Notes under the pieces: model-generated
What the model was told of the DNA's origin: nothing
Database searches by the model: none
Seen by the model: the letters and a program-made list of their open reading frames with translations, nothing else
Part shown: piece by piece, positions 1-64,000 of the stretch
Layout: each line of letters starts with the position of its first letter
How positions within the stretch are numbered: the stretch's first letter is position 1
DNA from: Duganella zoogloeoides
Lineage (GTDB): Bacteria; Pseudomonadota; Gammaproteobacteria; Burkholderiales; Burkholderiaceae_D
Length of the DNA: 64,000 nt
Direction of reading: 5' to 3'
Assembly (NCBI RefSeq): GCF_034479515.1
Contig: NZ_CP140152.1
Span: forward strand, 992,001-1,056,000
Translations under genes and position numbers: made by a program

Positions 1-2
1 CG

Positions 3-1265
3 GGCATGTTTACCGCCAACTCGATGAACTGCCTGACCGAGGCGCTGGGCCTGTCCCTGCCAGGTAACGGCACCGTGCTGGCCACGCACTCGGACCGCGA
101 GCAGCTGTTCCTGCGCGCCGGCCGCCTGATCGTGGAGCTGGCCCGCCGCCATTACGAGCAGGACGACTACTCGATCCTGCCGCGCACCATCGCCAACAAG
201 GCCACGTTTGAAAACGCCATGGCGCTCGACGTCTCCATGGGCGGTTCCACCAACACCGTGCTGCACCTGCTGGCGGCCGCGCACGAAGCGGGCGTGGACT
301 TTACCATGGCCGACATCGACCGCATCTCGCGCAAGGTGCCCTGCCTGTGCAAGGTTGCGCCGATGACCGACAAGTACCACATCGAAGACGTGCACCGGGC
401 TGGCGGCATCATCTCGATCCTCGGCGAACTGGCGCGCGGCGGCCTGCTCGACACCACCCGCCCGACCATCCACGCGCCCACCATGGCCGACGCCATCGAA
501 CGCAACGACATCAAGCGCAGCGACGACCCGGCCGTGCACGAGCTGTTCCGCGCCGCACCGGGCGGCGTGCCCACGCAAACGGCATTCTCGCAATCGGAGC
601 GCTTCGCGTCGCTGGACCTGGACCGCAGCACCGGCTGCATCCGCGACAAGGAACACGCGTACTCGCAGGACGGCGGCCTGGCCGTGTTGTACGGTAACCT
701 GGCAGTCAACGGCTGCATCGTCAAGACCGCCGGCGTGGACGAGAGCATCCTCAAATTCAGCGGCAAAGCGCGCGTGTTCGAGAGCCAGGACGATGCAGTG
801 GCCGCCATCCTCGGCGACACCGTGCACGCGGGCGACGTCGTCATCATCCGCTACGAAGGACCGAAGGGCGGTCCGGGCATGCAGGAGATGTTGTACCCGA
901 CCTCGTACATCAAGTCGAAAGGCCTCGGTAAATCGTGCGCGCTGCTGACCGATGGCCGCTTCTCGGGCGGCTCGTCGGGCCTGGTAATCGGCCACGCCTC
1001 GCCCGAAGCGGCCGAAGGCGGCGCCATCGGTCTGGTGGAAGAGGGCGACATGATCGATATCGACATCCCCAACCGCACCATCAACCTGCGCATCACCGAC
1101 GCCGAACTGGCGGCGCGCCGCGCCACCATGGAAGCCAAAGGCGACGCCGCCTGGCAACCGGTGAACCGCGAGCGTTACGTCTCGCAAGCGCTGCAAGCGT
1201 ACGCCGCGCTGACGACGTCGGCCGACCGCGGCGCGGTGCGCGATTTGTCGCAGCTGAAGCGTTGA
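3..1265 (+). CDS. ilvD: Dihydroxy-acid dehydratase, 3' part (start lies left of the window)
   Basis: Dehydrates 2,3-dihydroxy acids to 2-keto acids in isoleucine/valine synthesis; a cytosolic Fe-S enzyme. The window opens inside the gene: the first codons read GMFTANSMN, the family motif that follows an Fe-S cysteine. About 420 residues are present out of the roughly 610-620 usual for the E. coli-type enzyme. GGSTNT, the EGPKGGPGM segment and FSGGSSG near the C-terminus are all visible. The stop is TGA. The in-frame ATG at position 6 is internal and not the real start. Confidence 0.96.
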
Positions 1266-1422
1266 CAGGCGCCCAAACCCGAATGTCATTGCCCTGATCA
1301 TTGAATAGTTAGAAGATCCTCTCGGTCATCCGCGTCAACCATGACGTTTACCTGCGCGTTAAATTCTGAAGAGAAAAACACTGTAAAATGTAGGGGCATT
1401 CGCAGCTTAACCGGAGAGGAAT

Positions 1423-1743
1423 ATGAAACGCAATTTGATGATGGTGGGTGTACTGGTCGCGTCGGCGTTCGCATCGCAAGCGGCGATGGCGGATGCCGGT
1501 TCGGATCTGGCCAAGGCCAAGAACTGCATGGCTTGCCACGCTGTCGCCACCAAGCTGGTTGGTCCATCCTACAAGGACGTGGCCGCCAAATACGCGGGCC
1601 AGAAAGATGCCGAATCCAAGCTCGTCACCAAGGTAATGAAGGGCGGTTCGGGCACCTGGGGCGCGATCCCGATGCCAGCCAACCCACAGGTGAACGAGGC
1701 GGAAGCCCGCACCCTGGTGAAATGGGTGCTGACGCAAAAGTAA
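1423..1743 (+). CDS. Small periplasmic c-type cytochrome (c551/c552-like)
   Basis: A 106-residue class I cytochrome c, an electron carrier of the periplasm. An N-terminal signal peptide (about residues 1-23, ending AMA) precedes a haem-binding CMACH (Cys35, Cys38, His39). Met83 in AIPMPAN is the likely axial ligand. The length fits the c551/c552 group feeding terminal oxidases or peroxidases. A purine-rich site (GGAGAGG) lies just before the ATG. It stands alone between ilvD and a convergent transport gene, so its redox partner cannot be told from context. Confidence 0.92.
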   Translation: MKRNLMMVGVLVASAFASQAAMADAGSDLAKAKNCMACHAVATKLVGPSYKDVAAKYAGQKDAESKLVTKVMKGGSGTWGAIPMPANPQVNEAEARTLVKWVLTQK

Positions 1744-1765
1744 GCGCTTTTGCGTCATACATAAA

Positions 1766-1796
1766 ACAAACGCGCCTTCGGGCGCGTTTGTCGTTG
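1766..1796. terminator. Bidirectional terminator between cytochrome c and the liv binding protein
   Basis: An 11-bp perfect stem (1766-1776 with 1781-1791) closes a TTCG tetraloop. It is T-rich on the plus side, with A-rich sequence on the left giving U-rich RNA on the minus strand. It sits between two convergent genes and can serve both. Confidence 0.85.
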
Positions 1797-1809
1797 TTAA
1801 GGCTGTTTT

Positions 1810-2958
1810 TTATTTGACCACTTCCACCTTGGTCTTCTTGCCATCCTTGTACGTGAACAAGGTCAGCGCGCCGTCCTTGATGTCGCCGTACTGGTCGAAC
1901 GAAATCAGGCCCGTCACGCCCTGGTACTTGATATTTTGCAGCGCCGGCAGGTACTTGGCCGGCTGCGACGATTTGGCTTCCTGCATGGCGGTAGCCATGG
2001 TCATCACGGCGTCGTACACGTACGGTGCATACAGCTGCACATCGCTGTTGTACTTCTTCTTGTAGCGGGCCACGAAGTCGTCGAGGTTCTTTTGCTCGGC
2101 CGGCGTCACGCCGCCCGCTTCGGCGCAGTACACCACGCCGTTGACCGCAGACGCGCCCGCCAGCTTGGGCAGCGCTTCGGTACACACGCCGTCGCCGCCC
2201 ATGTACTTGGCGGTGATCCCCAGCGCCTTCATCTGGCGCAGCAGCGGGCCGCCCACCGAGTCCATGCCGCCGAAGAATACCAGGTCCGGGCCCTTGCCAC
2301 GGATCGAGGTGAGGATGGCGTTGAAGTCGGTGGCCTTGTCGGTGGTGAATTCCTTGGCGACGATCTGCACGCCCGGGAACGACTTCTTGGCGCCCTTGAT
2401 GAACTCGTTGGCCACGCCCTGGCCATAGGCCGTGCGGTCATCGATCACGGCGATTTTTTTCGCGCCCAGCTTGCCCACGGCGTAAGTACCCAGGGTGCCG
2501 CCGAGCTTGGCGTCATTGGCGACCACGCGGAATGCCGATTTGAAGCCTTGCTGGGTATACTTGGTCTGGGTGGTGGCGGGGGAAATTTGCGGGATGCCGG
2601 CGTCGTGGTAAATCTTGGAGGCGGGAATCGAGGTGCCCGAATTGAGGTGGCCGATCACGCCGTTCACCTTGGCATCGACCAGCTTTTGCGCCACCGCCGT
2701 GCCCTGCTTGGGATCGGCGCCGTCATCTTCGAGCATCAGCACGAACTTGACCGGCTTGCCGTCGATCTTGATGCCCTTGGCGTTCAAGTCTTCGACCGCC
2801 ATCTTGGCGCCGTTTTCATTGTCCTTGCCGAGGTGAGCCGATGGACCCGAGACCGGACCGACGTGACCGATCTTGATGATTTCCTGGGCGCTTGCGCTGC
2901 CTGCGCCGGCAAAGGCCAGGGCGATGGCAAGTGGAATGAATTTAGTCTTGAACTGCAT
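1810..2958 (-). CDS. Branched-chain amino acid ABC transporter, periplasmic binding protein (LivJ/LivK type)
   Basis: A type I periplasmic binding protein of 382 residues that captures leucine/isoleucine/valine or similar amino acids for an ABC permease. A Sec signal peptide ends near SASA before QEIIKIGHVGP; the family stretch HLNSGTSIPASKIYHDAG follows. Two ATGs lie two codons apart (2964 and 2958). The GGAG at 2966-2969 is only 1 nt from the first but 7 nt from the second, so I chose 2958. No permease or ATPase gene is adjacent. The matching livHMGF operon lies near 51-55 kb and has no binding protein of its own, so the two may work together. Confidence 0.93.
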   Translation of the reverse strand: MQFKTKFIPLAIALAFAGAGSASAQEIIKIGHVGPVSGPSAHLGKDNENGAKMAVEDLNAKGIKIDGKPVKFVLMLEDDGADPKQGTAVAQKLVDAKVNGVIGHLNSGTSIPASKIYHDAGIPQISPATTQTKYTQQGFKSAFRVVANDAKLGGTLGTYAVGKLGAKKIAVIDDRTAYGQGVANEFIKGAKKSFPGVQIVAKEFTTDKATDFNAILTSIRGKGPDLVFFGGMDSVGGPLLRQMKALGITAKYMGGDGVCTEALPKLAGASAVNGVVYCAEAGGVTPAEQKNLDDFVARYKKKYNSDVQLYAPYVYDAVMTMATAMQEAKSSQPAKYLPALQNIKYQGVTGLISFDQYGDIKDGALTLFTYKDGKKTKVEVVK

Positions 2959-3049
2959 CGTCATTCTCCAAAAGTGTTATTCGATGGCGGTTGCTGAACG
3001 CCGCAGGATTTTCTGCAAGGCCAAAAGGTACAACAATTTGAAGACGGCG

Positions 3050-3081
3050 CAAAGCGGCAAACGTGATTGTTTTGCGCTTTG
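3050..3081. promoter_or_regulatory. Imperfect inverted repeat upstream of the liv binding-protein gene
   Basis: Arms of 13 nt (3050-3062 and 3069-3081) match at 11 positions, with a 6-nt spacer. It lies about 90-120 nt upstream of the binding-protein start and 97 nt past the end of the upstream minus-strand gene. No T-run follows on either strand, so an operator is more likely than a terminator. The binder is unknown. Confidence 0.4.
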
Positions 3082-3177
3082 ATGATGCGTTTTCTGGAAT
3101 GGTGCGGGGATGCCCGGAATGGGGGCGATCCGCGCACCAGGATGAGACAACATGCGCGAACAGGAAGGCGGGGAGAG

Positions 3178-3573
3178 TTACTTTTTCTGCGCTTGCAGGT
3201 GTACCAGTTCCTGCGACACGGCGCGGGCAACGATTTTTTCGATGGTGTCGTGCAGGCCGATGCGGATCTCGTTGGTGAGGCCATGCAGCGCGTGCGTGAG
3301 CACTTCGGCCATGCTGTCCTTGATGCGCTGCTCGAGCACGAAATCGACGCGCGATTGCAGCTTGTGCATGATGCGTTCGGCCAGGCGGTGTTCCATCATG
3401 GCCCACTCGGCATCGGTCCAGCCATCGACGGCTTCGGCCTCGAGCGCGGCGGCGATCTCGGCCTTGGTGGGCGCCAGCGGGGCCGTGGCGCCAGGGAGAG
3501 GGTCCTCGCCGGGTGCCTCGGTCTTCAGAACTTCGGTCAACACCGGGATGCTGTTATCAAAGGTTGAGCTCAT
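3178..3573 (-). CDS. Conserved hypothetical protein following holC
   Basis: A 131-residue soluble protein with no signal peptide or membrane segment. The first ~45 residues are acidic and Pro/Ala-rich. The rest is predicted helical and amphipathic (from WTDAEWAMMEHRLAERI onwards). I cannot assign a function; similar small proteins follow holC in Burkholderiales, possibly of the DUF2486 type. Its ATG overlaps the holC stop by 4 nt (ATGA at 3570-3573), so the two are translationally coupled and it may accompany the polymerase chi subunit. Confidence 0.75.
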   Translation of the reverse strand: MSSTFDNSIPVLTEVLKTEAPGEDPLPGATAPLAPTKAEIAAALEAEAVDGWTDAEWAMMEHRLAERIMHKLQSRVDFVLEQRIKDSMAEVLTHALHGLTNEIRIGLHDTIEKIVARAVSQELVHLQAQKK

Positions 3574-3995
3574 GATTTTCCTGCGACAAAGTGAGTGAGG
3601 GGATACTGTTGCTGCTTGTAGGCGACATAGCGCTTGCGGCCGGCAGCCGCATCATCCTCGTCCGAGGAAATCACTTCTATCATGCGCTCGAATCGGTCCA
3701 CGCGGGAGGGGGCGCGGCGCGACAGATTCACTAATAATTCGGTGTGTGGTAATTCCGCCTCATCGTTGTCGGTGAGTATGATCGGCGTGTGGTCGGCCAG
3801 TACATCGCCGGCCAGCACGTGCGGCAGGAAGTCGGTCGTGGAAAAGGTCCACATGGCGGTGTTGAGTTCCGCCAGCTGCTGCGCATCGTCCGCCAGCACC
3901 ACGATGCGATGGTTGGCGCCAAACGCCTTGCGCGCCAGGCGGCAGGCGTAGGCGACCTTGTCGGGGATGTTGGTGTGGAAGTCGATGCGCGTCAT
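3570..3995 (-). CDS. holC: DNA polymerase III subunit chi
   Basis: A 141-residue HolC homologue, which links the clamp loader to single-strand binding protein on the lagging strand. The start MTRIDFHTNIPDK, the core YACRLARKAFGANHRIVVLADD and the WTFSTTDFLPH motif are typical. The frame stays open upstream, but the ATG at 3995 has a good GGGGACAGC ribosome site and the protein begins where the family begins. It lies 11 nt after prlC and overlaps the next gene by 4 nt, so it is part of a folD-prlC-holC-hypothetical operon. Confidence 0.93.
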   Translation of the reverse strand: MTRIDFHTNIPDKVAYACRLARKAFGANHRIVVLADDAQQLAELNTAMWTFSTTDFLPHVLAGDVLADHTPIILTDNDEAELPHTELLVNLSRRAPSRVDRFERMIEVISSDEDDAAAGRKRYVAYKQQQYPLTHFVAGKS

Positions 3996-4006
3996 GCTGT
4001 CCCCGG

Positions 4007-6085
4007 TCAGGCGGCCATGCCGCTGTGGCGCAGCAGGGCGTCGATGCTCGGCTCGCGGCCACGGAAGGCCGTGAACGATTCCAGGGCCGGGCGCGAACCG
4101 CCCACCGACAGGATTTCGCGCAGGTAGCGCTTGCCCGCTTCGGTGGTGGCGTCCGGTCCCAGCGCCTTGGCTTCCTCGAACGCGGCATACGCGTCGGCCG
4201 ACAAGACTTCGGCCCACTTGTAGCTGTAGTAGCCGGCCGCGTAACCGCCGGAAAAGATATGGCCGAACGAGTTCTGGAAGCGGTTGAACGGCGGCGGCAC
4301 CACCAGCGAGAACTTGGCGCGCACGCTGTCGATCATTTGCTGCACGGTCTGGCCGGTGGTGGCGTCGTAGTCGTAGTGCAGGTGCATGTCGAGCAGCGAG
4401 AATTCCACCTGGCGCAGGGTCTGCAAACCTGACTGGAAGTTTTTCGCGGCCAGCATCTTGTCGAACAGTGCGCGCGGCAGCGGCTCGCCCGTGGTCACGT
4501 GCGCGGTCATGTGCTCGAGCACGTCCCACTCCCAGCAGAAGTTTTCCATGAACTGCGACGGCAGCTCCACCGCATCCCACTCCACGCCCGAGATGCCGGA
4601 CACGCCCAGTTCATCGACCTGGGTGAGCATGTGGTGCAGGCCGTGGCCGAACTCGTGGAACAGCGTGATCACTTCGTCGTGGGTAAACAGCGACGGCTGC
4701 GCCACGCCATCGACTGTGGCCGGCTCGGTGAAATTGCAGGTCAGGTAAGCGACCGGCGTCTGTACGCTGTGGGCGTTGGCGCGGCGGCCACGGGCGTCGT
4801 CCATCCAGGCGCCGCCGCTCTTGCCGGCGCGCGCGTACAGGTCGAGGTAGAACTGGCCGATCAGGATGCCGTCGCGCTCGATGCTGTAGAAGCGCACATC
4901 CTTATGCCATACCGGCGCCACGTCCGGCTTGATCTCGACCGCGAACAGGTTCTGGATCTGGCGGAACAGGCCATCGACCACCTTATGCTCGGGGAAGTAC
5001 TGTTTGACTTCCTGCGCCGAGAACGCGTAGCGGCGCTCCTGCAGTTTTTCGGACGCGTACGGCATGTCCCACGCCTGCAGGTCGTCGATGCCGAGCTCAT
5101 CCTTGGCGAACTGCCTGAGCTCTTCCAGGTCTTTTTGTGCGAACGGGCGCGCGCGCTGGGCCAGGTCTTCGAGGAAGCCGATCACGTGCTCGGGCGATTG
5201 CGCCATCTTCGGTACCAGCGATACTTCGGCAAAGTTCTTGTAGCCGAGCAGCTTGGCTTCTTCGTCGCGCAGGCGCAGCAGGGTGACGATGTTCTGCGTG
5301 TTGTCCCAATCGTCCTTCTTGCTGAAGACATCGCCCTGGTCCGAGGCCTTGGTGGCGTTGGCGCGGTACACGGTTGCGCGCAGCGCGCGGTTGTCGGCAA
5401 ATTGCAGGATCGGGTAGTACGACGGGAAGTGCAACGAGAACTGCCAGCCCTGCTTGCCGTCCTTTTGCGCGGACGCGTGGGCGGCTGCCTTGACGTCATC
5501 GGGCAGGCCGGCCAGTTCCGCTTCGTCGGTGACCAGCAGTTTGTAGTCGTTGGTGGCATCGAGCACGTTTTCCGAGAAGCGCGTGGAGACGGCCGCCTGT
5601 TCTTCCTGGATCGCTGCAAAGCGTTCCTTCTGGTCGGCCGCCAGTTCGGCGCCACCCATGCGGAAGTCGCGGATGGCGTTGTCGATGATGCGCTGGCGCG
5701 CCGGCGACAGGCTGGCGAAGCTATCGGACGCGCGCAAGGCCTTGTACTTGGCGAACAGCGCTTCGTTCTGCGACAGCTCGGTCCAGAACTCGGTCACCTT
5801 CGGTTGATTGTCGTTGTAGGTGGCGCGCAGTTCGGGCGTGTCCACCACGCTGTTGAGGTGGTTGACAATGCTCCAGGCGCGACCAAGCAGCTCGGTGGCG
5901 TTTTCCAGCGGCGTGACGAAACTGTCCCAGGTCACGTCGTCCTGTGGCGCTTCGAGTTGCTGCACGATGGTGCGCGAGCGCGCCAGCAGGTGGTCGATCG
6001 CGGGCGTGACGTGCTCGGCGAGGATGGCGTCGAAACGCGGCAAGCCGGAAAAGTCTAAGAGAGGGTTGGTTGCGTCTGTAGTCAT
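4007..6085 (-). CDS. prlC: M3 family zinc oligopeptidase (oligopeptidase A)
   Basis: A 692-residue cytosolic metallopeptidase that degrades short peptides, including cleaved signal peptides. The zinc motif HEFGH is at residues 477-481 (FHEFGHGLHH) and the third ligand region GVEWDAVELPSQFMEN follows about 25 residues later. There is no signal peptide. Length and the C-terminal FSGGYAAGYYSYKWAEV segment are typical of PrlC/OpdA. It follows folD by 17 nt and precedes holC by 11 nt. Confidence 0.95.
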   Translation of the reverse strand: MTTDATNPLLDFSGLPRFDAILAEHVTPAIDHLLARSRTIVQQLEAPQDDVTWDSFVTPLENATELLGRAWSIVNHLNSVVDTPELRATYNDNQPKVTEFWTELSQNEALFAKYKALRASDSFASLSPARQRIIDNAIRDFRMGGAELAADQKERFAAIQEEQAAVSTRFSENVLDATNDYKLLVTDEAELAGLPDDVKAAAHASAQKDGKQGWQFSLHFPSYYPILQFADNRALRATVYRANATKASDQGDVFSKKDDWDNTQNIVTLLRLRDEEAKLLGYKNFAEVSLVPKMAQSPEHVIGFLEDLAQRARPFAQKDLEELRQFAKDELGIDDLQAWDMPYASEKLQERRYAFSAQEVKQYFPEHKVVDGLFRQIQNLFAVEIKPDVAPVWHKDVRFYSIERDGILIGQFYLDLYARAGKSGGAWMDDARGRRANAHSVQTPVAYLTCNFTEPATVDGVAQPSLFTHDEVITLFHEFGHGLHHMLTQVDELGVSGISGVEWDAVELPSQFMENFCWEWDVLEHMTAHVTTGEPLPRALFDKMLAAKNFQSGLQTLRQVEFSLLDMHLHYDYDATTGQTVQQMIDSVRAKFSLVVPPPFNRFQNSFGHIFSGGYAAGYYSYKWAEVLSADAYAAFEEAKALGPDATTEAGKRYLREILSVGGSRPALESFTAFRGREPSIDALLRHSGMAA

Positions 6086-6102
6086 GTCAGTTTCCGGTAG
6101 GT

Positions 6103-6948
6103 TTAAGCGCGCTCGGCGGCTTCGACGGTATTCATCAACAACATCGTAATCGTCATCGGGCCCACGCCGCCCGGCACCGGGGTAATGTGGGACGCCACTT
6201 CCTTGACGCCTGCAAAATCCACATCACCGCACAGCTTGCCTTCGTCGTTGCGGTTCATGCCCACGTCGATCACGATGGCGCCCGGCTTGACCATGTCGGC
6301 GGTCAGCACGTTGCGGCGGCCCACGGCGGCCACTACCACGTCGGCCTGGCGCGTAAAGACGCCGAGGTCCGGGGTGCCACTGTGGCAGATGGTGACGGTG
6401 GCGTTGGCTTGCAAGAGCAGCAGGCCCATCGGTTTGCCGACGGTATTGCTGCGGCCGATGACCACGGCGTGCTTGCCCTTCAGATCGACGCCGGTGCTTT
6501 CAATCAGCTTCATGCAGCCGTACGGCGTGCACGGGCGGAAGCCTTCCAGGCCCGTCATCAGTTCGCCGGCGCTCAGTACCGAGTAGCCATCGACGTCCTT
6601 GGTGGTGGAGATCGCTTCGATCACCTTGTGCGGATTGATATGCTTGGGCAGCGGCATTTGCACCAGGATGCCGTGGATTTTCGGATCGGCGTTCAGCGCT
6701 GCGATACGTTCAAGCAGGGCAGCTTCGGACAGGTCGGCCGGGTATTGTTCCTTGAGCGAATAGAAACCGGCATCCTCGCAACCCTTGACCTTGTTGCGTA
6801 CATACACGTGGCTGGCGGGATCGTCGCCGACCAGGATCACGGCCAGGCCGGGTTGTTTGCCTTTGGCGGTGAGCACGGCAGCACGTGCAGCAATTTCAGC
6901 ACGCAGTTTTTGGGAGAGGGCGATTCCGTCGATCAGTTGAGCAGACAT
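6103..6948 (-). CDS. folD: Bifunctional methylenetetrahydrofolate dehydrogenase / methenyltetrahydrofolate cyclohydrolase
   Basis: Interconverts 5,10-methylene-, methenyl- and 10-formyl-tetrahydrofolate with NADP in one-carbon metabolism. Its 281 residues are full length. Seen are [14 protein letters not shown] with the catalytic lysine, the dinucleotide segment [19 protein letters not shown], and the C-terminal [15 protein letters not shown]. It is the first gene of the minus-strand cluster and diverges from aceE. The start has no strong Shine-Dalgarno. Confidence 0.97.
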
Positions 6949-7095
6949 GTTTTAACCAGGTTAGGAGGATTGGAAGAGGGAAGCGAGATTATAAGCGCTA
7001 ACGCGACCGGTCCCGCGATTTCCGGCCTGTTGGAATGCTGCACCGCACAAGATTTTCATAGGGAAATCCCACGATATGAAATGACTTATCATAGT

Positions 7096-7124
7096 TTGAA
7101 AAAGCAAAAAATCACTGTTAGAAT
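7096..7124 (+). promoter_or_regulatory. Sigma70-type promoter of the aceE-aceF-lpdA operon
   Basis: TTGAAA at 7096-7101 and TAGAAT at 7119-7124 each match consensus at five of six positions, with a 17-nt spacer. The predicted start near 7131 leaves a leader of about 86 nt before the aceE ATG. Confidence 0.75.
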
Positions 7125-7216
7125 CCCCACACGTCGTAGAAGTATTGGTAAATAATCAGCGTTCCACAGGCCCGGCAGATGCACCACACGGGCCTTTAAC
7201 TCAGGAGACTTAACAC

Positions 7217-9907
7217 ATGTCAGATCAACTCGACCAGGTACCGGCAAGCACCGACCCTGATTCGCAAGAAACCAAAGAATGGTTGGATTCCCTGGCCTCG
7301 GTACTCGAACAAGAGGGCCCTGATCGTGCGCATTACCTGCTGGAACGCCTGATCGACCTGGCACGCCAGAGCGGCTCGGATATCCCGTTCTCCGCCAATA
7401 CCGCCTACGTCAACACCATCCCGGTTGAGCAGGAACAGCACTGCCCGGGCAATCTCGAATACGAAGAAAAACTGCGCTCGTGGATGCGCTGGAACGCCAT
7501 GGCGATGGTCGTCAAGGCCAACCGCGTCGATGGCGATCTCGGTGGCCACCTGTCCTCGTTTGCCTCGCTGGCCAACATGCTGGGCATCGGCTTCAACCAC
7601 TTCTGGAAAGCGCCAAGCGAAAATCATGGCGGCGACCTGCTGTACATCCAGGGGCACTCCTCGCCGGGCGTGTATGCGCGCGCGTTCCTCGAAGGCCGCC
7701 TGACCGAAGACCAGCTGACCCACTTCCGCCGCGAAGTGGACGGTGGCGGCCTGTCGTCGTACCCGCACCCGAAACTGATGCCGAACTTCTGGCAGTTCCC
7801 TACCGTCTCGATGGGTCTGGGCCCGCTGATGGCGATCTACCAGGCGCGCTTCCTGAAGTACCTGCACGCGCGCTCGATCGCCGACACCACCGACCGCAAG
7901 GTCTGGGCCTTCTGCGGCGACGGCGAGATGGACGAACCGGAATCGCTGGGCGCGATCGGCATGGCCTCGCGCGAAAAGCTCGACAACCTGGTCATCGTCG
8001 TCAACTGCAACCTGCAACGTCTGGACGGTCCGGTGCGCGGCAACGGCAAGATCATCCAGGAACTGGAAGGCGAGTTCCGTGGCGCCGGCTGGAACGTGGT
8101 CAAAGTCGTGTGGGGCCCGGGCTGGGACGCACTGCTGGCCAAGGACAAGGAAGGCATCCTGCGCAAGGTGATGATGGACACCGTGGACGGTGAATACCAG
8201 AACTACAAGGCCAAGGACGGCGCGTACGTGCGCAAGCACTTCTTCGGCAAGCATCCAAAGCTGCTCGAGATGGTTGCCAACATGACCGACGATGACATCT
8301 GGCGCCTGACCCGTGGCGGCCACGATCCGCACAAGATCTACGCCGCCTTCAAGGTCGCGCAGGAACACAAGGGCCAACCGACCGTGCTGCTGGTGAAAAC
8401 CATCAAGGGCTTCGGCATGGGCAAGCACGGCGAAGCACGCAACACCGCGCACAACACCAAGAAACTGACCGACGAAGCCGTGCGCGAAATGCGCGACCGC
8501 TACTCGATCCCGATTCCGGACGATCAACTGGCCGACATCCCGTTCTACAAGCCAGCCGACGACGCACCGGAAATGAAGTACCTGCACGAGCGCCGCGCGG
8601 CCCTCGGCGGCTACCTGCCGGCGCGCCGCATGCAAGCGGACGAAAAGCTGACGGTGCCACCGCTCTCCGCATTCCAGAACGTGCTGGACGCCACGGCCGA
8701 AGGCCGCGAAGTATCGTCCACCCAGGCTTACGTGCGTATCCTGACCACGCTGCTGAAAGACCAGAGCGTGGGCGCCCGCATCGTGCCGGTGCTGGTCGAT
8801 GAATCGCGCACGTTCGGTATGGAAGGCCTGTTCCGCCAGGTTGGTATCTTCAACCAGCAGGGCCAGTTGTACGAGCCGGTCGATAAAGACCAGGTCATGT
8901 ACTACCGCGAAGACAAGGCCGGCCAGATCCTGCAAGAGGGTATCAACGAAGCCGGTGGTATGAGCTCGTGGATCGCTGCGGCGACCTCGTACTCGACCAA
9001 CAACCGCGTGATGATCCCGTTCTACACGTACTACTCGATGTTCGGCATGCAGCGTATCGGCGACCTGGTATGGGCCGCCGCCGACATGCGCGCCCGTGGC
9101 TTCCTGATGGGCGGCACCGCCGGCCGCACCACGCTGAACGGCGAAGGCCTGCAGCACGAAGATGGCCACAGCCACCTGTTTGCCGCTGCGGTCCCGAACT
9201 GCATGCCGTACGACCCGACCTTCGGTCACGAGCTGGCAGTCATCATCCAGGACGGTATGCGCCGCATGGTGGAAGAACAGGAAGACGTGTTCTACTACAT
9301 CACCATCATGAACGAGAACTACCCGCACCCTGGCATCAAGCCAGGCCAGGAAGAGGGCATCCTGAAAGGCCTGTACCTGCTGCAAAAAGGCGACGAGTCG
9401 CTGCAACAGCGCGTGCAGTTGCTGGGTTCCGGCACCATCCTGCGCGAATCGATCGCGGCGCAAGACCTGCTGAAAAACGACTGGAACATCGCGGCCGACG
9501 TCTGGTCCGCACCGTCGCTGACGCTGGTGGCGCGTGACGGCCAGGACGCCGAACGCTGGAACCTGGTCAACCCGGCCAAGGAACAGCGCGTACCGTACGT
9601 GACGCAACTGATGAACGCCACCACCGGCCCGATCGTTGCCACCACCGACTACATGCGTGCGTTTGCGGAACAGATCCGTGCCTTCATTCCGAAGGACCGT
9701 ACCTACCGCGTACTGGGCACCGACGGCTTCGGCCGTTCGGACAGCCGCGTCAAGCTGCGCGAATTCTTTGAAGTGAACCGTTACTACATCACGGTCGCCG
9801 CACTGAAATCGCTGGCCGAAGAAGGCAAGCTGGACGTGTCCGTGGTTGAACAGGCCGTGGCCAAATACAACCTCGATCCGAACAAACCTAACCCAGTGAC
9901 TCAATAA
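7217..9907 (+). CDS. aceE: Pyruvate dehydrogenase E1 component, homodimeric type
   Basis: Thiamine-diphosphate enzyme that decarboxylates pyruvate and acetylates the lipoyl arm of E2. Its 896 residues fit the AceE family. The thiamine-diphosphate motif GDGEMDEPESLGAIG, the GGHLSSFAS loop, and the transketolase-like C-terminal half (HEDGHSHLFAA, RVLGTDGFGRSD) are visible. AGGAG lies 9 nt before the ATG. It is first in the operon and is separated from aceF by 126 nt holding a REP doublet. Confidence 0.98.
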   Translation: MSDQLDQVPASTDPDSQETKEWLDSLASVLEQEGPDRAHYLLERLIDLARQSGSDIPFSANTAYVNTIPVEQEQHCPGNLEYEEKLRSWMRWNAMAMVVKANRVDGDLGGHLSSFASLANMLGIGFNHFWKAPSENHGGDLLYIQGHSSPGVYARAFLEGRLTEDQLTHFRREVDGGGLSSYPHPKLMPNFWQFPTVSMGLGPLMAIYQARFLKYLHARSIADTTDRKVWAFCGDGEMDEPESLGAIGMASREKLDNLVIVVNCNLQRLDGPVRGNGKIIQELEGEFRGAGWNVVKVVWGPGWDALLAKDKEGILRKVMMDTVDGEYQNYKAKDGAYVRKHFFGKHPKLLEMVANMTDDDIWRLTRGGHDPHKIYAAFKVAQEHKGQPTVLLVKTIKGFGMGKHGEARNTAHNTKKLTDEAVREMRDRYSIPIPDDQLADIPFYKPADDAPEMKYLHERRAALGGYLPARRMQADEKLTVPPLSAFQNVLDATAEGREVSSTQAYVRILTTLLKDQSVGARIVPVLVDESRTFGMEGLFRQVGIFNQQGQLYEPVDKDQVMYYREDKAGQILQEGINEAGGMSSWIAAATSYSTNNRVMIPFYTYYSMFGMQRIGDLVWAAADMRARGFLMGGTAGRTTLNGEGLQHEDGHSHLFAAAVPNCMPYDPTFGHELAVIIQDGMRRMVEEQEDVFYYITIMNENYPHPGIKPGQEEGILKGLYLLQKGDESLQQRVQLLGSGTILRESIAAQDLLKNDWNIAADVWSAPSLTLVARDGQDAERWNLVNPAKEQRVPYVTQLMNATTGPIVATTDYMRAFAEQIRAFIPKDRTYRVLGTDGFGRSDSRVKLREFFEVNRYYITVAALKSLAEEGKLDVSVVEQAVAKYNLDPNKPNPVTQ

Positions 9908-9920
9908 CAGTCGGTTGGTA

Positions 9921-10002
9921 CGTCATCCCCGCGAACGCGGGGATCCATAGACCGGTGGCTTCGGCGCCTCAGTATGGATCCCCGCGTACGCGAGGGATGA
10001 CG
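9921..10002. repeat. REP-like doublet between aceE and aceF
   Basis: Two ~28-nt units, each an imperfect palindrome around CCCCGCGnnCGCGGGG and flanked by CGTCAT on one side and GATCCAT on the other. They lie in opposite orientation: 9921-9948 forward and 9974-10002 reversed. The same unit occurs at 27368-27467 with the reverse order. As RNA, each unit and the pair can form a strong hairpin, which could affect the aceE/aceF expression ratio. Confidence 0.85.
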
Positions 10003-10033
10003 GCTCGCACAAACAGAATACGGAGCAAACGCT

Positions 10034-11692
10034 ATGAGCATTGTGGAAGTTAAAGTCCCGGATATCGGCGACTTCAAGGAAGTGGAAGTCATCGAGCTGA
10101 TGGTCAAGGTTGGCGACACCATCAAGGTGGACCAGTCGCTGGTCACCGTTGAATCGGACAAGGCCAGCATGGAGATTCCATCGTCGGCCGCCGGCGTGAT
10201 CAAGGAAATCAAGGTCAAGGTCGGCGACAAGATCGCCGAAGGCGGCCTGCTGTTGCTGCTGGAAGGCGAAGCTGCTGCTGCGCCTGCGCCAGCCGCTGCT
10301 GCCGCTCCTGCACCTGCCGCCGCTGCGCCAACACCTGCTGCTGCACCAGCTCCTGCACCGGCTGCCGCCGCTGCCGGCCCGGTGGACATCGCGGTACCGG
10401 ACATCGGCGACTTCAAGGAAGTGGAAGTCATCGAAGTGATGGTCAAGGTGGGCGACACCATCAAGGTGGACCAGTCGCTGCTGACCGTGGAATCGGACAA
10501 GGCCAGCATGGAAATCCCATCGTCGCACGCCGGCGTGGTCAAGGAAGTTAAAGTAAAAGTCGGCGACAAGGTTGCCATGGGTACCATCGTGTTCGTGGTT
10601 GAATCGACCGGTGGTGCTCCTGCTGCCGCTGCTCCTGCTGCTGCACCAGCACCAAGCGCCGCGCCAGCTGCTGCACCAGCGCCTGCACCTGCACCTGCTG
10701 CAGCAGCTCCAGCAGCCGCTGCACCGGCTGCCTCGCAAGGCTCGGTTCAAACCGGCAAATTGGCCCACGCATCGCCATCGATCCGCAAGTTCGCACGTGA
10801 ACTGGGCGTGGACCTGGGCAAGGTGCCAGGTTCGGGTCCGAAAGGCCGCATCACCCAGATCGACGTGCAGAACTACGTCAAGGGCGTCATGGCTGGTACG
10901 ACCGCAGCGCCAGTCGGCGCGGCATCGTCCAACGCTGGCGGCGGCAACTTCAACGTGCTGCCATGGCCGTCGCTGGACTTTTCCAAATTCGGTCCGACCG
11001 AACTGCTGCCGCTGTCGCGCATCAAGAAGATCAGTGGCCCGAACCTGCACCGCAACTGGGTGCAGATCCCGCACGTCACGCAGTTCGACGAAGCGGACGT
11101 CACCGACCTGGAAGCATTCCGCGTCGATACCAACAACGCCAACGCCAAGAACAAGGATGCCGCCAAGCTCACCATGCTGGCATTCGTGATCAAGGCCTCG
11201 GTTGCTGCACTGAAGAAGTTCCCGTCGTTTAACTCGTCGCTCGATGCGAAGGGTGAAAACCTGATTCTCAAGCAGTACTACAACATCGGCTTCGCGGCAG
11301 ACACGCCGAACGGCCTGGTGGTCCCGGTCATCAAAAACGCCGACCAGAAATCGGTCTCGCAGATCGCCCGCGAAATGACGGAACTCTCCTTGCAAGCGCG
11401 TGACGGCAAACTCAAACCGGCCGACATGCAGGGCGCGACCTTCACCATCTCGTCGCTGGGCGGCATCGGCGGCACGCACTTCACGCCGATCGTCAACGCG
11501 CCGGAAGTGGCGATCCTGGGCTTGTCCAAGGCATCGATCAAGCCGGTATGGGACGGCAAGGCCTTCCAGCCACGTCTGATGATGGGCACCTCGCTGTCGT
11601 ACGACCACCGCGTGGTCGACGGCGCCATGGGCGCTCGCTTCTCCGTGTACCTGAGCGAAGTGCTCGGCGACATGCGCAAAATTCTGCTGTAA
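10034..11692 (+). CDS. aceF: Pyruvate dehydrogenase E2, dihydrolipoyl acetyltransferase with two lipoyl domains
   Basis: Core subunit transferring acetyl groups from the lipoyl arm to CoA. In order: lipoyl domain 1 (about residues 2-77, ESDKASME), an Ala/Pro linker, lipoyl domain 2 (about 118-193, ESDKASME), a long Ala/Pro linker, the peripheral-subunit-binding domain (ASPSIRKFARELGVDL), and the catalytic domain ending with the DHRVVDGA active-site motif. 552 residues. The two lipoyl domains are nearly identical to each other and to the N-terminus of the next gene. GGAG precedes the ATG. Confidence 0.97.
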   Translation: MSIVEVKVPDIGDFKEVEVIELMVKVGDTIKVDQSLVTVESDKASMEIPSSAAGVIKEIKVKVGDKIAEGGLLLLLEGEAAAAPAPAAAAAPAPAAAAPTPAAAPAPAPAAAAAGPVDIAVPDIGDFKEVEVIEVMVKVGDTIKVDQSLLTVESDKASMEIPSSHAGVVKEVKVKVGDKVAMGTIVFVVESTGGAPAAAAPAAAPAPSAAPAAAPAPAPAPAAAAPAAAAPAASQGSVQTGKLAHASPSIRKFARELGVDLGKVPGSGPKGRITQIDVQNYVKGVMAGTTAAPVGAASSNAGGGNFNVLPWPSLDFSKFGPTELLPLSRIKKISGPNLHRNWVQIPHVTQFDEADVTDLEAFRVDTNNANAKNKDAAKLTMLAFVIKASVAALKKFPSFNSSLDAKGENLILKQYYNIGFAADTPNGLVVPVIKNADQKSVSQIAREMTELSLQARDGKLKPADMQGATFTISSLGGIGGTHFTPIVNAPEVAILGLSKASIKPVWDGKAFQPRLMMGTSLSYDHRVVDGAMGARFSVYLSEVLGDMRKILL

Positions 11693-11701
11693 GGAGCGAC
11701 T

Positions 11702-13498
11702 ATGAGCACAGAAGTGAAAGTGCCGAATATCGGCGACTTCGCAGAAGTTGAAGTAATCGAAGTGATGGTCAAGGTCGGCGACACCATCAAGGTGGACCAG
11801 TCCCTGATCACCGTGGAATCGGACAAGGCGTCGATGGAAGTGCCATCGTCGCACGCCGGCGTGGTCAAGCAGGTCTTGGTCAAAGTGGGCGACAAGGTCA
11901 AGGAAGGCGTAGCGATGCTGGTCATCGATGCGGCTGCCGGCGATGCGCCTGCTCCTGCCGCCGCTGCTCCGGCACCGGCACCGGGTGCCGCTGCACCTGC
12001 TGCGGCGCCTGCACCTGCGGCTGCTCCGGCAGCCCCTGTGGCGGCGCCGATCGGCGGCAGCTACAGCGGCCAGGTCGATGTCGACTGCGACATGATGGTG
12101 TTGGGCGGTGGTCCTGGCGGCTACTCGGCAGCGTTCCGCGCGGCCGACCTGGGCCTGAACACCGTGATCGTCGAGCGTTACGAAACGCTGGGCGGCGTGT
12201 GCCTGAACGTCGGTTGTATTCCATCGAAGGCCCTGCTGCACGTGGCGTCGGTCATCGACGAAACCCAGCACATGAGCAAGACCGGCGTCACCTTTGCCAA
12301 GCCCACCATCGATATCGACCAGGTGCGCGCGTACAAGGAAGGCGTGATCAAGAACATGACCGGCGGTCTGGCCGGCATGGCCAAGGCGCGCAAGACGCAA
12401 ATCGTCACCGGCGTGGGCCAGTTCCTGAGCGCGAACCACATCGAAGTAACAAGCGCGGACGGCACCAAGAAAGTGGTGCAGTTCAAGCAGGCGATCATCG
12501 CTGCCGGTTCGGCCGTCGTGAAGCTGCCATTCGTGCCCGAAGATCCGCGCATCGTCGATTCGACCGGTGCACTGGAACTGCGCCAGATCCCGAAACGCAT
12601 GCTGGTCATCGGCGGCGGCATCATCGGCCTGGAAATGGCTACCGTGTATTCGACGTTCGGTGCGCGCATCGACGTGGTCGAAATGATGGACGGCTTGATG
12701 CAAGGCGCCGACCGCGATGCGGTCAAGGTCTGGCAGAAGTTCAACGAGAAGCGCTTCGATAACATCATGACCAAGACCAAGACGGTCGGCGTGGAAGCGC
12801 TGCCCGAAGGGATCAAGGTCACGTTCGAAGCCGCCGAAGCCGGCGCTGCTGCGCCTGCACCGCAGGTCTACGACCTGGTGCTGGTCGCCGTGGGCCGCAG
12901 CCCGAACGGCAAGAAGATCGCTGCCGACAAGGCCGGCGTGGTGGTCACCGACCGTGGCTTCATCCCGGTCGATAGCCAGATGCGCACCAACGTGCCGAAC
13001 ATCTTCGCCATCGGCGACCTGGTGGGCCAGCCGATGCTGGCGCACAAGGCCGTGCACGAAGGCCACGTGGCAGCGGAAGCCGCCGCCGGCCAGAAGTCGC
13101 ACTTCGACGTCAAGGTAATTCCATCGGTGGCGTACACCGATCCGGAAGTGGCATGGGCCGGCATCACCGAGGACGAAGCGAAAGCCAAGGGCATCAAGGT
13201 CGAGAAGGGCCACTTCCCGTGGGCCGCTTCGGGCCGCGCCGTGGCCAACGGCCGCGCCGAGGGCTTCACCAAGCTGCTGTTCGACGCTGAAACCCACCGC
13301 ATCATCGGCGGTACCATCGTGGGCACGCACGCCGGCGACATGATCGGCGAAATCGCGCTGGCCATCGAAATGGGCTGCGACGGCACCGACATCGGCAAGA
13401 CCATCCACCCGCACCCGACCCTGGGCGAGTCGATCGGCATGGCGGCCGAAGTGTACGAAGGTTCGTGCACCGATCTGCCGCCACCGCGCAAGAAATAA
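11702..13498 (+). CDS. lpdA: Dihydrolipoyl dehydrogenase (E3) with N-terminal lipoyl domain
   Basis: Flavoprotein that reoxidises dihydrolipoamide with NAD. The 598 residues are longer than a plain E3 (about 470) because of an N-terminal lipoyl domain (about residues 2-77, ESDKASME) and an Ala/Pro linker. Then come the FAD motif GGGPGGYSA, the redox-active GGVCLNVGCIPSK, the NAD motif GGGIIGLEMATVYS and the C-terminal His-Glu dyad segment HPHPTLGES. This fusion is known from Neisseria and Burkholderiales. AAGGAG precedes the ATG, 9 nt after aceF. Confidence 0.97.
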   Translation: MSTEVKVPNIGDFAEVEVIEVMVKVGDTIKVDQSLITVESDKASMEVPSSHAGVVKQVLVKVGDKVKEGVAMLVIDAAAGDAPAPAAAAPAPAPGAAAPAAAPAPAAAPAAPVAAPIGGSYSGQVDVDCDMMVLGGGPGGYSAAFRAADLGLNTVIVERYETLGGVCLNVGCIPSKALLHVASVIDETQHMSKTGVTFAKPTIDIDQVRAYKEGVIKNMTGGLAGMAKARKTQIVTGVGQFLSANHIEVTSADGTKKVVQFKQAIIAAGSAVVKLPFVPEDPRIVDSTGALELRQIPKRMLVIGGGIIGLEMATVYSTFGARIDVVEMMDGLMQGADRDAVKVWQKFNEKRFDNIMTKTKTVGVEALPEGIKVTFEAAEAGAAAPAPQVYDLVLVAVGRSPNGKKIAADKAGVVVTDRGFIPVDSQMRTNVPNIFAIGDLVGQPMLAHKAVHEGHVAAEAAAGQKSHFDVKVIPSVAYTDPEVAWAGITEDEAKAKGIKVEKGHFPWAASGRAVANGRAEGFTKLLFDAETHRIIGGTIVGTHAGDMIGEIALAIEMGCDGTDIGKTIHPHPTLGESIGMAAEVYEGSCTDLPPPRKK

Positions 13499-13521
13499 GC
13501 AATCGTTACCGGTTGCCCGAG

Positions 13522-13556
13522 ATGCCGTTCAGCGTGAGCTGGGCGGCATTTTTTTT
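13522..13556 (+). terminator. Terminator of the pdh operon
   Basis: A 12-bp stem (13522-13533 with 13538-13549, two G-U pairs) with a GTGA loop is followed by eight T residues. It lies 23 nt after the lpdA stop. Confidence 0.9.
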
Positions 13557-13585
13557 CAGCCTGTCGGCGTGCGGGGCCGCCGCAT

Positions 13586-14377
13586 TCAGGTAGGTTCCAC
13601 GCTGCCGCCCACCAGGATATCGGCGCCTTCGATACGCGTCGCTATCAGGCCGGCACGCCCCGTCGCCCGGCCTTGCCGGAGCAGGATGCCGTGGCCGAGC
13701 AGTGCGGTGAGGGCGCCGGCCGCGACCCCGGTGGCGCTGTCTTCCAGCGCCGGATCGAGATGGTTGAAGTTGCGGCCTTCGTAGCTGCCGTTGTCAACCT
13801 TGCAGTACGCGTAGATGCCATTGACGCCTGCGGTTTTTCCCCAGGCGGCGATGGCCGGCAGATTGGGCGTCAGGCCATGCAGCGTGGTTGCATTCGTCAC
13901 CTCGACCAGCAGCTTTGGACTGCCGACTGAGAACACGCGTGCCGGCGCCAGCGGCACCAAGCCCGGCGCGGCCAGCAGGCGCCCGATGAGGTCAGGCGCC
14001 AGGTTCGGCCGTGATACCTCCTGCCGTTGAAGACGAACCGACACCTGGTCATCGGCACCAGGAACGAGCCCGAGCCGCTGGCCATGCACGGCAGTCTTCA
14101 CCATGAGATTGTGATTGCCGCCATGCTGCATGAACAGGTGCTGGCCGACAGCCAGCGTCGCGTGCAGGCATAGCGGACTGCGCGTGTGCGGATAAAAATA
14201 ATCGACGCTTGCCACCACGTCCGCCTCATCGGGCGGATCGATCCAGACACACGTCATATTGCGCTCGCGTGCGAAGTCCTGGCGCGCTTCGCGGGGTGAG
14301 GCGTCGCCCTCGATCACCAGGGCCGGATTGCCATCGCCGGGCTGTTCACCGAAGCATTTGAATCTGTGAACTTGCAT
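13586..14377 (-). CDS. PhzF-family isomerase-like protein with altered active site
   Basis: A 263-residue member of the PhzF/YddE fold (related to diaminopimelate epimerase). Visible are the N-terminal MQVHRFKCFG and GNPALVIEG and the C-terminal EDSATGVAAGALTALL, matching the family EDPATG motif. Where PhzF carries its catalytic glutamate (Glu45) this protein has Cys43 (RNMTCVWID). The GHP segment is LHA with the histidine kept (His72), next to Cys70. So it belongs to the fold but probably does not catalyse the phenazine-pathway step, and no other phenazine gene is near. Substrate unknown. Confidence 0.8.
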   Translation of the reverse strand: MQVHRFKCFGEQPGDGNPALVIEGDASPREARQDFARERNMTCVWIDPPDEADVVASVDYFYPHTRSPLCLHATLAVGQHLFMQHGGNHNLMVKTAVHGQRLGLVPGADDQVSVRLQRQEVSRPNLAPDLIGRLLAAPGLVPLAPARVFSVGSPKLLVEVTNATTLHGLTPNLPAIAAWGKTAGVNGIYAYCKVDNGSYEGRNFNHLDPALEDSATGVAAGALTALLGHGILLRQGRATGRAGLIATRIEGADILVGGSVEPT

Positions 14378-14462
14378 GTGCTTCCTCTTTCAATTGTGAT
14401 GTTGGTATGCCCATGTGGGGGATGCCAACTGAGCCAAATTTCCCGCGTAAGAGCAATTTTCT

Positions 14463-14480
14463 GTGTGTATAATTACACAC
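14463..14480. promoter_or_regulatory. hicAB operator overlapping the -10 element
   Basis: Perfect inverted repeat GTGTGTA-TAAT-TACACAC. A TATAAT hexamer (14468-14473) lies inside it, 24 nt before the hicA ATG. HicB antitoxins with a DNA-binding C-terminus repress their own promoter, so this is the likely autoregulatory site. No convincing -35 is seen. Confidence 0.7.
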
Positions 14481-14497
14481 GGCTAGCGAGGTGGCGG

Positions 14498-14680
14498 ATG
14501 AACTCGATTCAACTGATCAAGCGGTTAGAGGACGATGGCTGGTACTTGGTGCGATTAAAGGGGAGCCACCATCACTTCAAACATCCGGAAAAGCCCGGTT
14601 TGGTCACTGTGCCGCATCCCAAGAAAGACCTTCCTGTCGGAACTTGGAAAAGCGTGCTCAAAGATGCCGGACTTAAGTAA
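14498..14680 (+). CDS. hicA: HicA-family mRNA interferase toxin
   Basis: A 60-residue HicA toxin, which cleaves mRNA in the ribosome context. It has the small dsRBD-like fold with the catalytic histidine in LKGSHHHFKHP and the C-terminal PVGTWKSVLKDAGL. The frame is open further upstream, but the ATG at 14498 gives exactly the family length and follows the promoter and operator. hicB follows 26 nt later. The GC content looks lower than in neighbouring genes, suggesting acquisition. Confidence 0.93.
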   Translation: MNSIQLIKRLEDDGWYLVRLKGSHHHFKHPEKPGLVTVPHPKKDLPVGTWKSVLKDAGLK

Positions 14681-14706
14681 TGCGTTATTGGAAAACGGAG
14701 CAGCCG

Positions 14707-15129
14707 ATGGATATTCCCGTGGTGATTTTCAAGGATGAAGGCAGCGTTTACGGGGTGAACGTGCCTGACATCAAAGGTGTGCACTCGTGGGGCGACACGG
14801 TCGAGGAGGCACTCAAAAATGTCAGGGAAGCGATCACCAGCCATATCGAAACCCTGTTGGAACTCGGCGAGGCGGTAGAGATCAGCCAGAGCAAGATCGG
14901 CGAGTTGCAAAGCGATCCTCAGCATGCTGGTGGAATCTGGGCACTGGTGGCACTCGATCTCGACAAGCTCGATACCAAACCCGAACGCATTAACATCAGT
15001 CTGCCGCGGTTTGTTGTGGGCAAAATAGACCGTTATGCGGCGTCCCGCCATGAAACCCGCAGCGGCCTGTTGGCGCGCGCTGTGCTGCAACTGATCGACA
15101 CCGAATCTAAAGTAACTGGACGTTCTTGA
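14707..15129 (+). CDS. hicB: HicB-family antitoxin
   Basis: Neutralises HicA and likely represses the pair. 140 residues from the ATG at 14707. The N-terminal partial RNase H-like fold reads MDIPVVIFKDEGSVYGVNVPD, and the C-terminal ribbon-helix-helix-like part includes INISLPRFVVGKIDRYA. An earlier in-frame ATG at 14680 overlaps the hicA stop. The later one fits the family start and has CGGAG 6 nt upstream, so I prefer it. Confidence 0.9.
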   Translation: MDIPVVIFKDEGSVYGVNVPDIKGVHSWGDTVEEALKNVREAITSHIETLLELGEAVEISQSKIGELQSDPQHAGGIWALVALDLDKLDTKPERINISLPRFVVGKIDRYAASRHETRSGLLARAVLQLIDTESKVTGRS

Positions 15130-15142
15130 TGATTACGATAAC

Positions 15143-15174
15143 GCCGCTTGATCATCGTCTGAGCGGCATTTTCA
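15143..15174 (+). terminator. Weak terminator after hicB
   Basis: A 6-bp GCCGCT/AGCGGC stem with a 13-nt loop is followed by ATTTTC. It lies 13 nt past the hicB stop. Confidence 0.45.
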
Positions 15175-15207
15175 TTGTCGGCGTATCGCCAGTCACACTT
15201 CTCCACA

Positions 15208-16425
15208 TCAGCAAGCCGTCGGCTTCACCCGCTCCACCTCCAACCCGAACCATGGCCGCAGCCTGGTGCCGAATACGTTGCCGATGAACGCCGCCACCAG
15301 CCACAGCCAGCCGTGCAGGCTGCCGGAGACGATGCCGCTGAAGTAGGCGCCGATGTTACAGCCGTAGGCCAGGCGCGCGCCGTAGCCGAGCAGCAGGCCG
15401 CCGACGACTGCCGCCACCAGCGAGCGCAATGGCACGCGCCACACCGGCGCGTAGCGCCCGGCCAGGGCGGCGGCAAGCATGGCGCCAAACACGATGCCGA
15501 TGTCCATTACCGACGTGACGTCTTCGATCACCGGTGCATTGAGCGTGGCGGCGTTGGCCGGCGCCGACCAGTAGGTCCAGCCGGCGACGTCGATGCCGGC
15601 CAGCGTGGCCGCCTTGGCGCCCCACAGGGCAAAAGCCGACGTCACGCCCCACGGGCGGCCGGCCAGTGCCAGCGTGGCGAAATTGAGGAGGACGAGCGCG
15701 ATGCCGCCCGCGACCAGCGGCCACGGGCCGTGCAGCCAGCGCGCCGTGTGGTCGGGTTGCACATGGGCGGCTACCAGCTTGCCGTGGCGGCGCTTTTCTA
15801 CCACGACGGTCACTGCGAAGATCAATCCGAACACCAGCCAATTGAGCGCCAGCGCGGGCGCCACGCCCAGCGACTTGACCAGCGAGATCGGTGCCAGTTG
15901 CGGCAGCGACGTCCAGAATGGCATGTGGGCGGTGCCAATCAGCGAGCCGCCGATAAAGGCTACCAGCGTGACGATCATGCGGGTGCTGCCGCCGCCTACC
16001 GTGTACAGGGTGCCGGAGGCGCAGCCGCCGCCGAGCTGCATGCCGATGCCGAAGATGAATGCCCCGACTACCACCGACGTGCCGGCCGGCGCCACCAGGC
16101 CCTTGATCGGCGCGCCGAACAGAGAGCCAGCAGCCAGCACCGGGAAGAACAGCGCCACGCCCACGGCCAGCATCACCATCTGCGCGCGCAGTCCTTCGCC
16201 GCGGCCATCGGCGATGAACACCCGCCACGCCGACGTGAAGCCGAACGCCGCGTGATACAGCGTGACGCCGAGCAGCGCACCGACCACGTACAGCGCGGCC
16301 TGGCGCGGGCCGACGGCCTGGCCCAAATACCACGCGCCGATCACGACGAAGGCAAGCGCGCTCCACAGGGCGCCGGGGTTGATGTTGGACGGAGGGCGCA
16401 TGGGCGCGGTGATCGTGGTGGACAT
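15208..16425 (-). CDS. YeeE/YedE-family membrane transporter (thiosulfate/sulfur uptake type)
   Basis: A polytopic inner-membrane protein of 405 residues with two YeeE/YedE halves. The cysteine motifs GMQLGGGCASGTL (first half) and LAYGCNIGAYFSG (second half) match those used to pass thiosulfate in TsuA (YeeE) proteins. It is therefore a probable thiosulfate or reduced-sulfur importer; the exact substrate is inferred. I start at the ATG at 16425 (MSTTITAPM); the frame is open upstream without a good site. No TusA-like partner is adjacent. It diverges from the cytochrome fusion gene. Confidence 0.85.
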   Translation of the reverse strand: MSTTITAPMRPPSNINPGALWSALAFVVIGAWYLGQAVGPRQAALYVVGALLGVTLYHAAFGFTSAWRVFIADGRGEGLRAQMVMLAVGVALFFPVLAAGSLFGAPIKGLVAPAGTSVVVGAFIFGIGMQLGGGCASGTLYTVGGGSTRMIVTLVAFIGGSLIGTAHMPFWTSLPQLAPISLVKSLGVAPALALNWLVFGLIFAVTVVVEKRRHGKLVAAHVQPDHTARWLHGPWPLVAGGIALVLLNFATLALAGRPWGVTSAFALWGAKAATLAGIDVAGWTYWSAPANAATLNAPVIEDVTSVMDIGIVFGAMLAAALAGRYAPVWRVPLRSLVAAVVGGLLLGYGARLAYGCNIGAYFSGIVSGSLHGWLWLVAAFIGNVFGTRLRPWFGLEVERVKPTAC

Positions 16426-16570
16426 GGCGATGGGGTAAAAAATAAGTAAGTTGGCATTCTCCGCCTTTTTGCTGCGAAGCGGCGCAATCATATTTCTGAT
16501 TAAAGCCGAACGGCGGTAGGCGAGGGCGGTGAAGTGTGAAAGCATGGCTGTCCGACCAATGAGGTTAGCC

Positions 16571-18289
16571 ATGCACCAAGCCACCCCGATCCGACTCCTG
16601 CCCTTGCTCTTCGGCCTGACACTGGCCGCCATACAAACCACCCAAGCTGCCCCCCTCGATGGCAAGCGCATCTTCCAGAACAACTGCGCGATGTGCCATT
16701 CCGCGTCGCCCGACATGGCCACGCTGGCCGGGCCGCCGCTGTTCAATGTCGTGGGGCGCAAGGTCGCCGGCGTCGCGGGCTTTGCGTACTCCGATGCCTT
16801 GAGCGCGCTGGGTGCAAAGAACAAGCGCTGGACCGCGCAGGAACTGGAACTGTTCCTGAAAGACCCCAGCGCCTACGCGCCCGGCACCTCGATGCCGATC
16901 GCGGTCGCCCAACCGGCCGAACGCGCGGCGCTGGTTGCGTACCTGGCCACCGCCAAGGGCAAGGCTGCCATACCGGCTGCATCGCAAGCCCCCGCCGCCA
17001 GCGCCAACACCAACGCCAACAACACCAGCAAGGAAGAACACTGGAGCGACGACCAGCCCGGTCGCATCCATGCAGTGCGCATGGCCGACCTGCCACCGCC
17101 GTTCGCCAGTGCCAGCGCCGGCAACAACCCGAAGACCGTGCCGCGTCCGCAAGGCGTGCTGCCATCGGTGCCGGCCAACTTCGCCGTCAATCTGTGGGCC
17201 ACGGACCCCGATCGCGGCCGCGTAATGGTCAAGGCGCCGAATGGCGACATCTTCATCTCGTCCACTACCAAGCGCCTGATCAAGGTGTTCAGGTCCAGCA
17301 CCGGCGCGACCGCCGACAAGATCAGCGTGTTCGCCGACAAGCTCGATCGGCCGTTCGGCTTCGCCTTCTGGCCGGCAGGACCGAACCCGCAATACCTGTA
17401 CGTGGCCAACGTCAATTCCATCATCCGCTTCCCCTATAAAAATGGCGACCTGGTGGCCGGCGCACCGGCCGAAGTGGTGGTGCCCACCCTGACGGCGGAG
17501 ACGGGCAGCCATTCCTCGCGCACGCTGGTGTTTTCCAGGGATGGCAAGACCATGTATTTGTCGATCGGCTCCGCGTCCAACGTGGCCGAGGGCATCGGCG
17601 CCATGCCGCCGGAACCGCTGAAGCACTGGGAAGCAAAACACGGTCTCGGCGCGGCCTGGGGTTCGGAGCTGGACCGCGCAGTGGTGCTGGCGTTCGACGC
17701 CGATGGCAAGAACAAGCGCACCTTCGCCACCGGCCTGCGCAACTGCGTGGGCATGTATCTGTATCCGCGCACGGGCGACCTGCTGTGCAGCGTGAACGAG
17801 CGCGATATGCTCGGCGATAACCTGCCGCCCGACTACCTCACGCGCGTAAAAGATGGTGGCCACTATGGCTGGCCGTGGCACTACATCGGCAACAACGAGG
17901 AGCCGCGTTTGCAGGGCCAGCGGCCCGACCTCAAAGGCAAGGTTACTGCGCCCGACCTGCTGCTGACGGCCCATTCGGCGCCGCTGGGCATGATCATGTA
18001 CGACGCGCCCGCCGCCGCCCAAGCGGCCTTCCCGCAAGAGTATCCTGGCGATGTCTTCCTGGCGCTGCACGGCTCCTGGAACCGCGCCACGCGCACCGGC
18101 TCGAAAGTGGTGCGGGTGTTCATGAAAGACGGTGTGCCGACCGGGAAGTACCAGGACTTCATGACTGGTTTTGTCGTCAGCGACAAGAAAGTGTGGGGCC
18201 GGCCGTCGTCGGTGGTGGTGCAGGACGACGGCTCGCTGCTGGTCGATGACGATGTCACCGGAGAGATCTGGCGGGTGGCCCCGAAATAA
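16571..18289 (+). CDS. Periplasmic cytochrome c - sorbosone-dehydrogenase-like fusion
   Basis: 572 residues. A signal peptide (ending TQAAPL) is followed by a cytochrome c domain with CAMCH, an Asn/Ala linker (about residues 125-155), and a C-terminal beta-propeller of the L-sorbosone/glucose dehydrogenase type (DRPFGFAFWP, ATGLRNCVGMYLYP, LHGSWNRATRTGSKVV). It probably oxidises a sugar or aldose in the periplasm and passes electrons to its own haem; whether it uses PQQ is not shown. Several earlier starts exist; ATG 16571 has GAGG 6 nt upstream and begins directly with the signal peptide. Confidence 0.82.
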   Translation: MHQATPIRLLPLLFGLTLAAIQTTQAAPLDGKRIFQNNCAMCHSASPDMATLAGPPLFNVVGRKVAGVAGFAYSDALSALGAKNKRWTAQELELFLKDPSAYAPGTSMPIAVAQPAERAALVAYLATAKGKAAIPAASQAPAASANTNANNTSKEEHWSDDQPGRIHAVRMADLPPPFASASAGNNPKTVPRPQGVLPSVPANFAVNLWATDPDRGRVMVKAPNGDIFISSTTKRLIKVFRSSTGATADKISVFADKLDRPFGFAFWPAGPNPQYLYVANVNSIIRFPYKNGDLVAGAPAEVVVPTLTAETGSHSSRTLVFSRDGKTMYLSIGSASNVAEGIGAMPPEPLKHWEAKHGLGAAWGSELDRAVVLAFDADGKNKRTFATGLRNCVGMYLYPRTGDLLCSVNERDMLGDNLPPDYLTRVKDGGHYGWPWHYIGNNEEPRLQGQRPDLKGKVTAPDLLLTAHSAPLGMIMYDAPAAAQAAFPQEYPGDVFLALHGSWNRATRTGSKVVRVFMKDGVPTGKYQDFMTGFVVSDKKVWGRPSSVVVQDDGSLLVDDDVTGEIWRVAPK

Positions 18290-18730
18290 TCAGGCTGCCT
18301 GCGGCTGCCCGCCCTGCGCCGAGGCGGGCAGGCCGAAGATGCGGTCGAACGCCAGGCTGAACAGGAAGGTGTACACCAGGAAGAACACCACGATCCACAG
18401 GTCGACGATGAACGCCTCCCACAGCGAGATCTCGAGCCACCACGCGAACAGCGGCACCAGGAACGCCACCAGGCCGCCTTCGAAGCCGATGGCGTGGGCG
18501 ATGCGCCGCGCCACGCTGCGGCCCTTGGTGGTCTGGCGTGCTTCCCACGCCTCGAACATGGAATTGAAAATGAAATTCCAGACCACGGCCACGGTGGACG
18601 ACGCCACTGCCGCCACGCTGGCATGGGCACCGCTGCTGCCGGCCAGCAGCATCAGCGTGGTGGTGGTCAACGCTACCGCAAACAGCTCGAACAGCGATAC
18701 ATAGACAATCTTGCGCTTCAATCCTTGCAT
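18290..18730 (-). CDS. PACE-family efflux transporter (AceI-like)
   Basis: A 146-residue inner-membrane protein with four predicted transmembrane helices in two tandem halves, typical of proteobacterial antimicrobial compound efflux proteins (chlorhexidine and other biocides). MQGLKRKIVYVSLFELFAV carries the conserved membrane glutamate of helix 1, and NFIFNSMFEAWEARQ ends the first half. The ATG at 18730 has an AAGGA site 8 nt upstream. It is divergent from a LysR gene, the same arrangement as aceI/aceR. It ends next to the convergent cytochrome fusion, with no gap. Confidence 0.88.
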   Translation of the reverse strand: MQGLKRKIVYVSLFELFAVALTTTTLMLLAGSSGAHASVAAVASSTVAVVWNFIFNSMFEAWEARQTTKGRSVARRIAHAIGFEGGLVAFLVPLFAWWLEISLWEAFIVDLWIVVFFLVYTFLFSLAFDRIFGLPASAQGGQPQAA

Positions 18731-18776
18731 GATAGATTCCTTCAAACATCAATTGAGCGATGATAGTTGAAGTGAT

Positions 18777-18803
18777 CTGATAGTAAAAGTCGACAGCTAT
18801 CAG
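18777..18803. promoter_or_regulatory. Inverted repeat in the PACE/LysR intergenic region
   Basis: Perfect 7-bp arms CTGATAG (18777-18783) and CTATCAG (18797-18803) with a 13-nt spacer. It lies between the divergent transporter and LysR starts, the usual place for a LysR-type binding site. Further TGATAG copies occur just to the left. Confidence 0.6.
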
Positions 18804-18823
18804 TTTTTGTGACAGCATGGCGG

Positions 18824-19735
18824 ATGGCCTTTTCCAGCGACAACGTCGACCTGTTCCTTGCCGTGATCGACCACGGTTCCTTTTCCGCCGCCGCCCGCGC
18901 GCTCGGCCGGGTGCCGTCGGCCGTCAGCATGGCGATTGCCAACCTCGAGGCCGAGCTCGATTTGCAACTGTTCGAGCGCAACTCGCGCGCAGTGATCCCC
19001 ACCGACATGGCCCGCGCGCTGGAAGCGGAGGCGCGCCACATGGCCGGCCAGATGCGCCGCCTGCAGGCCCACGCCTTGTCGCTGCACCAGGGACTCGAGC
19101 GCCGGCTGACGCTGGCGGTGTCGCCCGAGTTGCTGTCGGCCGCGTGGGGCGAGCCGCTGGCGCGCCTGGCCGACGAATTTCCGTCGCTGGAAGTTGATGT
19201 ACTGTCGGCGCCGCAGGCCGATGCGCGCCGCATGCTGCACGACGGTACCGCGCAGCTGGCGCTGCTCTACGACCGGCCGCAAGTCGATGAACGCGAAAGC
19301 TTCCAGGAACTGGGCAGCGAGGTGCTCGTCGCCGTGCTCTCGCCGCAGCATCCGGCAGCGCGCGAACGCAACGGCCACTTCAGGCTCGAGGACCTGGTCG
19401 ATATCCGGCAAGTGGCGATTGTCAGCCGCGCCGCGCACCAGGAGGACAAGCGGGTGCTGGTGTCGCGCAAGCTGTGGCGCACCGACAGCCACCAGGCCAC
19501 GCTGGAGCTGGTGCAGGCGGGCATCGGCTGGGCGTTCCTGCCCCGCCGCCTGGTGGCGCCGCTGCTGGCCGATGGCGAGCTGCTGGTGATCGATTTCGCC
19601 AGCATGAGCAACCAGCTGCGTTTATGGGTGGACGTGGTGTGGGTGAACGACCGCCCGCTCGGCCTGGGCGCCAAGCGGCTGATCGCGCTGATGAAGGATA
19701 TCGGCGGGTTGGAGGCCCGCCCCGGCCACGTGTAG
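18824..19735 (+). CDS. LysR-family transcriptional regulator
   Basis: 303 residues. An N-terminal winged helix-turn-helix (VDLFLAVIDHGSFSAAARALGRVPSAVS) is followed by a LysR substrate-binding domain. Divergent from the PACE pump and 93 nt from it, so it is the likely activator of that pump, with the inverted repeat between them as target. The upstream GTG at 18809 is also in frame; the ATG at 18824 matches the family start. It ends 2 nt from the convergent M20 peptidase gene. Confidence 0.9.
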   Translation: MAFSSDNVDLFLAVIDHGSFSAAARALGRVPSAVSMAIANLEAELDLQLFERNSRAVIPTDMARALEAEARHMAGQMRRLQAHALSLHQGLERRLTLAVSPELLSAAWGEPLARLADEFPSLEVDVLSAPQADARRMLHDGTAQLALLYDRPQVDERESFQELGSEVLVAVLSPQHPAARERNGHFRLEDLVDIRQVAIVSRAAHQEDKRVLVSRKLWRTDSHQATLELVQAGIGWAFLPRRLVAPLLADGELLVIDFASMSNQLRLWVDVVWVNDRPLGLGAKRLIALMKDIGGLEARPGHV

Positions 19736-19737
19736 CT

Positions 19738-21042
19738 TTAACGGGTCAGGCGGTAGATCAGCAAAGCACTACGGATGGTAGCGCGTTCGAGCGAGGCGAT
19801 TTCCAGGTCTTCGTCCGGTGAATGGGCGCCGTTGCCGGCCACGCCCAGGCCATCGAGACTGTCCACCAGCGAGGCCACGAACTGGATGTCGCCGGCCCCG
19901 CGCTGGCCCGGGGGCAGGGCGGGGATGGCGCCCAGGCCGGCGTCGCTGCTCGCCTGCGAATACACTTTTAACACCGCCAGGTTACCGGGCGTGGGCGCCA
20001 TCGGCGGATAGGCGTCGTGAAAGCTGATGCTGGCGCTGGTGCCGGGCAGGTTTTGCGCGACGATGGCGCGCATTTTCGCGTGCGCGCGGTCGCGCTGTTC
20101 GTAGGTGAGGTAACGCAGGTCGCCGTGCACCAGCGCGGTCCTGGCGATCACGTTGGTCTTGCCGGCGGCCTGGCCTTTCGTGCCTGTCTCATCGACGCCA
20201 GCATCGGTGCCGCCGAGGATCAGTCCCGCGCTGAACGTGAGATCGGGTTCGATCACTTGCTGGCGGAAGCCATCGAGGATGCGCGCCGCTTCATACACGG
20301 CGCCATAACCCGCCTTGTCGGTGAAGATGGTGCTCGAGTGGCCCTGCTTGCCTTTCACTTCCAGCTCCCACGACGACGAAGACCGGCGGCCGATGGTGCC
20401 GGTGTCCTGGCCGTCCTGGTTGCGCATAGTGCCTTCGAAGGAGAGCGCGATGTCGCTGCGTTTGGCGGCGGCCACCATGTCGGCGCGCGACGTGGCGATC
20501 GGTTCGCCGGCGCTTTCTTCGTCGCCGGTAAACATCACGGTGATGGTGGTGTTCTCGAGTGCGCCGGCGCTTTTCAGCGCGCGCAGCGCTTCAAGTATGA
20601 CCACGTCGCCGCCCTTCATGTCGTTCACACCCTGGCCGCGCACGCGGTCGCCATTGCGCTGCCACAGCTGCACCGGGCTGTCCTTTTCAAACACGGTGTC
20701 GAGGTGGCCGAGCAGCAGCAGCCGTTTGCCCTGCCTGCCCTCGCGCGTGCCCACCAGGTGGCCGGCGCGGCGCATGGCGGGCGGCAGGTCGATCCAGCGC
20801 GTGGCAAAGCCCAACTGGTCGAGTTCCCGGCGATACAGCTTGCCCACTTCGCGCACACCGTCGATGTTCATGGTGCCGCTGTTGATGTTGACCGATCGCT
20901 CCAGCAGGTGCAGCGCCTGCGGTGAACGGGCCTTGATGGCGGCGACGATGTTCTGCTCGACGGGGGACAGTTCGGCGGCGTGGGTACAAGGCAGGGCCAG
21001 GGCTAGGGCCAGCAAGGCGGGCGACAGCAGCGATATTTTCAT
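19738..21042 (-). CDS. Exported M20-family metallopeptidase (glutamate carboxypeptidase type)
   Basis: 434 residues with a signal peptide (MKISLLSPALLALALALP, ending CTHA). The dinuclear zinc ligands are in GHLDTVFEKD, GVNDMKGGD and GDEESAGEP, with the dimerisation-domain insert between. The closest well-known relatives are carboxypeptidase G2-type enzymes that remove C-terminal glutamate from peptides or folates; the substrate here is inferred. It ends against the convergent LysR gene. Confidence 0.9.
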   Translation of the reverse strand: MKISLLSPALLALALALPCTHAAELSPVEQNIVAAIKARSPQALHLLERSVNINSGTMNIDGVREVGKLYRRELDQLGFATRWIDLPPAMRRAGHLVGTREGRQGKRLLLLGHLDTVFEKDSPVQLWQRNGDRVRGQGVNDMKGGDVVILEALRALKSAGALENTTITVMFTGDEESAGEPIATSRADMVAAAKRSDIALSFEGTMRNQDGQDTGTIGRRSSSSWELEVKGKQGHSSTIFTDKAGYGAVYEAARILDGFRQQVIEPDLTFSAGLILGGTDAGVDETGTKGQAAGKTNVIARTALVHGDLRYLTYEQRDRAHAKMRAIVAQNLPGTSASISFHDAYPPMAPTPGNLAVLKVYSQASSDAGLGAIPALPPGQRGAGDIQFVASLVDSLDGLGVAGNGAHSPDEDLEIASLERATIRSALLIYRLTR

Positions 21043-21172
21043 GGGGAATCCGCAGGCAAAGGTGTAAGCAATTGTAGCGTAGTGTGAATTGCGGCCGCAC
21101 TGCCGCCACCGCGCGCCGGAAGCTGTTATATTCGCAGTGCAGATTTTTTGCAGATTTTTTTAAAGGATAACC

Positions 21173-21844
21173 ATGCTCCGTCGTACGTTCCTGACCGCCG
21201 CTGTCACTGCCGCTGTTGCCGCCATGTTTGCCGGTACCGCTTTTGCCACGCCCACCGCACCGAAGAGCGGCGCCGAGTACACCACGCTGAAAACGCCGCA
21301 GCCGGTCCAGGCCGAGGGCAAGAAGGTCGAAGTGATCGAGTTCTTCATGTACCACTGCCCGGCGTGCTACGCACTGGAGCCGGCCATGCTGGACTGGGTC
21401 AAGAAGCAGGGCGACAACATCAGCTTCCGCCGCATCCACTTGCCGCTGACCGGTGAAAAAGATCCGGAAACCCATCTGTTCCTCACGCTCGAAGCGATGA
21501 AGCTCGAGTCGCAGCTGCACGCCAAGGTGCTGCAGACCTGGCACGTGGAACGCAAGCGCCTGCAAAGCGACGATGCCAATATCGAGTGGGCCGTCAAGAA
21601 CGGTATCGACAAGGAAAAATTCCTGGCCGTGTACAACTCGTTCGCGATCAACAACCGCCTGAAGAACGCTGGCCGCGTGGCATCGTCGTATGAAGTCAAC
21701 AGCACACCGACCATCATCGTCAATGGCCGCTACCTGACCAACCCGTCGATGGTGGATGCCGCCAACCCCGGCATCCCGCGCCAGCAACTGACCGCCGCCA
21801 CGCTGCAAGTGCTCGACGCGCTGGTCGCGCAGTCGCGCAAGTAA
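21173..21844 (+). CDS. dsbA: Periplasmic thiol:disulfide oxidoreductase DsbA, CPAC active site
   Basis: A 223-residue secreted protein with a signal peptide (ending GTAFA), a thioredoxin-fold start EVIEFFMYHCPACYALEP, the helical insert, and the cis-proline segment VNSTPTIIVNGRY. It introduces disulfides into exported proteins and is reoxidised by DsbB. The dipeptide between the cysteines is Pro-Ala instead of the Pro-His of E. coli DsbA, which should change its redox potential. AAAGGA precedes the ATG. A strong terminator follows. Confidence 0.92.
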   Translation: MLRRTFLTAAVTAAVAAMFAGTAFATPTAPKSGAEYTTLKTPQPVQAEGKKVEVIEFFMYHCPACYALEPAMLDWVKKQGDNISFRRIHLPLTGEKDPETHLFLTLEAMKLESQLHAKVLQTWHVERKRLQSDDANIEWAVKNGIDKEKFLAVYNSFAINNRLKNAGRVASSYEVNSTPTIIVNGRYLTNPSMVDAANPGIPRQQLTAATLQVLDALVAQSRK

Positions 21845-21867
21845 TTTTCTGGCAGGCCAGCATCAGG

Positions 21868-21899
21868 AAGCCGCCCGGTGCAAGCCGGGCGGCTTTTTG
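21868..21899 (+). terminator. Terminator after dsbA
   Basis: An 11-bp GC-rich stem (21868-21878 with 21885-21895) and a short loop, then TTTGT. It lies 23 nt past the stop. Confidence 0.9.
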
Positions 21900-21985
21900 T
21901 TTATGGGGCGGCAGTGCAGGTCGAGATATTCGGTAATGTGGGCGGCGATGCCCTGGCTGGCCGCTGCGCGGGCGGTTTAACTGGT

Positions 21986-22168
21986 CTAGTTGACCGTGAA
22001 GCGCGCCGGAATTTCGATGCCGCCGTTGCGGGCTGCTTCGGCATAGGCTTTCATTTCTTCGATGACGGCATCCAGCTGTTCCTGGCCGGGGTTGGCCTGG
22101 AAGCTCTTGATGCGCTCGTTCATGAGCGTTACTTGTCGGCTCCAGTCCAGTCTATTTGTTTTGCTCAT
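21986..22168 (-). CDS. Small hypothetical protein
   Basis: 60 residues, charged, with no signal or membrane segment. It is predicted mostly helical (MSKTNRLDWSRQVTLMNERI, then DAVIEEMKAYAEAARNG). AAGGAG lies 6 nt before the ATG at 22168, which supports real translation. It follows the TetR gene on the same strand after 61 nt. I do not recognise a family. Confidence 0.6.
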   Translation of the reverse strand: MSKTNRLDWSRQVTLMNERIKSFQANPGQEQLDAVIEEMKAYAEAARNGGIEIPARFTVN

Positions 22169-22229
22169 ATGCACTCCTTGTAAAGGATTAGTATAGAACA
22201 AATGGCAAAGTTGTACAGACCTTTGGTGT

Positions 22230-22928
22230 CTAAAGAACCACGCTGCGCAGGAACAGGTCGAGGCCCAGTGCCGCCTGGCGCCGGATTTCGGTTTGGGAAG
22301 GTTGATGGTCTGGTGGAAACAGCATGCGGCTCATGGTGTCGCCCATCAGGCAGTTCACAAAATGCACCGCCAGGAACTCCTGGGACAGGTCGGTGCGCAG
22401 TTTTGGCCTGATGTCGTCGCGGGCGAAAAACTTGCCCAGTTGCTCGCGCGATTTGCGCGGGCCGGCATCGTAAAAGGTTTCGGCCAGCTCGGGCGTGGTG
22501 CGCGCCTCGGCCACCACCATGCGGTGCAGGTTGACGAACGCCGGCTGCGACACCAGTTCCAGGAAGCGCAGCGCGTAGTCGCCCAGGATCGCTTCCATCG
22601 GACGGGTGTCGGTTTCCAGGCTGGTCATGTCGGAGAAAAACCTGGCACGGCCCCGCGTGATGGCCGCGCTCAGCAGACCGGCCTTGCCGCCGAATTTCAC
22701 GTAGATGGTGCGCACGGCAACATGGGCTTCGCGGGCAATCATTTCCAGGCTGACCTTGCTGTAACCCTTTTCCAGGAACAGCTGGGCAGCGGTATGCACC
22801 AGCGCCTGTTCTCGTGCTTCCTTGTCGGCTGCGCGCGGGCGGCCGGCCGATTTGCCGAAGCACGGCTCGTACGGCGCGGCGTCCGGGCAGTCGAGTTCTT
22901 CCTCGGTTGAAATGTTGTCTTTTTTCAT
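22230..22928 (-). CDS. TetR/AcrR-family repressor of the adjacent efflux operon
   Basis: 232 residues. After a ~30-residue acidic lead comes the TetR helix-turn-helix (ALVHTAAQLFLEKGYSKVSLEMIAREAHVAVRTIYVKFGGK) and a variable ligand-binding domain. It is divergent from the emrAB-like genes, and a perfect palindrome overlaps the intergenic promoters, so it probably represses the pump until a drug or metabolite binds. Confidence 0.9.
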   Translation of the reverse strand: MKKDNISTEEELDCPDAAPYEPCFGKSAGRPRAADKEAREQALVHTAAQLFLEKGYSKVSLEMIAREAHVAVRTIYVKFGGKAGLLSAAITRGRARFFSDMTSLETDTRPMEAILGDYALRFLELVSQPAFVNLHRMVVAEARTTPELAETFYDAGPRKSREQLGKFFARDDIRPKLRTDLSQEFLAVHFVNCLMGDTMSRMLFPPDHQPSQTEIRRQAALGLDLFLRSVVL

Positions 22929-22970
22929 GGTGATCGATGATAGCGAATGGCGCCATGCTAGTCCAAACTA

Positions 22971-22994
22971 AAATGAAATGCAATCGTTTCATTT
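22971..22994. promoter_or_regulatory. Probable TetR operator
   Basis: Perfect inverted repeat AAATGAAA (22971-22978) / TTTCATTT (22987-22994) with an 8-nt spacer. It abuts the -35 of the efflux promoter and lies 43 nt upstream of the TetR start. Confidence 0.7.
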
Positions 22995-22995
22995 C

Positions 22996-23024
22996 TTGAC
23001 TTCCAATTGAAATCGTCCAATAAT
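22996..23024 (+). promoter_or_regulatory. Sigma70-type promoter of the efflux operon
   Basis: TTGACT (22996-23001) and AATAAT (23019-23024), each five of six to consensus, with a 17-nt spacer. The start is expected near 23031, about 30 nt before the emrA-like ATG. Confidence 0.75.
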
Positions 23025-23059
23025 GCGCTCATCCCCTTTCATTATTTTCGGAGCAGTGC

Positions 23060-24235
23060 ATGTCCAGCCCACAACAGCAAGAACAAAAAGGTCCAAGCGC
23101 GGTACCACCCCAGGCAGCCCAGCCGAGCCAGGATGCTCCGGCGCGCCCGGCCAAATCGAATCGCAAAGTGCTGGTCATTGCCGGCATTATCGCGCTGGTC
23201 GCCATCGGCGCCGGCGGCCGCATGTGGTATCGGAGCCATAACTTCGTCGAGACCGAGAACGCCTACGTGGCCGGCCACGTGCACCCGGTGTCGGCGCGCA
23301 TTTCCGGCGTGGTGACCAAGGTGCTAATCGACGACAACCAGGTCGTGCGCGCAGGCGACGTGATCGCCGAACTCGATCCGTTCGACCAGGGCGTGAAGGT
23401 CGAGCAGATCCAGGCGCAGATCGCCAGCGCCGAGCAGCAGGTGCTGCAGGCCGATGCCCAGATCATGCAGGTGAAAGCGCAAGCCAGTTCGGCCGCCGCG
23501 CAAGTGGCGCAGTCGCAGGCGCAACTGCTGCGCGCCAAGCAGGACGCCGATCGTTTCGGCCAGCTGTACAACGACCAGATGAAGGCCGTCTCCAAGGCGG
23601 AACTCGACGCTGCCGTCGCCGGCCGCGCCGGCGCGGTGGCCGACCTGGCCGCGCGCAAGGACAATGCCGCCGCCGCCCGCGCGCAGATCACTGCCGCCGA
23701 ATCGGCGCGCGACGTGCTCAAATCGCAGGTGTCGGTGCTGCGCGTGCAACTGAAGGACGCCCAGCAGCAGCTGGCCTACAACCAGATCCTGGCGCCTGTT
23801 GGTGGCCGCATCGGCAAGCGGTCGATCGAAGTGGGCCAGCGCGTGCAGCCGGGCCAGCAACTGACCGCCATCGTGCAGGACAACGTGTGGCTGACCGCTA
23901 ACTTCAAGGAAACCCAGTTGGCCGAGATGCATGCGGGCCAGGAAGTCAAAGTCACCATCGACGCCATGCCGGGCAAGGAATTGATCGGCACCGTGGAGAG
24001 CTTCGCGCCAGCATCGGGCGCGCAGTTCGCGCTGCTGCCGGCCGATAATGCCACCGGCAACTTCACCAAGATCGTCCAGCGCGTGCCGGTCAAGATCGTG
24101 TTCAAGCCGGAAGACGTGAAGGCCCTCAATGGCCGCCTGGTGCCGGGCATGTCGGCGATTGCCGAAGTGGCGATCCACCAGGACGAGAAAAAGTCCGAGC
24201 GTAAGGTCGCTGCCGCACCTGCCACGGTCCAGTAA
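23060..24235 (+). CDS. Membrane-fusion (periplasmic adaptor) protein, EmrA/HlyD type
   Basis: 391 residues. A Pro/Gln-rich cytoplasmic N-terminus is followed by one transmembrane helix (VLVIAGIIALVAIGAGG), a biotinyl-lipoyl-like half (ARISGVVTKVLIDDNQ), a long coiled-coil hairpin (about residues 115-240), and the beta-barrel part (DNVWLTANFKETQLAEM). It bridges the inner-membrane pump to the outer-membrane channel. First of three genes; the pump follows after 11 nt. Confidence 0.93.
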   Translation: MSSPQQQEQKGPSAVPPQAAQPSQDAPARPAKSNRKVLVIAGIIALVAIGAGGRMWYRSHNFVETENAYVAGHVHPVSARISGVVTKVLIDDNQVVRAGDVIAELDPFDQGVKVEQIQAQIASAEQQVLQADAQIMQVKAQASSAAAQVAQSQAQLLRAKQDADRFGQLYNDQMKAVSKAELDAAVAGRAGAVADLAARKDNAAAARAQITAAESARDVLKSQVSVLRVQLKDAQQQLAYNQILAPVGGRIGKRSIEVGQRVQPGQQLTAIVQDNVWLTANFKETQLAEMHAGQEVKVTIDAMPGKELIGTVESFAPASGAQFALLPADNATGNFTKIVQRVPVKIVFKPEDVKALNGRLVPGMSAIAEVAIHQDEKKSERKVAAAPATVQ

Positions 24236-24246
24236 GGAACGACATC

Positions 24247-25872
24247 ATGGCCAGTTCCACATTCGATCCGCCGGCATCAAGGGCGGCGGGGAAGGCTGCA
24301 CCCGCCGCTGCGCCGGCGCCGAGCGAAAAAGTCACGGCCCGCACCTGGATCGCGATTGCCGCCGGCATGCTGGGCGCCTTCATGGCGGTGCTCGACATCC
24401 AGATCACCAACTCGTCGCTCAAGGACATCCTCGGTTCGCTGTCGGCCACCCAGGAAGAGGGCTCGTGGATCGCCACCGCCTACCTGGTGGCGGAGATCGT
24501 CGTCATTCCGATGACCGGCCTGTTTACGCGGGTATTCGGCACGCGTAACTACATGATCGGCACCACCGCGCTGTTCCTGCTGTTCTCGACCCTGTGCGGC
24601 TTCGCCTGGAACCTCGAGAGCATGATCATCTTCCGCATGATGCAGGGCTTTACGGGCGGCGCCCTGATCCCGATGGCGTTTACGCTGGTGATGACGCAGC
24701 TGCCGCCGTCCAAGCGCGCCACCGGCATGGCCATCTTCGGCTTGACTGCCACGCTGGCGCCGTCGATGGGCCCCACGCTCGGTGGCTACCTCAGCGAGCT
24801 GTATGGCTGGCCGTCGATCTTCTACCTGAACTGGGTGCCGGGTTTGCTGCTGATCGGCGGTATCGCCTATGGCCTCGAGAAGGAAAAATTCCAGCCGTCG
24901 CTGCTGTCGGGCGCCGACTGGAGCGGCATCTTTTTCATGGCCGTGGGCCTGGGCAGCCTCACCATCTTCCTCGAAGAAGGCAACAGCAAGGACTGGTTCG
25001 ATTCGTCGTTCATCATCACCTTTGCCGCGCTGGCAATCTTTGGTTTGCTGGGCTGGGTGGTCAACAGCGCATTGAAGCAGCAGCCGTTCGTCAACCTGGC
25101 CTTGTACGGCCAGCGCAACTTCGCTGCCGCCACCGCGCTGTCGATGGCGATGGGCATGGGCTTGTACGGTTCGTCATTCCTGCTGCCGCTGTACCTGGGC
25201 CAGATTCCCGGCTACTCGCCGATGCAGATCGGTGAAGTGATCATGTGGTCCGGTTTGCCGCAGCTGTTCATCATGCCGTTCGTGGCCAAGCTGTCGTCCA
25301 AGGTCGATAACCGCATCCTGTGCACGTTTGGTTTGCTGCTGTTCGGCGGTTCGTGCCTGATGAATTCCTATATGGACGCCACTACCGGCTATGACCAGCT
25401 GCTGCTGTCGCAGATCGTGCGCGCGCTGGGCCAGCCGTTCGTGATGCTCACGCTGTCGAACTTTGCCATGAACGGCATCCAGCCCAAGGACATGCCGTCG
25501 GCGTCGTCGCTGATCAACATGACTCGCAACCTGGGCGGCTCGATCGGTATCGCGCTGCTGGCGACCGCTTTGACGTCGCGCGAGCATTTCCACTCGCAGC
25601 GCATCGGCGAATCGGTCACCGGCTTTGCGGCCGCCACGCAGGAACGCCTGTCGGTGCTGACGCAATCGTTCATCGGCCAGGGCTTCGACTCGACCACGGC
25701 GTCGAACATGGCGCTCAAGGCCATCGATGGCATCGTGCGGCGCGAGTCGTTCGTGATGGCCTACAACGACGGCTTCTTCCTGGTCGCCATGGTGCTGTTT
25801 GCCTGCATCGGCGTGCTGTGGTTCTCGGACAAGGTCAAAGCCCCTTCGGGTGGCGGTGGCGGCGGGCACTAA
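24247..25872 (+). CDS. MFS drug transporter, DHA2 (EmrB/QacA) family
   Basis: 541 residues with about 14 transmembrane helices. The DHA2 signatures are visible: LDIQITNSSLKDI in helix 1, WIATAYLVAEIVVIPMTG, and motif C-like LTATLAPSMGPTLGGYLSE. It is a proton-driven exporter of hydrophobic compounds working with the adaptor and outer-membrane protein encoded on either side. The C-terminus ends in a Gly-rich run. Confidence 0.94.
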   Translation: MASSTFDPPASRAAGKAAPAAAPAPSEKVTARTWIAIAAGMLGAFMAVLDIQITNSSLKDILGSLSATQEEGSWIATAYLVAEIVVIPMTGLFTRVFGTRNYMIGTTALFLLFSTLCGFAWNLESMIIFRMMQGFTGGALIPMAFTLVMTQLPPSKRATGMAIFGLTATLAPSMGPTLGGYLSELYGWPSIFYLNWVPGLLLIGGIAYGLEKEKFQPSLLSGADWSGIFFMAVGLGSLTIFLEEGNSKDWFDSSFIITFAALAIFGLLGWVVNSALKQQPFVNLALYGQRNFAAATALSMAMGMGLYGSSFLLPLYLGQIPGYSPMQIGEVIMWSGLPQLFIMPFVAKLSSKVDNRILCTFGLLLFGGSCLMNSYMDATTGYDQLLLSQIVRALGQPFVMLTLSNFAMNGIQPKDMPSASSLINMTRNLGGSIGIALLATALTSREHFHSQRIGESVTGFAAATQERLSVLTQSFIGQGFDSTTASNMALKAIDGIVRRESFVMAYNDGFFLVAMVLFACIGVLWFSDKVKAPSGGGGGGH

Positions 25873-25895
25873 TTTAAATTTTGTGAGGTAATACC

Positions 25896-27356
25896 ATGTT
25901 CCATTCGGCTTTGCAGCGCATCGCGCTCGCTGTGTCCATTACCGCAGCGCTGTCCGGCTGCGCCACCGTCGGCACCGACTTCGGCACGCCTGAAAACGTC
26001 AAGGATGCGTCGTTCCGCCACCTGCCGCAAGCCGGCAGCACGGCCGCCCATTTGCCGGCGCAGTGGTGGACCGTGTTCAACGATCCGATCCTCAATCGCC
26101 TGGAAGAGACCGCGCTGCGCGACAACCCGAGCGTGAAAGCGGCGGGGCAGCGCCTGGTGCAGGCGCAGGCGCAGGCTGGCCTGTCGCGCGCCAACCAGCG
26201 TCCTTCGGTGGGCGTGAGCGCCTCGGTGTCGAACTCGCGCACGTCGGCCGAAACCTCGCAGGGTATCGCGCTTGGCGGCCGTTCGATCAAGGGTAACAAC
26301 TACGCGGTCGGCGCCAATTTCTCGTATGAACTCGACCTGCTGGGCCGCGTGCGCCGGATGGTGGAAGCGTCCGACGCGCAAGCGCTGGCCGCCGAAGCGG
26401 ACCGCGACGGCGTGCTGCTGATGCTGTCGTCGCAACTGGCCACGGCCTACTGGCAGTTGCGCGGGCTGGACGCCGAAATGGCGATCCTCAACGGCGCGCT
26501 CGATACCCGCCGCGAGAGCGAACAACTGGTCACCGCGCGTTTCGACGCCGGCCTGTCGAATGAACTCGACGTGTCGCGCGCCCGCATCGAACTGGCCAAC
26601 GCCAAGGCCGACCTGCACGAAGTGCAGCGCCAGCGCAACCTGGTCGAGCACCAGCTGGCCACGCTGGTGGGCGCTTCGCCGTCGGCGATGCTCACTGCCG
26701 CTACTGCCACCCCTGCGGTGCTGCCGGCGCCACCGGCAATTCCCGTCGGCTTGCCGGCCAGCCTGCTGGCGCAGCGTCCCGACCTGGCTGGCAGCGTAGC
26801 GACCCTGCGCGCGGCCAATGCGCAGATCGGCGTGGCTGAAGGCGCGTTCTATCCATCGGTGTCGCTGACCGGTAACTTCGGCTACGCGTCGGAAGCGCTG
26901 CGCAACATCGGCGAGAGCGGTGCGCGCCAGTTCAGTGTCGGTCCGCTGGCGCTGTCGCTGCCGATCTTCGACGGTGGCCGCAACAAGGCCAACCTGGCGA
27001 TTGCCAAATCGCGCTACGACGAAGCGGTGGCCAACCACGAAACCAAACTGCTGACGGCGCTGCGCGAAGTGGAAGACGCGTTGTCCGACGTGCAGGAACG
27101 CCAGTTGCAGGGCGAAGCGCAATCGGCCTCGCAAACGGCCGCCGCACGCGGCTACCTGGTGGCGCGGGCGCGCTACGAGCGTGGCGTCTCGACATACCTG
27201 GACGTGACCGATGCCCAGCGCAGCGCGCTGGCGGCCGACCGCGCGGCGGTGCAGATCAATACCCAGCGCTTGCTCGCGACCGTGGCAGTGGCGCGCTCGC
27301 TCGGTGCGGGGTGGCAGCCTTCGTCGCAGTTGGCTGCGGTAAGCGTTGCCAGGTAA
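25896..27356 (+). CDS. Outer-membrane efflux lipoprotein (NodT/OprM type)
   Basis: 486 residues. A lipoprotein signal peptide ends at the lipobox LSGC (residues ~18-21). Two outer-membrane efflux repeats follow (ALRDNPSVKAAGQRLVQAQ and ANAQIGVAEGAFYPSVSLTG). It forms the trimeric exit duct of the tripartite pump. It lies 23 nt after the MFS gene, with GTGAGG before the ATG. A REP doublet starts 12 nt past its stop. Confidence 0.94.
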   Translation: MFHSALQRIALAVSITAALSGCATVGTDFGTPENVKDASFRHLPQAGSTAAHLPAQWWTVFNDPILNRLEETALRDNPSVKAAGQRLVQAQAQAGLSRANQRPSVGVSASVSNSRTSAETSQGIALGGRSIKGNNYAVGANFSYELDLLGRVRRMVEASDAQALAAEADRDGVLLMLSSQLATAYWQLRGLDAEMAILNGALDTRRESEQLVTARFDAGLSNELDVSRARIELANAKADLHEVQRQRNLVEHQLATLVGASPSAMLTAATATPAVLPAPPAIPVGLPASLLAQRPDLAGSVATLRAANAQIGVAEGAFYPSVSLTGNFGYASEALRNIGESGARQFSVGPLALSLPIFDGGRNKANLAIAKSRYDEAVANHETKLLTALREVEDALSDVQERQLQGEAQSASQTAAARGYLVARARYERGVSTYLDVTDAQRSALAADRAAVQINTQRLLATVAVARSLGAGWQPSSQLAAVSVAR

Positions 27357-27367
27357 TCGCAGTGTGC

Positions 27368-27467
27368 ATGGATCCCCGCGTTCGCGAGGATGACGATTCG
27401 AATGCCCGTTGCCGTATTTGGCGCCATCGGCCCGTAATCCGTCATCCCCGCGCAGGCGGGGATCCAT
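27368..27467. repeat. REP-like doublet after the efflux operon
   Basis: Two units of the same ~28-nt palindromic element seen at 9921-10002. The reversed unit (27368-27395) comes first and the forward unit (27440-27467) second, so the pair has opposite polarity to the pdh copy. It occupies most of the 179-nt gap between the efflux operon and the peptidase gene. Confidence 0.85.
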
Positions 27468-27535
27468 GGAACCTGTAAGGCGCCTGCCTCCCGCACCTCG
27501 CTTACAATACCAGCCTCACCCTACCCGAGGTTCGC

Positions 27536-29239
27536 ATGAAAAAAATCCTGCTCCCGCTGACGCTGGTCCTGGCTGTTGTCTCCACCGTCCACGCCGCACC
27601 GGCTACCATCGCCGATTTGAACAAGATGAGCCAGCGCTATGCCCCCGTGGCGCTCACCGCCGACACCAGCAAGCTGTCGGCCGGCGACAAGCAGGCCATC
27701 GTCAAGCTGATCGAAGCGGCCAAGATCATCGACGTGCTGCAACTGCGCCAGCGCTGGTCCGGCAACGAGGCCCTGTGGGCTGCTCTGAAAAAGGACACCA
27801 CGCCGCTGGGCAAGGCGCGCCTCGATTACTTCTGGCTCAACAAGGGTCCCTGGTCCATCCTCGACGATCACCAGTCGTTCCTGCCCGCGCAAATCGGCGG
27901 CATCAAGATCCCGGCGAAGAAGCCCGAAGGCGGCAGCTTCTATCCCGACGACGCCACCAAGGCCCAGCTCGATACCTGGATGAACGCCTTGCCGGCCATC
28001 GACAAGTCGCAGGCGCAGTGGTTCTTCACCGCGATCCGCCGCAACGCCGGCGGCCAGTTCACCACCGTGCCGTATTCGGTCGAGTACCAGCCGGAACTGG
28101 AAAAGGCTGCCGCACTGCTCAAGCAGGCCGCTGCCGCCACCGACAACGCGTCGCTTAAAAAATTCCTCGACCTGCGCGCCGATGCCTTCCTCAGCAACGA
28201 CTATCTCGCTTCCGATTTCGCCTGGATGGATCTCGATTCGCCGGTGGACGTCACCATCGGCCCGTACGAGACCTATAACGACGAACTGTTCGGCTACAAG
28301 GCCGCGTTCGAGGCGTACGTGAATATCCGCGACCAGAAAGAGACGCAAAAGCTCGACTTCTTCGCCCAGCACATGCAGGAGCTGGAAGACAGCCTGCCGA
28401 TCGACGCCCAGTACCGCAACCCGAAAGTGGGGGCTATTGCGCCGATGGTCGTGGTCAACCAGGTCTATGGCGCCGGCGACGGCAACATGGGCGTGCAGAC
28501 GGCCGCCTATAACCTGCCCAACGACGAGCGCATTATCAGCCAGCGCGGCTCCAAGCGCGTGATGCTCAAGAACGTGCAGGAAGCGAAATTCAAATCGACG
28601 CTCACGCCGATTTCGAAACTGGTGCTGCGCGCTGCCGACCAGAAGGACGTCGATTTCGACTCGTTCTTCACCCACATCCTGGCGCACGAAATCACCCACG
28701 GCCTCGGTCCCCACGCCACCACCATCGACGGGAAGGCCTCGACGCCGCGCCAGGACCTGAAGGAAGCCTATTCCACCATCGAGGAAGCCAAAGCCGATAT
28801 CACCGGCCTGTACGTGCTTGACGTGATGATGGGCAAAGGCCAGTTGAAAGGCATCCTAGGGCAGGGCGAGGCGGCCGAACGCAAGCTGTACACGACGTTC
28901 TTGGCATCGGCCTTCCGTACGCTGCACTTCGGCCTGACCGACTCGCACGCGCGCGGCATGGCAATTCAGGTCAACTACCTGCTCGACAAGGGTGGTTTTG
29001 TGTCGCATGGCGACGGCACGTTCTCGGTGGACTTTGCCAGGATCAAGGATGCGGTCAAAGAGCTCGATCGCGAGTTCCTGATGATCGAAGCGACCGGCGA
29101 TTACGCACGCGCCAAGGAGATGATGGCCAAGTACGTGGTGATCCGTCCCGACGTGCAAAAGGCGCTCGACAAGATGAAGTCGGTGCCGAATGACATCCGC
29201 CCGCAGTTCAGGACCGCCAACAGCCTGCTGGCGAAGTAA
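27536..29239 (+). CDS. Exported M49-like (dipeptidyl-peptidase III-related) zinc peptidase
   Basis: 567 residues with a signal peptide (ending VHAAP). The zinc site is HEITH at residues 384-388, and the second family motif is EEAKAD at 416-421, which matches the M49 EECRAD box. Classical dipeptidyl-peptidases III have the six-residue HExxxH; this one has the five-residue form, as reported for some bacterial members. It probably removes N-terminal dipeptides or acts as a related zinc hydrolase in the periplasm. A strong terminator follows, so it is transcribed alone. Confidence 0.82.
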   Translation: MKKILLPLTLVLAVVSTVHAAPATIADLNKMSQRYAPVALTADTSKLSAGDKQAIVKLIEAAKIIDVLQLRQRWSGNEALWAALKKDTTPLGKARLDYFWLNKGPWSILDDHQSFLPAQIGGIKIPAKKPEGGSFYPDDATKAQLDTWMNALPAIDKSQAQWFFTAIRRNAGGQFTTVPYSVEYQPELEKAAALLKQAAAATDNASLKKFLDLRADAFLSNDYLASDFAWMDLDSPVDVTIGPYETYNDELFGYKAAFEAYVNIRDQKETQKLDFFAQHMQELEDSLPIDAQYRNPKVGAIAPMVVVNQVYGAGDGNMGVQTAAYNLPNDERIISQRGSKRVMLKNVQEAKFKSTLTPISKLVLRAADQKDVDFDSFFTHILAHEITHGLGPHATTIDGKASTPRQDLKEAYSTIEEAKADITGLYVLDVMMGKGQLKGILGQGEAAERKLYTTFLASAFRTLHFGLTDSHARGMAIQVNYLLDKGGFVSHGDGTFSVDFARIKDAVKELDREFLMIEATGDYARAKEMMAKYVVIRPDVQKALDKMKSVPNDIRPQFRTANSLLAK

Positions 29240-29245
29240 GGACGA

Positions 29246-29277
29246 CGGGGTTCCGCAACGTTGCGGAATCCCGTTTT
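29246..29277 (+). terminator. Terminator after the M49-like peptidase
   Basis: A 13-bp stem (29246-29258 with 29261-29273, one G-T pair) around a 2-nt centre, followed by TTTT. Confidence 0.88.
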
Positions 29278-29391
29278 AAAACCTCAAGCATTCAACTTTG
29301 CCTACGTAATAATTTACTGTTGTAAGACCTTCCACAAAGCAATAATTATTGCGGTCACCGTGCTACAGTTTTGATCAAGGAAATCGCCACC

Positions 29392-30069
29392 ATGATCAAG
29401 CGCACACTCATCCCTCTCCTGATGTTGTCTTGCAGCCCGGCCTTGGCCGCCGAGCTGACCTCGATGGAAACCCGTTGGCTGACGGCGGGTTTATCCGTGA
29501 TCAATTACGCCAAGCACGACCTCAAGCTGCCGGTCGATATCACCGTGCAGCCGCAGGCGCGCGCCAACGATGTGCCGGTGGCCGTGGGCTACCAGGACGG
29601 CCGCTGCAAGCTGGTGCTGTCCCTGCGCGGCAATCCGCAAGCGGAAGACATCCTCGGCAGCGTGCCCGAAGCACGGCGCCCGCTGATGATCGAAGCCATG
29701 TTTGCCCACGAGATCGCCCACTGCTGGCGCTATGCGCAGGGCGCCTGGCACCAGACCCCATCCGGCTTTGCCCAGGGCGGCGGCGCGCAACCGGCCCAGT
29801 CGCTGCAACAGACCCGGCGCGAAGAGGGGTTCGCCGACCTGGTGGCGCTGGCGTGGACCCAGCAGCGCCATCCCGAGCATTACTCCGACGTGGCCGCCTG
29901 GATGCGGCAGGTACGCGCGCCGGCAGCGGCGGCGGTGGCGTCCGTCGAATCGCACGGCACCATGGCATGGCTGCAACTGGCCAGGACTGGTGACGTCTTC
30001 AACAGCCGGTTGCCGTTGTTCGAGCAGGCGGGCAGCTTGTGGCGCAAGGGGCTTGCAAACGGGGAGTAG
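29392..30069 (+). CDS. Putative exported HEXXH metallopeptidase
   Basis: 225 residues with a signal peptide (ending PALAA). It has HEIAH at residues 106-110 and a likely third-ligand region RREEGFADLVALAW (Glu144/Glu145, Asp149), a gluzincin-like pattern. I cannot place it in a named peptidase family. The ATG at 29392 follows an AAGGA site; an earlier in-frame TTG exists. It lies beside another exported zinc peptidase but is separated from it by a terminator. Confidence 0.7.
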   Translation: MIKRTLIPLLMLSCSPALAAELTSMETRWLTAGLSVINYAKHDLKLPVDITVQPQARANDVPVAVGYQDGRCKLVLSLRGNPQAEDILGSVPEARRPLMIEAMFAHEIAHCWRYAQGAWHQTPSGFAQGGGAQPAQSLQQTRREEGFADLVALAWTQQRHPEHYSDVAAWMRQVRAPAAAAVASVESHGTMAWLQLARTGDVFNSRLPLFEQAGSLWRKGLANGE

Positions 30070-30174
30070 TTGCGAACTCGTCACCATGTCAATTTTGTAC
30101 GCTTCCGCACAGAGAAAAGGGGGGGCGCGCGGTTTAATGTGTCCATCAACCACCACAACACAGAGGGACATATC

Positions 30175-30885
30175 ATGAACAAGCTGCTCTTCCTGGTACT
30201 GGCTAGCGCCACCAGCATGACTTTCGCTGCTACCCCAAAACAAGATACCGTCGCCTACAAGGCCGCCGCCGACCGCGCCGAAGCCAGCTACAAATCCGCC
30301 AAAGCCGCTTGCGATGCGCAATCGGGCAACGCCAAGGATATCTGCGAAGAACAAGCCAAGCTGGACCAAAAGCAGGCTGAACTCGACGCCACCACCAAGT
30401 ACAAGAACGACAAGAACTCGCTGGAAAAAGCCCGTATCGCCGTGGCGGATGCCCGCTATGACCTAGACGAAGAAAAATGCGATGCCATGACCGGCAACGG
30501 CAAAGACAGCTGCAAGAGCACCGCCAAGATGCAGCAAACCGCTGCCATCAACGATGCCAAGGCTGGCAAGCAAGCCGCCGACATCGCCCAGACTGGCGTT
30601 GATTGCAACAACCTGACCGGCGGCGACAAAGTGAGCTGCGAAGCCCGTTCGAAATCCGCGCTGGCCAAGGACGCTGTGGCCGATTCCGTGATCACCACCA
30701 AGATCAAAACCGGCCTGATGGCCGAGCCATCGCTCAAATCGCTGGACGTCAAAGTGGAAACCAACAACGGTAAGGTATCGCTGAGCGGCTTCGTGCCATC
30801 GCAAGCTGAAGCCGACAAGGCTGCCAATGTCGCCCGCAGCGTCAAAGGCGTGCACGACGTGCAAAACTCGCTGCGCGTGAAGTAA
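30175..30885 (+). CDS. Periplasmic BON-domain protein with three Cys-x10-Cys repeats
   Basis: 236 residues with a signal peptide (ending TFAA). Residues 25-160 are Lys/Ala/Asp-rich helix with three copies of a motif C-D/N-x3-5-G-x2-K: Cys46/Cys57, Cys102/Cys113 and Cys144/Cys155, each pair exactly ten residues apart. A C-terminal BON domain (about 168-236, SVITTKIKTGLMAEPSLKS) resembles OsmY and probably binds membrane or ligand. The frame is open upstream; ATG 30175 starts the signal peptide, after an AGAGGGA site. Confidence 0.82.
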   Translation: MNKLLFLVLASATSMTFAATPKQDTVAYKAAADRAEASYKSAKAACDAQSGNAKDICEEQAKLDQKQAELDATTKYKNDKNSLEKARIAVADARYDLDEEKCDAMTGNGKDSCKSTAKMQQTAAINDAKAGKQAADIAQTGVDCNNLTGGDKVSCEARSKSALAKDAVADSVITTKIKTGLMAEPSLKSLDVKVETNNGKVSLSGFVPSQAEADKAANVARSVKGVHDVQNSLRVK

Positions 30886-30907
30886 TCCGCACCGTGTAGC
30901 GTGAACA

Positions 30908-30937
30908 GGGGCCGGTACATCCGGCCCTTTGTTTTGC
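30908..30937 (+). terminator. Terminator after the BON protein
   Basis: A 7-bp GGGCCGG/CCGGCCC stem with a 5-nt loop is followed by TTTGTTTTG. Confidence 0.82.
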
Positions 30938-31007
30938 TTGTATTCATTATGGTCATCATTTAAACTGGCTGCCAGCGTGCCGCCGGCGCGCACGCACGTT
31001 CGAGGTC

Positions 31008-32288
31008 ATGATGTTCGCACTCCGTTTTTCCCATTGGCTGCAGCGGCGCGGCTGGCATTATTCTTGGGTGATCGTCACCGTCACGTTTCTGACCGCGCTG
31101 ACGTCATCGGCTGCGCTCGGGCTGCCCGGCGCCCTGCTGCAACCGCTGTCGCGAGAATTTGGCTGGGATGTCGAGCAGATTTCGTCGGCGCTGGCGATCC
31201 GTTTCGTGCTGTTCGGTTTGATGGGGCCGTTCGCGGCCATCCTGATGGAGCGCTTCGGCCTGCGCGCGGTGGTGGTCACGGCATTGTCGCTGGTGGCTGG
31301 CGGCATGGCGCTGGCCATCGTCATGACGCAGTTCTGGCACCTGATCCTGTTCTGGGGAATCATGCTGGGCATCGGCTCGGGCATGACGGCGCTGGTGCTC
31401 AGCGCGGTGGTCTCGAACCGCTGGTTCGACAGCCATCGCGGGCTGGTGGTCGGCGTGCTTACGGCCAGTTCGGCTACCGGGCAGTTGATCTTCCTGCCGG
31501 TGGGGGCGTGGCTGATCGAACACTTCGGCTGGCGCCTGGCGGTGCTGCCAGTGTTCGTGGCGTGTGCGCTGGTGGCGCTGCTGGTGTGGGCCTTCATGCG
31601 CAACCGGCCCAATGAAGTAGGCCTGGCGCCATATGGCGCGGCGCCCGGCACACCGGTCGCGCCGCTTGCGCCGCCGATGCACGTGACGTTCGCCACGCCG
31701 TTTCATGTGCTGGCCAGCGTGGCGGGCAATCGCGTGTTCTGGATCTTGTTCGGCACCTTCTTCATTTGCGGGCTCAGTACCAATGGCCTGATCCAGACCC
31801 ACTTCATTTCCTTGTGCGGCGACGCCGGTATGGGGGCGGTGCCTGCTGCCTCGGTGCTGGCGATGATGGGCGCCTTCGACCTGGTCGGCACCATCGGCTC
31901 CGGCTGGCTGTCGGACCGCTACGACAACCGCAAACTGCTGCTGATCTACTACGGCTTGCGCGGGCTGTCGCTGTTCTGGCTGCCGTATTCGGAGTTCACG
32001 TTTTATGGGTTGTCGCTGTTCGCCATGTTTTATGGCCTGGACTGGATCGCCACGGTGCCGCCGACGGTGCGGCTGGTGGCCACCACGTTCGGCAAGGAGC
32101 GGGCGGGGATGGTGTTCGGCTGGGTGTTCGCGGGACACCAACTGGGTGCGGCCGTGGCCGCGTGGGGAGCAGGGCGCGTGCGCACCCTGCTGCTGACCTA
32201 CAACCCGGCGCTTTTCACTGCCGGCGCGGCATGCCTGGTGGCCGCCGCATTGGTGATGACGATACGCCGTCGCCCCCGCCAGGACTAA
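31008..32288 (+). CDS. MFS transporter (monocarboxylate/oxalate-formate-like)
   Basis: 426 residues with 12 predicted transmembrane helices and a central cytoplasmic loop. The start HYSWVIVTVTFLTALTSSAALG and the motif-A-like GSGWLSDRYDNRKLLL in the second half fit the oxalate:formate/monocarboxylate branch of MFS. The substrate cannot be told. It stands alone; just past its stop lies the palindrome that carries the IS element. Confidence 0.85.
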   Translation: MMFALRFSHWLQRRGWHYSWVIVTVTFLTALTSSAALGLPGALLQPLSREFGWDVEQISSALAIRFVLFGLMGPFAAILMERFGLRAVVVTALSLVAGGMALAIVMTQFWHLILFWGIMLGIGSGMTALVLSAVVSNRWFDSHRGLVVGVLTASSATGQLIFLPVGAWLIEHFGWRLAVLPVFVACALVALLVWAFMRNRPNEVGLAPYGAAPGTPVAPLAPPMHVTFATPFHVLASVAGNRVFWILFGTFFICGLSTNGLIQTHFISLCGDAGMGAVPAASVLAMMGAFDLVGTIGSGWLSDRYDNRKLLLIYYGLRGLSLFWLPYSEFTFYGLSLFAMFYGLDWIATVPPTVRLVATTFGKERAGMVFGWVFAGHQLGAAVAAWGAGRVRTLLLTYNPALFTAGAACLVAAALVMTIRRRPRQD

Positions 32289-32294
32289 AGTTCG

Positions 32295-32305
32295 GGGTCA
32301 GTGCC
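32295..32305. repeat. Left target-site duplication of the IS4 element
   Basis: GGGTCAGTGCC is repeated directly at 33722-33732 on the other side of the element. Eleven bp is normal for the IS4 family. Confidence 0.88.
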
Positions 32306-33721
32306 TAATGCCGTTAAGTTAAGGATCTAGGCTGACCCGAGTTAGTTGTTGTAAACATGCGCGAAGGCTGTTAACCTTCGCGCCATGCTGTCCGACGCTC
32401 TCCCTTTGACCACATGCGACTTGCCAACTCCGGACTGGGGCCGGCTAGGTGAGCAATTGCCCGTCGAATGGATCTTGGGAGCATTAAATCACACCGGCAA
32501 GGCAAGTATTCGGCAGCGGCGTCTGCCGGCGGAACAGGTAGTCTGGTTGGTCATCGCGCTAGCGATCTACCGACATCGCTCAGTGCGACAAGTGTTGGGT
32601 GAATTGGAACTCGCGCTGCCGGATCTGAAGGACACGTGCGTGACCGATAGCGCTGTAACGCAAGCACGTCAGCGGCTGGGCGAAGAACCGTTGGCGTGGC
32701 TATTTTCAACGTCCGCGCGCCATTGGCAAGTGCAAGATGCCCATCGCTCGGACTTCCACGGCCTCCAGCTTCTTGCTATGGATGGGACGACCCTGAAATT
32801 AGCCGATAGCGCGGAAAACCGGGCGCATTTCGATTCACCACACTTCGCCAACGGCGCTTTGGCCAGTTATCCCCATGCCCGCATGGTGACCCTGGCTGCG
32901 TTGCGCACGCAATTGGTTTTGGCCGCTGATTTTGGTCCCTATAGCAAGGGGGAGATGAGTTTTGCCTTACCGCTGCTCGACGCTATCGCCGACCATTCGC
33001 TGACGGTCTTCGATAAAGGCTTTCTAGCCGCCGAGCTGCTCCATAAACTGCGCACCCAAGGCCAGCAGCGGCATTTCCTGGTGCCGGCCAAGGCCAACAC
33101 ACGGTGGCATCTCGTGAGCGGCGACAGTGACGATGGCATCGTCGAAATGCGCGTTTCCCCACAAGTACGCAAGCGCGACCCCGCCATGCCCGAACAATGG
33201 CAAGCGCGTGCCATTGCAACGAAAGATGCGAAGGGCAACCGGTGCTATTTGCTGACCTCCCTGACGGATCGTCGACGCTTCCCTGCGAAAACCGTCCGTG
33301 ACTGTTATAGCGAACGCTGGCAGATCGAAACGAGTTACCGCGAAATCAAGCAAACCATGATGGGGATGGCCCTGTGCCTGCGCAGCCAAAGTGTCGCAGC
33401 CATCAGGCAGGAAATCTGGGGCATTCTTATTGCCTACAACCTCGTGCGGTTAGAAATGGCGCGCACGGCAGAGCAGGCAAAATGCGCCCCCAATGACGTC
33501 AGCTTTATCTTCGCCCTCGGGATATTTCAGCTCGAGATGTTGCATGCAGCCTCCGAGCGGGCCTTGGGCAACCTACCAGGAACGATCAAACGGATGCGCG
33601 AGAGGATGATCCTCGAACTGAATGTCTATCGACCCGACCGGAAATTCGATCGGGTCACTAAAGCAAAACCGCAACGCTATCCTGAACGCAGGCTCAGGAA
33701 AACCTTAACTTAACGGCAATA
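32306..33721 (+). mobile_element. Complete IS4-family insertion sequence, 1416 bp
   Basis: Terminal inverted repeats of 19 bp with one mismatch (core TGCCGTTAAGTTAAGG at 32309-32324 and 33703-33718) enclose one intact transposase gene. An 11-bp direct repeat flanks it. It sits in the left arm of a ~29-bp inverted repeat whose intact right part is at 33722-33799, so the insertion is later than the palindrome. Base composition is less GC-rich than the neighbours. Confidence 0.93.
32385..33713 (+). CDS. IS4-family DDE transposase
   Basis: 442 residues, apparently intact. DDE elements: LLAMDGTTLKL (first Asp), TVFDKGFLAAELL (second Asp) and the IS4 signature Y-x2-R-x3-E-x6-K in YSERWQIETSYREIK. 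The N-terminal domain (VEWILGALNHTG, RRLPAEQVVWLVIALAIYRH) is typical of this group. The gene ends 8 nt from the right end of the element. Confidence 0.95.
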   Translation: MLSDALPLTTCDLPTPDWGRLGEQLPVEWILGALNHTGKASIRQRRLPAEQVVWLVIALAIYRHRSVRQVLGELELALPDLKDTCVTDSAVTQARQRLGEEPLAWLFSTSARHWQVQDAHRSDFHGLQLLAMDGTTLKLADSAENRAHFDSPHFANGALASYPHARMVTLAALRTQLVLAADFGPYSKGEMSFALPLLDAIADHSLTVFDKGFLAAELLHKLRTQGQQRHFLVPAKANTRWHLVSGDSDDGIVEMRVSPQVRKRDPAMPEQWQARAIATKDAKGNRCYLLTSLTDRRRFPAKTVRDCYSERWQIETSYREIKQTMMGMALCLRSQSVAAIRQEIWGILIAYNLVRLEMARTAEQAKCAPNDVSFIFALGIFQLEMLHAASERALGNLPGTIKRMRERMILELNVYRPDRKFDRVTKAKPQRYPERRLRKTLT

Positions 33722-33799
33722 GGGTCAGTGCCGACATTCGGACACGGCCTCAAGCATTAAATGATGAGCTCGTGTCCGAATGTCGGCACTGACCCCGAA
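33722..33799. repeat. Long inverted repeat interrupted by the IS element
   Basis: Perfect 25-nt arms at 33722-33746 and 33771-33795 with a 24-nt spacer that itself can pair in part. The right arm continues to 33799. The matching outer part of the left arm, TTCGGGGTCAGTGCC, is at 32291-32305, beyond the IS. Before the insertion the arms would have been at least 29 bp. It lies between convergent genes and may act as an RNA hairpin or REP-like element. Confidence 0.9.
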
Positions 33800-33804
33800 G
33801 TTGT

Positions 33805-35916
33805 TTAGTTCAGGTACTTGGCGAGCCAGCCGTGCACTTCGTTGTAGAAATAGCGGCTGTTTTCGCCCTTGAGGATCCAGTGGTTTTCTTCGGGGAAGAC
33901 CAGCAGTTTGCTCGGCACGTTCAAGCGCTGCTGGGTGGCAAAGTTCATCAGCGCGTTGTTGGCCGGTACGCGATAATCGAGTTCGCCCACCGAGATCAGG
34001 ATTGGCGTGGTGAAGCCGGTGCCCTTGGCGTGGTTCCCGCCTTGCATCACCGGGCTCTGGTCGCGCCACACGGGCAGGTTTTCCCAGACCGGACCGCCGC
34101 TGTTCACTTCGCGGCCGTAAATGCTGTCGCTGGTCCCCCACTGCATGATCAGGTCCATCTCGCCCGCATGCGAGACAATCGCTTTATAACGCGTGGTGGT
34201 CGCCTGCAGCCAGTTGGCCAGGTGGCCGCCGTAGCTGGCGCCCCCGGCGGCCAGCTTGCTGCCGTCAACGTAGCTGTATTTTTTGATGGCTTCGTCCACC
34301 GCCTCGTTCAGCTCCTCCGCCGGACCTTTTAAAGGATCGCCCTGGATCGCGCGCGCGAATTCCTCGCCGTAGCCGGTCGAACCCTTGTAGTCGGTGAGCA
34401 GCACCACGTAGCCGGGCTTGGCCAGCAGGTGGTAGTTCCAGCGCAGCACGAACTGGTCGCGCCACATATTGGCGGCGCCGCCGTGGATCACCGAGAACAG
34501 CGGATATTTTTTGGCCGGGTCGAAGTTGGCCGGCTTGATGATCATGTTGTGGATCATGCGGCCATCCTTGGACTTGAACCAGAAGTGCTCGGGCGCCTGC
34601 CAGTCGATGGCCGCCGCGCGCTCGACGTTGAACGACGTCAGGCGCTTGGGCGTGCCATTGAACGAATACACCTCGGGTGGATTGATGGCCGACTCCCACA
34701 CGCCTACCAAGGCCTTGCCGCCAGCGTTGAACGATCCGATGGCGCCGGTGGCGGGCGAATTCTCCGCGCGTAGGTCGCTGCCGTCGTACTTGATCGAGTG
34801 CAGTTGCTCGAGGCCCGCGTGCTCGTAGCTGAACACGATGCGGTTCGCGCCATCGGGCAGGGCAAAGCGCGAGATCGAGCGGTCGAGCGACGCGGTCAGG
34901 ATTGTTGGCGCCGGGTTGGTCACCGGCCAGGCCAGGCTGGCCAGGCGCGAGACGTCATACACCTTGCCCGGCGCTTCCTCTTCGGTCAGCGCGAACAGGG
35001 TCTTGCCGTCGCGGCTGAACTTGAGTGCCTTGTAACTGTGCTTGTCCTGGGTGAGCTGCTGCGCCTCGCCGCCGGCTGCCGGCAGCGCGAAGATTTGCGT
35101 GTAGCCGGATGCGCGCGCCGCCTCGTCGCGGTTGGTGGAGGCCGAGAAGACGATGGTCTTGCCGTCTTGCGACCAGATGGCGTCGAGCGACTGGCCCTCG
35201 TCGCCCTGGCCGCCGCCGAAGCCCGGCATTTGCGCCAGCCTGGTGCCGGCCAGGACATCGCGCGGCAGGGCGCCGACCGCGGCATCCATCACGAACAGGC
35301 GCACTTTTTTATCGTCGAGCCACTTGTCGAAGAAGCGCGGCGGGAAGGTCTCGTAGGCGCGCACGTTGTACTTGCGGTCCTTGCGTTCCTTGGCGATGCG
35401 CTTGTTGTCTTCCTCGCTGGCCGCGTCGGGGAAGACGTCGCTGACGAACAGCAGTTGCTTGCCATCGGGGCTGAACTTGGGCGTGCGTGCGCCAAGGGTG
35501 AGGGTGGTAAGGCGCTGGGCTTCGCCGCCGCCGGCGATGTCGATGCGGTAGATCTGGCCGGCGTCGTCGCCTTCGCGCTTGGCCGTAAACACCAGTTGGC
35601 GGCTGTCGGGCGACCAGTTGACGGCACCTTCGCCGCCCTTGCTGAAGGTCAGGCGGCGTGACGCGCTGTCGTCATTGAGCGACTTGATCCACAGGTCCGA
35701 CCATTGTTCCTTGCTGTCGTAGGCCGGATCGGTGACGGAAAACACCGCCCACTTGCCGTCCGGGCTGACGGTCGGCGCGCCCACGCGCTTCATCAGCCAC
35801 ACGTCTTCGTGGGTGATGGCGCGCTTGGCGGCCGGCGCTTCGGCAGCCGCCTGTGACGGGCCGGCGAGCACGGTGGCAAGGGCAAAGGCAAGAACGGAAA
35901 GTCGCGGTATGGTCAT
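33805..35916 (-). CDS. Exported S9-family serine peptidase (acylaminoacyl/dipeptidyl peptidase-like)
   Basis: 703 residues. A signal peptide (ending SQAAA), a seven-bladed WD40/TolB-like propeller with repeats such as PDGKWAVFSV and PDGKQLLFVS, then an alpha/beta hydrolase domain. The catalytic Ser561 is in GGASYGGHL, the Asp is in ISVGELDYRVP, and the His is in PEENHWI near the C-terminus. It cleaves oligopeptides in the periplasm; the exact preference is unknown. Start at ATG 35916; the preceding TTG codon is also in frame. Confidence 0.92.
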   Translation of the reverse strand: MTIPRLSVLAFALATVLAGPSQAAAEAPAAKRAITHEDVWLMKRVGAPTVSPDGKWAVFSVTDPAYDSKEQWSDLWIKSLNDDSASRRLTFSKGGEGAVNWSPDSRQLVFTAKREGDDAGQIYRIDIAGGGEAQRLTTLTLGARTPKFSPDGKQLLFVSDVFPDAASEEDNKRIAKERKDRKYNVRAYETFPPRFFDKWLDDKKVRLFVMDAAVGALPRDVLAGTRLAQMPGFGGGQGDEGQSLDAIWSQDGKTIVFSASTNRDEAARASGYTQIFALPAAGGEAQQLTQDKHSYKALKFSRDGKTLFALTEEEAPGKVYDVSRLASLAWPVTNPAPTILTASLDRSISRFALPDGANRIVFSYEHAGLEQLHSIKYDGSDLRAENSPATGAIGSFNAGGKALVGVWESAINPPEVYSFNGTPKRLTSFNVERAAAIDWQAPEHFWFKSKDGRMIHNMIIKPANFDPAKKYPLFSVIHGGAANMWRDQFVLRWNYHLLAKPGYVVLLTDYKGSTGYGEEFARAIQGDPLKGPAEELNEAVDEAIKKYSYVDGSKLAAGGASYGGHLANWLQATTTRYKAIVSHAGEMDLIMQWGTSDSIYGREVNSGGPVWENLPVWRDQSPVMQGGNHAKGTGFTTPILISVGELDYRVPANNALMNFATQQRLNVPSKLLVFPEENHWILKGENSRYFYNEVHGWLAKYLN

Positions 35917-36002
35917 CAAAACAGTCGCCCAGTAAAAAGTTAAAAAGCGATAGTGACCAATACTGCCGGTGCTGTCAATTCGGGCTTGTCATCGTGCGGC
36001 GG

Positions 36003-36770
36003 CTACTCCCATTTTTTGAGGATGCGCGCCAGCTCACCGGTGCGCTCCATCTGCTCCAGCGCGCGCCGCACGCGTGCCACCACCGCCGCATCGACATGCT
36101 TGCCGATGGCGATATAGGTGGGGTTCTCGTACATCACGTGCGGCAGCACCTTGACCTTGCCGGTCATGCCGGTGCGTGCGATCAGCGTTTTGAGCCCCGG
36201 ATTACGGTGCAGGAAAACCCGGCCGCGCCGCGCGACCAGCATGTGCAGGTTGATGGCCGGATCGGTGGCGCTGGCGTTGATCTGCAGGCCGCCCAGCTGC
36301 TTCAGGTAATCCGATGTGGTGAAGCCCCGGTTGACCAGCACCACGCCGCGCTCGCCGAGCGCGCGCAGGTCGTCCCAGCTGTTGACCACCAGTTGGTCAT
36401 CCGCGCGCGCCACCAGCAGGTACTGCAACTGGACAATGACGGGATCGAGGAAGACCAGTTGCCGTTCGCGCTCCGGCGAGCGCTGGATGGCGCACGCCAG
36501 GTCGTGCTGGCGCGTGGCCACTTCCGACACGGCGCGGATCAGCGGCAGCCATTGCTGGTCGCCGGCGAACACCAGTCCTGGATCGATGCGCTCGATGGTG
36601 CGGAAGATGTCGATGCACAGGCCGATCACCCGGCCGTTGCCGCCGTCGATGAACTTCGGCTCGGTGCCGGTTTGCGCGGCCACGCGCAGCGTGACGATGT
36701 TTTGCGCCTGGCTGCCTGCCGCCAGCAGCAGGCAGCACAGGAACAACATGGCGCGCGCTGCGTGGCGCAT
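36003..36770 (-). CDS. Periplasmic solute-binding protein, family 3 type
   Basis: 255 residues with a signal peptide (LFLCCLLLAAGSQAQ) and the two-lobed SBP_bac_3 fold (GLCIDIFRTIERID, LDPVIVQLQYLLVARADDQ, RVRRALEQMERTGELARILKKW). Such proteins bind amino acids for ABC transporters or act as sensors. No permease, ATPase or kinase is next to it. The ATG at 36770 has GGAG 6 nt upstream. It follows the MOSC-ATL gene by 45 nt on the same strand, so co-transcription is possible. Confidence 0.8.
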   Translation of the reverse strand: MRHAARAMLFLCCLLLAAGSQAQNIVTLRVAAQTGTEPKFIDGGNGRVIGLCIDIFRTIERIDPGLVFAGDQQWLPLIRAVSEVATRQHDLACAIQRSPERERQLVFLDPVIVQLQYLLVARADDQLVVNSWDDLRALGERGVVLVNRGFTTSDYLKQLGGLQINASATDPAINLHMLVARRGRVFLHRNPGLKTLIARTGMTGKVKVLPHVMYENPTYIAIGKHVDAAVVARVRRALEQMERTGELARILKKWE

Positions 36771-36815
36771 GGCGTCTCCAGGCATATCGTTTATAAAGTA
36801 TCGATGGTGTTTAAA

Positions 36816-37538
36816 TCAGCCCTGCCACAGAAAGCTGTCGAGATCGACCGCAACGTCCGATGGTACACCTTCGGACGCCAGCTTGCTCGCCTGCTGCGGC
36901 AGCGCCGCCAGCAACTGTCCGCGCCCGTTGACGATGCGGTGCAGCGGCAACCCTGCGTCCAGGTGGCGTTTGATGTAGCCGGGCAGGGCGCGTATAAAAC
37001 TGTCATCGACGCCCATGGCCATGGTGATATCGCGGTAGCGCACCACGCGCCCGCGTGGCACGGTGGCGACAAAGTTGCAGAATTTTTGCTGCACCGAGTC
37101 CGGCAGCGGCGCATAGCGCCCCGGGACGAGGGTGACCGTATCCCCGGTGCGCAGCGTGCCGCCATGGGCCACCACGCCGAGGATGCCGCGCCGCTCCACC
37201 ACGGCCGCCAGGTTACCTACCAGCGGCGCGATGCGCTGGCACGGTTCGCAGTACATGGTGAGGCGGATTTCAGCATCGCCAATGACGATGGCGCTGCCGG
37301 GGCGGAAGTCTGCGGGCGCGGCGCCCGTGATCACCAGGTTTTCGTACAGCGCGCCCGGCGCCACCGCCAGCGCGTCGAGTTGCGCCGCCAGCGTGACCAG
37401 CACCTGGCGCGGGCTCAGTTTGTGGGCGTGGATGTCGCCGGCGATGCCCACGCCTGTGGTCAGCGTGATGGCGCTTTGCTCCACGACCGGCTGGTGGCGT
37501 GCGGGCTTGAGGAACAGGTGGGCGATGGTGATCGGCAT
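36816..37538 (-). CDS. MOSC domain fused to an alkyltransferase-like (ATL/MGMT) domain
   Basis: 240 residues in two domains. Residues 1-140 are a MOSC domain (TTGVGIAGDIHAHKLSPRQVL; Cys97 and Cys100 in MYCEPCQRI, the conserved cysteine region of YiiM-like molybdenum-cofactor proteins). Residues ~148-240 match the DNA-binding domain of O6-alkylguanine methyltransferases: VPRGRVVRYRDITMAMG, LPLHRIVNGRGQL, KLASEGV, VDLDSFLW. The active-site PCHRV is PLHRI, so the acceptor Cys is Leu199, as in ATL proteins (which bind but do not repair). Both parents are linked to modified nucleobases, so a joint role is plausible but unproven. The start ATG 37538 lacks a strong Shine-Dalgarno. Confidence 0.82.
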   Translation of the reverse strand: MPITIAHLFLKPARHQPVVEQSAITLTTGVGIAGDIHAHKLSPRQVLVTLAAQLDALAVAPGALYENLVITGAAPADFRPGSAIVIGDAEIRLTMYCEPCQRIAPLVGNLAAVVERRGILGVVAHGGTLRTGDTVTLVPGRYAPLPDSVQQKFCNFVATVPRGRVVRYRDITMAMGVDDSFIRALPGYIKRHLDAGLPLHRIVNGRGQLLAALPQQASKLASEGVPSDVAVDLDSFLWQG

Positions 37539-37556
37539 GTGAAGTTTTCGCGGATA

Positions 37557-37591
37557 CAAAAAAAGGTTACGCGCATGAAGCGGGTAACCTT
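37557..37591 (-). terminator. Terminator of tRNA-Lys
   Basis: An 8-bp stem (37563-37570 with 37584-37591) followed on the minus strand by a run of T residues. It begins 36 nt past the tRNA 3' end. Confidence 0.85.
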
Positions 37592-37626
37592 GATCCGGTG
37601 TTGCTTGTCTTGCTGCTTGAATTCGG

Positions 37627-37702
37627 TGGTAGGCCGTGCGGGATTCGAACCTGCGACCAACGGATTAAAAGTCCGCTGCTCTACCAGCTGAGCTAACGAC
37701 CC
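37627..37702 (-). tRNA. tRNA-Lys (anticodon UUU)
   Basis: 76 nt with encoded CCA. Acceptor stem GGGTCGT/ACGGCCT, D-loop AGCTCAGCTGGTAGAG, anticodon loop CTTTTAA, T-loop GGTTCGAATCC. All four arms fold. It is a single tRNA with its own promoter and terminator. Confidence 0.98.
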
Positions 37703-37716
37703 CCGAAAGAGGCCGT

Positions 37717-37745
37717 ATTATATACAGCTCCCCAGCTGGTGCCAA
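37717..37745 (-). promoter_or_regulatory. Strong promoter of tRNA-Lys
   Basis: On the minus strand TTGGCA (37745-37740), a 17-nt spacer and a consensus TATAAT (37722-37717). The predicted start is about 8 nt before the mature 5' end, followed by a GC-rich stretch typical of stable-RNA promoters. Confidence 0.85.
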
Positions 37746-37753
37746 GGGTTATT

Positions 37754-39544
<1,791 letters not shown>

Positions 39545-39608
39545 GCGAAGCTCCCACTGTCTCGGCGCCGGACCGTTCCGGCGCCGCTGCTGCTTGTTGC
39601 TTGTTGCG

Positions 39609-40394
39609 CTACTTGGTCAGGCTGGCCGCAATGCCCTTGACCCACGACTTGGCCGGCAGCTTGGTGTCGGCCAGGATCTGCGCGGCGCGCGCGGTGAGCG
39701 CCTCGAGGTCGATGGCGCGCTGGCGCTTGAAGGCGATCGCCACGACGTTGCCATCATGGACCTCCGGCAGGCAAATCACTTGCGCGAACGCGAACTTGAT
39801 GGCCTTGATGTTGCGCGCATAGCTCGGATGGTCGCCGAACAGGTTCACCGTCATGATGCCATCATCGGTCAGGCAGCGGTTGCACGCCTGGTAGAACTCG
39901 GCGCTGTCGAGCACCGGGCCGCGCGCGGTGGCGTCGTACAGGTCCACTTGCAGGGCGTCGATGGTGCCGGCGTTGGCCTCGTCGTTGACGAAATCGAGCG
40001 CATCCATTTCCAGCACGCGCAAGCGGGCGTCGTTCGGCGGCAGCTTGAACATCGACTCGCAAATGGCGATCACCGATGGATTGAGTTCCACCGCCGTAAT
40101 CGTCGCATCCGGGAAAGTGGTATAGCTGAACTTGGTAAGGGTGGCCGTACCGAGGCCCAGTTGGGCCAGGTGGCGCGGCTGTTCCTGCCACAGCATGGCA
40201 GCCATCATCTGCTGCGCGTATTCGAGTTCGGGCCAGTTCGGCTTGCGGATACGCATCGCGCCTTGCACCCATTCCGTGCCGAAATGCAGATAACGCACGC
40301 CATCCTGCTCGGACAGCGTGACCGGCGCAAACTTGGGCTTGCGTGCCGGGCGGGAGGATTCTTCTTTTTCGATGGATTTACGTTTGATCAGCAT
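39609..40394 (-). CDS. Spermidine-synthase-like (PABS-fold) methyltransferase-type protein
   Basis: 261 residues with the polyamine-synthase Rossmann fold: QLGLGTATLTKF, ITAVELNPSVIAI with the acidic residue that binds the nucleoside, LEMDALDFV, and QVDLYDATARGP. It is smaller than SpeE and lacks the complete gate-keeping loop, and no speD gene is adjacent, so spermidine synthesis is not certain. The ATG at 40394 (MLIKRKSIEKEE) is preferred over upstream in-frame starts. It lies 64 nt upstream of the GspE-like gene on the same strand. Confidence 0.75.
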   Translation of the reverse strand: MLIKRKSIEKEESSRPARKPKFAPVTLSEQDGVRYLHFGTEWVQGAMRIRKPNWPELEYAQQMMAAMLWQEQPRHLAQLGLGTATLTKFSYTTFPDATITAVELNPSVIAICESMFKLPPNDARLRVLEMDALDFVNDEANAGTIDALQVDLYDATARGPVLDSAEFYQACNRCLTDDGIMTVNLFGDHPSYARNIKAIKFAFAQVICLPEVHDGNVVAIAFKRQRAIDLEALTARAAQILADTKLPAKSWVKGIAASLTK

Positions 40395-40463
40395 TGGGCA
40401 GGTTGAAGGCGGGAATGAACCGGCATTATCCCGCGTGGGCAAGGCCAGCGGCAAGCCGTAAAC

Positions 40464-40494
40464 GATAATGCCGGCCTCGCGGGCCGGCATTATC
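40464..40494. terminator. Hairpin downstream of the glycine-zipper gene
   Basis: A 13-bp perfect stem (40464-40476 with 40482-40494) and 5-nt loop. It has no T-run on either strand, so it may be a pause or mRNA-end stabiliser rather than a classical terminator. Confidence 0.5.
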
Positions 40495-40522
40495 TCAGCA
40501 TCGAACAACGCTTGGTGAACGA

Positions 40523-41047
40523 TTAGCGCTGCATCGGCTCGATCGCCACGCGCAGGCGCAGGCGTTCGCCGGGATCGTACGACATGACGTCGGTATAGTT
40601 GCGGCCGCGATACTCGTAGGTGACCTGGTAGCCGGAAGTGCGCGATTCCCAATGATCGACCGTGCGGCACTGCTTGACTTGCTGTTCCTGGTAGCCACCG
40701 CTGTTGGGGACGTTCGAGTTCTCGGTACGGTCGCCGATCACGGCGCCAGCGATGGCGCCAGCAGCAGTGGCTGCCGAGCGGCCGCTGCCGCCGCCCACCT
40801 GGTTACCGGCCAGGCCGCCGATCAGGCCGCCAATGATGGCGCCGCCGACGCCGCGCTGTGGTGGCGGTTGCTGAACTTGCACATATTCGGTACGGCATTC
40901 CTGGCGCGGACGGTTGATTTGCTCGACCTGCGGCGTTACGCGCACCACGCGGCCGTAATCTTCGAAATCGGCAGCGCTGGCAACTTGTGCGAACGGCAGG
41001 GCGCTGACGCAAAGGGCTGCCGCGATCAATTTGGTGTGCAGGCTCAT
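40523..41047 (-). CDS. Exported glycine-zipper (2TM) protein
   Basis: 174 residues. A signal peptide (ending VASA) precedes a Gln/Arg-rich stretch, then a glycine-zipper hairpin GVGGAIIGGLIGGLAGNQVG / AAGAIAGAVIGDRTE, and a C-terminal beta-rich region with QCRTVDHWESRTSGYQVTYEY. Relatives are SlyB/RcsF-associated and OmpA-like outer-membrane proteins; it probably sits in the outer membrane. Exact role unknown. A GAGGT site precedes the ATG. Confidence 0.85.
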   Translation of the reverse strand: MSLHTKLIAAALCVSALPFAQVASAADFEDYGRVVRVTPQVEQINRPRQECRTEYVQVQQPPPQRGVGGAIIGGLIGGLAGNQVGGGSGRSAATAAGAIAGAVIGDRTENSNVPNSGGYQEQQVKQCRTVDHWESRTSGYQVTYEYRGRNYTDVMSYDPGERLRLRVAIEPMQR

Positions 41048-41465
41048 GTTTGATACCTCGTGTTGTTTGACTGTCGGGGGTGCGTGTCAGGTAGTCTGAG
41101 ACGCGTGATTGTATGGTAGTCCGGTTGGCGCTTCAGGGCCAGTGGTCAACTGGTATCTGTGGCAACAAATTGTAACAGCGGGACAGAAACACCGCTGCAG
41201 GGGAATGGGCCGGGAATGTGCTCATTTCGTCTTAAAACCCCGTCAGAATGTTCCAGTTTTAACAAATATTGCGCAACGAATCAACTTCGTGTTGATCTGG
41301 GAGGAACAACACGTTACCCTAATAAGCGTATGGGATTCAAAAACATGCTGAATCGACCACGGTTGGCACCGACCTGCCGGCCGTGTTAAGTGGACAGGTG
41401 CTCAAATTATTTATTCATTAATTCACAAGATAGGCACTCTCGACAACAAAGTGGACACACCGTAC
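41048..41465. other. Intergenic region without a recognised gene (418 nt)
   Basis: It holds the promoter of the minus-strand glycine-zipper gene and the leader of the barstar-like gene. Short ORFs of 76-80 codons occur on the plus strand but have no recognisable domain or ribosome site. The part from about 41398 to 41430 is AT-rich and may be the barstar promoter. I see no RNA gene. Confidence 0.5.
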
Positions 41466-41888
41466 ATGCCTGGTCAGATCGAGGGAAACGAGACATTGTT
41501 GATGACCGTGCCGGCCAACCTGGTGCAGTCGATCCGCGCCTTCCGCGTGGTCGAATTGCAGGAGGAAGCGGCGCGCCTCGGCCATCACTTCCTGTATGCG
41601 CACCCGCTCGCCGGTGCCACCAAGCAGCAGGTGCTGGGCCTGATCGCCGAATCGTTCCAGTTTCCCAAGGGCATAGGCAAGAATTTCGACGGTCTGCGCG
41701 AAACGCTGACCACCACCATGGCCGCTGCCGGCCACCAGGAAGGTTTCCTGGTCGTGCTTGAACAATTGCCGAATGCCCAGAAATTTGACAAGGAAGCACG
41801 GGAAACCCTGCTTGACGTCTTCCGCGATGCTGCCGATTATTGGGCCGAAAAGCAGGTCCCGTTCCGCGTGTTCTACTCGTTCGAATAG
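41466..41888 (+). CDS. Barstar-family protein
   Basis: 140 residues. The barstar fold is seen in VVELQEEAARLGHHFLYAHP and in the signature SFQFPKGIGKNFDGLRETLTT, the region that inserts into the barnase active site. Barstar inhibits secreted ribonucleases; many bacteria carry lone barstar-like proteins of unknown target. No barnase-like gene is adjacent. The start is uncertain: GTG 41451, ATG 41466 and ATG 41502 are in frame and none has a clear ribosome site. Confidence 0.8.
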   Translation: MPGQIEGNETLLMTVPANLVQSIRAFRVVELQEEAARLGHHFLYAHPLAGATKQQVLGLIAESFQFPKGIGKNFDGLRETLTTTMAAAGHQEGFLVVLEQLPNAQKFDKEARETLLDVFRDAADYWAEKQVPFRVFYSFE

Positions 41889-42012
41889 GCCGCAAACCAT
41901 CCCCAGCTGCCACTGATGCGCCGGGGCTGATCCCTGCTGCGCTGCAACATAATCGTCGTCAATCGCGGCATTTTCTGGTCCGCTTGGTGTGGACAAGGTA
42001 CAATGTCGGCCT

Positions 42013-42621
42013 ATGAAAAACATCGTCATCCTTATTTCAGGTCGCGGAAGCAACATGGAAGCGATCGTGCGTGCGGCCCAGGCCGAGCGTTGGCCGGCCC
42101 GCATTGCCGCCGTGATCAGCAACCGTGCCGACGCTGGCGGGCTCGAATTTGCCGCCGCGCATGGCATCGCTACTGCCGTGGTCTCGAACAAGGATTACGT
42201 CAGCCGCGAAGCGTTCGACGCCGCCCTGCAAACCGTCATCGATGGCTACGCGCCCGACCTGGTGGTGCTGGCCGGCTTCATGCGCATCCTGACGCCGGGC
42301 TTCGTGGACCATTACGCGGGCCGCATGCTCAATATCCACCCGTCGCTGCTGCCGCTGTTCCCGGGCCTGCACACCCATGCGCAGGCGCTGGCGGCTGGCG
42401 TGACCGAACACGGCGCGACCGTGCATTTTGTCACTGCCGAGCTCGATCATGGTCCGGCCGTCGCGCAAGCGCGGGTACCGGTATTGCCCGGCGATACGCC
42501 CGACACCCTGTCGGCGCGGGTGCTGGTACAGGAACACACGCTTTACCCGCAGGCCGTGCGCGATTTCGTGGATGGCAAGCTGACGATGGCGCAAGAACAT
42601 ACCCAGGTCCTCGAACACTGA
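42013..42621 (+). CDS. purN: Phosphoribosylglycinamide formyltransferase
   Basis: Transfers formyl from 10-formyl-tetrahydrofolate to GAR in purine synthesis. 202 residues. ILISGRGSNMEAI, VISNRADAGGLEFA, LAGFMRILTPGFV, NIHPSLLPLFPGLHTH with the catalytic His, and the ELDHGPAVAQARVPV segment with the catalytic Asp are present. It starts at ATG 42013; the upstream frame is not family sequence. The RNA methyltransferase follows after 45 nt. Confidence 0.96.
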   Translation: MKNIVILISGRGSNMEAIVRAAQAERWPARIAAVISNRADAGGLEFAAAHGIATAVVSNKDYVSREAFDAALQTVIDGYAPDLVVLAGFMRILTPGFVDHYAGRMLNIHPSLLPLFPGLHTHAQALAAGVTEHGATVHFVTAELDHGPAVAQARVPVLPGDTPDTLSARVLVQEHTLYPQAVRDFVDGKLTMAQEHTQVLEH

Positions 42622-42666
42622 TCGCAGACCGCTGAAACACAGCAGAAATATTAACCAAGGATTTCC

Positions 42667-43968
42667 ATGAGATTGCCTCCAGCGATACTCGCCAACGCCG
42701 AAGAAGTGTTGCGCGAGATTTTGCGCTTTGCCGCGCCAGCCGATACCACCCTGTCGCGCTATTTCAAAGACCACCCGCGCCTGGGCGGCCGCGAACGCGG
42801 CGCCGTTGCCGAGTGCGTGTACAACGTGCTGCGCAACAAATCGTTTTATACCGATTTCTCCGAAGCAGGCGGCGGCGCCACCATGCGTCGCCTGACCCTG
42901 CTGGGTATGGCCGATGCAGTCGGTGTCGAGTCGCTCGGTGGCCTGACCGACGATGAAGTGCAGTGGGTCGAGCGCATACTGCAAATCGACCGCAAGGTGA
43001 TGCACAAGTCGAGCCGTTCGAACATGCCGAAGTGGCTGTTCGACAAGCTGGTCGCGCAAATGGGCGAAGAAGAAACTCTGTTGCTGGCTGATGGCATGAA
43101 CCAGCCGGCGCCGCTGGACCTGCGCGTGAACGCCATCAAGGCCAATCGTGACGACGTCATCGCCACCCTGGCCGAGGCGCCGATCCGCGCCACGCCAACG
43201 CCGTTCGCGCCGCTGGGCCTGCGCGTGCTGCAAAAGCCGCAGCTGCAAAACCTGCCGCTGTTCAAGGACGGCCATATCGAAGTGCAAGATGAAGGCAGCC
43301 AGATCCTGTCGGCCGTGGTTGGCGCCAAGCGCGGCGAGATGGTGGTGGACTTTTGCGCCGGCGCCGGCGGCAAGACGCTGGCACTGGGCGCCACCATGCG
43401 CAATACCGGCCGCCTGTATGCGTTCGACGTCTCCGAAAAGCGCCTGGCCAAGCTCAAGCCGCGCCTGGCGCGCAGCGGCTTGTCCAATGTCCACCCGGTG
43501 CTGATCGCGCACGAGCGCGATGCCAAGATCAAGCGCCTGGCCGGCAAGATCGACCGCGTGCTGGTCGATGCCCCGTGCTCGGGTCTCGGTACCCTGCGAC
43601 GCAATCCTGACGTCAAATGGCGCCAGCAGGAAAGCGCTGTCGCGGAAATGCAGACCAAGCAGGCAGCGATCCTGGACGGCGCCGCGCGCCTGCTCAAGGG
43701 CGGCGGTCGCCTGGTGTACGCCACCTGCAGCTTCCTCGACGAAGAGAACGACTTCATCGCCAACCAGTTCCTGGCAGCCCACCCGGACTTCGAACTGGTA
43801 CCGATGAGCAAAGTGCTGGCCGAACAGAAGATCGACCTGGAAATGGGCGACTTCCTGAAACTGCTGCCGCACAAGCACCAGACCGATGGCTTCTTTGCTG
43901 CCGTGTTCGAGCGCAAGCCGATGGCCAAGAAAGCCGCACCGGTACAGGAAGAAGCAGAAGAAGAGTAA
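42667..43968 (+). CDS. RsmB/NOP-family rRNA (cytosine-C5) methyltransferase
   Basis: 433 residues. An N-terminal NusB-like helical region is followed by a SAM-dependent methyltransferase domain: VDFCAGAGGKTLALG, YAFDVSEKRLAKL, VDAPCSGLGTLRRNPD and YATCSFLDEEND, with the two catalytic cysteines of m5C RNA methyltransferases. The probable substrate is 16S rRNA. Full length; AAGGA lies before the ATG. The C-terminus is Glu-rich. Confidence 0.92.
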   Translation: MRLPPAILANAEEVLREILRFAAPADTTLSRYFKDHPRLGGRERGAVAECVYNVLRNKSFYTDFSEAGGGATMRRLTLLGMADAVGVESLGGLTDDEVQWVERILQIDRKVMHKSSRSNMPKWLFDKLVAQMGEEETLLLADGMNQPAPLDLRVNAIKANRDDVIATLAEAPIRATPTPFAPLGLRVLQKPQLQNLPLFKDGHIEVQDEGSQILSAVVGAKRGEMVVDFCAGAGGKTLALGATMRNTGRLYAFDVSEKRLAKLKPRLARSGLSNVHPVLIAHERDAKIKRLAGKIDRVLVDAPCSGLGTLRRNPDVKWRQQESAVAEMQTKQAAILDGAARLLKGGGRLVYATCSFLDEENDFIANQFLAAHPDFELVPMSKVLAEQKIDLEMGDFLKLLPHKHQTDGFFAAVFERKPMAKKAAPVQEEAEEE

Positions 43969-43986
43969 CCGCAGTAACCAGCACGG

Positions 43987-44012
43987 CCGGGCAGGGCACA
44001 GTCCCTGTCCGG
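43987..44012. other. Hairpin between the methyltransferase and mscS-like genes
   Basis: A 10-bp stem with one G-T pair (left CCGGGCAGGG) and a 6-nt loop, without a T-run. A possible pause or processing site. Confidence 0.35.
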
Positions 44013-44041
44013 ATCATTCCCGTACGACCTAAGAATTGACG

Positions 44042-45355
44042 ATGACCCCACAACAGCCGCTCCTTAAACTGATCGACGATATCACTGGCGACTTCAAGAA
44101 TATTTTGCTGGTGTGGCAACTGGGCGCCATCGTCGCTTCCATCGTGCTGGGCTGGACCTTGGCCACCATGCTGCGCACCCGTTTCGGTCGCAACGAAAGC
44201 CAGGGCAATATGGCACGCTTCGGTGTCGAAAGTTTTGGCAGGGTGATGGGGCCGCTGGCCATCATGTGCCTGTTGTGGCTGTCGCGCCTGGTGCTGCGCC
44301 AGTACATGCCCCATACCAACCTGGTCAACGTGGCGATGCCGATCTTCGGCGCGCTGGCGGCGATCCGGTTCACCTTCTACGTGCTGCGCCGCGTGTTCGC
44401 GCGCCACCGCGAGATCAGCCCCGGCATGGTCTCGTTCGAAAAGCTGTTCCAGTTGCTGGTGTGGGCCGCCTACGTGCTCTACATCACCGGCATGTGGGAC
44501 GAGGTGTTCTATTTCCTCGACCACACGGTGCTGCCGCTCGGTAAGTACAAGGTCTCGATCGCCGATATCCTGCAAGCGGCCATCTCGGTGGTGGTGCTCC
44601 TGATGCTGGCGCTGTGGGCCGGCACCGCGCTCGAAGAATGGCTGATGAAAATGCAGGGCATGCACACCAACCTGCGGGTGGTGGTGTCGCGTACTGCGCG
44701 TGCCGTGCTGATCCTCGTTGCCGTGCTGCTGAGCTTGTCGCTGGTGGGGATCGATCTCACCGTGCTGTCGGTGTTTGGCGGCGCGCTCGGCGTCGGTCTC
44801 GGTCTCGGCCTGCAAAAGATTGCCAGCAACTACGTGTCCGGCTTCGTAATCCTGCTCGACCGCAGTCTTACCATCGGCGACATGATCACGGTGGACAAAT
44901 ACAGCGGCCGCGTTACGCAAATCAACACGCGCTACACGGTGTTGCAGGGCCTCGATGGCATGGAATCGATCGTGCCCAACGAGATGCTGGTGTCGGGCGC
45001 GGTGCAAAACTCGTCGCTGTCGAACAGCATGGTCAATATTTCCACCAAGGTGTCGGTGGCGTATGAGACCGATGTCGATATGGTGCTCAAGCTGCTTGAA
45101 GATGCGGCGCGTACCGTGCCGCGCGTGTTGCAGGACAAGGGGCCGTCGGCCACGCTGGTCGGCTTTGGCGTCGATGGACTCGACTTGCAACTGAGTTTCT
45201 GGATCAACGATCCGGAAAAAGGCCGCGGCGGCGTGACGTCCGACGTCAACCGCGCGATCTGGCGCGCGCTCAAGGATAACCACGTGCTGGTGCCGTTCCC
45301 GGCCCGCGAAATGCGCGTACCCGGCCAGCCACCCGAGCATGACACCCAGGGCTGA
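44042..45355 (+). CDS. MscS-family mechanosensitive ion channel
   Basis: 437 residues. Several N-terminal transmembrane helices precede the pore-lining MscS helix (LSVFGGALGVGLGLGLQKIASNYVSGF). The beta domain (DRSLTIGDMITVDKYSGRVTQINTRYTVL) and the alpha/beta C-terminal vestibule follow. It opens on membrane tension to release osmolytes. ATG 44042 is preferred to the TTG two codons earlier. It has more N-terminal helices than E. coli MscS (286 residues). Confidence 0.92.
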   Translation: MTPQQPLLKLIDDITGDFKNILLVWQLGAIVASIVLGWTLATMLRTRFGRNESQGNMARFGVESFGRVMGPLAIMCLLWLSRLVLRQYMPHTNLVNVAMPIFGALAAIRFTFYVLRRVFARHREISPGMVSFEKLFQLLVWAAYVLYITGMWDEVFYFLDHTVLPLGKYKVSIADILQAAISVVVLLMLALWAGTALEEWLMKMQGMHTNLRVVVSRTARAVLILVAVLLSLSLVGIDLTVLSVFGGALGVGLGLGLQKIASNYVSGFVILLDRSLTIGDMITVDKYSGRVTQINTRYTVLQGLDGMESIVPNEMLVSGAVQNSSLSNSMVNISTKVSVAYETDVDMVLKLLEDAARTVPRVLQDKGPSATLVGFGVDGLDLQLSFWINDPEKGRGGVTSDVNRAIWRALKDNHVLVPFPAREMRVPGQPPEHDTQG

Positions 45356-45496
45356 GCCAGCATTAAGCACGAGCGTGCTGAAAACTTAGGCATGGACCGC
45401 ACGGGTCTATCGTCAAAAGGTCCTCAAATCATCGTACAATGGCGTGCTGTGCATAAGACAGATTGATTTTTTGCGCCTGTTGTAAAGAGCAATATT

Positions 45497-45508
45497 GGCG
45501 GATCCGCC
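45497..45508. promoter_or_regulatory. 12-bp palindrome upstream of the desaturase gene
   Basis: GGCGGATCCGCC lies 28 nt before the desaturase ATG. It could be an operator or short hairpin; a TACAAT -10-like hexamer is at 45435-45440. No regulator is adjacent. Confidence 0.3.
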
Positions 45509-45536
45509 TGGTTGCAACATGGGCCTTTTTTGGAGA

Positions 45537-46739
45537 ATGAGCTTGAGTTTACATGCGGTACTGGATTTTCTTGCCAACGGCGTTACCCGCTTTAGTGCAT
45601 GGGAAGTATTTTTTTACACGCTGATCGTGACCCATATCACGATTGCCGCCGTGACGATTTATCTGCACCGCCACCAGGCGCACCGTGCACTCGAGCTGCA
45701 TGCGATCCCCAGCCATTTCTTCCGTTTCTGGCTGTGGCTCACCACGGGCCAGGTGACCAAGGAGTGGGCGTCGATCCACCGCAAGCACCACGCCAAGTGC
45801 GATACCGAAGAAGATCCGCACAGCCCGGTCACCCGTGGCATCAAAAAAGTATTCTGGGAAGGCGCCGAGCTGTATCGCGCCGAATCGAAAAACCTGGAAA
45901 CCATGGAAAAGTACGGCCATGGCACGCCTGACGACTGGATCGAACGCAACCTGTATACGCGCTTTTCCGCCTCGGGCGTGATCGCGCTGTTCTTCATCAA
46001 TTTCGCCCTGTTCGGCGTGATCGGTATCAGCGTGTGGGCTGTGCAGATGATGTGGATCCCTGTCACCGCCGCCGGCATCATCAACGGCATCGGCCACTAC
46101 TGGGGCTACCGCAACTACGATTGCAGCGACGCTGCCACCAACATCATCCCGTTCGGCATCCTGATCGGTGGCGAAGAGTTGCACAACAATCACCACACGT
46201 TTGCCACGTCGGCCAAGCTGTCGTCGAAATGGTACGAGTTCGACATCGGCTGGGGCTATATCCGCGCGCTGGAAATCTTCGGCCTGGCCAAGGTCAAGCG
46301 CCGCGCGCCGGAACCCAAGTTTGCCAAGGGCAAAGTGGAAGCGGACTTCGATACCCTGGCATCCGTCATCGCCAACCGCTACGACGTGATGGCCAAGTAC
46401 GCCAAGTCGGTCAAGTCGGCCTGGAACGAAGAGCGTGAGCACCTGAAGGAAAAAGCCAAGCTCGAATCGCGCTTCCTGAAATCGTCGCGCAAGCTGCTGC
46501 AACGCGAGCCGGGCAAGCTGGAAGCGCCACAGCAGGAGCAATTGATCGAGCTGTTCCAGCACAGCAAGGCGCTGGAAACCATGCACACCATGCGCGTGGA
46601 GCTGGGCGTGATCTGGGAACGTTCGCATTTTACCCGCGAGCAGCTGCTGCACAAGCTGCAAGACTGGTGCAACCGCGCCGAAGCGTCGGGCATCAAGTCG
46701 CTGCAAGAGTTCTCGCTGCGGTTACGCAGCTACGCTTAA
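45537..46739 (+). CDS. Membrane fatty acid (acyl-CoA/acyl-lipid) desaturase
   Basis: 400 residues. The three histidine boxes of delta-9-type desaturases are HRHQAHR (44-50), HRKHH (81-85) and HNNHH (216-220), between hydrophobic pairs of helices. A long charged C-terminal tail (residues ~270-400) is unusual relative to the ~300-residue minimal enzyme. It introduces a double bond into membrane acyl chains. The GGAG at 45532-45535 is only 1 nt from this ATG; a TTG two codons later has better spacing, so the exact start is uncertain. Confidence 0.9.
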   Translation: MSLSLHAVLDFLANGVTRFSAWEVFFYTLIVTHITIAAVTIYLHRHQAHRALELHAIPSHFFRFWLWLTTGQVTKEWASIHRKHHAKCDTEEDPHSPVTRGIKKVFWEGAELYRAESKNLETMEKYGHGTPDDWIERNLYTRFSASGVIALFFINFALFGVIGISVWAVQMMWIPVTAAGIINGIGHYWGYRNYDCSDAATNIIPFGILIGGEELHNNHHTFATSAKLSSKWYEFDIGWGYIRALEIFGLAKVKRRAPEPKFAKGKVEADFDTLASVIANRYDVMAKYAKSVKSAWNEEREHLKEKAKLESRFLKSSRKLLQREPGKLEAPQQEQLIELFQHSKALETMHTMRVELGVIWERSHFTREQLLHKLQDWCNRAEASGIKSLQEFSLRLRSYA

Positions 46740-46760
46740 GCTGTCGTTGTTGTCGCAAAG

Positions 46761-46786
46761 GCCCCGCACCATGCGGGGTTTTTTTT
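46761..46786 (+). terminator. Terminator after the desaturase
   Basis: A CCCCGCA/TGCGGGG stem (46762-46768 with 46772-46778) with a CCA loop is followed by eight T residues. Confidence 0.92.
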
Positions 46787-46808
46787 GTCCCGACACAATG
46801 CAGGGACG

Positions 46809-46834
46809 AAAAAAAACCACCCGGAGGTGGTTTT
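46809..46834 (-). terminator. Terminator of rpmB-rpmG
   Basis: On the minus strand a 9-bp stem (46813-46821 with 46826-46834, loop of 4) is followed by a run of T residues. It lies 17 nt past the rpmG stop. Confidence 0.9.
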
Positions 46835-46851
46835 CAGGAAACGGCGATCGA

Positions 46852-47019
46852 TTACTTGATCTTGGTTTCTTTGTAAGCGACGTGCTTGCGTGCTTTAGGA
46901 TCGAACTTCATGATCTCCATTTTAGCAGGCATCGTGCGCTTGTTCTTGGTGGTGGTGTAGAAGTGACCAGTACCTGCGGTCGATTCCAGCTTGATTTTGT
47001 CGCGGCCAGTTTTTGCCAT
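46852..47019 (-). CDS. rpmG: 50S ribosomal protein L33
   Basis: 55 residues: [20 protein letters not shown] at the start and the basic C-terminal part [15 protein letters not shown]. It belongs to the zinc-free (C-minus) type, since the CxxC pairs are absent. It follows rpmB by 13 nt, the usual pair, and has GGGAGC before the ATG. Confidence 0.97.
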
Positions 47020-47032
47020 GGTAGCTCCCTAA

Positions 47033-47269
47033 TTAGACTTTTTCGCCACGGGCACGCATGTCGGTCAGAACGGCATCGATGCCGACCTTGTCGATTACGC
47101 GCAGACCAGCGTTGGACAGACGCAGGGAGACCCAGCGGTTTTCAGATTCAACAAAAATACGACGGTTCTGCAGGTTAGGCAGGAAACGACGTTTGGTTTT
47201 GTTGTTTGCGTGGGAAACATTGTTGCCGACCATCGGCTTCTTCCCAGTAACTTGGCAAACACGTGCCAT
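47033..47269 (-). CDS. rpmB: 50S ribosomal protein L28
   Basis: 78 residues: [20 protein letters not shown], then [13 protein letters not shown] and [18 protein letters not shown], all L28 hallmarks. AAGGAG lies 6 nt before the ATG at 47269. First gene of the rpmB-rpmG operon. Confidence 0.98.
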
Positions 47270-47310
47270 AACGCACTCCTTAAAAGACATTCCACAATTG
47301 GAAAAACAAG

Positions 47311-47339
47311 AGTATATCCAAAAAACTTAGGATATTCAA
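47311..47339 (-). promoter_or_regulatory. Promoter of rpmB-rpmG
   Basis: On the minus strand TTGAAT (47339-47334), a 17-nt spacer and TATACT (47316-47311). The start would be near 47304, giving a leader of about 35 nt. Confidence 0.7.
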
Positions 47340-47422
47340 TGACTTGTGAAAAACAATGGTGTCATGGATATCTCATTAAATTTAACAATTGCGCGTAAAC
47401 CCTTGAGCCAGCAGGGGTAAAC

Positions 47423-48097
47423 CTATAATTGTCCGTGCTCGGCGAACGAATGCACGTGCTGTCCCGCCACCACAAAATGATCGAGGATGCGGATATCGAC
47501 CAGTGCCAGGGCTTGCACCAGCGACCTGGTCAGCCGCAAATCGGCCTCGCTGGGGTCTTCCGTGCCCGACGGATGGTTGTGGGCCAGCATGATGCTGGCG
47601 GCATTGCGCGCCAGCGCTTCCTTGACGACTTCGCGCGGATAGACGCTGGTATGGGTCAGCGTGCCCCGGAACAGTTCCTTCACATCGACCAGGCGGTTTT
47701 TAACATCGAGGAACAGCACGTAAAACGATTCGAAGGTGCGGCCGTTGAACAGCAGCCGCAGGTACTGTTTCACCGCCTGCGGTGAGCCGAGCGTGGTGGG
47801 GTGGCGCAGTTCCTCGAGCATGGCGCGCCGCGCCAGTTCCATCACCGCCTGCAACTGGGCGAACTTGGCCGGGCCCATGCCGTTGATTGCGGAAAACTCC
47901 AGCAGAGTGGCGCCAAACAACCGTTGCAGGGAACCGAAGTGCTGCATCGCGTGCTGGCCGAGCTGGACCGCATCGATGCCGCGCACGCCCACGCGCAGAA
48001 AGATCGCCAGCAATTCCGCATCGGACAGCGCACCGGCGCCATCGCGGATCAGGCGCTCGCGCGGGCGCTGGTGTTTGGGCCACTGGTTGATCGTCAT
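47423..48097 (-). CDS. radC: RadC-family protein (JAB/MPN domain)
   Basis: 224 residues. An N-terminal helix-hairpin-helix region ([44 protein letters not shown]) is followed by the JAMM-type metal site [16 protein letters not shown]. Named for DNA repair, but its real activity is unknown. The ATG at 48097 has GGAG 8 nt upstream; the longer frame upstream is not family sequence. Confidence 0.93.
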
Positions 48098-48252
48098 CGG
48101 TTTCTCCACGCTGATGGTCTGGCCATTATGCGGAGCAGGTTCGGCCGCGAACGGGCGTACATCAAGCGTGTGGCGGTTATAACCGGTCCCGGTTAGGGGC
48201 AGACAGCGGATTGCCATGCACCGGTAGCGGGGCGTGACGCGAGGAAGCGTTC

Positions 48253-49473
48253 TTATCCCAATTTCGGGTACAGCAGCCGCTGGGCCGCATAAATACCGCG
48301 CCGGCCCGAGACTAGGTAGCTGATCGCGCAACCGCAGGCTGCGTACGCGGCAATATCAAAGCCGAACAGTTCGATGGCGAGGATGGTGGAGGCGAGTGGC
48401 GTGTTCGATGCGCCCGCGAACACGGCGGCCAGTCCCACCGCCGCCAGGAACGGCGGCGGCAGTTGCAGCAGCGGCGCCAGCACGTGGCCCAGCGTGGCGC
48501 CCACGAAGAACAGCGGCGTCACCTCGCCGCCCTTGAAGCCGCTGGCGATCGACCAGGCGGTCATGACCAGCTTGACCAGGAAATCCTGCGGCGCCACCTG
48601 GCCCGAGAAGGCTGCCTGCAGCACCGGCAAGCCCAGGCCCAGGTAGCGGTCGGCGCTGTTCACCGTCACGGCAAACAGTACGATGACCATGCCGCCGATG
48701 ACCGGGCGCAGCAGGCTGTTGGCCACCCAGCGTTTGTACAAGGCCGAGAAACCATGGATGGCCATGCAAAAAGCCCGCGCCGCCAGTCCGAACGCCACGC
48801 CCGCCACGACAACCAGCAGCAGCGGCATCGCGCCCAGCGCCGGCATGGCGCCGGCCGCGTAATGCATGTGGTGCGCGCCCAGGCCCAGCGTGACAAAGTG
48901 CGCGATCACGGCCGACAGCAGGCAGGGCAGCAGGGCGCTGGCCGCCATGCCGGTCAGCGCCACCACTTCGATACCCCAGATGGCGCCAGCGATGGGCGTG
49001 CCGAACACGGACGCGAAGCCGGCCGCCATGCCTGCCGTGATGATCAGGGTGCGGGTGTGATTGCTGACCTTGAATAGTTTGCTCAACTGGTCGGATAAGG
49101 CGCCGCCCATCTGCACCGCCGTCCCCTCGCGTCCGACCGAGGCGCCGAACAGGTGCGAGGTCAGCGTGCCGAACAACACCAGCGGCGCCATGCGCAGCGG
49201 GATGGTGTTGGCGGGCGTGCGCGTTTCGTTGATCAGCAGGTTGATGCCGGCGTCGCTGCCGGCGTCATAACGCCGGTACATCCAGGCCACCAGCAGGCCG
49301 GCGACCGGCAGCAGCCAGATCAGCCAGCGGTATTGCCCACGCCAGTGCGTCACCGCATCGAGCGCCAGCAGAAAGGCGGCCGACGCCGCGCCAGCGAGCA
49401 CGCCGATCAGGCACGACAGGGCGGCCCATTTGATGAGTTTGGGAAATATCGGATGTTTGAAGTGGTCCACCAT
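48253..49473 (-). CDS. CLC-family anion channel/antiporter, possibly the fluoride type
   Basis: 406 residues with about 10-12 membrane helices. The gating-glutamate motif is GREGTAVQM (Glu116). The helix-N motif is [11 protein letters not shown]. The first selectivity motif is degenerate (GSDAGINLL instead of GSGIP). The GREGT and GGEVTP pair resembles fluoride/proton antiporters of the CLC-F group more than chloride ClcA; this is inference from memory. A TATAAT only 7 nt before the ATG and the lack of a Shine-Dalgarno suggest a leaderless mRNA. No fluoride riboswitch is evident upstream. Confidence 0.85.
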
Positions 49474-49480
49474 GGGCTCG

Positions 49481-49486
49481 ATTATA
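49481..49486 (-). promoter_or_regulatory. -10 element just upstream of the CLC gene
   Basis: Consensus TATAAT on the minus strand, ending 7 nt before the ATG, so transcription should begin at or next to the start codon. No good -35 is seen. Confidence 0.5.
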
Positions 49487-49584
49487 GTTTGCCGCTGAAA
49501 TATCGAGCTCTGAGTCTGACGATCGGGCCGAATCAGGCAAGGTGGCTTACAATACAGCCTTTGTCAGCTTACCGAATTCACGTC

Positions 49585-50037
49585 ATGTCTAACGAGCAAC
49601 CTGTCGTCACCCCGTCGGCCTATCTCACCCTGCATTACCGCCTGGCCTCCGTGGATGGCAAAGATATCGTCACCACTTTCGGCGGCACGCCGGCCACGTT
49701 GATGCTCGGCCAGGGGCAACTGGCGCCGGTGCTCGAAGAACTGCTGCTCGGCATGCCCGAAGGCACCCACAAGACCTTCGAGCTGGAACCGGGCGTGGGC
49801 TTCGGTCCGCGCAACCCGGAGCTGATCCGTGAAGTGTCGCGCGCCACGCTCGACGCCAACTCGGCGCCCGATGCCGACTATAAAATCGGCGACCTGGTCG
49901 ATTTCGCCGCGCCGGGCGGCGGCCGCTTTGCCGGCATCCTGCGCGAGCTCGGTGCAGAAACCTGTTTATTCGACTTCAACCATCCGCTGGCCGGCCAGCC
50001 GTTGAAATTTGAAGTCAACCTGATTTCAGTGTTGTGA
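49585..50037 (+). CDS. fkpB: FKBP-type peptidyl-prolyl isomerase (SlpA/FkpB)
   Basis: 150 residues of the short cytosolic SlpA type: YLTLHYRLASVDGKDIVTTF, GQGQLAPVLEELLLGMPEGTH, then the IF (chaperone) insert and a C-terminal return to the FKBP sheet. It speeds proline isomerisation and chaperones proteins. It precedes ispH by 10 nt, the same pair as in E. coli. Confidence 0.94.
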   Translation: MSNEQPVVTPSAYLTLHYRLASVDGKDIVTTFGGTPATLMLGQGQLAPVLEELLLGMPEGTHKTFELEPGVGFGPRNPELIREVSRATLDANSAPDADYKIGDLVDFAAPGGGRFAGILRELGAETCLFDFNHPLAGQPLKFEVNLISVL

Positions 50038-50047
50038 GGACTAACCC

Positions 50048-51010
50048 ATGAGCGATAAAGAACTCCTGTTGGCCCAGCCGCGCGGCTTTTGCGCCGGCGT
50101 TGACCGCGCCATTGAAATCGTCGAGCGCGCCCTGAACCAGTTCGGCGCGCCGATCTATGTGCGCCACGAAATCGTCCATAATGCCTATGTCGTGGCCGAC
50201 CTGCGCGCCAAGGGGGCGATCTTTATCGAGGATCTCGACGATGTTCCGGCCGGCAATACGCTGGTATTCTCGGCGCACGGCGTTTCGCGCGCAGTGCGGG
50301 CCGAGGCCGAATCGCGCGGCCTGTCGATTTTCGACGCCACCTGCCCGCTGGTGACCAAGGTGCACGTGGAAGTGGCCAAGATGCGCAAGCAGGGCTGCGA
50401 GATCATCATGATCGGCCACCAGGGCCACCCGGAAGTGGAAGGCACCATGGGCCAGACCGACCAGGGCATGTACCTGGTGGAAACCGTGGACGATGTCGAA
50501 CACCTGGTGGTGGCCAAGCCCGACCAACTGGCCTACGTGTCGCAGACCACGCTGTCGGTCGATGACACCATCGAAATCATCGCTGCCCTCAAGCGCAAGT
50601 TCCCGGCAATTATCGAGCCGAAGAAGGGCGATATCTGCTACGCCACCACCAACCGCCAGGAAGCCGTCAAGTTCATGGCGCCTCAGGTGGAACTGGTGAT
50701 CGTGGTGGGCAGCCCCAACAGCTCGAACTCGAACCGCCTGCGCGAAGTGGCTGAAAAGATGGGCACGCCTGCCTACATGGTCGATAACGCCTCGCAAATC
50801 GATCCTGCCTGGCTCGACGGCAAAGTACGCGTGGGCGTGACCGCCGGCGCGTCGGCGCCCGAAGTGCTGGTCGAAGCCGTGATTTCGCGCCTCAAAGAGT
50901 GCGGCGTGCGCAGCGTGCGTCCGCTCGACGGCGTGGAAGAGTCGGTCACATTCCCTCTGCCCAAGGGCCTCGATGGTCCAAAACTTGCACCAATCGAGGG
51001 CGTCGCGTAA
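50048..51010 (+). CDS. ispH: 4-hydroxy-3-methylbut-2-enyl diphosphate reductase
   Basis: Last step of the MEP isoprenoid pathway, an Fe-S enzyme making IPP and DMAPP. 320 residues. The three cluster cysteines are in [22 protein letters not shown] and [12 protein letters not shown], and the substrate-binding [11 protein letters not shown] and [11 protein letters not shown] are visible. GAGGA precedes the ATG. Confidence 0.97.
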
Positions 51011-51131
51011 AGGCGATCGCGGCGGAATTTAATTCAGTTACTGCTCAGTTATTCCGCTGTTAGTTTTTCCAGAATCTCGCTATCATTGCCTCGCTCTTAA
51101 AAGCTTGTCGTTTCGTCTCCAGCGGTACTTG

Positions 51132-51147
51132 TGGTACGAAACTTGCA
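51132..51147 (+). promoter_or_regulatory. Sigma54 (RpoN)-type promoter of livHMGF
   Basis: TGGTACGAAACTTGCA matches the -24/-12 consensus TGGCACGrnnnTTGCW at all fixed positions but one (T for C), with correct GG-to-GC spacing. The start is expected near 51159, about 84 nt before livH. Nitrogen control of amino acid uptake would make sense. No NtrC site was recognised in the ~120 nt upstream. Confidence 0.65.
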
Positions 51148-51168
51148 TTATGAATGCGTAGCCAACTG

Positions 51169-51208
51169 CGGCACTACGGGAACTTGCTTTCCGGGTGCCG
51201 TTTTTGTT
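51169..51208 (+). terminator. Terminator-like hairpin in the livHMGF leader
   Basis: CGGCAC (51169-51174) pairs with GTGCCG (51195-51200), with further pairing of GGAA and TTCC inside, and is followed by TTTTTGTT. It lies right after the predicted sigma54 start and 35 nt before livH, so it could stop readthrough from ispH or act as an attenuator. Confidence 0.6.
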
Positions 51209-51242
51209 ACGTGGTGCAGGCATAACATAGTAAAGGTTCTCA

Positions 51243-52172
51243 ATGGATACCCTTATCCAACAAATTATCAACGGGCTGGTGCTCGGCAGCATGTACGCAC
51301 TGGTCGCGCTCGGTTACACCATGGTGTACGGCGTGCTCAACCTCATTAACTTCGCCCACGGCGACGTCTTGATGATCGGCGCCATGACCGGGCTGACCAT
51401 CCTCAACCTGCTCAACCAGTATGCGCCTGAAATGCCCGGCTATATCAAGCTGGCGATTGCCATCGGCGGCGCGATTCCGGTCTGCATGATCGTCAACGTG
51501 CTGATCGAGCGGGTCGCTTATCGCCGGCTGCGCAACGCGCCGCGCCTGGCGCCCTTGATCACCGCGATCGGCGTGTCGATCCTGCTGCAGACGATTGCCA
51601 TGATGATCTGGACCCGCAACCCGCTGCCATTCCCGCAACTGCTGTCGCCCGAGCCGGTGCTGTTCGGCGGCGCCTTGATTTCGCAAACCCAGATCCTGCT
51701 GCTGGTGCTCGCTGCCGCATCGATGGTGGGCCTGGTGCTGCTGGTGGAAAAAACCAAGATGGGCCGCGCCATGCGCGCCACGGCCGAGAACCCGCGCGTG
51801 GCCGGCCTGATGGGTGTCGATTCCAATAAAGTGATCGTGCTGACGTTCGCGCTTGGTGCGGCGCTTGCTGCCGTGGCCGGCGTGATGTGGGGCGCCAACT
51901 ATGCGTCGATCCAGTTTGCCATGGGCTTCCTGCCCGGCCTGAAAGCCTTCTGCGCGGCCGTGCTGGGCGGCATCGGCAACATCTACGGGGCCATGATCGG
52001 CGGCATCGTGCTGGGGCTGGTCGAAAGCCTGGGCGCAGGCTATATCGGCGACCTGACCGGCGGCTTCCTTGGCAGCCACTACCAGGACATCTTCGCCTTC
52101 GTGGTGCTGATCCTGGTGCTGACCGTGCGGCCGTCCGGCATCATGGGCGAGCGCGTGGCCGACCGCGCATAA
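51243..52172 (+). CDS. livH: Branched-chain amino acid ABC transporter permease LivH
   Basis: 309 residues with about eight transmembrane helices. The LivH start LIQQIINGLVLGSMYALVALGYTMVYGVL and the EAA-like loop VDSNKVIVLTFALGAALAAVAG are typical. One half of the membrane channel with LivM. First gene of livHMGF; the spacing to livM is 10 nt. Confidence 0.96.
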   Translation: MDTLIQQIINGLVLGSMYALVALGYTMVYGVLNLINFAHGDVLMIGAMTGLTILNLLNQYAPEMPGYIKLAIAIGGAIPVCMIVNVLIERVAYRRLRNAPRLAPLITAIGVSILLQTIAMMIWTRNPLPFPQLLSPEPVLFGGALISQTQILLLVLAAASMVGLVLLVEKTKMGRAMRATAENPRVAGLMGVDSNKVIVLTFALGAALAAVAGVMWGANYASIQFAMGFLPGLKAFCAAVLGGIGNIYGAMIGGIVLGLVESLGAGYIGDLTGGFLGSHYQDIFAFVVLILVLTVRPSGIMGERVADRA

Positions 52173-52182
52173 GGAGACCGAG

Positions 52183-53394
52183 ATGGCTATTTTTGACACG
52201 TCGCATAACCCGCGCAAGGCTTACGCCAGCATGGCCGTGCTGTTGATCGGCCTGCTGATCTTCCCGTTCTTTGCCGCCCAGTTCGGCAATTCGTGGGTGC
52301 GCATCATCGACATGGCGCTGTTGTACATCATGCTGGCGCTGGGCCTGAACATCGTGGTGGGCTTTGCCGGCTTGCTCGACCTCGGCTACATCGCGTTCTT
52401 CGCGGTGGGCGCGTACGTGACCGGCCTGCTGGCGTCGCCGCAGTTCGCCACCTTGCTCGAATCGATGATCTACGAGTATCCGGCCGTGGCCGATGCCCTG
52501 ATTGCCGTGCTCGGGCCCGAGATCCAGCAGAACGGCATCCACCTGTCGGTGTGGGCCATCGTGCCGATCGCCGCCATCCTGGCCGGTTTCTTTGGCGCCT
52601 TGCTGGGCGCCCCCACGCTCAAGCTGCGCGGCGATTACCTGGCCATCGTGACCCTGGGTTTTGGCGAGATCATCCGTATCTTCATGATGAACTTGAACGA
52701 GCCGATCAATTTCACCAACGGTCCGCAGGGCATCAACATGATCGACCCGATCCGCGTGTTCGGCGTCAACCTGGCCGGCGAGGCCGGCTCGCGCGCCACC
52801 GTCATGCTGGGCGACTTCGCCATGCCGTCGGTCAATGCCTACTATTATTTGTTCCTGTTCCTGTGCGTGGTGATCGTGTTCGTCACGGCGCGCCTGCAGC
52901 ACTCGCGCCTGGGCCGCGCCTGGGTGGCGATCCGCGAGGATGAAATTGCCGCCAAGGCGATGGGTATCAATACCCGCAACGTCAAGCTGCTGGCATTCTC
53001 GATGGGCGCGTCGTTCGGCGGCGTGGCGGGCGCCATGTTTGCCGCGTTCCAGGGTTTTGTGTCGCCCGAGTCGTTCTCGCTGACCGAATCGATCGCCGTG
53101 CTGGCGATGGTGGTGTTGGGCGGCATCGGCCATATCCCCGGCGTGATCCTCGGCGGCGCGCTGCTGGCCTCGCTGCCGGAAGTGCTGCGCCACGTGGTGG
53201 AGCCGCTGCAACAGAAACTGTTCGGCCATGTCGTGATCGAAGCGGAAGTGCTGCGCCAGCTGCTGTACGGCCTGGCGCTGGTGCTGATGATGTTGTACCG
53301 CCCGGCCGGCCTGTGGCCGTCGCCCAAGCACGAAGACCGCCCCGACCACGATTCGGACACCAAAGATAAATCGTCCGACACGGTCGCGGCTTGA
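52183..53394 (+). CDS. livM: Branched-chain amino acid ABC transporter permease LivM
   Basis: 403 residues with about ten transmembrane helices. LYIMLALGLNIVVGFAGLLDLGYIAFFAVGAY and the loop AMGINTRNVKLLAFSMGASFGGVAGA are LivM signatures. An internal segment after the third helix (about residues 90-120) and an acidic tail (EDRPDHDSDTKDKSSD) lengthen it slightly. AAGGAG precedes the ATG. Confidence 0.96.
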   Translation: MAIFDTSHNPRKAYASMAVLLIGLLIFPFFAAQFGNSWVRIIDMALLYIMLALGLNIVVGFAGLLDLGYIAFFAVGAYVTGLLASPQFATLLESMIYEYPAVADALIAVLGPEIQQNGIHLSVWAIVPIAAILAGFFGALLGAPTLKLRGDYLAIVTLGFGEIIRIFMMNLNEPINFTNGPQGINMIDPIRVFGVNLAGEAGSRATVMLGDFAMPSVNAYYYLFLFLCVVIVFVTARLQHSRLGRAWVAIREDEIAAKAMGINTRNVKLLAFSMGASFGGVAGAMFAAFQGFVSPESFSLTESIAVLAMVVLGGIGHIPGVILGGALLASLPEVLRHVVEPLQQKLFGHVVIEAEVLRQLLYGLALVLMMLYRPAGLWPSPKHEDRPDHDSDTKDKSSDTVAA

Positions 53395-53405
53395 GGAGCG
53401 CAACG

Positions 53406-54191
53406 ATGAACGCCACCATGAATGAACAGCCAACCATTTTGAACATCGCCGGCGTCAATAAACGTTTCGGCGGCTTGCAGGCGCTCACCGACGTGGGCAT
53501 CACCATCAAGCAGGGTCAGATCTACGGCCTGATCGGTCCCAACGGCGCCGGCAAGACCACGTTCTTCAACGTGATAACCGGCCTGTACCAGCCGGACACA
53601 GGCACTTTCGAGCTGGCCGGCAAGCCGTATTCGCCGTCCGCCCCGCACGAGGTGGCCAAGGCCGGCATCGCCCGCACCTTCCAGAACATTCGTTTATTTG
53701 GCGAGATGACCGCGCTGGAAAACGTCATGGTCGGGCGCCACGTGCGCTCGAAGCAGGGCGTGTTCGGCGCCATCTTCCGCCACAACGCCGCGCGCGAGGA
53801 AGAAGCGTCGATCCGCACCCGCGCCCAGGAGCTGCTCGACTTCGTCGGCATCGGCAAGTTTGCCAACCGCACGTCGAAGTTCCTGTCGTACGGCGACCAG
53901 CGCCGCCTGGAAATTGCCCGCGCGCTGGCCACCGATCCGCAACTGCTGGCGCTCGACGAACCGGCGGCCGGCATGAACGCCACCGAAAAACTGGCGCTGC
54001 GCGAGCTGCTCATCAAGATCAAGCAACAAGGCAAGACCGTGCTGCTGATCGAGCACGACGTCAAGATGATGATGGCGCTGTGCGACCGGCTGATGGTGCT
54101 GGAGTACGGCAAGCCGATTGCCGAAGGCCTGCCGGCTGAAATACAAAGCAACAAGGCGGTGATCGACGCCTACCTCGGAGGATCACATTAA
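53406..54191 (+). CDS. livG: Branched-chain amino acid ABC transporter ATPase LivG
   Basis: 261 residues. Walker A GPNGAGKTTFFN, signature LSYGDQRRLEIARAL (the LivG variant of LSGGQ), Walker B LLALDEPAAGMN, and the H-loop IEHDVKMM. It energises transport with LivF. ATG 53406 follows GAGGAG; its stop shares one base with the livF ATG. Confidence 0.96.
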   Translation: MNATMNEQPTILNIAGVNKRFGGLQALTDVGITIKQGQIYGLIGPNGAGKTTFFNVITGLYQPDTGTFELAGKPYSPSAPHEVAKAGIARTFQNIRLFGEMTALENVMVGRHVRSKQGVFGAIFRHNAAREEEASIRTRAQELLDFVGIGKFANRTSKFLSYGDQRRLEIARALATDPQLLALDEPAAGMNATEKLALRELLIKIKQQGKTVLLIEHDVKMMMALCDRLMVLEYGKPIAEGLPAEIQSNKAVIDAYLGGSH

Positions 54192-54913
54192 TGAGTAGCA
54201 ACGTACTGAAAATCTCCGGGCTCAAGGTCGCCTATGGCGGCATCAAGGCGGTCAAGGGCATTGACCTCGAAGTGAACCAGGGCGAACTGGTCGCGCTGAT
54301 CGGCGCCAACGGCGCCGGCAAGACCACCACCCTGAAAGCCATCACCGGCACCCTCCCCGAGTGCAAGGTCGAAGGCACGATCACGTACCAGGGCGAGTCG
54401 ATGAAGGGCACCAAGTCCTTCCACCTGGTGGAAAAGAAGCTGGCCATGGTGCCGGAAGGGCGCGGTGTGTTCACCCGCATGACCATCGAGGAAAACCTGA
54501 TGATGGGCGCGTTTACGCGCAACGACAAAGCTGGCATTGAGGCGGACGTCGCCAAGTGGTTCGACGTGTTCCCGCGCCTGAAGGAACGCGCCCAGCAGCT
54601 GGCTGGCACCCTGTCCGGTGGCGAGCAGCAAATGCTGGCCATGGCGCGCGCGCTGATGTCGCACCCGAAACTGCTGCTGCTCGACGAGCCGTCGATGGGC
54701 CTGTCGCCGATCATGGTGGACAAGATCTTCGAGGTGATCCGCAACGTTTCGGCCGAGGGCATTACCGTGCTGCTGGTGGAGCAGAACGCCAAGCTGGCGC
54801 TGCAAGCGGCCCACCGCGGCTACGTGATGGACTCCGGCGTGATCACCATGACCGGCCAGGCCAGCGCCATGCTGGACGATCCGCGCGTGAAGGCTGCCTA
54901 CCTGGGCGAGTAG
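54191..54913 (+). CDS. livF: Branched-chain amino acid ABC transporter ATPase LivF
   Basis: 240 residues. Walker [17 protein letters not shown], signature [15 protein letters not shown], Walker [17 protein letters not shown]. It starts on the last base of livG (TAATG). Its last 16 bp overlap the end of the convergent MCP gene. No binding-protein gene follows, unlike the classical liv locus. Confidence 0.96.
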
Positions 54914-56577
54914 GCGCCAGGCACATTAGGCGAAGCCAGCAAAGCCGGCCCGGCCAACTGGTCGCGCTGGTTGCGTTCGATGTGCTGCGTTGACGGTCCA
55001 TGTGGCCGGTCGCCGCCCAGCCTGAAGGTACCCACCAGGTCACTCATGTGTAAAGCCTGGTGCTTGAGCTGACCGGCGGCAGCGGCCGTTTCCTCCACCA
55101 TCGCCGCATTCTCCTGGGTCATGCGGTCGAGCTGGCCTACTGCAATAGTCACCTGTTCGATGCCATGGCTTTGCTCGGTGGCAGACAGGCTGATGTCGTT
55201 GATGATGCCCACCACGTGATCGACGCTTTGCACGATCTCCTCCATGGTGGCGCCGGCCTGGCGCGCCAGTTTGCCGCCGGCGGCCACATTCGCCATCGAG
55301 GCGTCGATCAGGATCTTGATTTCCCTGGCCGCAGCAGCGCTGCGGTGGGCCAGGGTGCGCACCTCGCTGGCCACCACCGCGAAGCCCTTGCCTTGCTCGC
55401 CTGCGCGCGCCGCTTCGACGGCGGCGTTGAGCGCCAGGATATTGGTCTGGAAGGCGATGGCGTCGATGGTGCCAAGGATCTGCGCGATCTGCTGCGAGCT
55501 GGTGTCGATTGCGCCCATGGTATCGACCACGCTGGCCACCACGCCAGCGCCTTTGCGCGCCACGCTTGATGCCGCCATCGACAGGTCGGCCGCCGTCTGT
55601 GCGGCCTGTGCAGTGCTCTTGACGGCCACCGTCAACTCTTCCATGGAGGCGGCGGTTTGCTCTAGGCTGCCGGCCTGTTCCTCGGTGCGGGCGCTCAGGT
55701 TGGCGTTGGCCGAGGCGATCTCGGCCGAGCCGTCGGCAATCAGGTGCGCCGCTGCGCGCACCTCGCCCACCAGGCGCGCCAGCGCGCGCCGCATTTGCGC
55801 CAGCGAGGCCATCACACTGCCATCCGGCATGCCGGCGGCGCCGTCCTCGTGGCTCAAGTCGCCACCGGCCACCTGTTGCGCTGCCGCGCCCAGCAGCGCC
55901 GGTTCGCTGCCGAGCGCGCGGTGCAGCGTGCGCGAGATCCAGAGCCCGGCCAGCACCGCCGACGCCAGCGCCAGCAGGCAAACCGCGACCTGGCGGTTGC
56001 GCTGCCGGTCGAAATCCGCCGCACCGGCGCGTTGGCGTACGACGGCGCGGGTGTCGGCATACCGCGCATACTCGGCGCTGGCCCGGCCCAGTTGCGCCAG
56101 CAGCGGTTGGCACTCGCGATTGAGCTTGTCGATGGCCTCGATACGCTGGCCGGCCAGGCCCATTGCGACGATGGCTTGCGCCACCGGCCCGTACTGCGCT
56201 TCCACTTGCACCAAAGTCGCGATCAAGGCAGCGGCGGGGCCGGTGATCTCGCGCGACTGCTGCGCGCTGCGCTGCAATTGCTCGAGATAGCCGCTCACTT
56301 CCAGGTGCGCTTGCTGGACGCGCTCCGCCTCGGCAGCCACTTGCCCGGCGTCCTCGAGCAACAGCATATTGCGTGCACCGATGGCACGCTGGTTCACGGC
56401 CTGCTGCAGTTTTGCGACCAGCACCGCGCGGGCGTTGGTCTCGGCCAGGTAACTGTTGAAGCGCTCATCGGCCTGCAGCAGCGAGGTCAGCGCCATGCCT
56501 GACACCAGCAGCACCATGCCGGCCAGCGCGGTAAAGGCGAGCGCCAGTTTTCCTTTGATTGTGCGAATGTGCATCAT
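54898..56577 (-). CDS. Methyl-accepting chemotaxis protein
   Basis: 559 residues. Two transmembrane helices (about 10-30 and 190-210) enclose a four-helix-bundle periplasmic domain. A short HAMP-like stretch leads to a long coiled-coil signalling domain with the conserved hairpin tip ([20 protein letters not shown]). No CheR-binding pentapeptide is at the C-terminus. The start overlaps the stop of the diguanylate cyclase gene (ATGA at 56574-56577), so the two are co-translated. Signal unknown. Confidence 0.93.
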
Positions 56578-57692
56578 GATGTCGTGCTTTCCAAATGAGG
56601 GTGAGGGTGGAGCCGGGACACGACGGCAACCGGCCCGGGATCGAATTCCACCCGGTCCTTGCCGCCGAGCTTGGCGCGGTAGAGCGCTTCGTCAGCCAGG
56701 CGCATGCAGCGTGAAATATTTTCGTCCTCGAGCACGCAGGCGCCGATGCTCACGGTTACGCGGCGGCCTGCGATGGGCGTGGCGCGCACTGCCTGTAGCA
56801 GGCGTGCGGCGATGGCTTCGGCATCGCCGCGCCGGCCGCGCACCACGATGGCAAATTCTTCGCCGCCCAGGCGCCCGTGCGGCAGGCCGCCAGCCACGTC
56901 CCCGATGATGGCGCCCACCTGCCTGAGCACGGCGTCGCCCGTGTCGTGGCCGGCCTCGTCGTTGACGCGCTTGAAATCGTCGATATCGAGCATCAGCAGG
57001 TAACCGTCCAGCTGGCGGCGCTGGAGCGCCAGGGTGACTGCTTCCATGAACCAGCGGCGGTTGGGAATCGCGGTCAGGTGGTCCTTGTAGGCCATGTCCA
57101 CCAGGCGCAGGGTGCATACCTGGTTCAGGTGCCGCAACCGGTGCAGGAACATGCTGATCAACAAACCGATCAGCATTGCCGAACCGATCAGCAATTGCGG
57201 CCACAGGCCATGGCCGTGGGCAAACACCGACGTGTGCAAGTCGATCGGGAGCACTTTCCACATCACCGCCATCAGCAGCAGGTACATGAGCGGTCCGCTG
57301 ATGATGACCGCGACCGAGACAGCCATCAGCGCGCCGAGCGGCAGCGTCCAGTAGGGTGCACGCTCGGTCGCGACCAGGATCAGGCGAAAGCCGGCGCCGG
57401 CAAACAGCATCGATGAAAATCCGCCGATGTTGAGATGCACATGGTTTCGGCTGAGATGGCTGATCAGGATGCCCAACAGCAGGCCCAGCACGCAGGCGCT
57501 GAAGCTTGTTCCGATATCGAGCACGAAGGGTGGCGCCGCAGCATATGCCGCCAGCAATCCTGTCAGCGCGATCCATTGCAGCGACAGGCTGGGCGTTTTC
57601 AATTCCTGGAGAAAATACTGCTTGCGCGATAGTTCGTTCAAATTCAAATCGAGAATGCCGGAAATCTCGTTAATTCTGCGTGCAATGATCAT
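56574..57692 (-). CDS. Membrane diguanylate cyclase (GGDEF)
   Basis: 372 residues from ATG 57692. About six N-terminal membrane helices ([30 protein letters not shown] and others) precede a GGDEF domain: [26 protein letters not shown], and the active site RLGGEEF (GGEEF at 276-280), then SIGAC. It makes cyclic di-GMP. No obvious inhibitory RxxD stands before the GGEEF. The start at 57692 has GAGAAGG upstream; in-frame ATGs at 57722 and 57779 are possible. It overlaps the following MCP gene by 4 nt. Confidence 0.9.
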
Positions 57693-57861
57693 GTGTGTCG
57701 CCTTCTCAATTGGTGCACTCATGAGGCTGGCGTTCAACCAGTGGTGGTAGTTTCCTTGTGGAAAATTTGAGCCGAGCATAGCGCGTCCGCAACAGCGCGG
57801 CCACTACACCATGGTTCTATTGATCGCCCGCTGGTGCGCCGGTATATTGATGTGTCAGGAA

Positions 57862-59874
57862 ATGCAGAAAGCCACCATGCAGCGCGCAGTAAAGGGAATA
57901 AACATAGCAGCAGCATGGTACTGGCTGGCCGCGCTGATGGTCATGGCCATCCCGGCCGCAGCCGCAGCCCCCCACCAGCAAGCGTTTTACGACGTGGCCG
58001 ACGCTGGCCAACTGGGGGTGATCCTGCGCTACGACCTGTTCGAAGACCGCTCGGCCAGGCAGACGATTGCGGACGTGCACAACCAGGCCGGCTGGCGCCA
58101 TGCCAGTGGAAAATCGCCGCGCTTTGGCTTTACCGGTTCGGCGTGGTGGGTGCGGCTGGAACTGGGCAACTCGTCCACGCAGGAACAAAGCGTGGTGCTC
58201 GACCTGAAGACGCCCTTGCAGGATTACGTGGACTGGTATGTGTTCGACGCCGAGCTCGACCAGTTGAAGACCAGCGTTGCCAGCGGCGACCGGCGGCCGT
58301 TCGACTTTCGTTATCAGCGCAATCACACGCTGTCGTTGCCGCTGACCGTGCGTCCGGGCGAGCACCTGCAGGTGTACCTGCACATGGCTTCGCATGACGG
58401 CTTTCTCGAGTCGCCGCCGCTGTCCCTGCTGGCAGCGCAAGACTTCATGGCGTATCGTTCGCTGGAAAAATTCTACCTGGGCGCGTATTTCGGCTGCCTG
58501 CTGGCGTTTTGCCTGTGCAGCCTGTTCCTGTACGGGCTGACGCGGGAAAATACCTACCTGCTGTTTTCAGCCTTTTTGTTTCTCACCGTGTGCACCAACC
58601 TGGTGTACTACGGCGTCAGCGCCGAGCTGCTGCTGCGCACCTATCCCGAGGCCAACAACCTGGTATTGCTGACCTGCTTTTCCATGGGCGGCGGCTTTTT
58701 CTTTCTGTTCGCCCGCCAGTTCCTGCGGCTGGCGGCACACACGCCGTCCTTGCTGATCTGCCTTTACGACATCGTGATCTGCCTGTTGTTCGCTGCCGTG
58801 ACGTGGATATTCATGGCCGGCTATGCGGTGGCCTACGCGGTCATCGGCCACTTGATGCTGATCGATATCGTGTTGCTGGCGATGCTGGCAATCCGCCTGT
58901 GCTGGCAGAAAAATATCGACGCGCTGTTTTTCTTTGTTGCCTTTTTTCCGATGGGCGTGTCGCTCAGCATGAAGCTGCTCAGCCTGAACAATGTGTTCAC
59001 CGTCCAGTATCTTTTGGAGAAGAATTTCTACCTGGCGCAGACGACGATCTTTGCCGTGGTGGCGCTCGGCTTTTCCATTGCCCACTCGATGAAAACCTTG
59101 CGCCTGGCCATGCATAACGCCCGCTCGCGCGAGCTGGAAGCGGCCATCGCCCTCAAGGACAGCGAAGTGAAAATGTTCCACCTGGCGCGGGTGACCATGG
59201 CCGGGGAAATGACGGGCGCGGTGGCGCACGAGTTGAGCCAGCCGCTGAGTTCGATCCTCACCAACAGCCAGGCGGCGGAAATGATGATCAAGAGCCACCG
59301 GCTCGACCCTGCCGCCCACCTGGCGATCGTGCTCGACATCATCCACCAGGCCCAGATGGCCACCGCCGTAATCGTCCGCGTCCGCCGTTTGTTGTTCCCT
59401 GGCACCCAGGCCGCAGACAAGGTGTATGTGTCCAGGGTGTATGCCACGGTGCAAACGCTGCTGCGCCACGACTTTACGCAAAAGCAGATCGTGGTGCACG
59501 AGCAATGCGAGCCCGGCCTGTATATCCGGGGTGACGCCATCCAGTTGCAGCAGGTGCTCGTCAACCTGCTGATGAACGCGGTCGATGCCGTCAAGGACTT
59601 GCCGCCGGCACGGCGCACCATCACCTTGTCGGCACGCCGCGCCGGCGCGCGGTTTGCCTTGTTGTCGGTGGCCGATACCGGCTGCGGTTTCCCCACCAGT
59701 TGCCAGGCCGAGATTTTTGCGGCGTTCTTCACCACCAAGGAGGGCGGACTGGGACTGGGCCTCAATATTTGCAAAAAAATCGTCAATGCCCACGGCGGCG
59801 AGATCACGGCCCAGCCGCTCGTTCCTGTCGGCTCTCTTGTAGAATTCACCATGCCCCTCGATGACCCCCGCTAA
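57862..59874 (+). CDS. 7TMR-DISM sensor histidine kinase
   Basis: 670 residues. A signal anchor, then an extracellular 7TMR-DISMED2 domain (about 40-185; FGFTGSAWWVRLELGN), seven transmembrane helices (about 195-410), a short coiled coil, HisKA with His456 in GAVAHELSQPLSS, and a HATPase domain (QQVLVNLLMNAVDAV, GLGLGLNICKKI). It probably senses a carbohydrate-like ligand and phosphorylates the next gene product. The kinase sequence resembles FixL-type kinases. In-frame starts at 57811 and 57877 also exist. It diverges from the cyclase-MCP pair. Confidence 0.9.
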   Translation: MQKATMQRAVKGINIAAAWYWLAALMVMAIPAAAAAPHQQAFYDVADAGQLGVILRYDLFEDRSARQTIADVHNQAGWRHASGKSPRFGFTGSAWWVRLELGNSSTQEQSVVLDLKTPLQDYVDWYVFDAELDQLKTSVASGDRRPFDFRYQRNHTLSLPLTVRPGEHLQVYLHMASHDGFLESPPLSLLAAQDFMAYRSLEKFYLGAYFGCLLAFCLCSLFLYGLTRENTYLLFSAFLFLTVCTNLVYYGVSAELLLRTYPEANNLVLLTCFSMGGGFFFLFARQFLRLAAHTPSLLICLYDIVICLLFAAVTWIFMAGYAVAYAVIGHLMLIDIVLLAMLAIRLCWQKNIDALFFFVAFFPMGVSLSMKLLSLNNVFTVQYLLEKNFYLAQTTIFAVVALGFSIAHSMKTLRLAMHNARSRELEAAIALKDSEVKMFHLARVTMAGEMTGAVAHELSQPLSSILTNSQAAEMMIKSHRLDPAAHLAIVLDIIHQAQMATAVIVRVRRLLFPGTQAADKVYVSRVYATVQTLLRHDFTQKQIVVHEQCEPGLYIRGDAIQLQQVLVNLLMNAVDAVKDLPPARRTITLSARRAGARFALLSVADTGCGFPTSCQAEIFAAFFTTKEGGLGLGLNICKKIVNAHGGEITAQPLVPVGSLVEFTMPLDDPR

Positions 59875-60493
59875 GCCCCCCTGCGTGTTCCTGATCGACG
59901 ACGATCCCTTCATCCTGCGCTCGGTGGAGCGCCTGTTTTTCGCCACGTCGTATGTAATCGAACCTTATGGCTCGGCGCGACTGTTCCTCGAACATGCCGA
60001 CCTCGGACGCCATGGCTGCATCATCCTCGACATCTCCATGCCGGACATGCCGGGACCGGCATTGCAGGAACACCTACTGCGCTGCCGCTCACTGCTGCCG
60101 ATCATTTTCCTGACCGGCAACGGCGACGTCGCCAATAGCGTACGCGCCATGAAGCTGGGCGCCTGCGACTTTCTGACCAAGCCGGTAGAGGCGGATGTCT
60201 TGCTCGATTCGGTAGAGCTCGCCTTGGCATTGAACCGCAAGCGCCTCGATGAGCGCGACCTGGTTGAAGCGATCCAGGCGCGGTTGAGCCAGTTGACCCG
60301 GCGTGAACGCCAGGTGCTGGACCTGGTGGTAGCCGGCCGGCTCAACAAGCAGATCGCAGCGGAGCTGGGCACGGTCGAACACACGATCAAGCTGCATCGC
60401 GCCAGCGTGATGCGCAAGATGGCGGCCGACTCGATTTCCGACCTGGTGACTGCCGTCAATACCTTGCGGCTGCTGCGGCCCGAAGCGGAATAA
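59861..60493 (+). CDS. FixJ/NarL-type response regulator
   Basis: 210 residues. A receiver domain with the acidic pocket LIDDD, phospho-acceptor Asp57 (IILDISMPD), Thr85 and Lys107 (FLTKP), and a LuxR-type helix-turn-helix (LTRRERQVLDLVVAGRLNKQIAAELG, VEHTIKLHRASVMRKM). It overlaps the kinase gene by 14 nt, so they form a pair. Targets are unknown; the divergent cyclase-MCP operon and the phasin are candidates by position. Confidence 0.95.
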   Translation: MTPAKPPCVFLIDDDPFILRSVERLFFATSYVIEPYGSARLFLEHADLGRHGCIILDISMPDMPGPALQEHLLRCRSLLPIIFLTGNGDVANSVRAMKLGACDFLTKPVEADVLLDSVELALALNRKRLDERDLVEAIQARLSQLTRRERQVLDLVVAGRLNKQIAAELGTVEHTIKLHRASVMRKMAADSISDLVTAVNTLRLLRPEAE

Positions 60494-60520
60494 AAAAAAG
60501 CCCCGGAGTCCGGGGCTTTC
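60490..60520. terminator. Terminator shared by the regulator and phasin genes
   Basis: A 10-bp stem (60497-60506 with 60510-60519) with a 3-nt loop. The A-run at its left gives a long T-run on the minus strand, so it mainly ends the phasin transcript; on the plus strand only TTTC follows. A second 7-bp hairpin lies at 60526-60541. Confidence 0.85.
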
Positions 60521-60560
60521 AAGGTCGTCCGCGAGCGGACGAGGAGGAGGTTGCTACTGA

Positions 60561-61121
60561 TCAGGCACGTACCGGCGCGGCTTTGGCGGCAGCGGCGGTG
60601 AACTGGCTGACGGCCTGGTTCAGGTTGGTTTCGATCGACTCGGCGGCTTGCTTGGCGGTACGGGTCATTTGCTCGTAACCGGCATTGGCGTTGCCGATGG
60701 CCGATTTGAACAGGGCGATCGCGTTTTCGCTGCCGGCCGGGGCGTTCTTGCTCACTTCTTCCACCAGCGAAATGACTTTGCGGTTGGTTTCGGCGATTTG
60801 CGTTTCGGCAGCTTTGCTGAACTCGGCGCCGGTGCTCGAAGCGATGGTGGCCAGGTGACGGCTGTAAGCCAGGGTTTTTTCAGCATTCGGCTGGGCTTGA
60901 GCAGAAGCCAGCGCGAAGAATTCTTGCGGGTCTTTGGCCGACAGCAGTTGCTTGGCGGTGTTCGACGATTCTTCCAGCGAAGCTTTGGCGGCGGTCAGGT
61001 TCAGGTCAACCAGTTTTTCGACGCCTTCGAATGCTTTGTTGGTCAGTGCCGAGAAGATGGCGAACTGGGCTTCGAAGTTGGCTTTGGTCGCATTGGAAAA
61101 TTGCTCAGGGATCGAAAACAT
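60561..61121 (-). CDS. phaP: Phasin (polyhydroxyalkanoate granule protein)
   Basis: 186 residues, almost entirely amphipathic helix without Cys or Trp. The start [20 protein letters not shown] and ELVDLNL-like core ([20 protein letters not shown]) are typical of the PhaP family, and the C-terminus is Ala-rich. It coats PHA storage granules and controls their size. No PHA synthase is nearby. CTGGAGAG precedes the ATG. Confidence 0.93.
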
Positions 61122-61500
61122 TTAACTCTCCAGAAAATAGGGCTTGAATGAGGTTTCTTACTGTTTTTACTGTCGGTGCGAAACGACCAGAACAGACCAG
61201 AATGCAGTCATCCACGTTTCAGACCGAATCACAAATTGTGCAACGCAACAAGACCGATTTTACGGCCTTCAAAAATTAAGTCAAGCGATTTTTTGTGCGT
61301 TGCATCAAGGCATGAGTGTTAGTTTCAGGTAAGCAAAGCGACTGCCGGTTATTTGTTTCCTTGCAAGTAAATATCCATGCGGAACCGCGCCATGACTGGC
61401 CTCCGGCGGCTCTTCCCCATGAGGCTGCCTCTCCCGTGCTAGACTCGACGAGCACCTGTTCGGCATAGCCGATATCCTATTAGACTGATAGTAACTTGAC
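61122..61500. other. Intergenic region between phasin and EamA genes (379 nt)
   Basis: No gene seen. It contains the phasin promoter and two copies of a 9-bp motif on the left half, and the EamA promoter somewhere on the right. The sequence before the EamA ATG has no Shine-Dalgarno. Confidence 0.6.
61239..61304 (-). promoter_or_regulatory. Phasin promoter flanked by an inverted pair of 9-bp motifs
   Basis: On the minus strand TTGACT (61284-61279), a 16-nt spacer and TAAAAT (61262-61257). TGCGTTGCA occurs on the plus strand at 61296-61304, upstream of the -35, and on the minus strand at 61239-61247, at about +3 to +11. A repressor such as PhaR, which is known to bind TGC-rich sites at phasin genes, is a good candidate. 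Confidence 0.6.
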
Positions 61501-62409
61501 ATGCCTGACCCGTCCGCCGCCGTCACCGCTCCCCGCACCGCTTCTTTTCTGTCGCCAATTCCGTTGTTTTTCGTGTTTTTGTGGAGCAGCGGTTTCATCG
61601 TTGCCAAGTTCGGCCTGCCTTACGCGCCGCCGCTGACCTTTATCGTCCTGCGTTTTCTGGGCGTGCTGGCTATCCTGGCGCCACTGGTATTGCTGTTGCG
61701 TGCGCCCTGGCCGCACGGCAAGGTACTGCACATTGCGCTAGCCGGCGTGTTGCTGCACGCCGGCTACCTGGGCGGCGTGTGGTGCGCGATCAAGCTGGGC
61801 ATGCCGGCCGGTCTGTCGGCCCTGATCGTGGGCATGCAGCCGATCCTGACCGCGTTTGCCGCGCCGCTGATCGGCGAAACCGTGCGGCCGCGCCAGTGGC
61901 TGGGACTATTGTTCGGCATTGGCGGGGTGGCGCTGGTGGTTGCAGCCAAGATCGAGCTGGTCGGCCTGTCGTTTGCGGCGATTGCCCTGTGCGTGCTGGC
62001 GCTGGTATCGATTACCGCCGGCACCTTGTACCAGAAACGTTATTGCCCACAATTCGACTTGCGCACCGGCACGGTGATCCAGTTTACGGCGTCCACCATG
62101 GTGATCTTGCCGCTGGCTATCATTTTTGAAGGGATGGGGCCGGACTTTGCTGCGGTGCAGTGGACGCCGCACTTTATCGGCGCGCTGGCCTGGGCGGTGC
62201 TGGCGGTGTCGATCGGCGCGATCTTCCTGCTGTTCGCGCTGATCCGCCGCAGCGACGCCACTCAAGTGACCAGCTTGCTTTATCTGACGCCGCCGACCAC
62301 CGCGCTGATGGCGTGGCTGATGTTCGGCGAAGCGTTCAACGCCCTCGGCATGGCTGGCATGGCGCTGGCCGTCGCCGGGGTATTCTTTGTTGTCAGTAAA
62401 TCGAAATAA
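61501..62409 (+). CDS. EamA-family (DMT) transporter
   Basis: 302 residues with ten predicted transmembrane helices in two EamA repeats (FFVFLWSSGFIVAKFGLPYAPP; GMPAGLSALIVGMQPILTAF; SLLYLTPPTTALMAWLMFGE). Probably exports amino acids or other metabolites; the substrate cannot be told. No ribosome site precedes the ATG. The nitroreductase follows after 13 nt on the same strand. Confidence 0.9.
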   Translation: MPDPSAAVTAPRTASFLSPIPLFFVFLWSSGFIVAKFGLPYAPPLTFIVLRFLGVLAILAPLVLLLRAPWPHGKVLHIALAGVLLHAGYLGGVWCAIKLGMPAGLSALIVGMQPILTAFAAPLIGETVRPRQWLGLLFGIGGVALVVAAKIELVGLSFAAIALCVLALVSITAGTLYQKRYCPQFDLRTGTVIQFTASTMVILPLAIIFEGMGPDFAAVQWTPHFIGALAWAVLAVSIGAIFLLFALIRRSDATQVTSLLYLTPPTTALMAWLMFGEAFNALGMAGMALAVAGVFFVVSKSK

Positions 62410-62422
62410 GGAAAAACCAGTG

Positions 62423-63112
62423 ATGACTCCCGAACAACAGGCGGTGGACGCCGCCATCACGTCGCGCCGCTCGATCCGCGCCTACCTGCCGCAAGCGGTC
62501 GCGCGCGAAGACATCGCCCACATCCTGCAGGTGGCGGGCAGGGCGCCGTCGGGCACCAATACCCAGCCGTGGAAAGTGTATGTGCTCGAAGGCGAGGCCA
62601 AGCGGTCACTGTCGGATGCCATCCTGGCCCTGCATAACGACCCGGCGCAGGCGCGCCAGCACACCGAGGAATACGCCTACTATCCAACTGAGTGGAAGTC
62701 GCCGTTCATCGACCGCCGCCGCAAGGTGGGCTGGGACCTGTACGCGCTGCTGGGCCTCACGCGCGACAACAAGGCCGGCATGGCCGCCCAACACGGCAAG
62801 AATTACGACTTTTTCGGCGCGCCGGTGGGACTGATCTTTACCATCGACCGGGTGATGGCGCAGGGTTCGTGGCTCGACTACGGCATGTTCCTGCAAAGCG
62901 TGATGGTCGCTGCGCGCGGCCGTGGGCTAGATACCTGTCCACAGGCCGCGTTTACCCAGTATCATCGGGTGATTGCCGCCCAGTTGGCGCTGCCCGACCA
63001 TGAAATGGTGGTCTGCGGCATGGCCCTTGGCTATGCCGATGTGAGCAAGGTCGAGAACACCTTGGTCACCGAGCGCATGGCGCTCGACGAATTTGTTAAA
63101 TTTATTTCGTGA
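62423..63112 (+). CDS. Nitroreductase-family flavoprotein
   Basis: 229 residues. FMN-binding elements SRRSIRAYLPQAV, GRAPSGTNTQPWKVYVL, and VCGMALGYAD near the C-terminus. It reduces nitro groups or quinones with NAD(P)H; the natural substrate is unknown. ATG 62423 follows an AAGGA site. Likely co-transcribed with the EamA gene. Confidence 0.92.
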   Translation: MTPEQQAVDAAITSRRSIRAYLPQAVAREDIAHILQVAGRAPSGTNTQPWKVYVLEGEAKRSLSDAILALHNDPAQARQHTEEYAYYPTEWKSPFIDRRRKVGWDLYALLGLTRDNKAGMAAQHGKNYDFFGAPVGLIFTIDRVMAQGSWLDYGMFLQSVMVAARGRGLDTCPQAAFTQYHRVIAAQLALPDHEMVVCGMALGYADVSKVENTLVTERMALDEFVKFIS

Positions 63113-63260
63113 TATCTGTTTGAACACGCGTTGCGATTCGCATATGGCGGATCCGCAACCAATCTGGTCAGCAGGGAGAATTTTGCTTGCGCTGGCGCAG
63201 CATTTTGCTACACTGCAACGATCAATTTGTGACTTTTGTTTGTTCTTCCTGGGGAAATGA

Positions 63261-64000
63261 ATGTATAAACTAGCGCTCAGTGCCGTCATTTCGCTGATGT
63301 TTGCCTCCGCCGGCCTGACCACGGCCAGCATCGCTCACGCAGAAACTGCCACGCCCAAGAAGGCACAAGTCAAAAAAACCAAGGCGCGCCAGACCGTGCG
63401 CCTGTCCGCGCCCCGGGTGGAAGGCCGCGTGGTCAAGCGTATTACACGCGTCAATGGCCGCAAGAAAGTCAGCTACCAGCGCCTGATCACGGCCGCCCCG
63501 GCGTTTGCCACCATGGGCGACCTGGCCGGCCTGTCCGCCACCCGCGATCCGCTCGACCTGAAATCGAACGTGGCGCTGGTGCTCGACCAGGCCAATTCGG
63601 AAGTGCTGTTTGAAAAGAATTCCAACATCGCTTTGCCGATCGCCTCGATCACCAAGATGATGACCGGTCTGGTCGTGGTGGAAGCGAACCAGGACATGGA
63701 TGAAGTGCTGACCGTGACCGACGACGACGTCGATCGCGCCAAGTTCAGCAGCTCGCGCCTGCGCGTGGGCGCCCAGCTGACGCGCGCCAACATGCTGCAT
63801 ATCGCCTTGATGAGTTCGGAAAACCGCGCTGCGTCGGCACTGGGCCGCAACTATCCGGGTGGCAAGCCTGCGTTTGTCGAAGCCATGAACGCCAAGGCGC
63901 GCGAACTGGGCATGAGCGACACCCATTACGTCGATTCGAGCGGCCTGTCGAAAATGAATGTGGCCAGCGCGCGCGACCTGGCCAAGCTGGCGATTGCCGC
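63261..64000 (+). CDS. D-alanyl-D-alanine endopeptidase/carboxypeptidase (PBP7-like), 5' part
   Basis: The first 246 codons are in the window; the gene runs off the right edge. A signal peptide (ending AHA), then a basic linker of about 60 residues, then the S11 peptidase domain with the nucleophile Ser129 in SITKM and the second motif SSEN, followed by YVDSSGLS. It trims peptidoglycan crosslinks or stem peptides in the periplasm. GGGGAAATGA precedes the ATG. Confidence 0.92.
   Translation, partial: MYKLALSAVISLMFASAGLTTASIAHAETATPKKAQVKKTKARQTVRLSAPRVEGRVVKRITRVNGRKKVSYQRLITAAPAFATMGDLAGLSATRDPLDLKSNVALVLDQANSEVLFEKNSNIALPIASITKMMTGLVVVEANQDMDEVLTVTDDDVDRAKFSSSRLRVGAQLTRANMLHIALMSSENRAASALGRNYPGGKPAFVEAMNAKARELGMSDTHYVDSSGLSKMNVASARDLAKLAIA

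Follow-up and report, generated by a model that had tools for sequence, protein, structure and literature searches.

A 240-residue protein of Duganella zoogloeoides was found to join an N-terminal MOSC domain to a C-terminal DNA-binding domain of the alkyltransferase-like (ATL) or MGMT type. As a DNA-lesion module and a MOSC reductase occur here in one chain, reduction of N-hydroxylated bases at DNA is suggested, and we tentatively favour, as a possibility that stays short of probable, a MOSC molybdoenzyme that an ATL-type base-flipping domain would bring to DNA to reduce N-hydroxylated bases. The window (the whole stretch of 64,000 nucleotides that was analysed) comes from a host genome consisting of a single contig of 6.32 Mb, and the following features concern the fusion.

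36816..37538, minus strand: MOSC-ATL fusion gene, 240 aa, ATG start, TGA stop
37119..37538, minus strand: MOSC domain, residues 1-140 (PF03473 match at residues 44-136)
37239..37250, minus strand: CEPC motif, residues 97-100; the Cys100 column is shared by every MOSC sequence compared
36819..37100, minus strand: ATL/MGMT-type DNA-binding domain, residues 147-240 (PF01035 match at residues 149-224)
37035..37037, minus strand: Tyr168, aligned with Atl1 Tyr25; Tyr in 124 of the 136 clade-A proteins listed
36990..36992, minus strand: Arg183, aligned with Atl1 Arg39 (arginine finger)
36936..36947, minus strand: PLHR motif, residues 198-201; Leu199 is at the position of the AGT Cys and of the Trp of most ATLs
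37627..37702, minus strand: tRNA-Lys(TTT), directly upstream of the fusion gene (context only)

An alternative longer form of the gene, beginning at an in-frame TTG at 37559, is present in the list of open reading frames. In a Pfam scan, the window protein matched MOSC (PF03473) with 36.7 bits against a cut-off of 22.7 bits (E 4.7e-9) and DNA_binding_1 (PF01035) with an E of 2.1e-7, also above the curated cut-off. No third Pfam family was found up to E 1, nor was a fused electron-donor domain at the same threshold. The 240-residue MOSC and ATL/MGMT-type layout, which the earlier note had read from the letters alone, is thus real, and the domain search that the note had proposed gave a match above the cut-off for each half. 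The AlphaFold model, likewise proposed there, is a confident two-domain structure (pLDDT 95.3, pTM 0.89) in which the MOSC fold is present and the C-terminal half resembles Atl1, the structural matches being YuaD/mARC1 and S. pombe Atl1. A chance domain match was ruled out by the Pfam scores, the structural matches and the detection of MOSC in relatives. A sequencing frameshift or assembly artefact joining two genes was also rejected because full-length homologues occur in many genomes, at least 136 proteins sharing the layout, and because both halves are under purifying selection.

A search of 5.8 billion proteins returned 156 matches. PF01035 is among the precomputed domains of all of the best 120 of these 156 and PF03473 is absent from part of the precomputed labels of the same relatives; with a limit of E <= 0.01, our own Pfam scan detected MOSC in 89 of the 92 relatives scanned. 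Clade A comprises 136 proteins, the window protein included, among the matches listed (120 of 156 and 120 of 708), and alignment A3 holds 80 of them together with 12 loci. Cys97, Glu98, Cys100, Arg183, His200 and Arg201 are invariant in all 136 clade-A proteins listed, so that the cysteine pair pointed out earlier within CEPC is both present and kept throughout. Pro198 is found in 134 and the C-terminal Trp (Trp238) in 135 of the 136 listed, and Tyr168 is replaced in 12. Position 199 is occupied by Leu (97), Val (24), Met, Ser, Phe or Arg (3 each), Thr (2) and Cys (1). Since this position varies while neighbouring residues stay fixed, the acceptor position has been released and its surroundings conserved, and the replacement of the alkyl-acceptor Cys by Leu199, as claimed from the window protein's PLHR, is borne out. 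The single Cys belongs to P0128, the only one of the 136 listed clade-A proteins with a Cys at the acceptor position. The dN/dS values of seven distinct pairs range from 0.18 to 0.48 in both halves, by which both are judged to be under purifying selection. The Cys100 column is invariant in 15 of 15 sequences, stand-alone MOSC proteins included. The CxxC pattern is not special to the fusion, as ordinary small MOSC proteins and the YcbX-like protein of the host genome also carry it.

Among solved structures, the C-terminal half is closest to Atl1 (3gva, E 1.1e-10) and the V. parahaemolyticus ATL (2kif, E 1.9e-8), with Ada (1sfe, E 2.6e-6) and the other AGTs ranking behind them. Its profile aligns as far as the C-terminal Trp in both 3gva and 2kif, an ATL-type extension beyond the AGT domain. 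We conclude that the C-terminal domain is derived from an ATL and probably still contacts DNA. The window protein has a PF01035 domain without the acceptor Cys (absent in 135 of the 136 clade-A proteins listed) and an HTH with the arginine finger and the tyrosine; Atl1 Tyr25, the counterpart of Tyr168, is taken by us to be the base-flipping tyrosine. The acceptor Cys in PCHR that marks AGTs (MGMT, Ogt and Ada) is replaced by PLHR in the window protein, and the Trp at the Cys position of ATLs is found in none of the 136 clade-A proteins listed. ATLs have no extra N-terminal domain; as MOSC stands in front here, the C-terminal half was classed as an ATL-derived domain and the whole protein was not classed as an ATL.

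The stand-alone comparison set consisted of 20 stretches of the same order, namely 19 short ATL-like ORFs and the Ada-like ORF of the host genome, the stand-alone ATLs and MOSC proteins compared being a non-random set drawn from matches to the fusion profile A2. PW[HWQFY]R occurs in all 19 short ATL-like ORFs, and in 18 of them (not in L062) the next loop, which typically reads SPRGLDG, contains an Arg; in Atl1, Arg69 presumably contacts the lesion. The fusion reads PLHRIVNGRGQLLAALPQQ, without the Trp and with a shorter loop that lacks the Arg of the stand-alone ATLs. As both the pocket Trp and the Arg-bearing loop of the compared ATLs are missing, O6-alkylguanine may no longer be the target of the fusion. 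Compared with S. pombe Atl1 (3gx4, 3gva) and the V. parahaemolyticus ATL (2kif), the fusion differs by the MOSC domain in front, by a mostly aliphatic residue for the Trp in PxHR and by this shorter loop without the Arg. In the available part of one source, a Trp at the Cys position is described as usual for ATLs, although not strictly defining, and the Tyr and the Arg finger as base-flipping features of AGTs and ATLs alike (PMC10779285). The archaeal ATL-EndoV and AGT-EndoV fusions treated in the same source likewise place an alkyltransferase-type recognition domain and a second activity in one chain, but their partner is an endonuclease whereas here it is a molybdoenzyme-type domain found in other taxa (PMC10779285).

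The N-terminal half falls in the MOSC superfamily by its PF03473 match above the cut-off and its single universally conserved Cys (Cys100). The C-terminal 3-alpha domain of YiiM (PF03475) is absent from the Pfam matches of the window protein up to E 1 and was not found in genome G000 at E <= 0.001. No MOSC_N, which precedes MOSC in YcbX and mARC, was found among the two Pfam families up to E 1, and the MOSC domain lies near the N-terminus. In contrast to YuaD, YiiM, YcbX and mARC, the fusion thus carries no 3-alpha, MOSC_N, ferredoxin or flavin domain (Pfam up to E 1) and has an ATL domain instead. Besides the fusion, the host genome encodes a single MOSC protein, which looks YcbX-like by eye, and has two further open frames with PF01035, of 392 codons (Ada-like by eye) and 197 codons. 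MOSC was reportedly first predicted as a sulfur carrier by Anantharaman and Aravind in 2002. According to the available text of a more recent source, every MOSC protein studied in vitro shows N-reductive activity, Mo is probably bound via the universal Cys, and N-reduction may have no relation to the biological function of these proteins (PMC10637980). YcbX and YiiM reduce HAP, a major product of peroxyl-radical exposure of DNA and nucleobases, to adenine, and the physiological substrate of the two enzymes is called an open question (PMC3831636, available part). MOSC-MoaB and MOSC-XdhC are also rare MOSC fusions, described in the available text as not studied experimentally (PMC10637980); their partners point to Moco biosynthesis whereas the partner in MOSC-ATL points to DNA.

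A second group of relatives, clade B, was obtained in a search with 625 matches, the best 120 of which are listed, the named ones belonging mostly to Massilia and kin. Cys97, Cys100, Tyr168, Arg183, Pro186 and Trp238 are kept in all 120 proteins among the matches listed, and PxHR is missing from all 120. Clade B keeps MOSC and the first HTH helices, and PF01035 falls below its cut-off of 27 bits in the two clade-B proteins scanned (P0138, 20.2 bits; P0181, 26.0 bits). The model of P0138 matches that of the window protein in confidence, with a pLDDT of 94.5 and a pTM of 0.89. No ATL structure is among the best 50 structural matches listed for the clade-B model, an absence which is no evidence of a different fold. 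The MOSC tree, which was built quickly and has modest support, places clade B together with two cyanobacterial-type proteins in which PxHR is retained (support 91), by which a secondary loss of PxHR would be the simpler reading. The fusions separate from the sampled stand-alone sequences in both domain trees (MOSC support 92; ATL support 100, the latter tree being without clade B), which is compatible with a single fusion event; L094, which repeats L085, was left out of the tree. Over 29 proteins, the identities in one half track those in the other (Mantel r 0.88, with none of 2000 permutations as high), the correlation within clade A being weak (0.44). In one clade-B copy (L015) the C-terminus does not follow the family sequence, as though read in another frame, and this copy was left out of A2, A3 and A6.

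The named genome loci with the fusion belong mostly to Duganella or Massilia. Among 195 genomes of the same family, nine carry the fusion at >=50% identity, 13 have a relative of 32-39% identity that extends to about residue 190 (clade B, with 11 loci read and those of G126 and G139 left out) and 21 gave further weak matches, mostly to the MOSC part. In the same order, 123 of the 300 genomes searched gave a match. It extends over the two domains in five of them, namely in the own genome, in G079, G056 and G018 (all clade B) and in the clade-B-like G205 of another family. The other matches listed for the order cover one domain or little more, and only the own genome and G018 pass E 1e-20 among 398 genomes of the same phylum. 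A tblastn search of 72,556 plasmid records gave nine matches, all cyanobacterial (four Nostoc, two Trichormus and one each of Aulosira, Calothrix and Gloeothece), with 37-41% identity over >=92% of the query. Their copies are annotated as 'MGMT family protein' in four RefSeq records and as 'hypothetical protein' in three GenBank records. A Sericytochromatia MAG also carries the fusion, and in its phylum, which we take to be Cyanobacteriota, nine matches pass E 1e-15 among 386 genomes including that MAG; eight are full-length and the ninth is MOSC only. The 13 cyanobacterial-type proteins aligned (Aulosira, H2, and Trichormus 0441, H3, were left out of the set and Calothrix, L089, out of alignment A5) all keep both Cys, Arg183, Pro198, His200 and Arg201; at position 199 they have Ile, Val, Leu or Ser, three have Thr in place of Tyr168, and seven retain Trp238 while six have lost it. 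Since the two domains are paired in soil bacteria and again on plasmids of cyanobacteria, they represent a real protein family, which might mend or detoxify damaged bases at DNA. The layout and the loss of the acceptor Cys given in the earlier note are confirmed, its interpretation is supported in part, and the family is wider than it had implied.

Some single copies deserve a remark. The annotated CDS of the Calothrix NIES-22 plasmid copy (L089, 5986-6558) stops at 6558 and the protein match extends to 6747; either an interruption of this copy or a truncated annotation may explain the difference. A phage origin was rejected: in tblastn of the window protein against phages, only a MOSC-MoaB/MogA-like protein was matched, and the sole relative in two IMG/VR scans is one divergent protein. 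The former is an apparent MOSC-MoaB/MogA fusion of another family in 'Bacteriophage sp.' MT837344.1 (L103, 5001-5858; second domain named by eye). The latter, on viral contig IMGVR_UViG_3300020045_007949 (L093, 4857-5462), is a 201-aa divergent MOSC protein with CEPC that scores 18.0 bits, below the cut-off, and has an HTH-like segment with the clade-B SYCRSIP motif after the MOSC stretch; it gave no match against the phages by tblastn.

No neighbour of the fusion gene is constant across the family, and the neighbours differ between sub-groups and plasmid loci, on which ground an operon partner was rejected. In the window, a hairpin recognised by eye is followed by a T-run, and the gene starts 19 bases past this run; the hairpin is absent from the list of the consensus scan. 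A T2SSE ATPase gene lies upstream beyond tRNA-Lys, and a family-3 solute-binding protein and an S9 peptidase are encoded downstream. A 442-aa transposase-like ORF, named by look, lies about 3.1 kb away (32385-33713, plus strand), and an apparent translated tRNA 3' end was seen by eye ahead of the gene in two close relatives (L002, L003). A short-chain dehydrogenase (SDR) gene adjoins the fusion in six Duganella loci (L025-L028, L032 and L034; e.g., 6735-7478 in L025) and in the Sericytochromatia MAG (L036, 5068-5895), tail to tail in L025 and divergent in L036, and another lies about 0.5 kb away in Calothrix L089. This is the nearest to a recurrent neighbour, and it could reflect chance or a redox partner. 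On the Gloeothece plasmid Cy782202 (L084, 4769-6753), parA-parB lie 50 bases upstream of the fusion gene and share its orientation, and type I-MYXAN CRISPR genes occur a few kb beyond it. No Moco gene was found among the neighbours, which covered nine ORFs of three loci (Pfam) and the annotated stretches of seven plasmid loci. The Moco synthesis gene moaA is present in 23 of 23 proteobacterial carriers and in six of six non-carriers; being found in 29 of 29 genomes whether they carry the fusion or not, it is uninformative on Moco dependence. PF03475 occurs in six of 37 genomes (1/23 proteobacterial carriers, 1/6 non-carriers and 4/8 carriers of the cyanobacterial sample), a distribution uninformative on a replacement of YiiM by the fusion, which was set aside.

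Regarding the Moco loading, DNA binding, substrate and reaction of the fusion, we infer that the C-terminal domain would bind DNA via its HTH, that the arginine finger, usually with Tyr168, would expose a modified base, and that the N-terminal MOSC domain, holding Moco through Cys100, would reduce 6-hydroxylaminopurine or N4-hydroxycytosine in or beside DNA. This DNA-directed reduction is favoured by the layout, in which both domains are complete and confidently modelled together, by C97/C100, R183, H200 and R201 being fixed in all 136 listed while position 199 has lost its acceptor Cys and drifts, by purifying selection, the separation in the trees and the shared divergence of the halves, by moaA in 23 of 23 proteobacterial carriers, and by the literature on MOSC N-reduction and HAP. 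Against it count the non-discriminating moaA, the lack of an electron-donor domain and of a constant neighbour, the variable Tyr168 and Trp238, the weak correlation within clade A and an N-reduction possibly apart from MOSC biological function (PMC10637980, available part); the strongest fact against it is clade B, which is without the pocket hairpin. The same clade, with MOSC, the first HTH helices, R183 and P186 retained and PxHR in none of the 120 listed, would suit an ATL domain that acts off DNA as a structural lid or dimer module of a small-molecule MOSC reductase in place of the YiiM 3-alpha domain. YiiM likewise has a small helical domain C-terminal to MOSC (PMC10637980, available part), its alignments stop at residue 170 inside the HTH of the clade-B model and at 145-151 in the clade-A model (range ends only), and Trp238 is lost in six of 13 cyanobacterial-type proteins. 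We nevertheless consider a lid rather unlikely for the family, since a mere lid would have no need of the conserved P198, H200, R201 (all in 13 of 13 cyanobacterial-type proteins; 134, 136 and 136 of the 136 clade-A proteins listed) and C-terminal Trp (135 of 136), although the ATL remnant of clade B may, by analogy, be a lid like the YiiM 3-alpha domain.

An ATL-type repair sensor would agree with the closeness of the C-terminal half to Atl1 (3gva) and 2kif ahead of AGTs, with the known ATL-EndoV and AGT-EndoV fusions (PMC10779285, available part) and with two DNA-glycosylase genes within about 6 kb of the fusion on one Nostoc plasmid; it is unlikely, as the pocket Trp and Arg-bearing loop of stand-alone ATLs are missing and all 136 proteins listed keep the MOSC cysteines, beyond the need of a structural cap. 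Clade B, as MOSC plus a short HTH region, could also be read as a Moco- or redox-responsive transcription regulator in which MOSC senses the cofactor and the HTH binds an operator, but the fixed Arg finger is a base-flipping feature and no Moco genes are among the neighbours (nine ORFs of three loci; seven annotated plasmid loci), making this very unlikely. A sulfur transfer via the CEPC pair to DNA or RNA bases, in line with the early sulfur-carrier prediction reportedly made by Anantharaman and Aravind, is extremely improbable given that the CxxC is not peculiar to the fusion and that MOSC proteins studied in vitro perform N-reduction (PMC10637980, available part). DNA-directed reduction could extend, which we consider quite unlikely, to a new direct-reversal repair, where the ATL domain flips N6-hydroxyadenine or N4-hydroxycytosine and the MOSC Moco centre reduces it to the normal base without excision; a path from the flipped base to Moco would then be cleared in clade A by the missing Trp and Arg loop, and in clade B by the absence of the entire PxHR hairpin.

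The view that no enzyme of such a layout had been described agrees with the literature searched, in which no description or assay of a MOSC-ATL fusion was found and no paper joining a MOSC domain with alkyltransferase-like or methylguanine; subscription journals and preprints lie outside this coverage, and an earlier mention is possible. A survey of molybdoprotein fusions gives none with an alkyltransferase domain in its available part, its table of new fusions covering DMSOR, SO and XO rather than MOSC (PMC6147048). AGT-EndoV/ATL-EndoV and MOSC-MoaB/XdhC fusions are already known (PMC10779285, PMC10637980; available parts), and the MOSC-ATL fusion is neither a new fold nor a new class.

The natural substrates of MOSC molybdoenzymes, human mARC included, are described as unsettled in the available parts of two sources (PMC3831636, PMC10637980). 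A fusion to a domain that recognises DNA lesions, conserved across proteobacteria and cyanobacteria, points physically to DNA as the substrate or the place of action, and one small protein makes this question testable, with cultured carriers such as Trichormus variabilis ATCC 29413 and several Duganella making the tests practical. If no base is reduced, the ATL domain would still have been reshaped for a new role, with its acceptor released and its hairpin missing in one clade; if bases are reduced in DNA, this would be reductive direct reversal by a molybdoenzyme.
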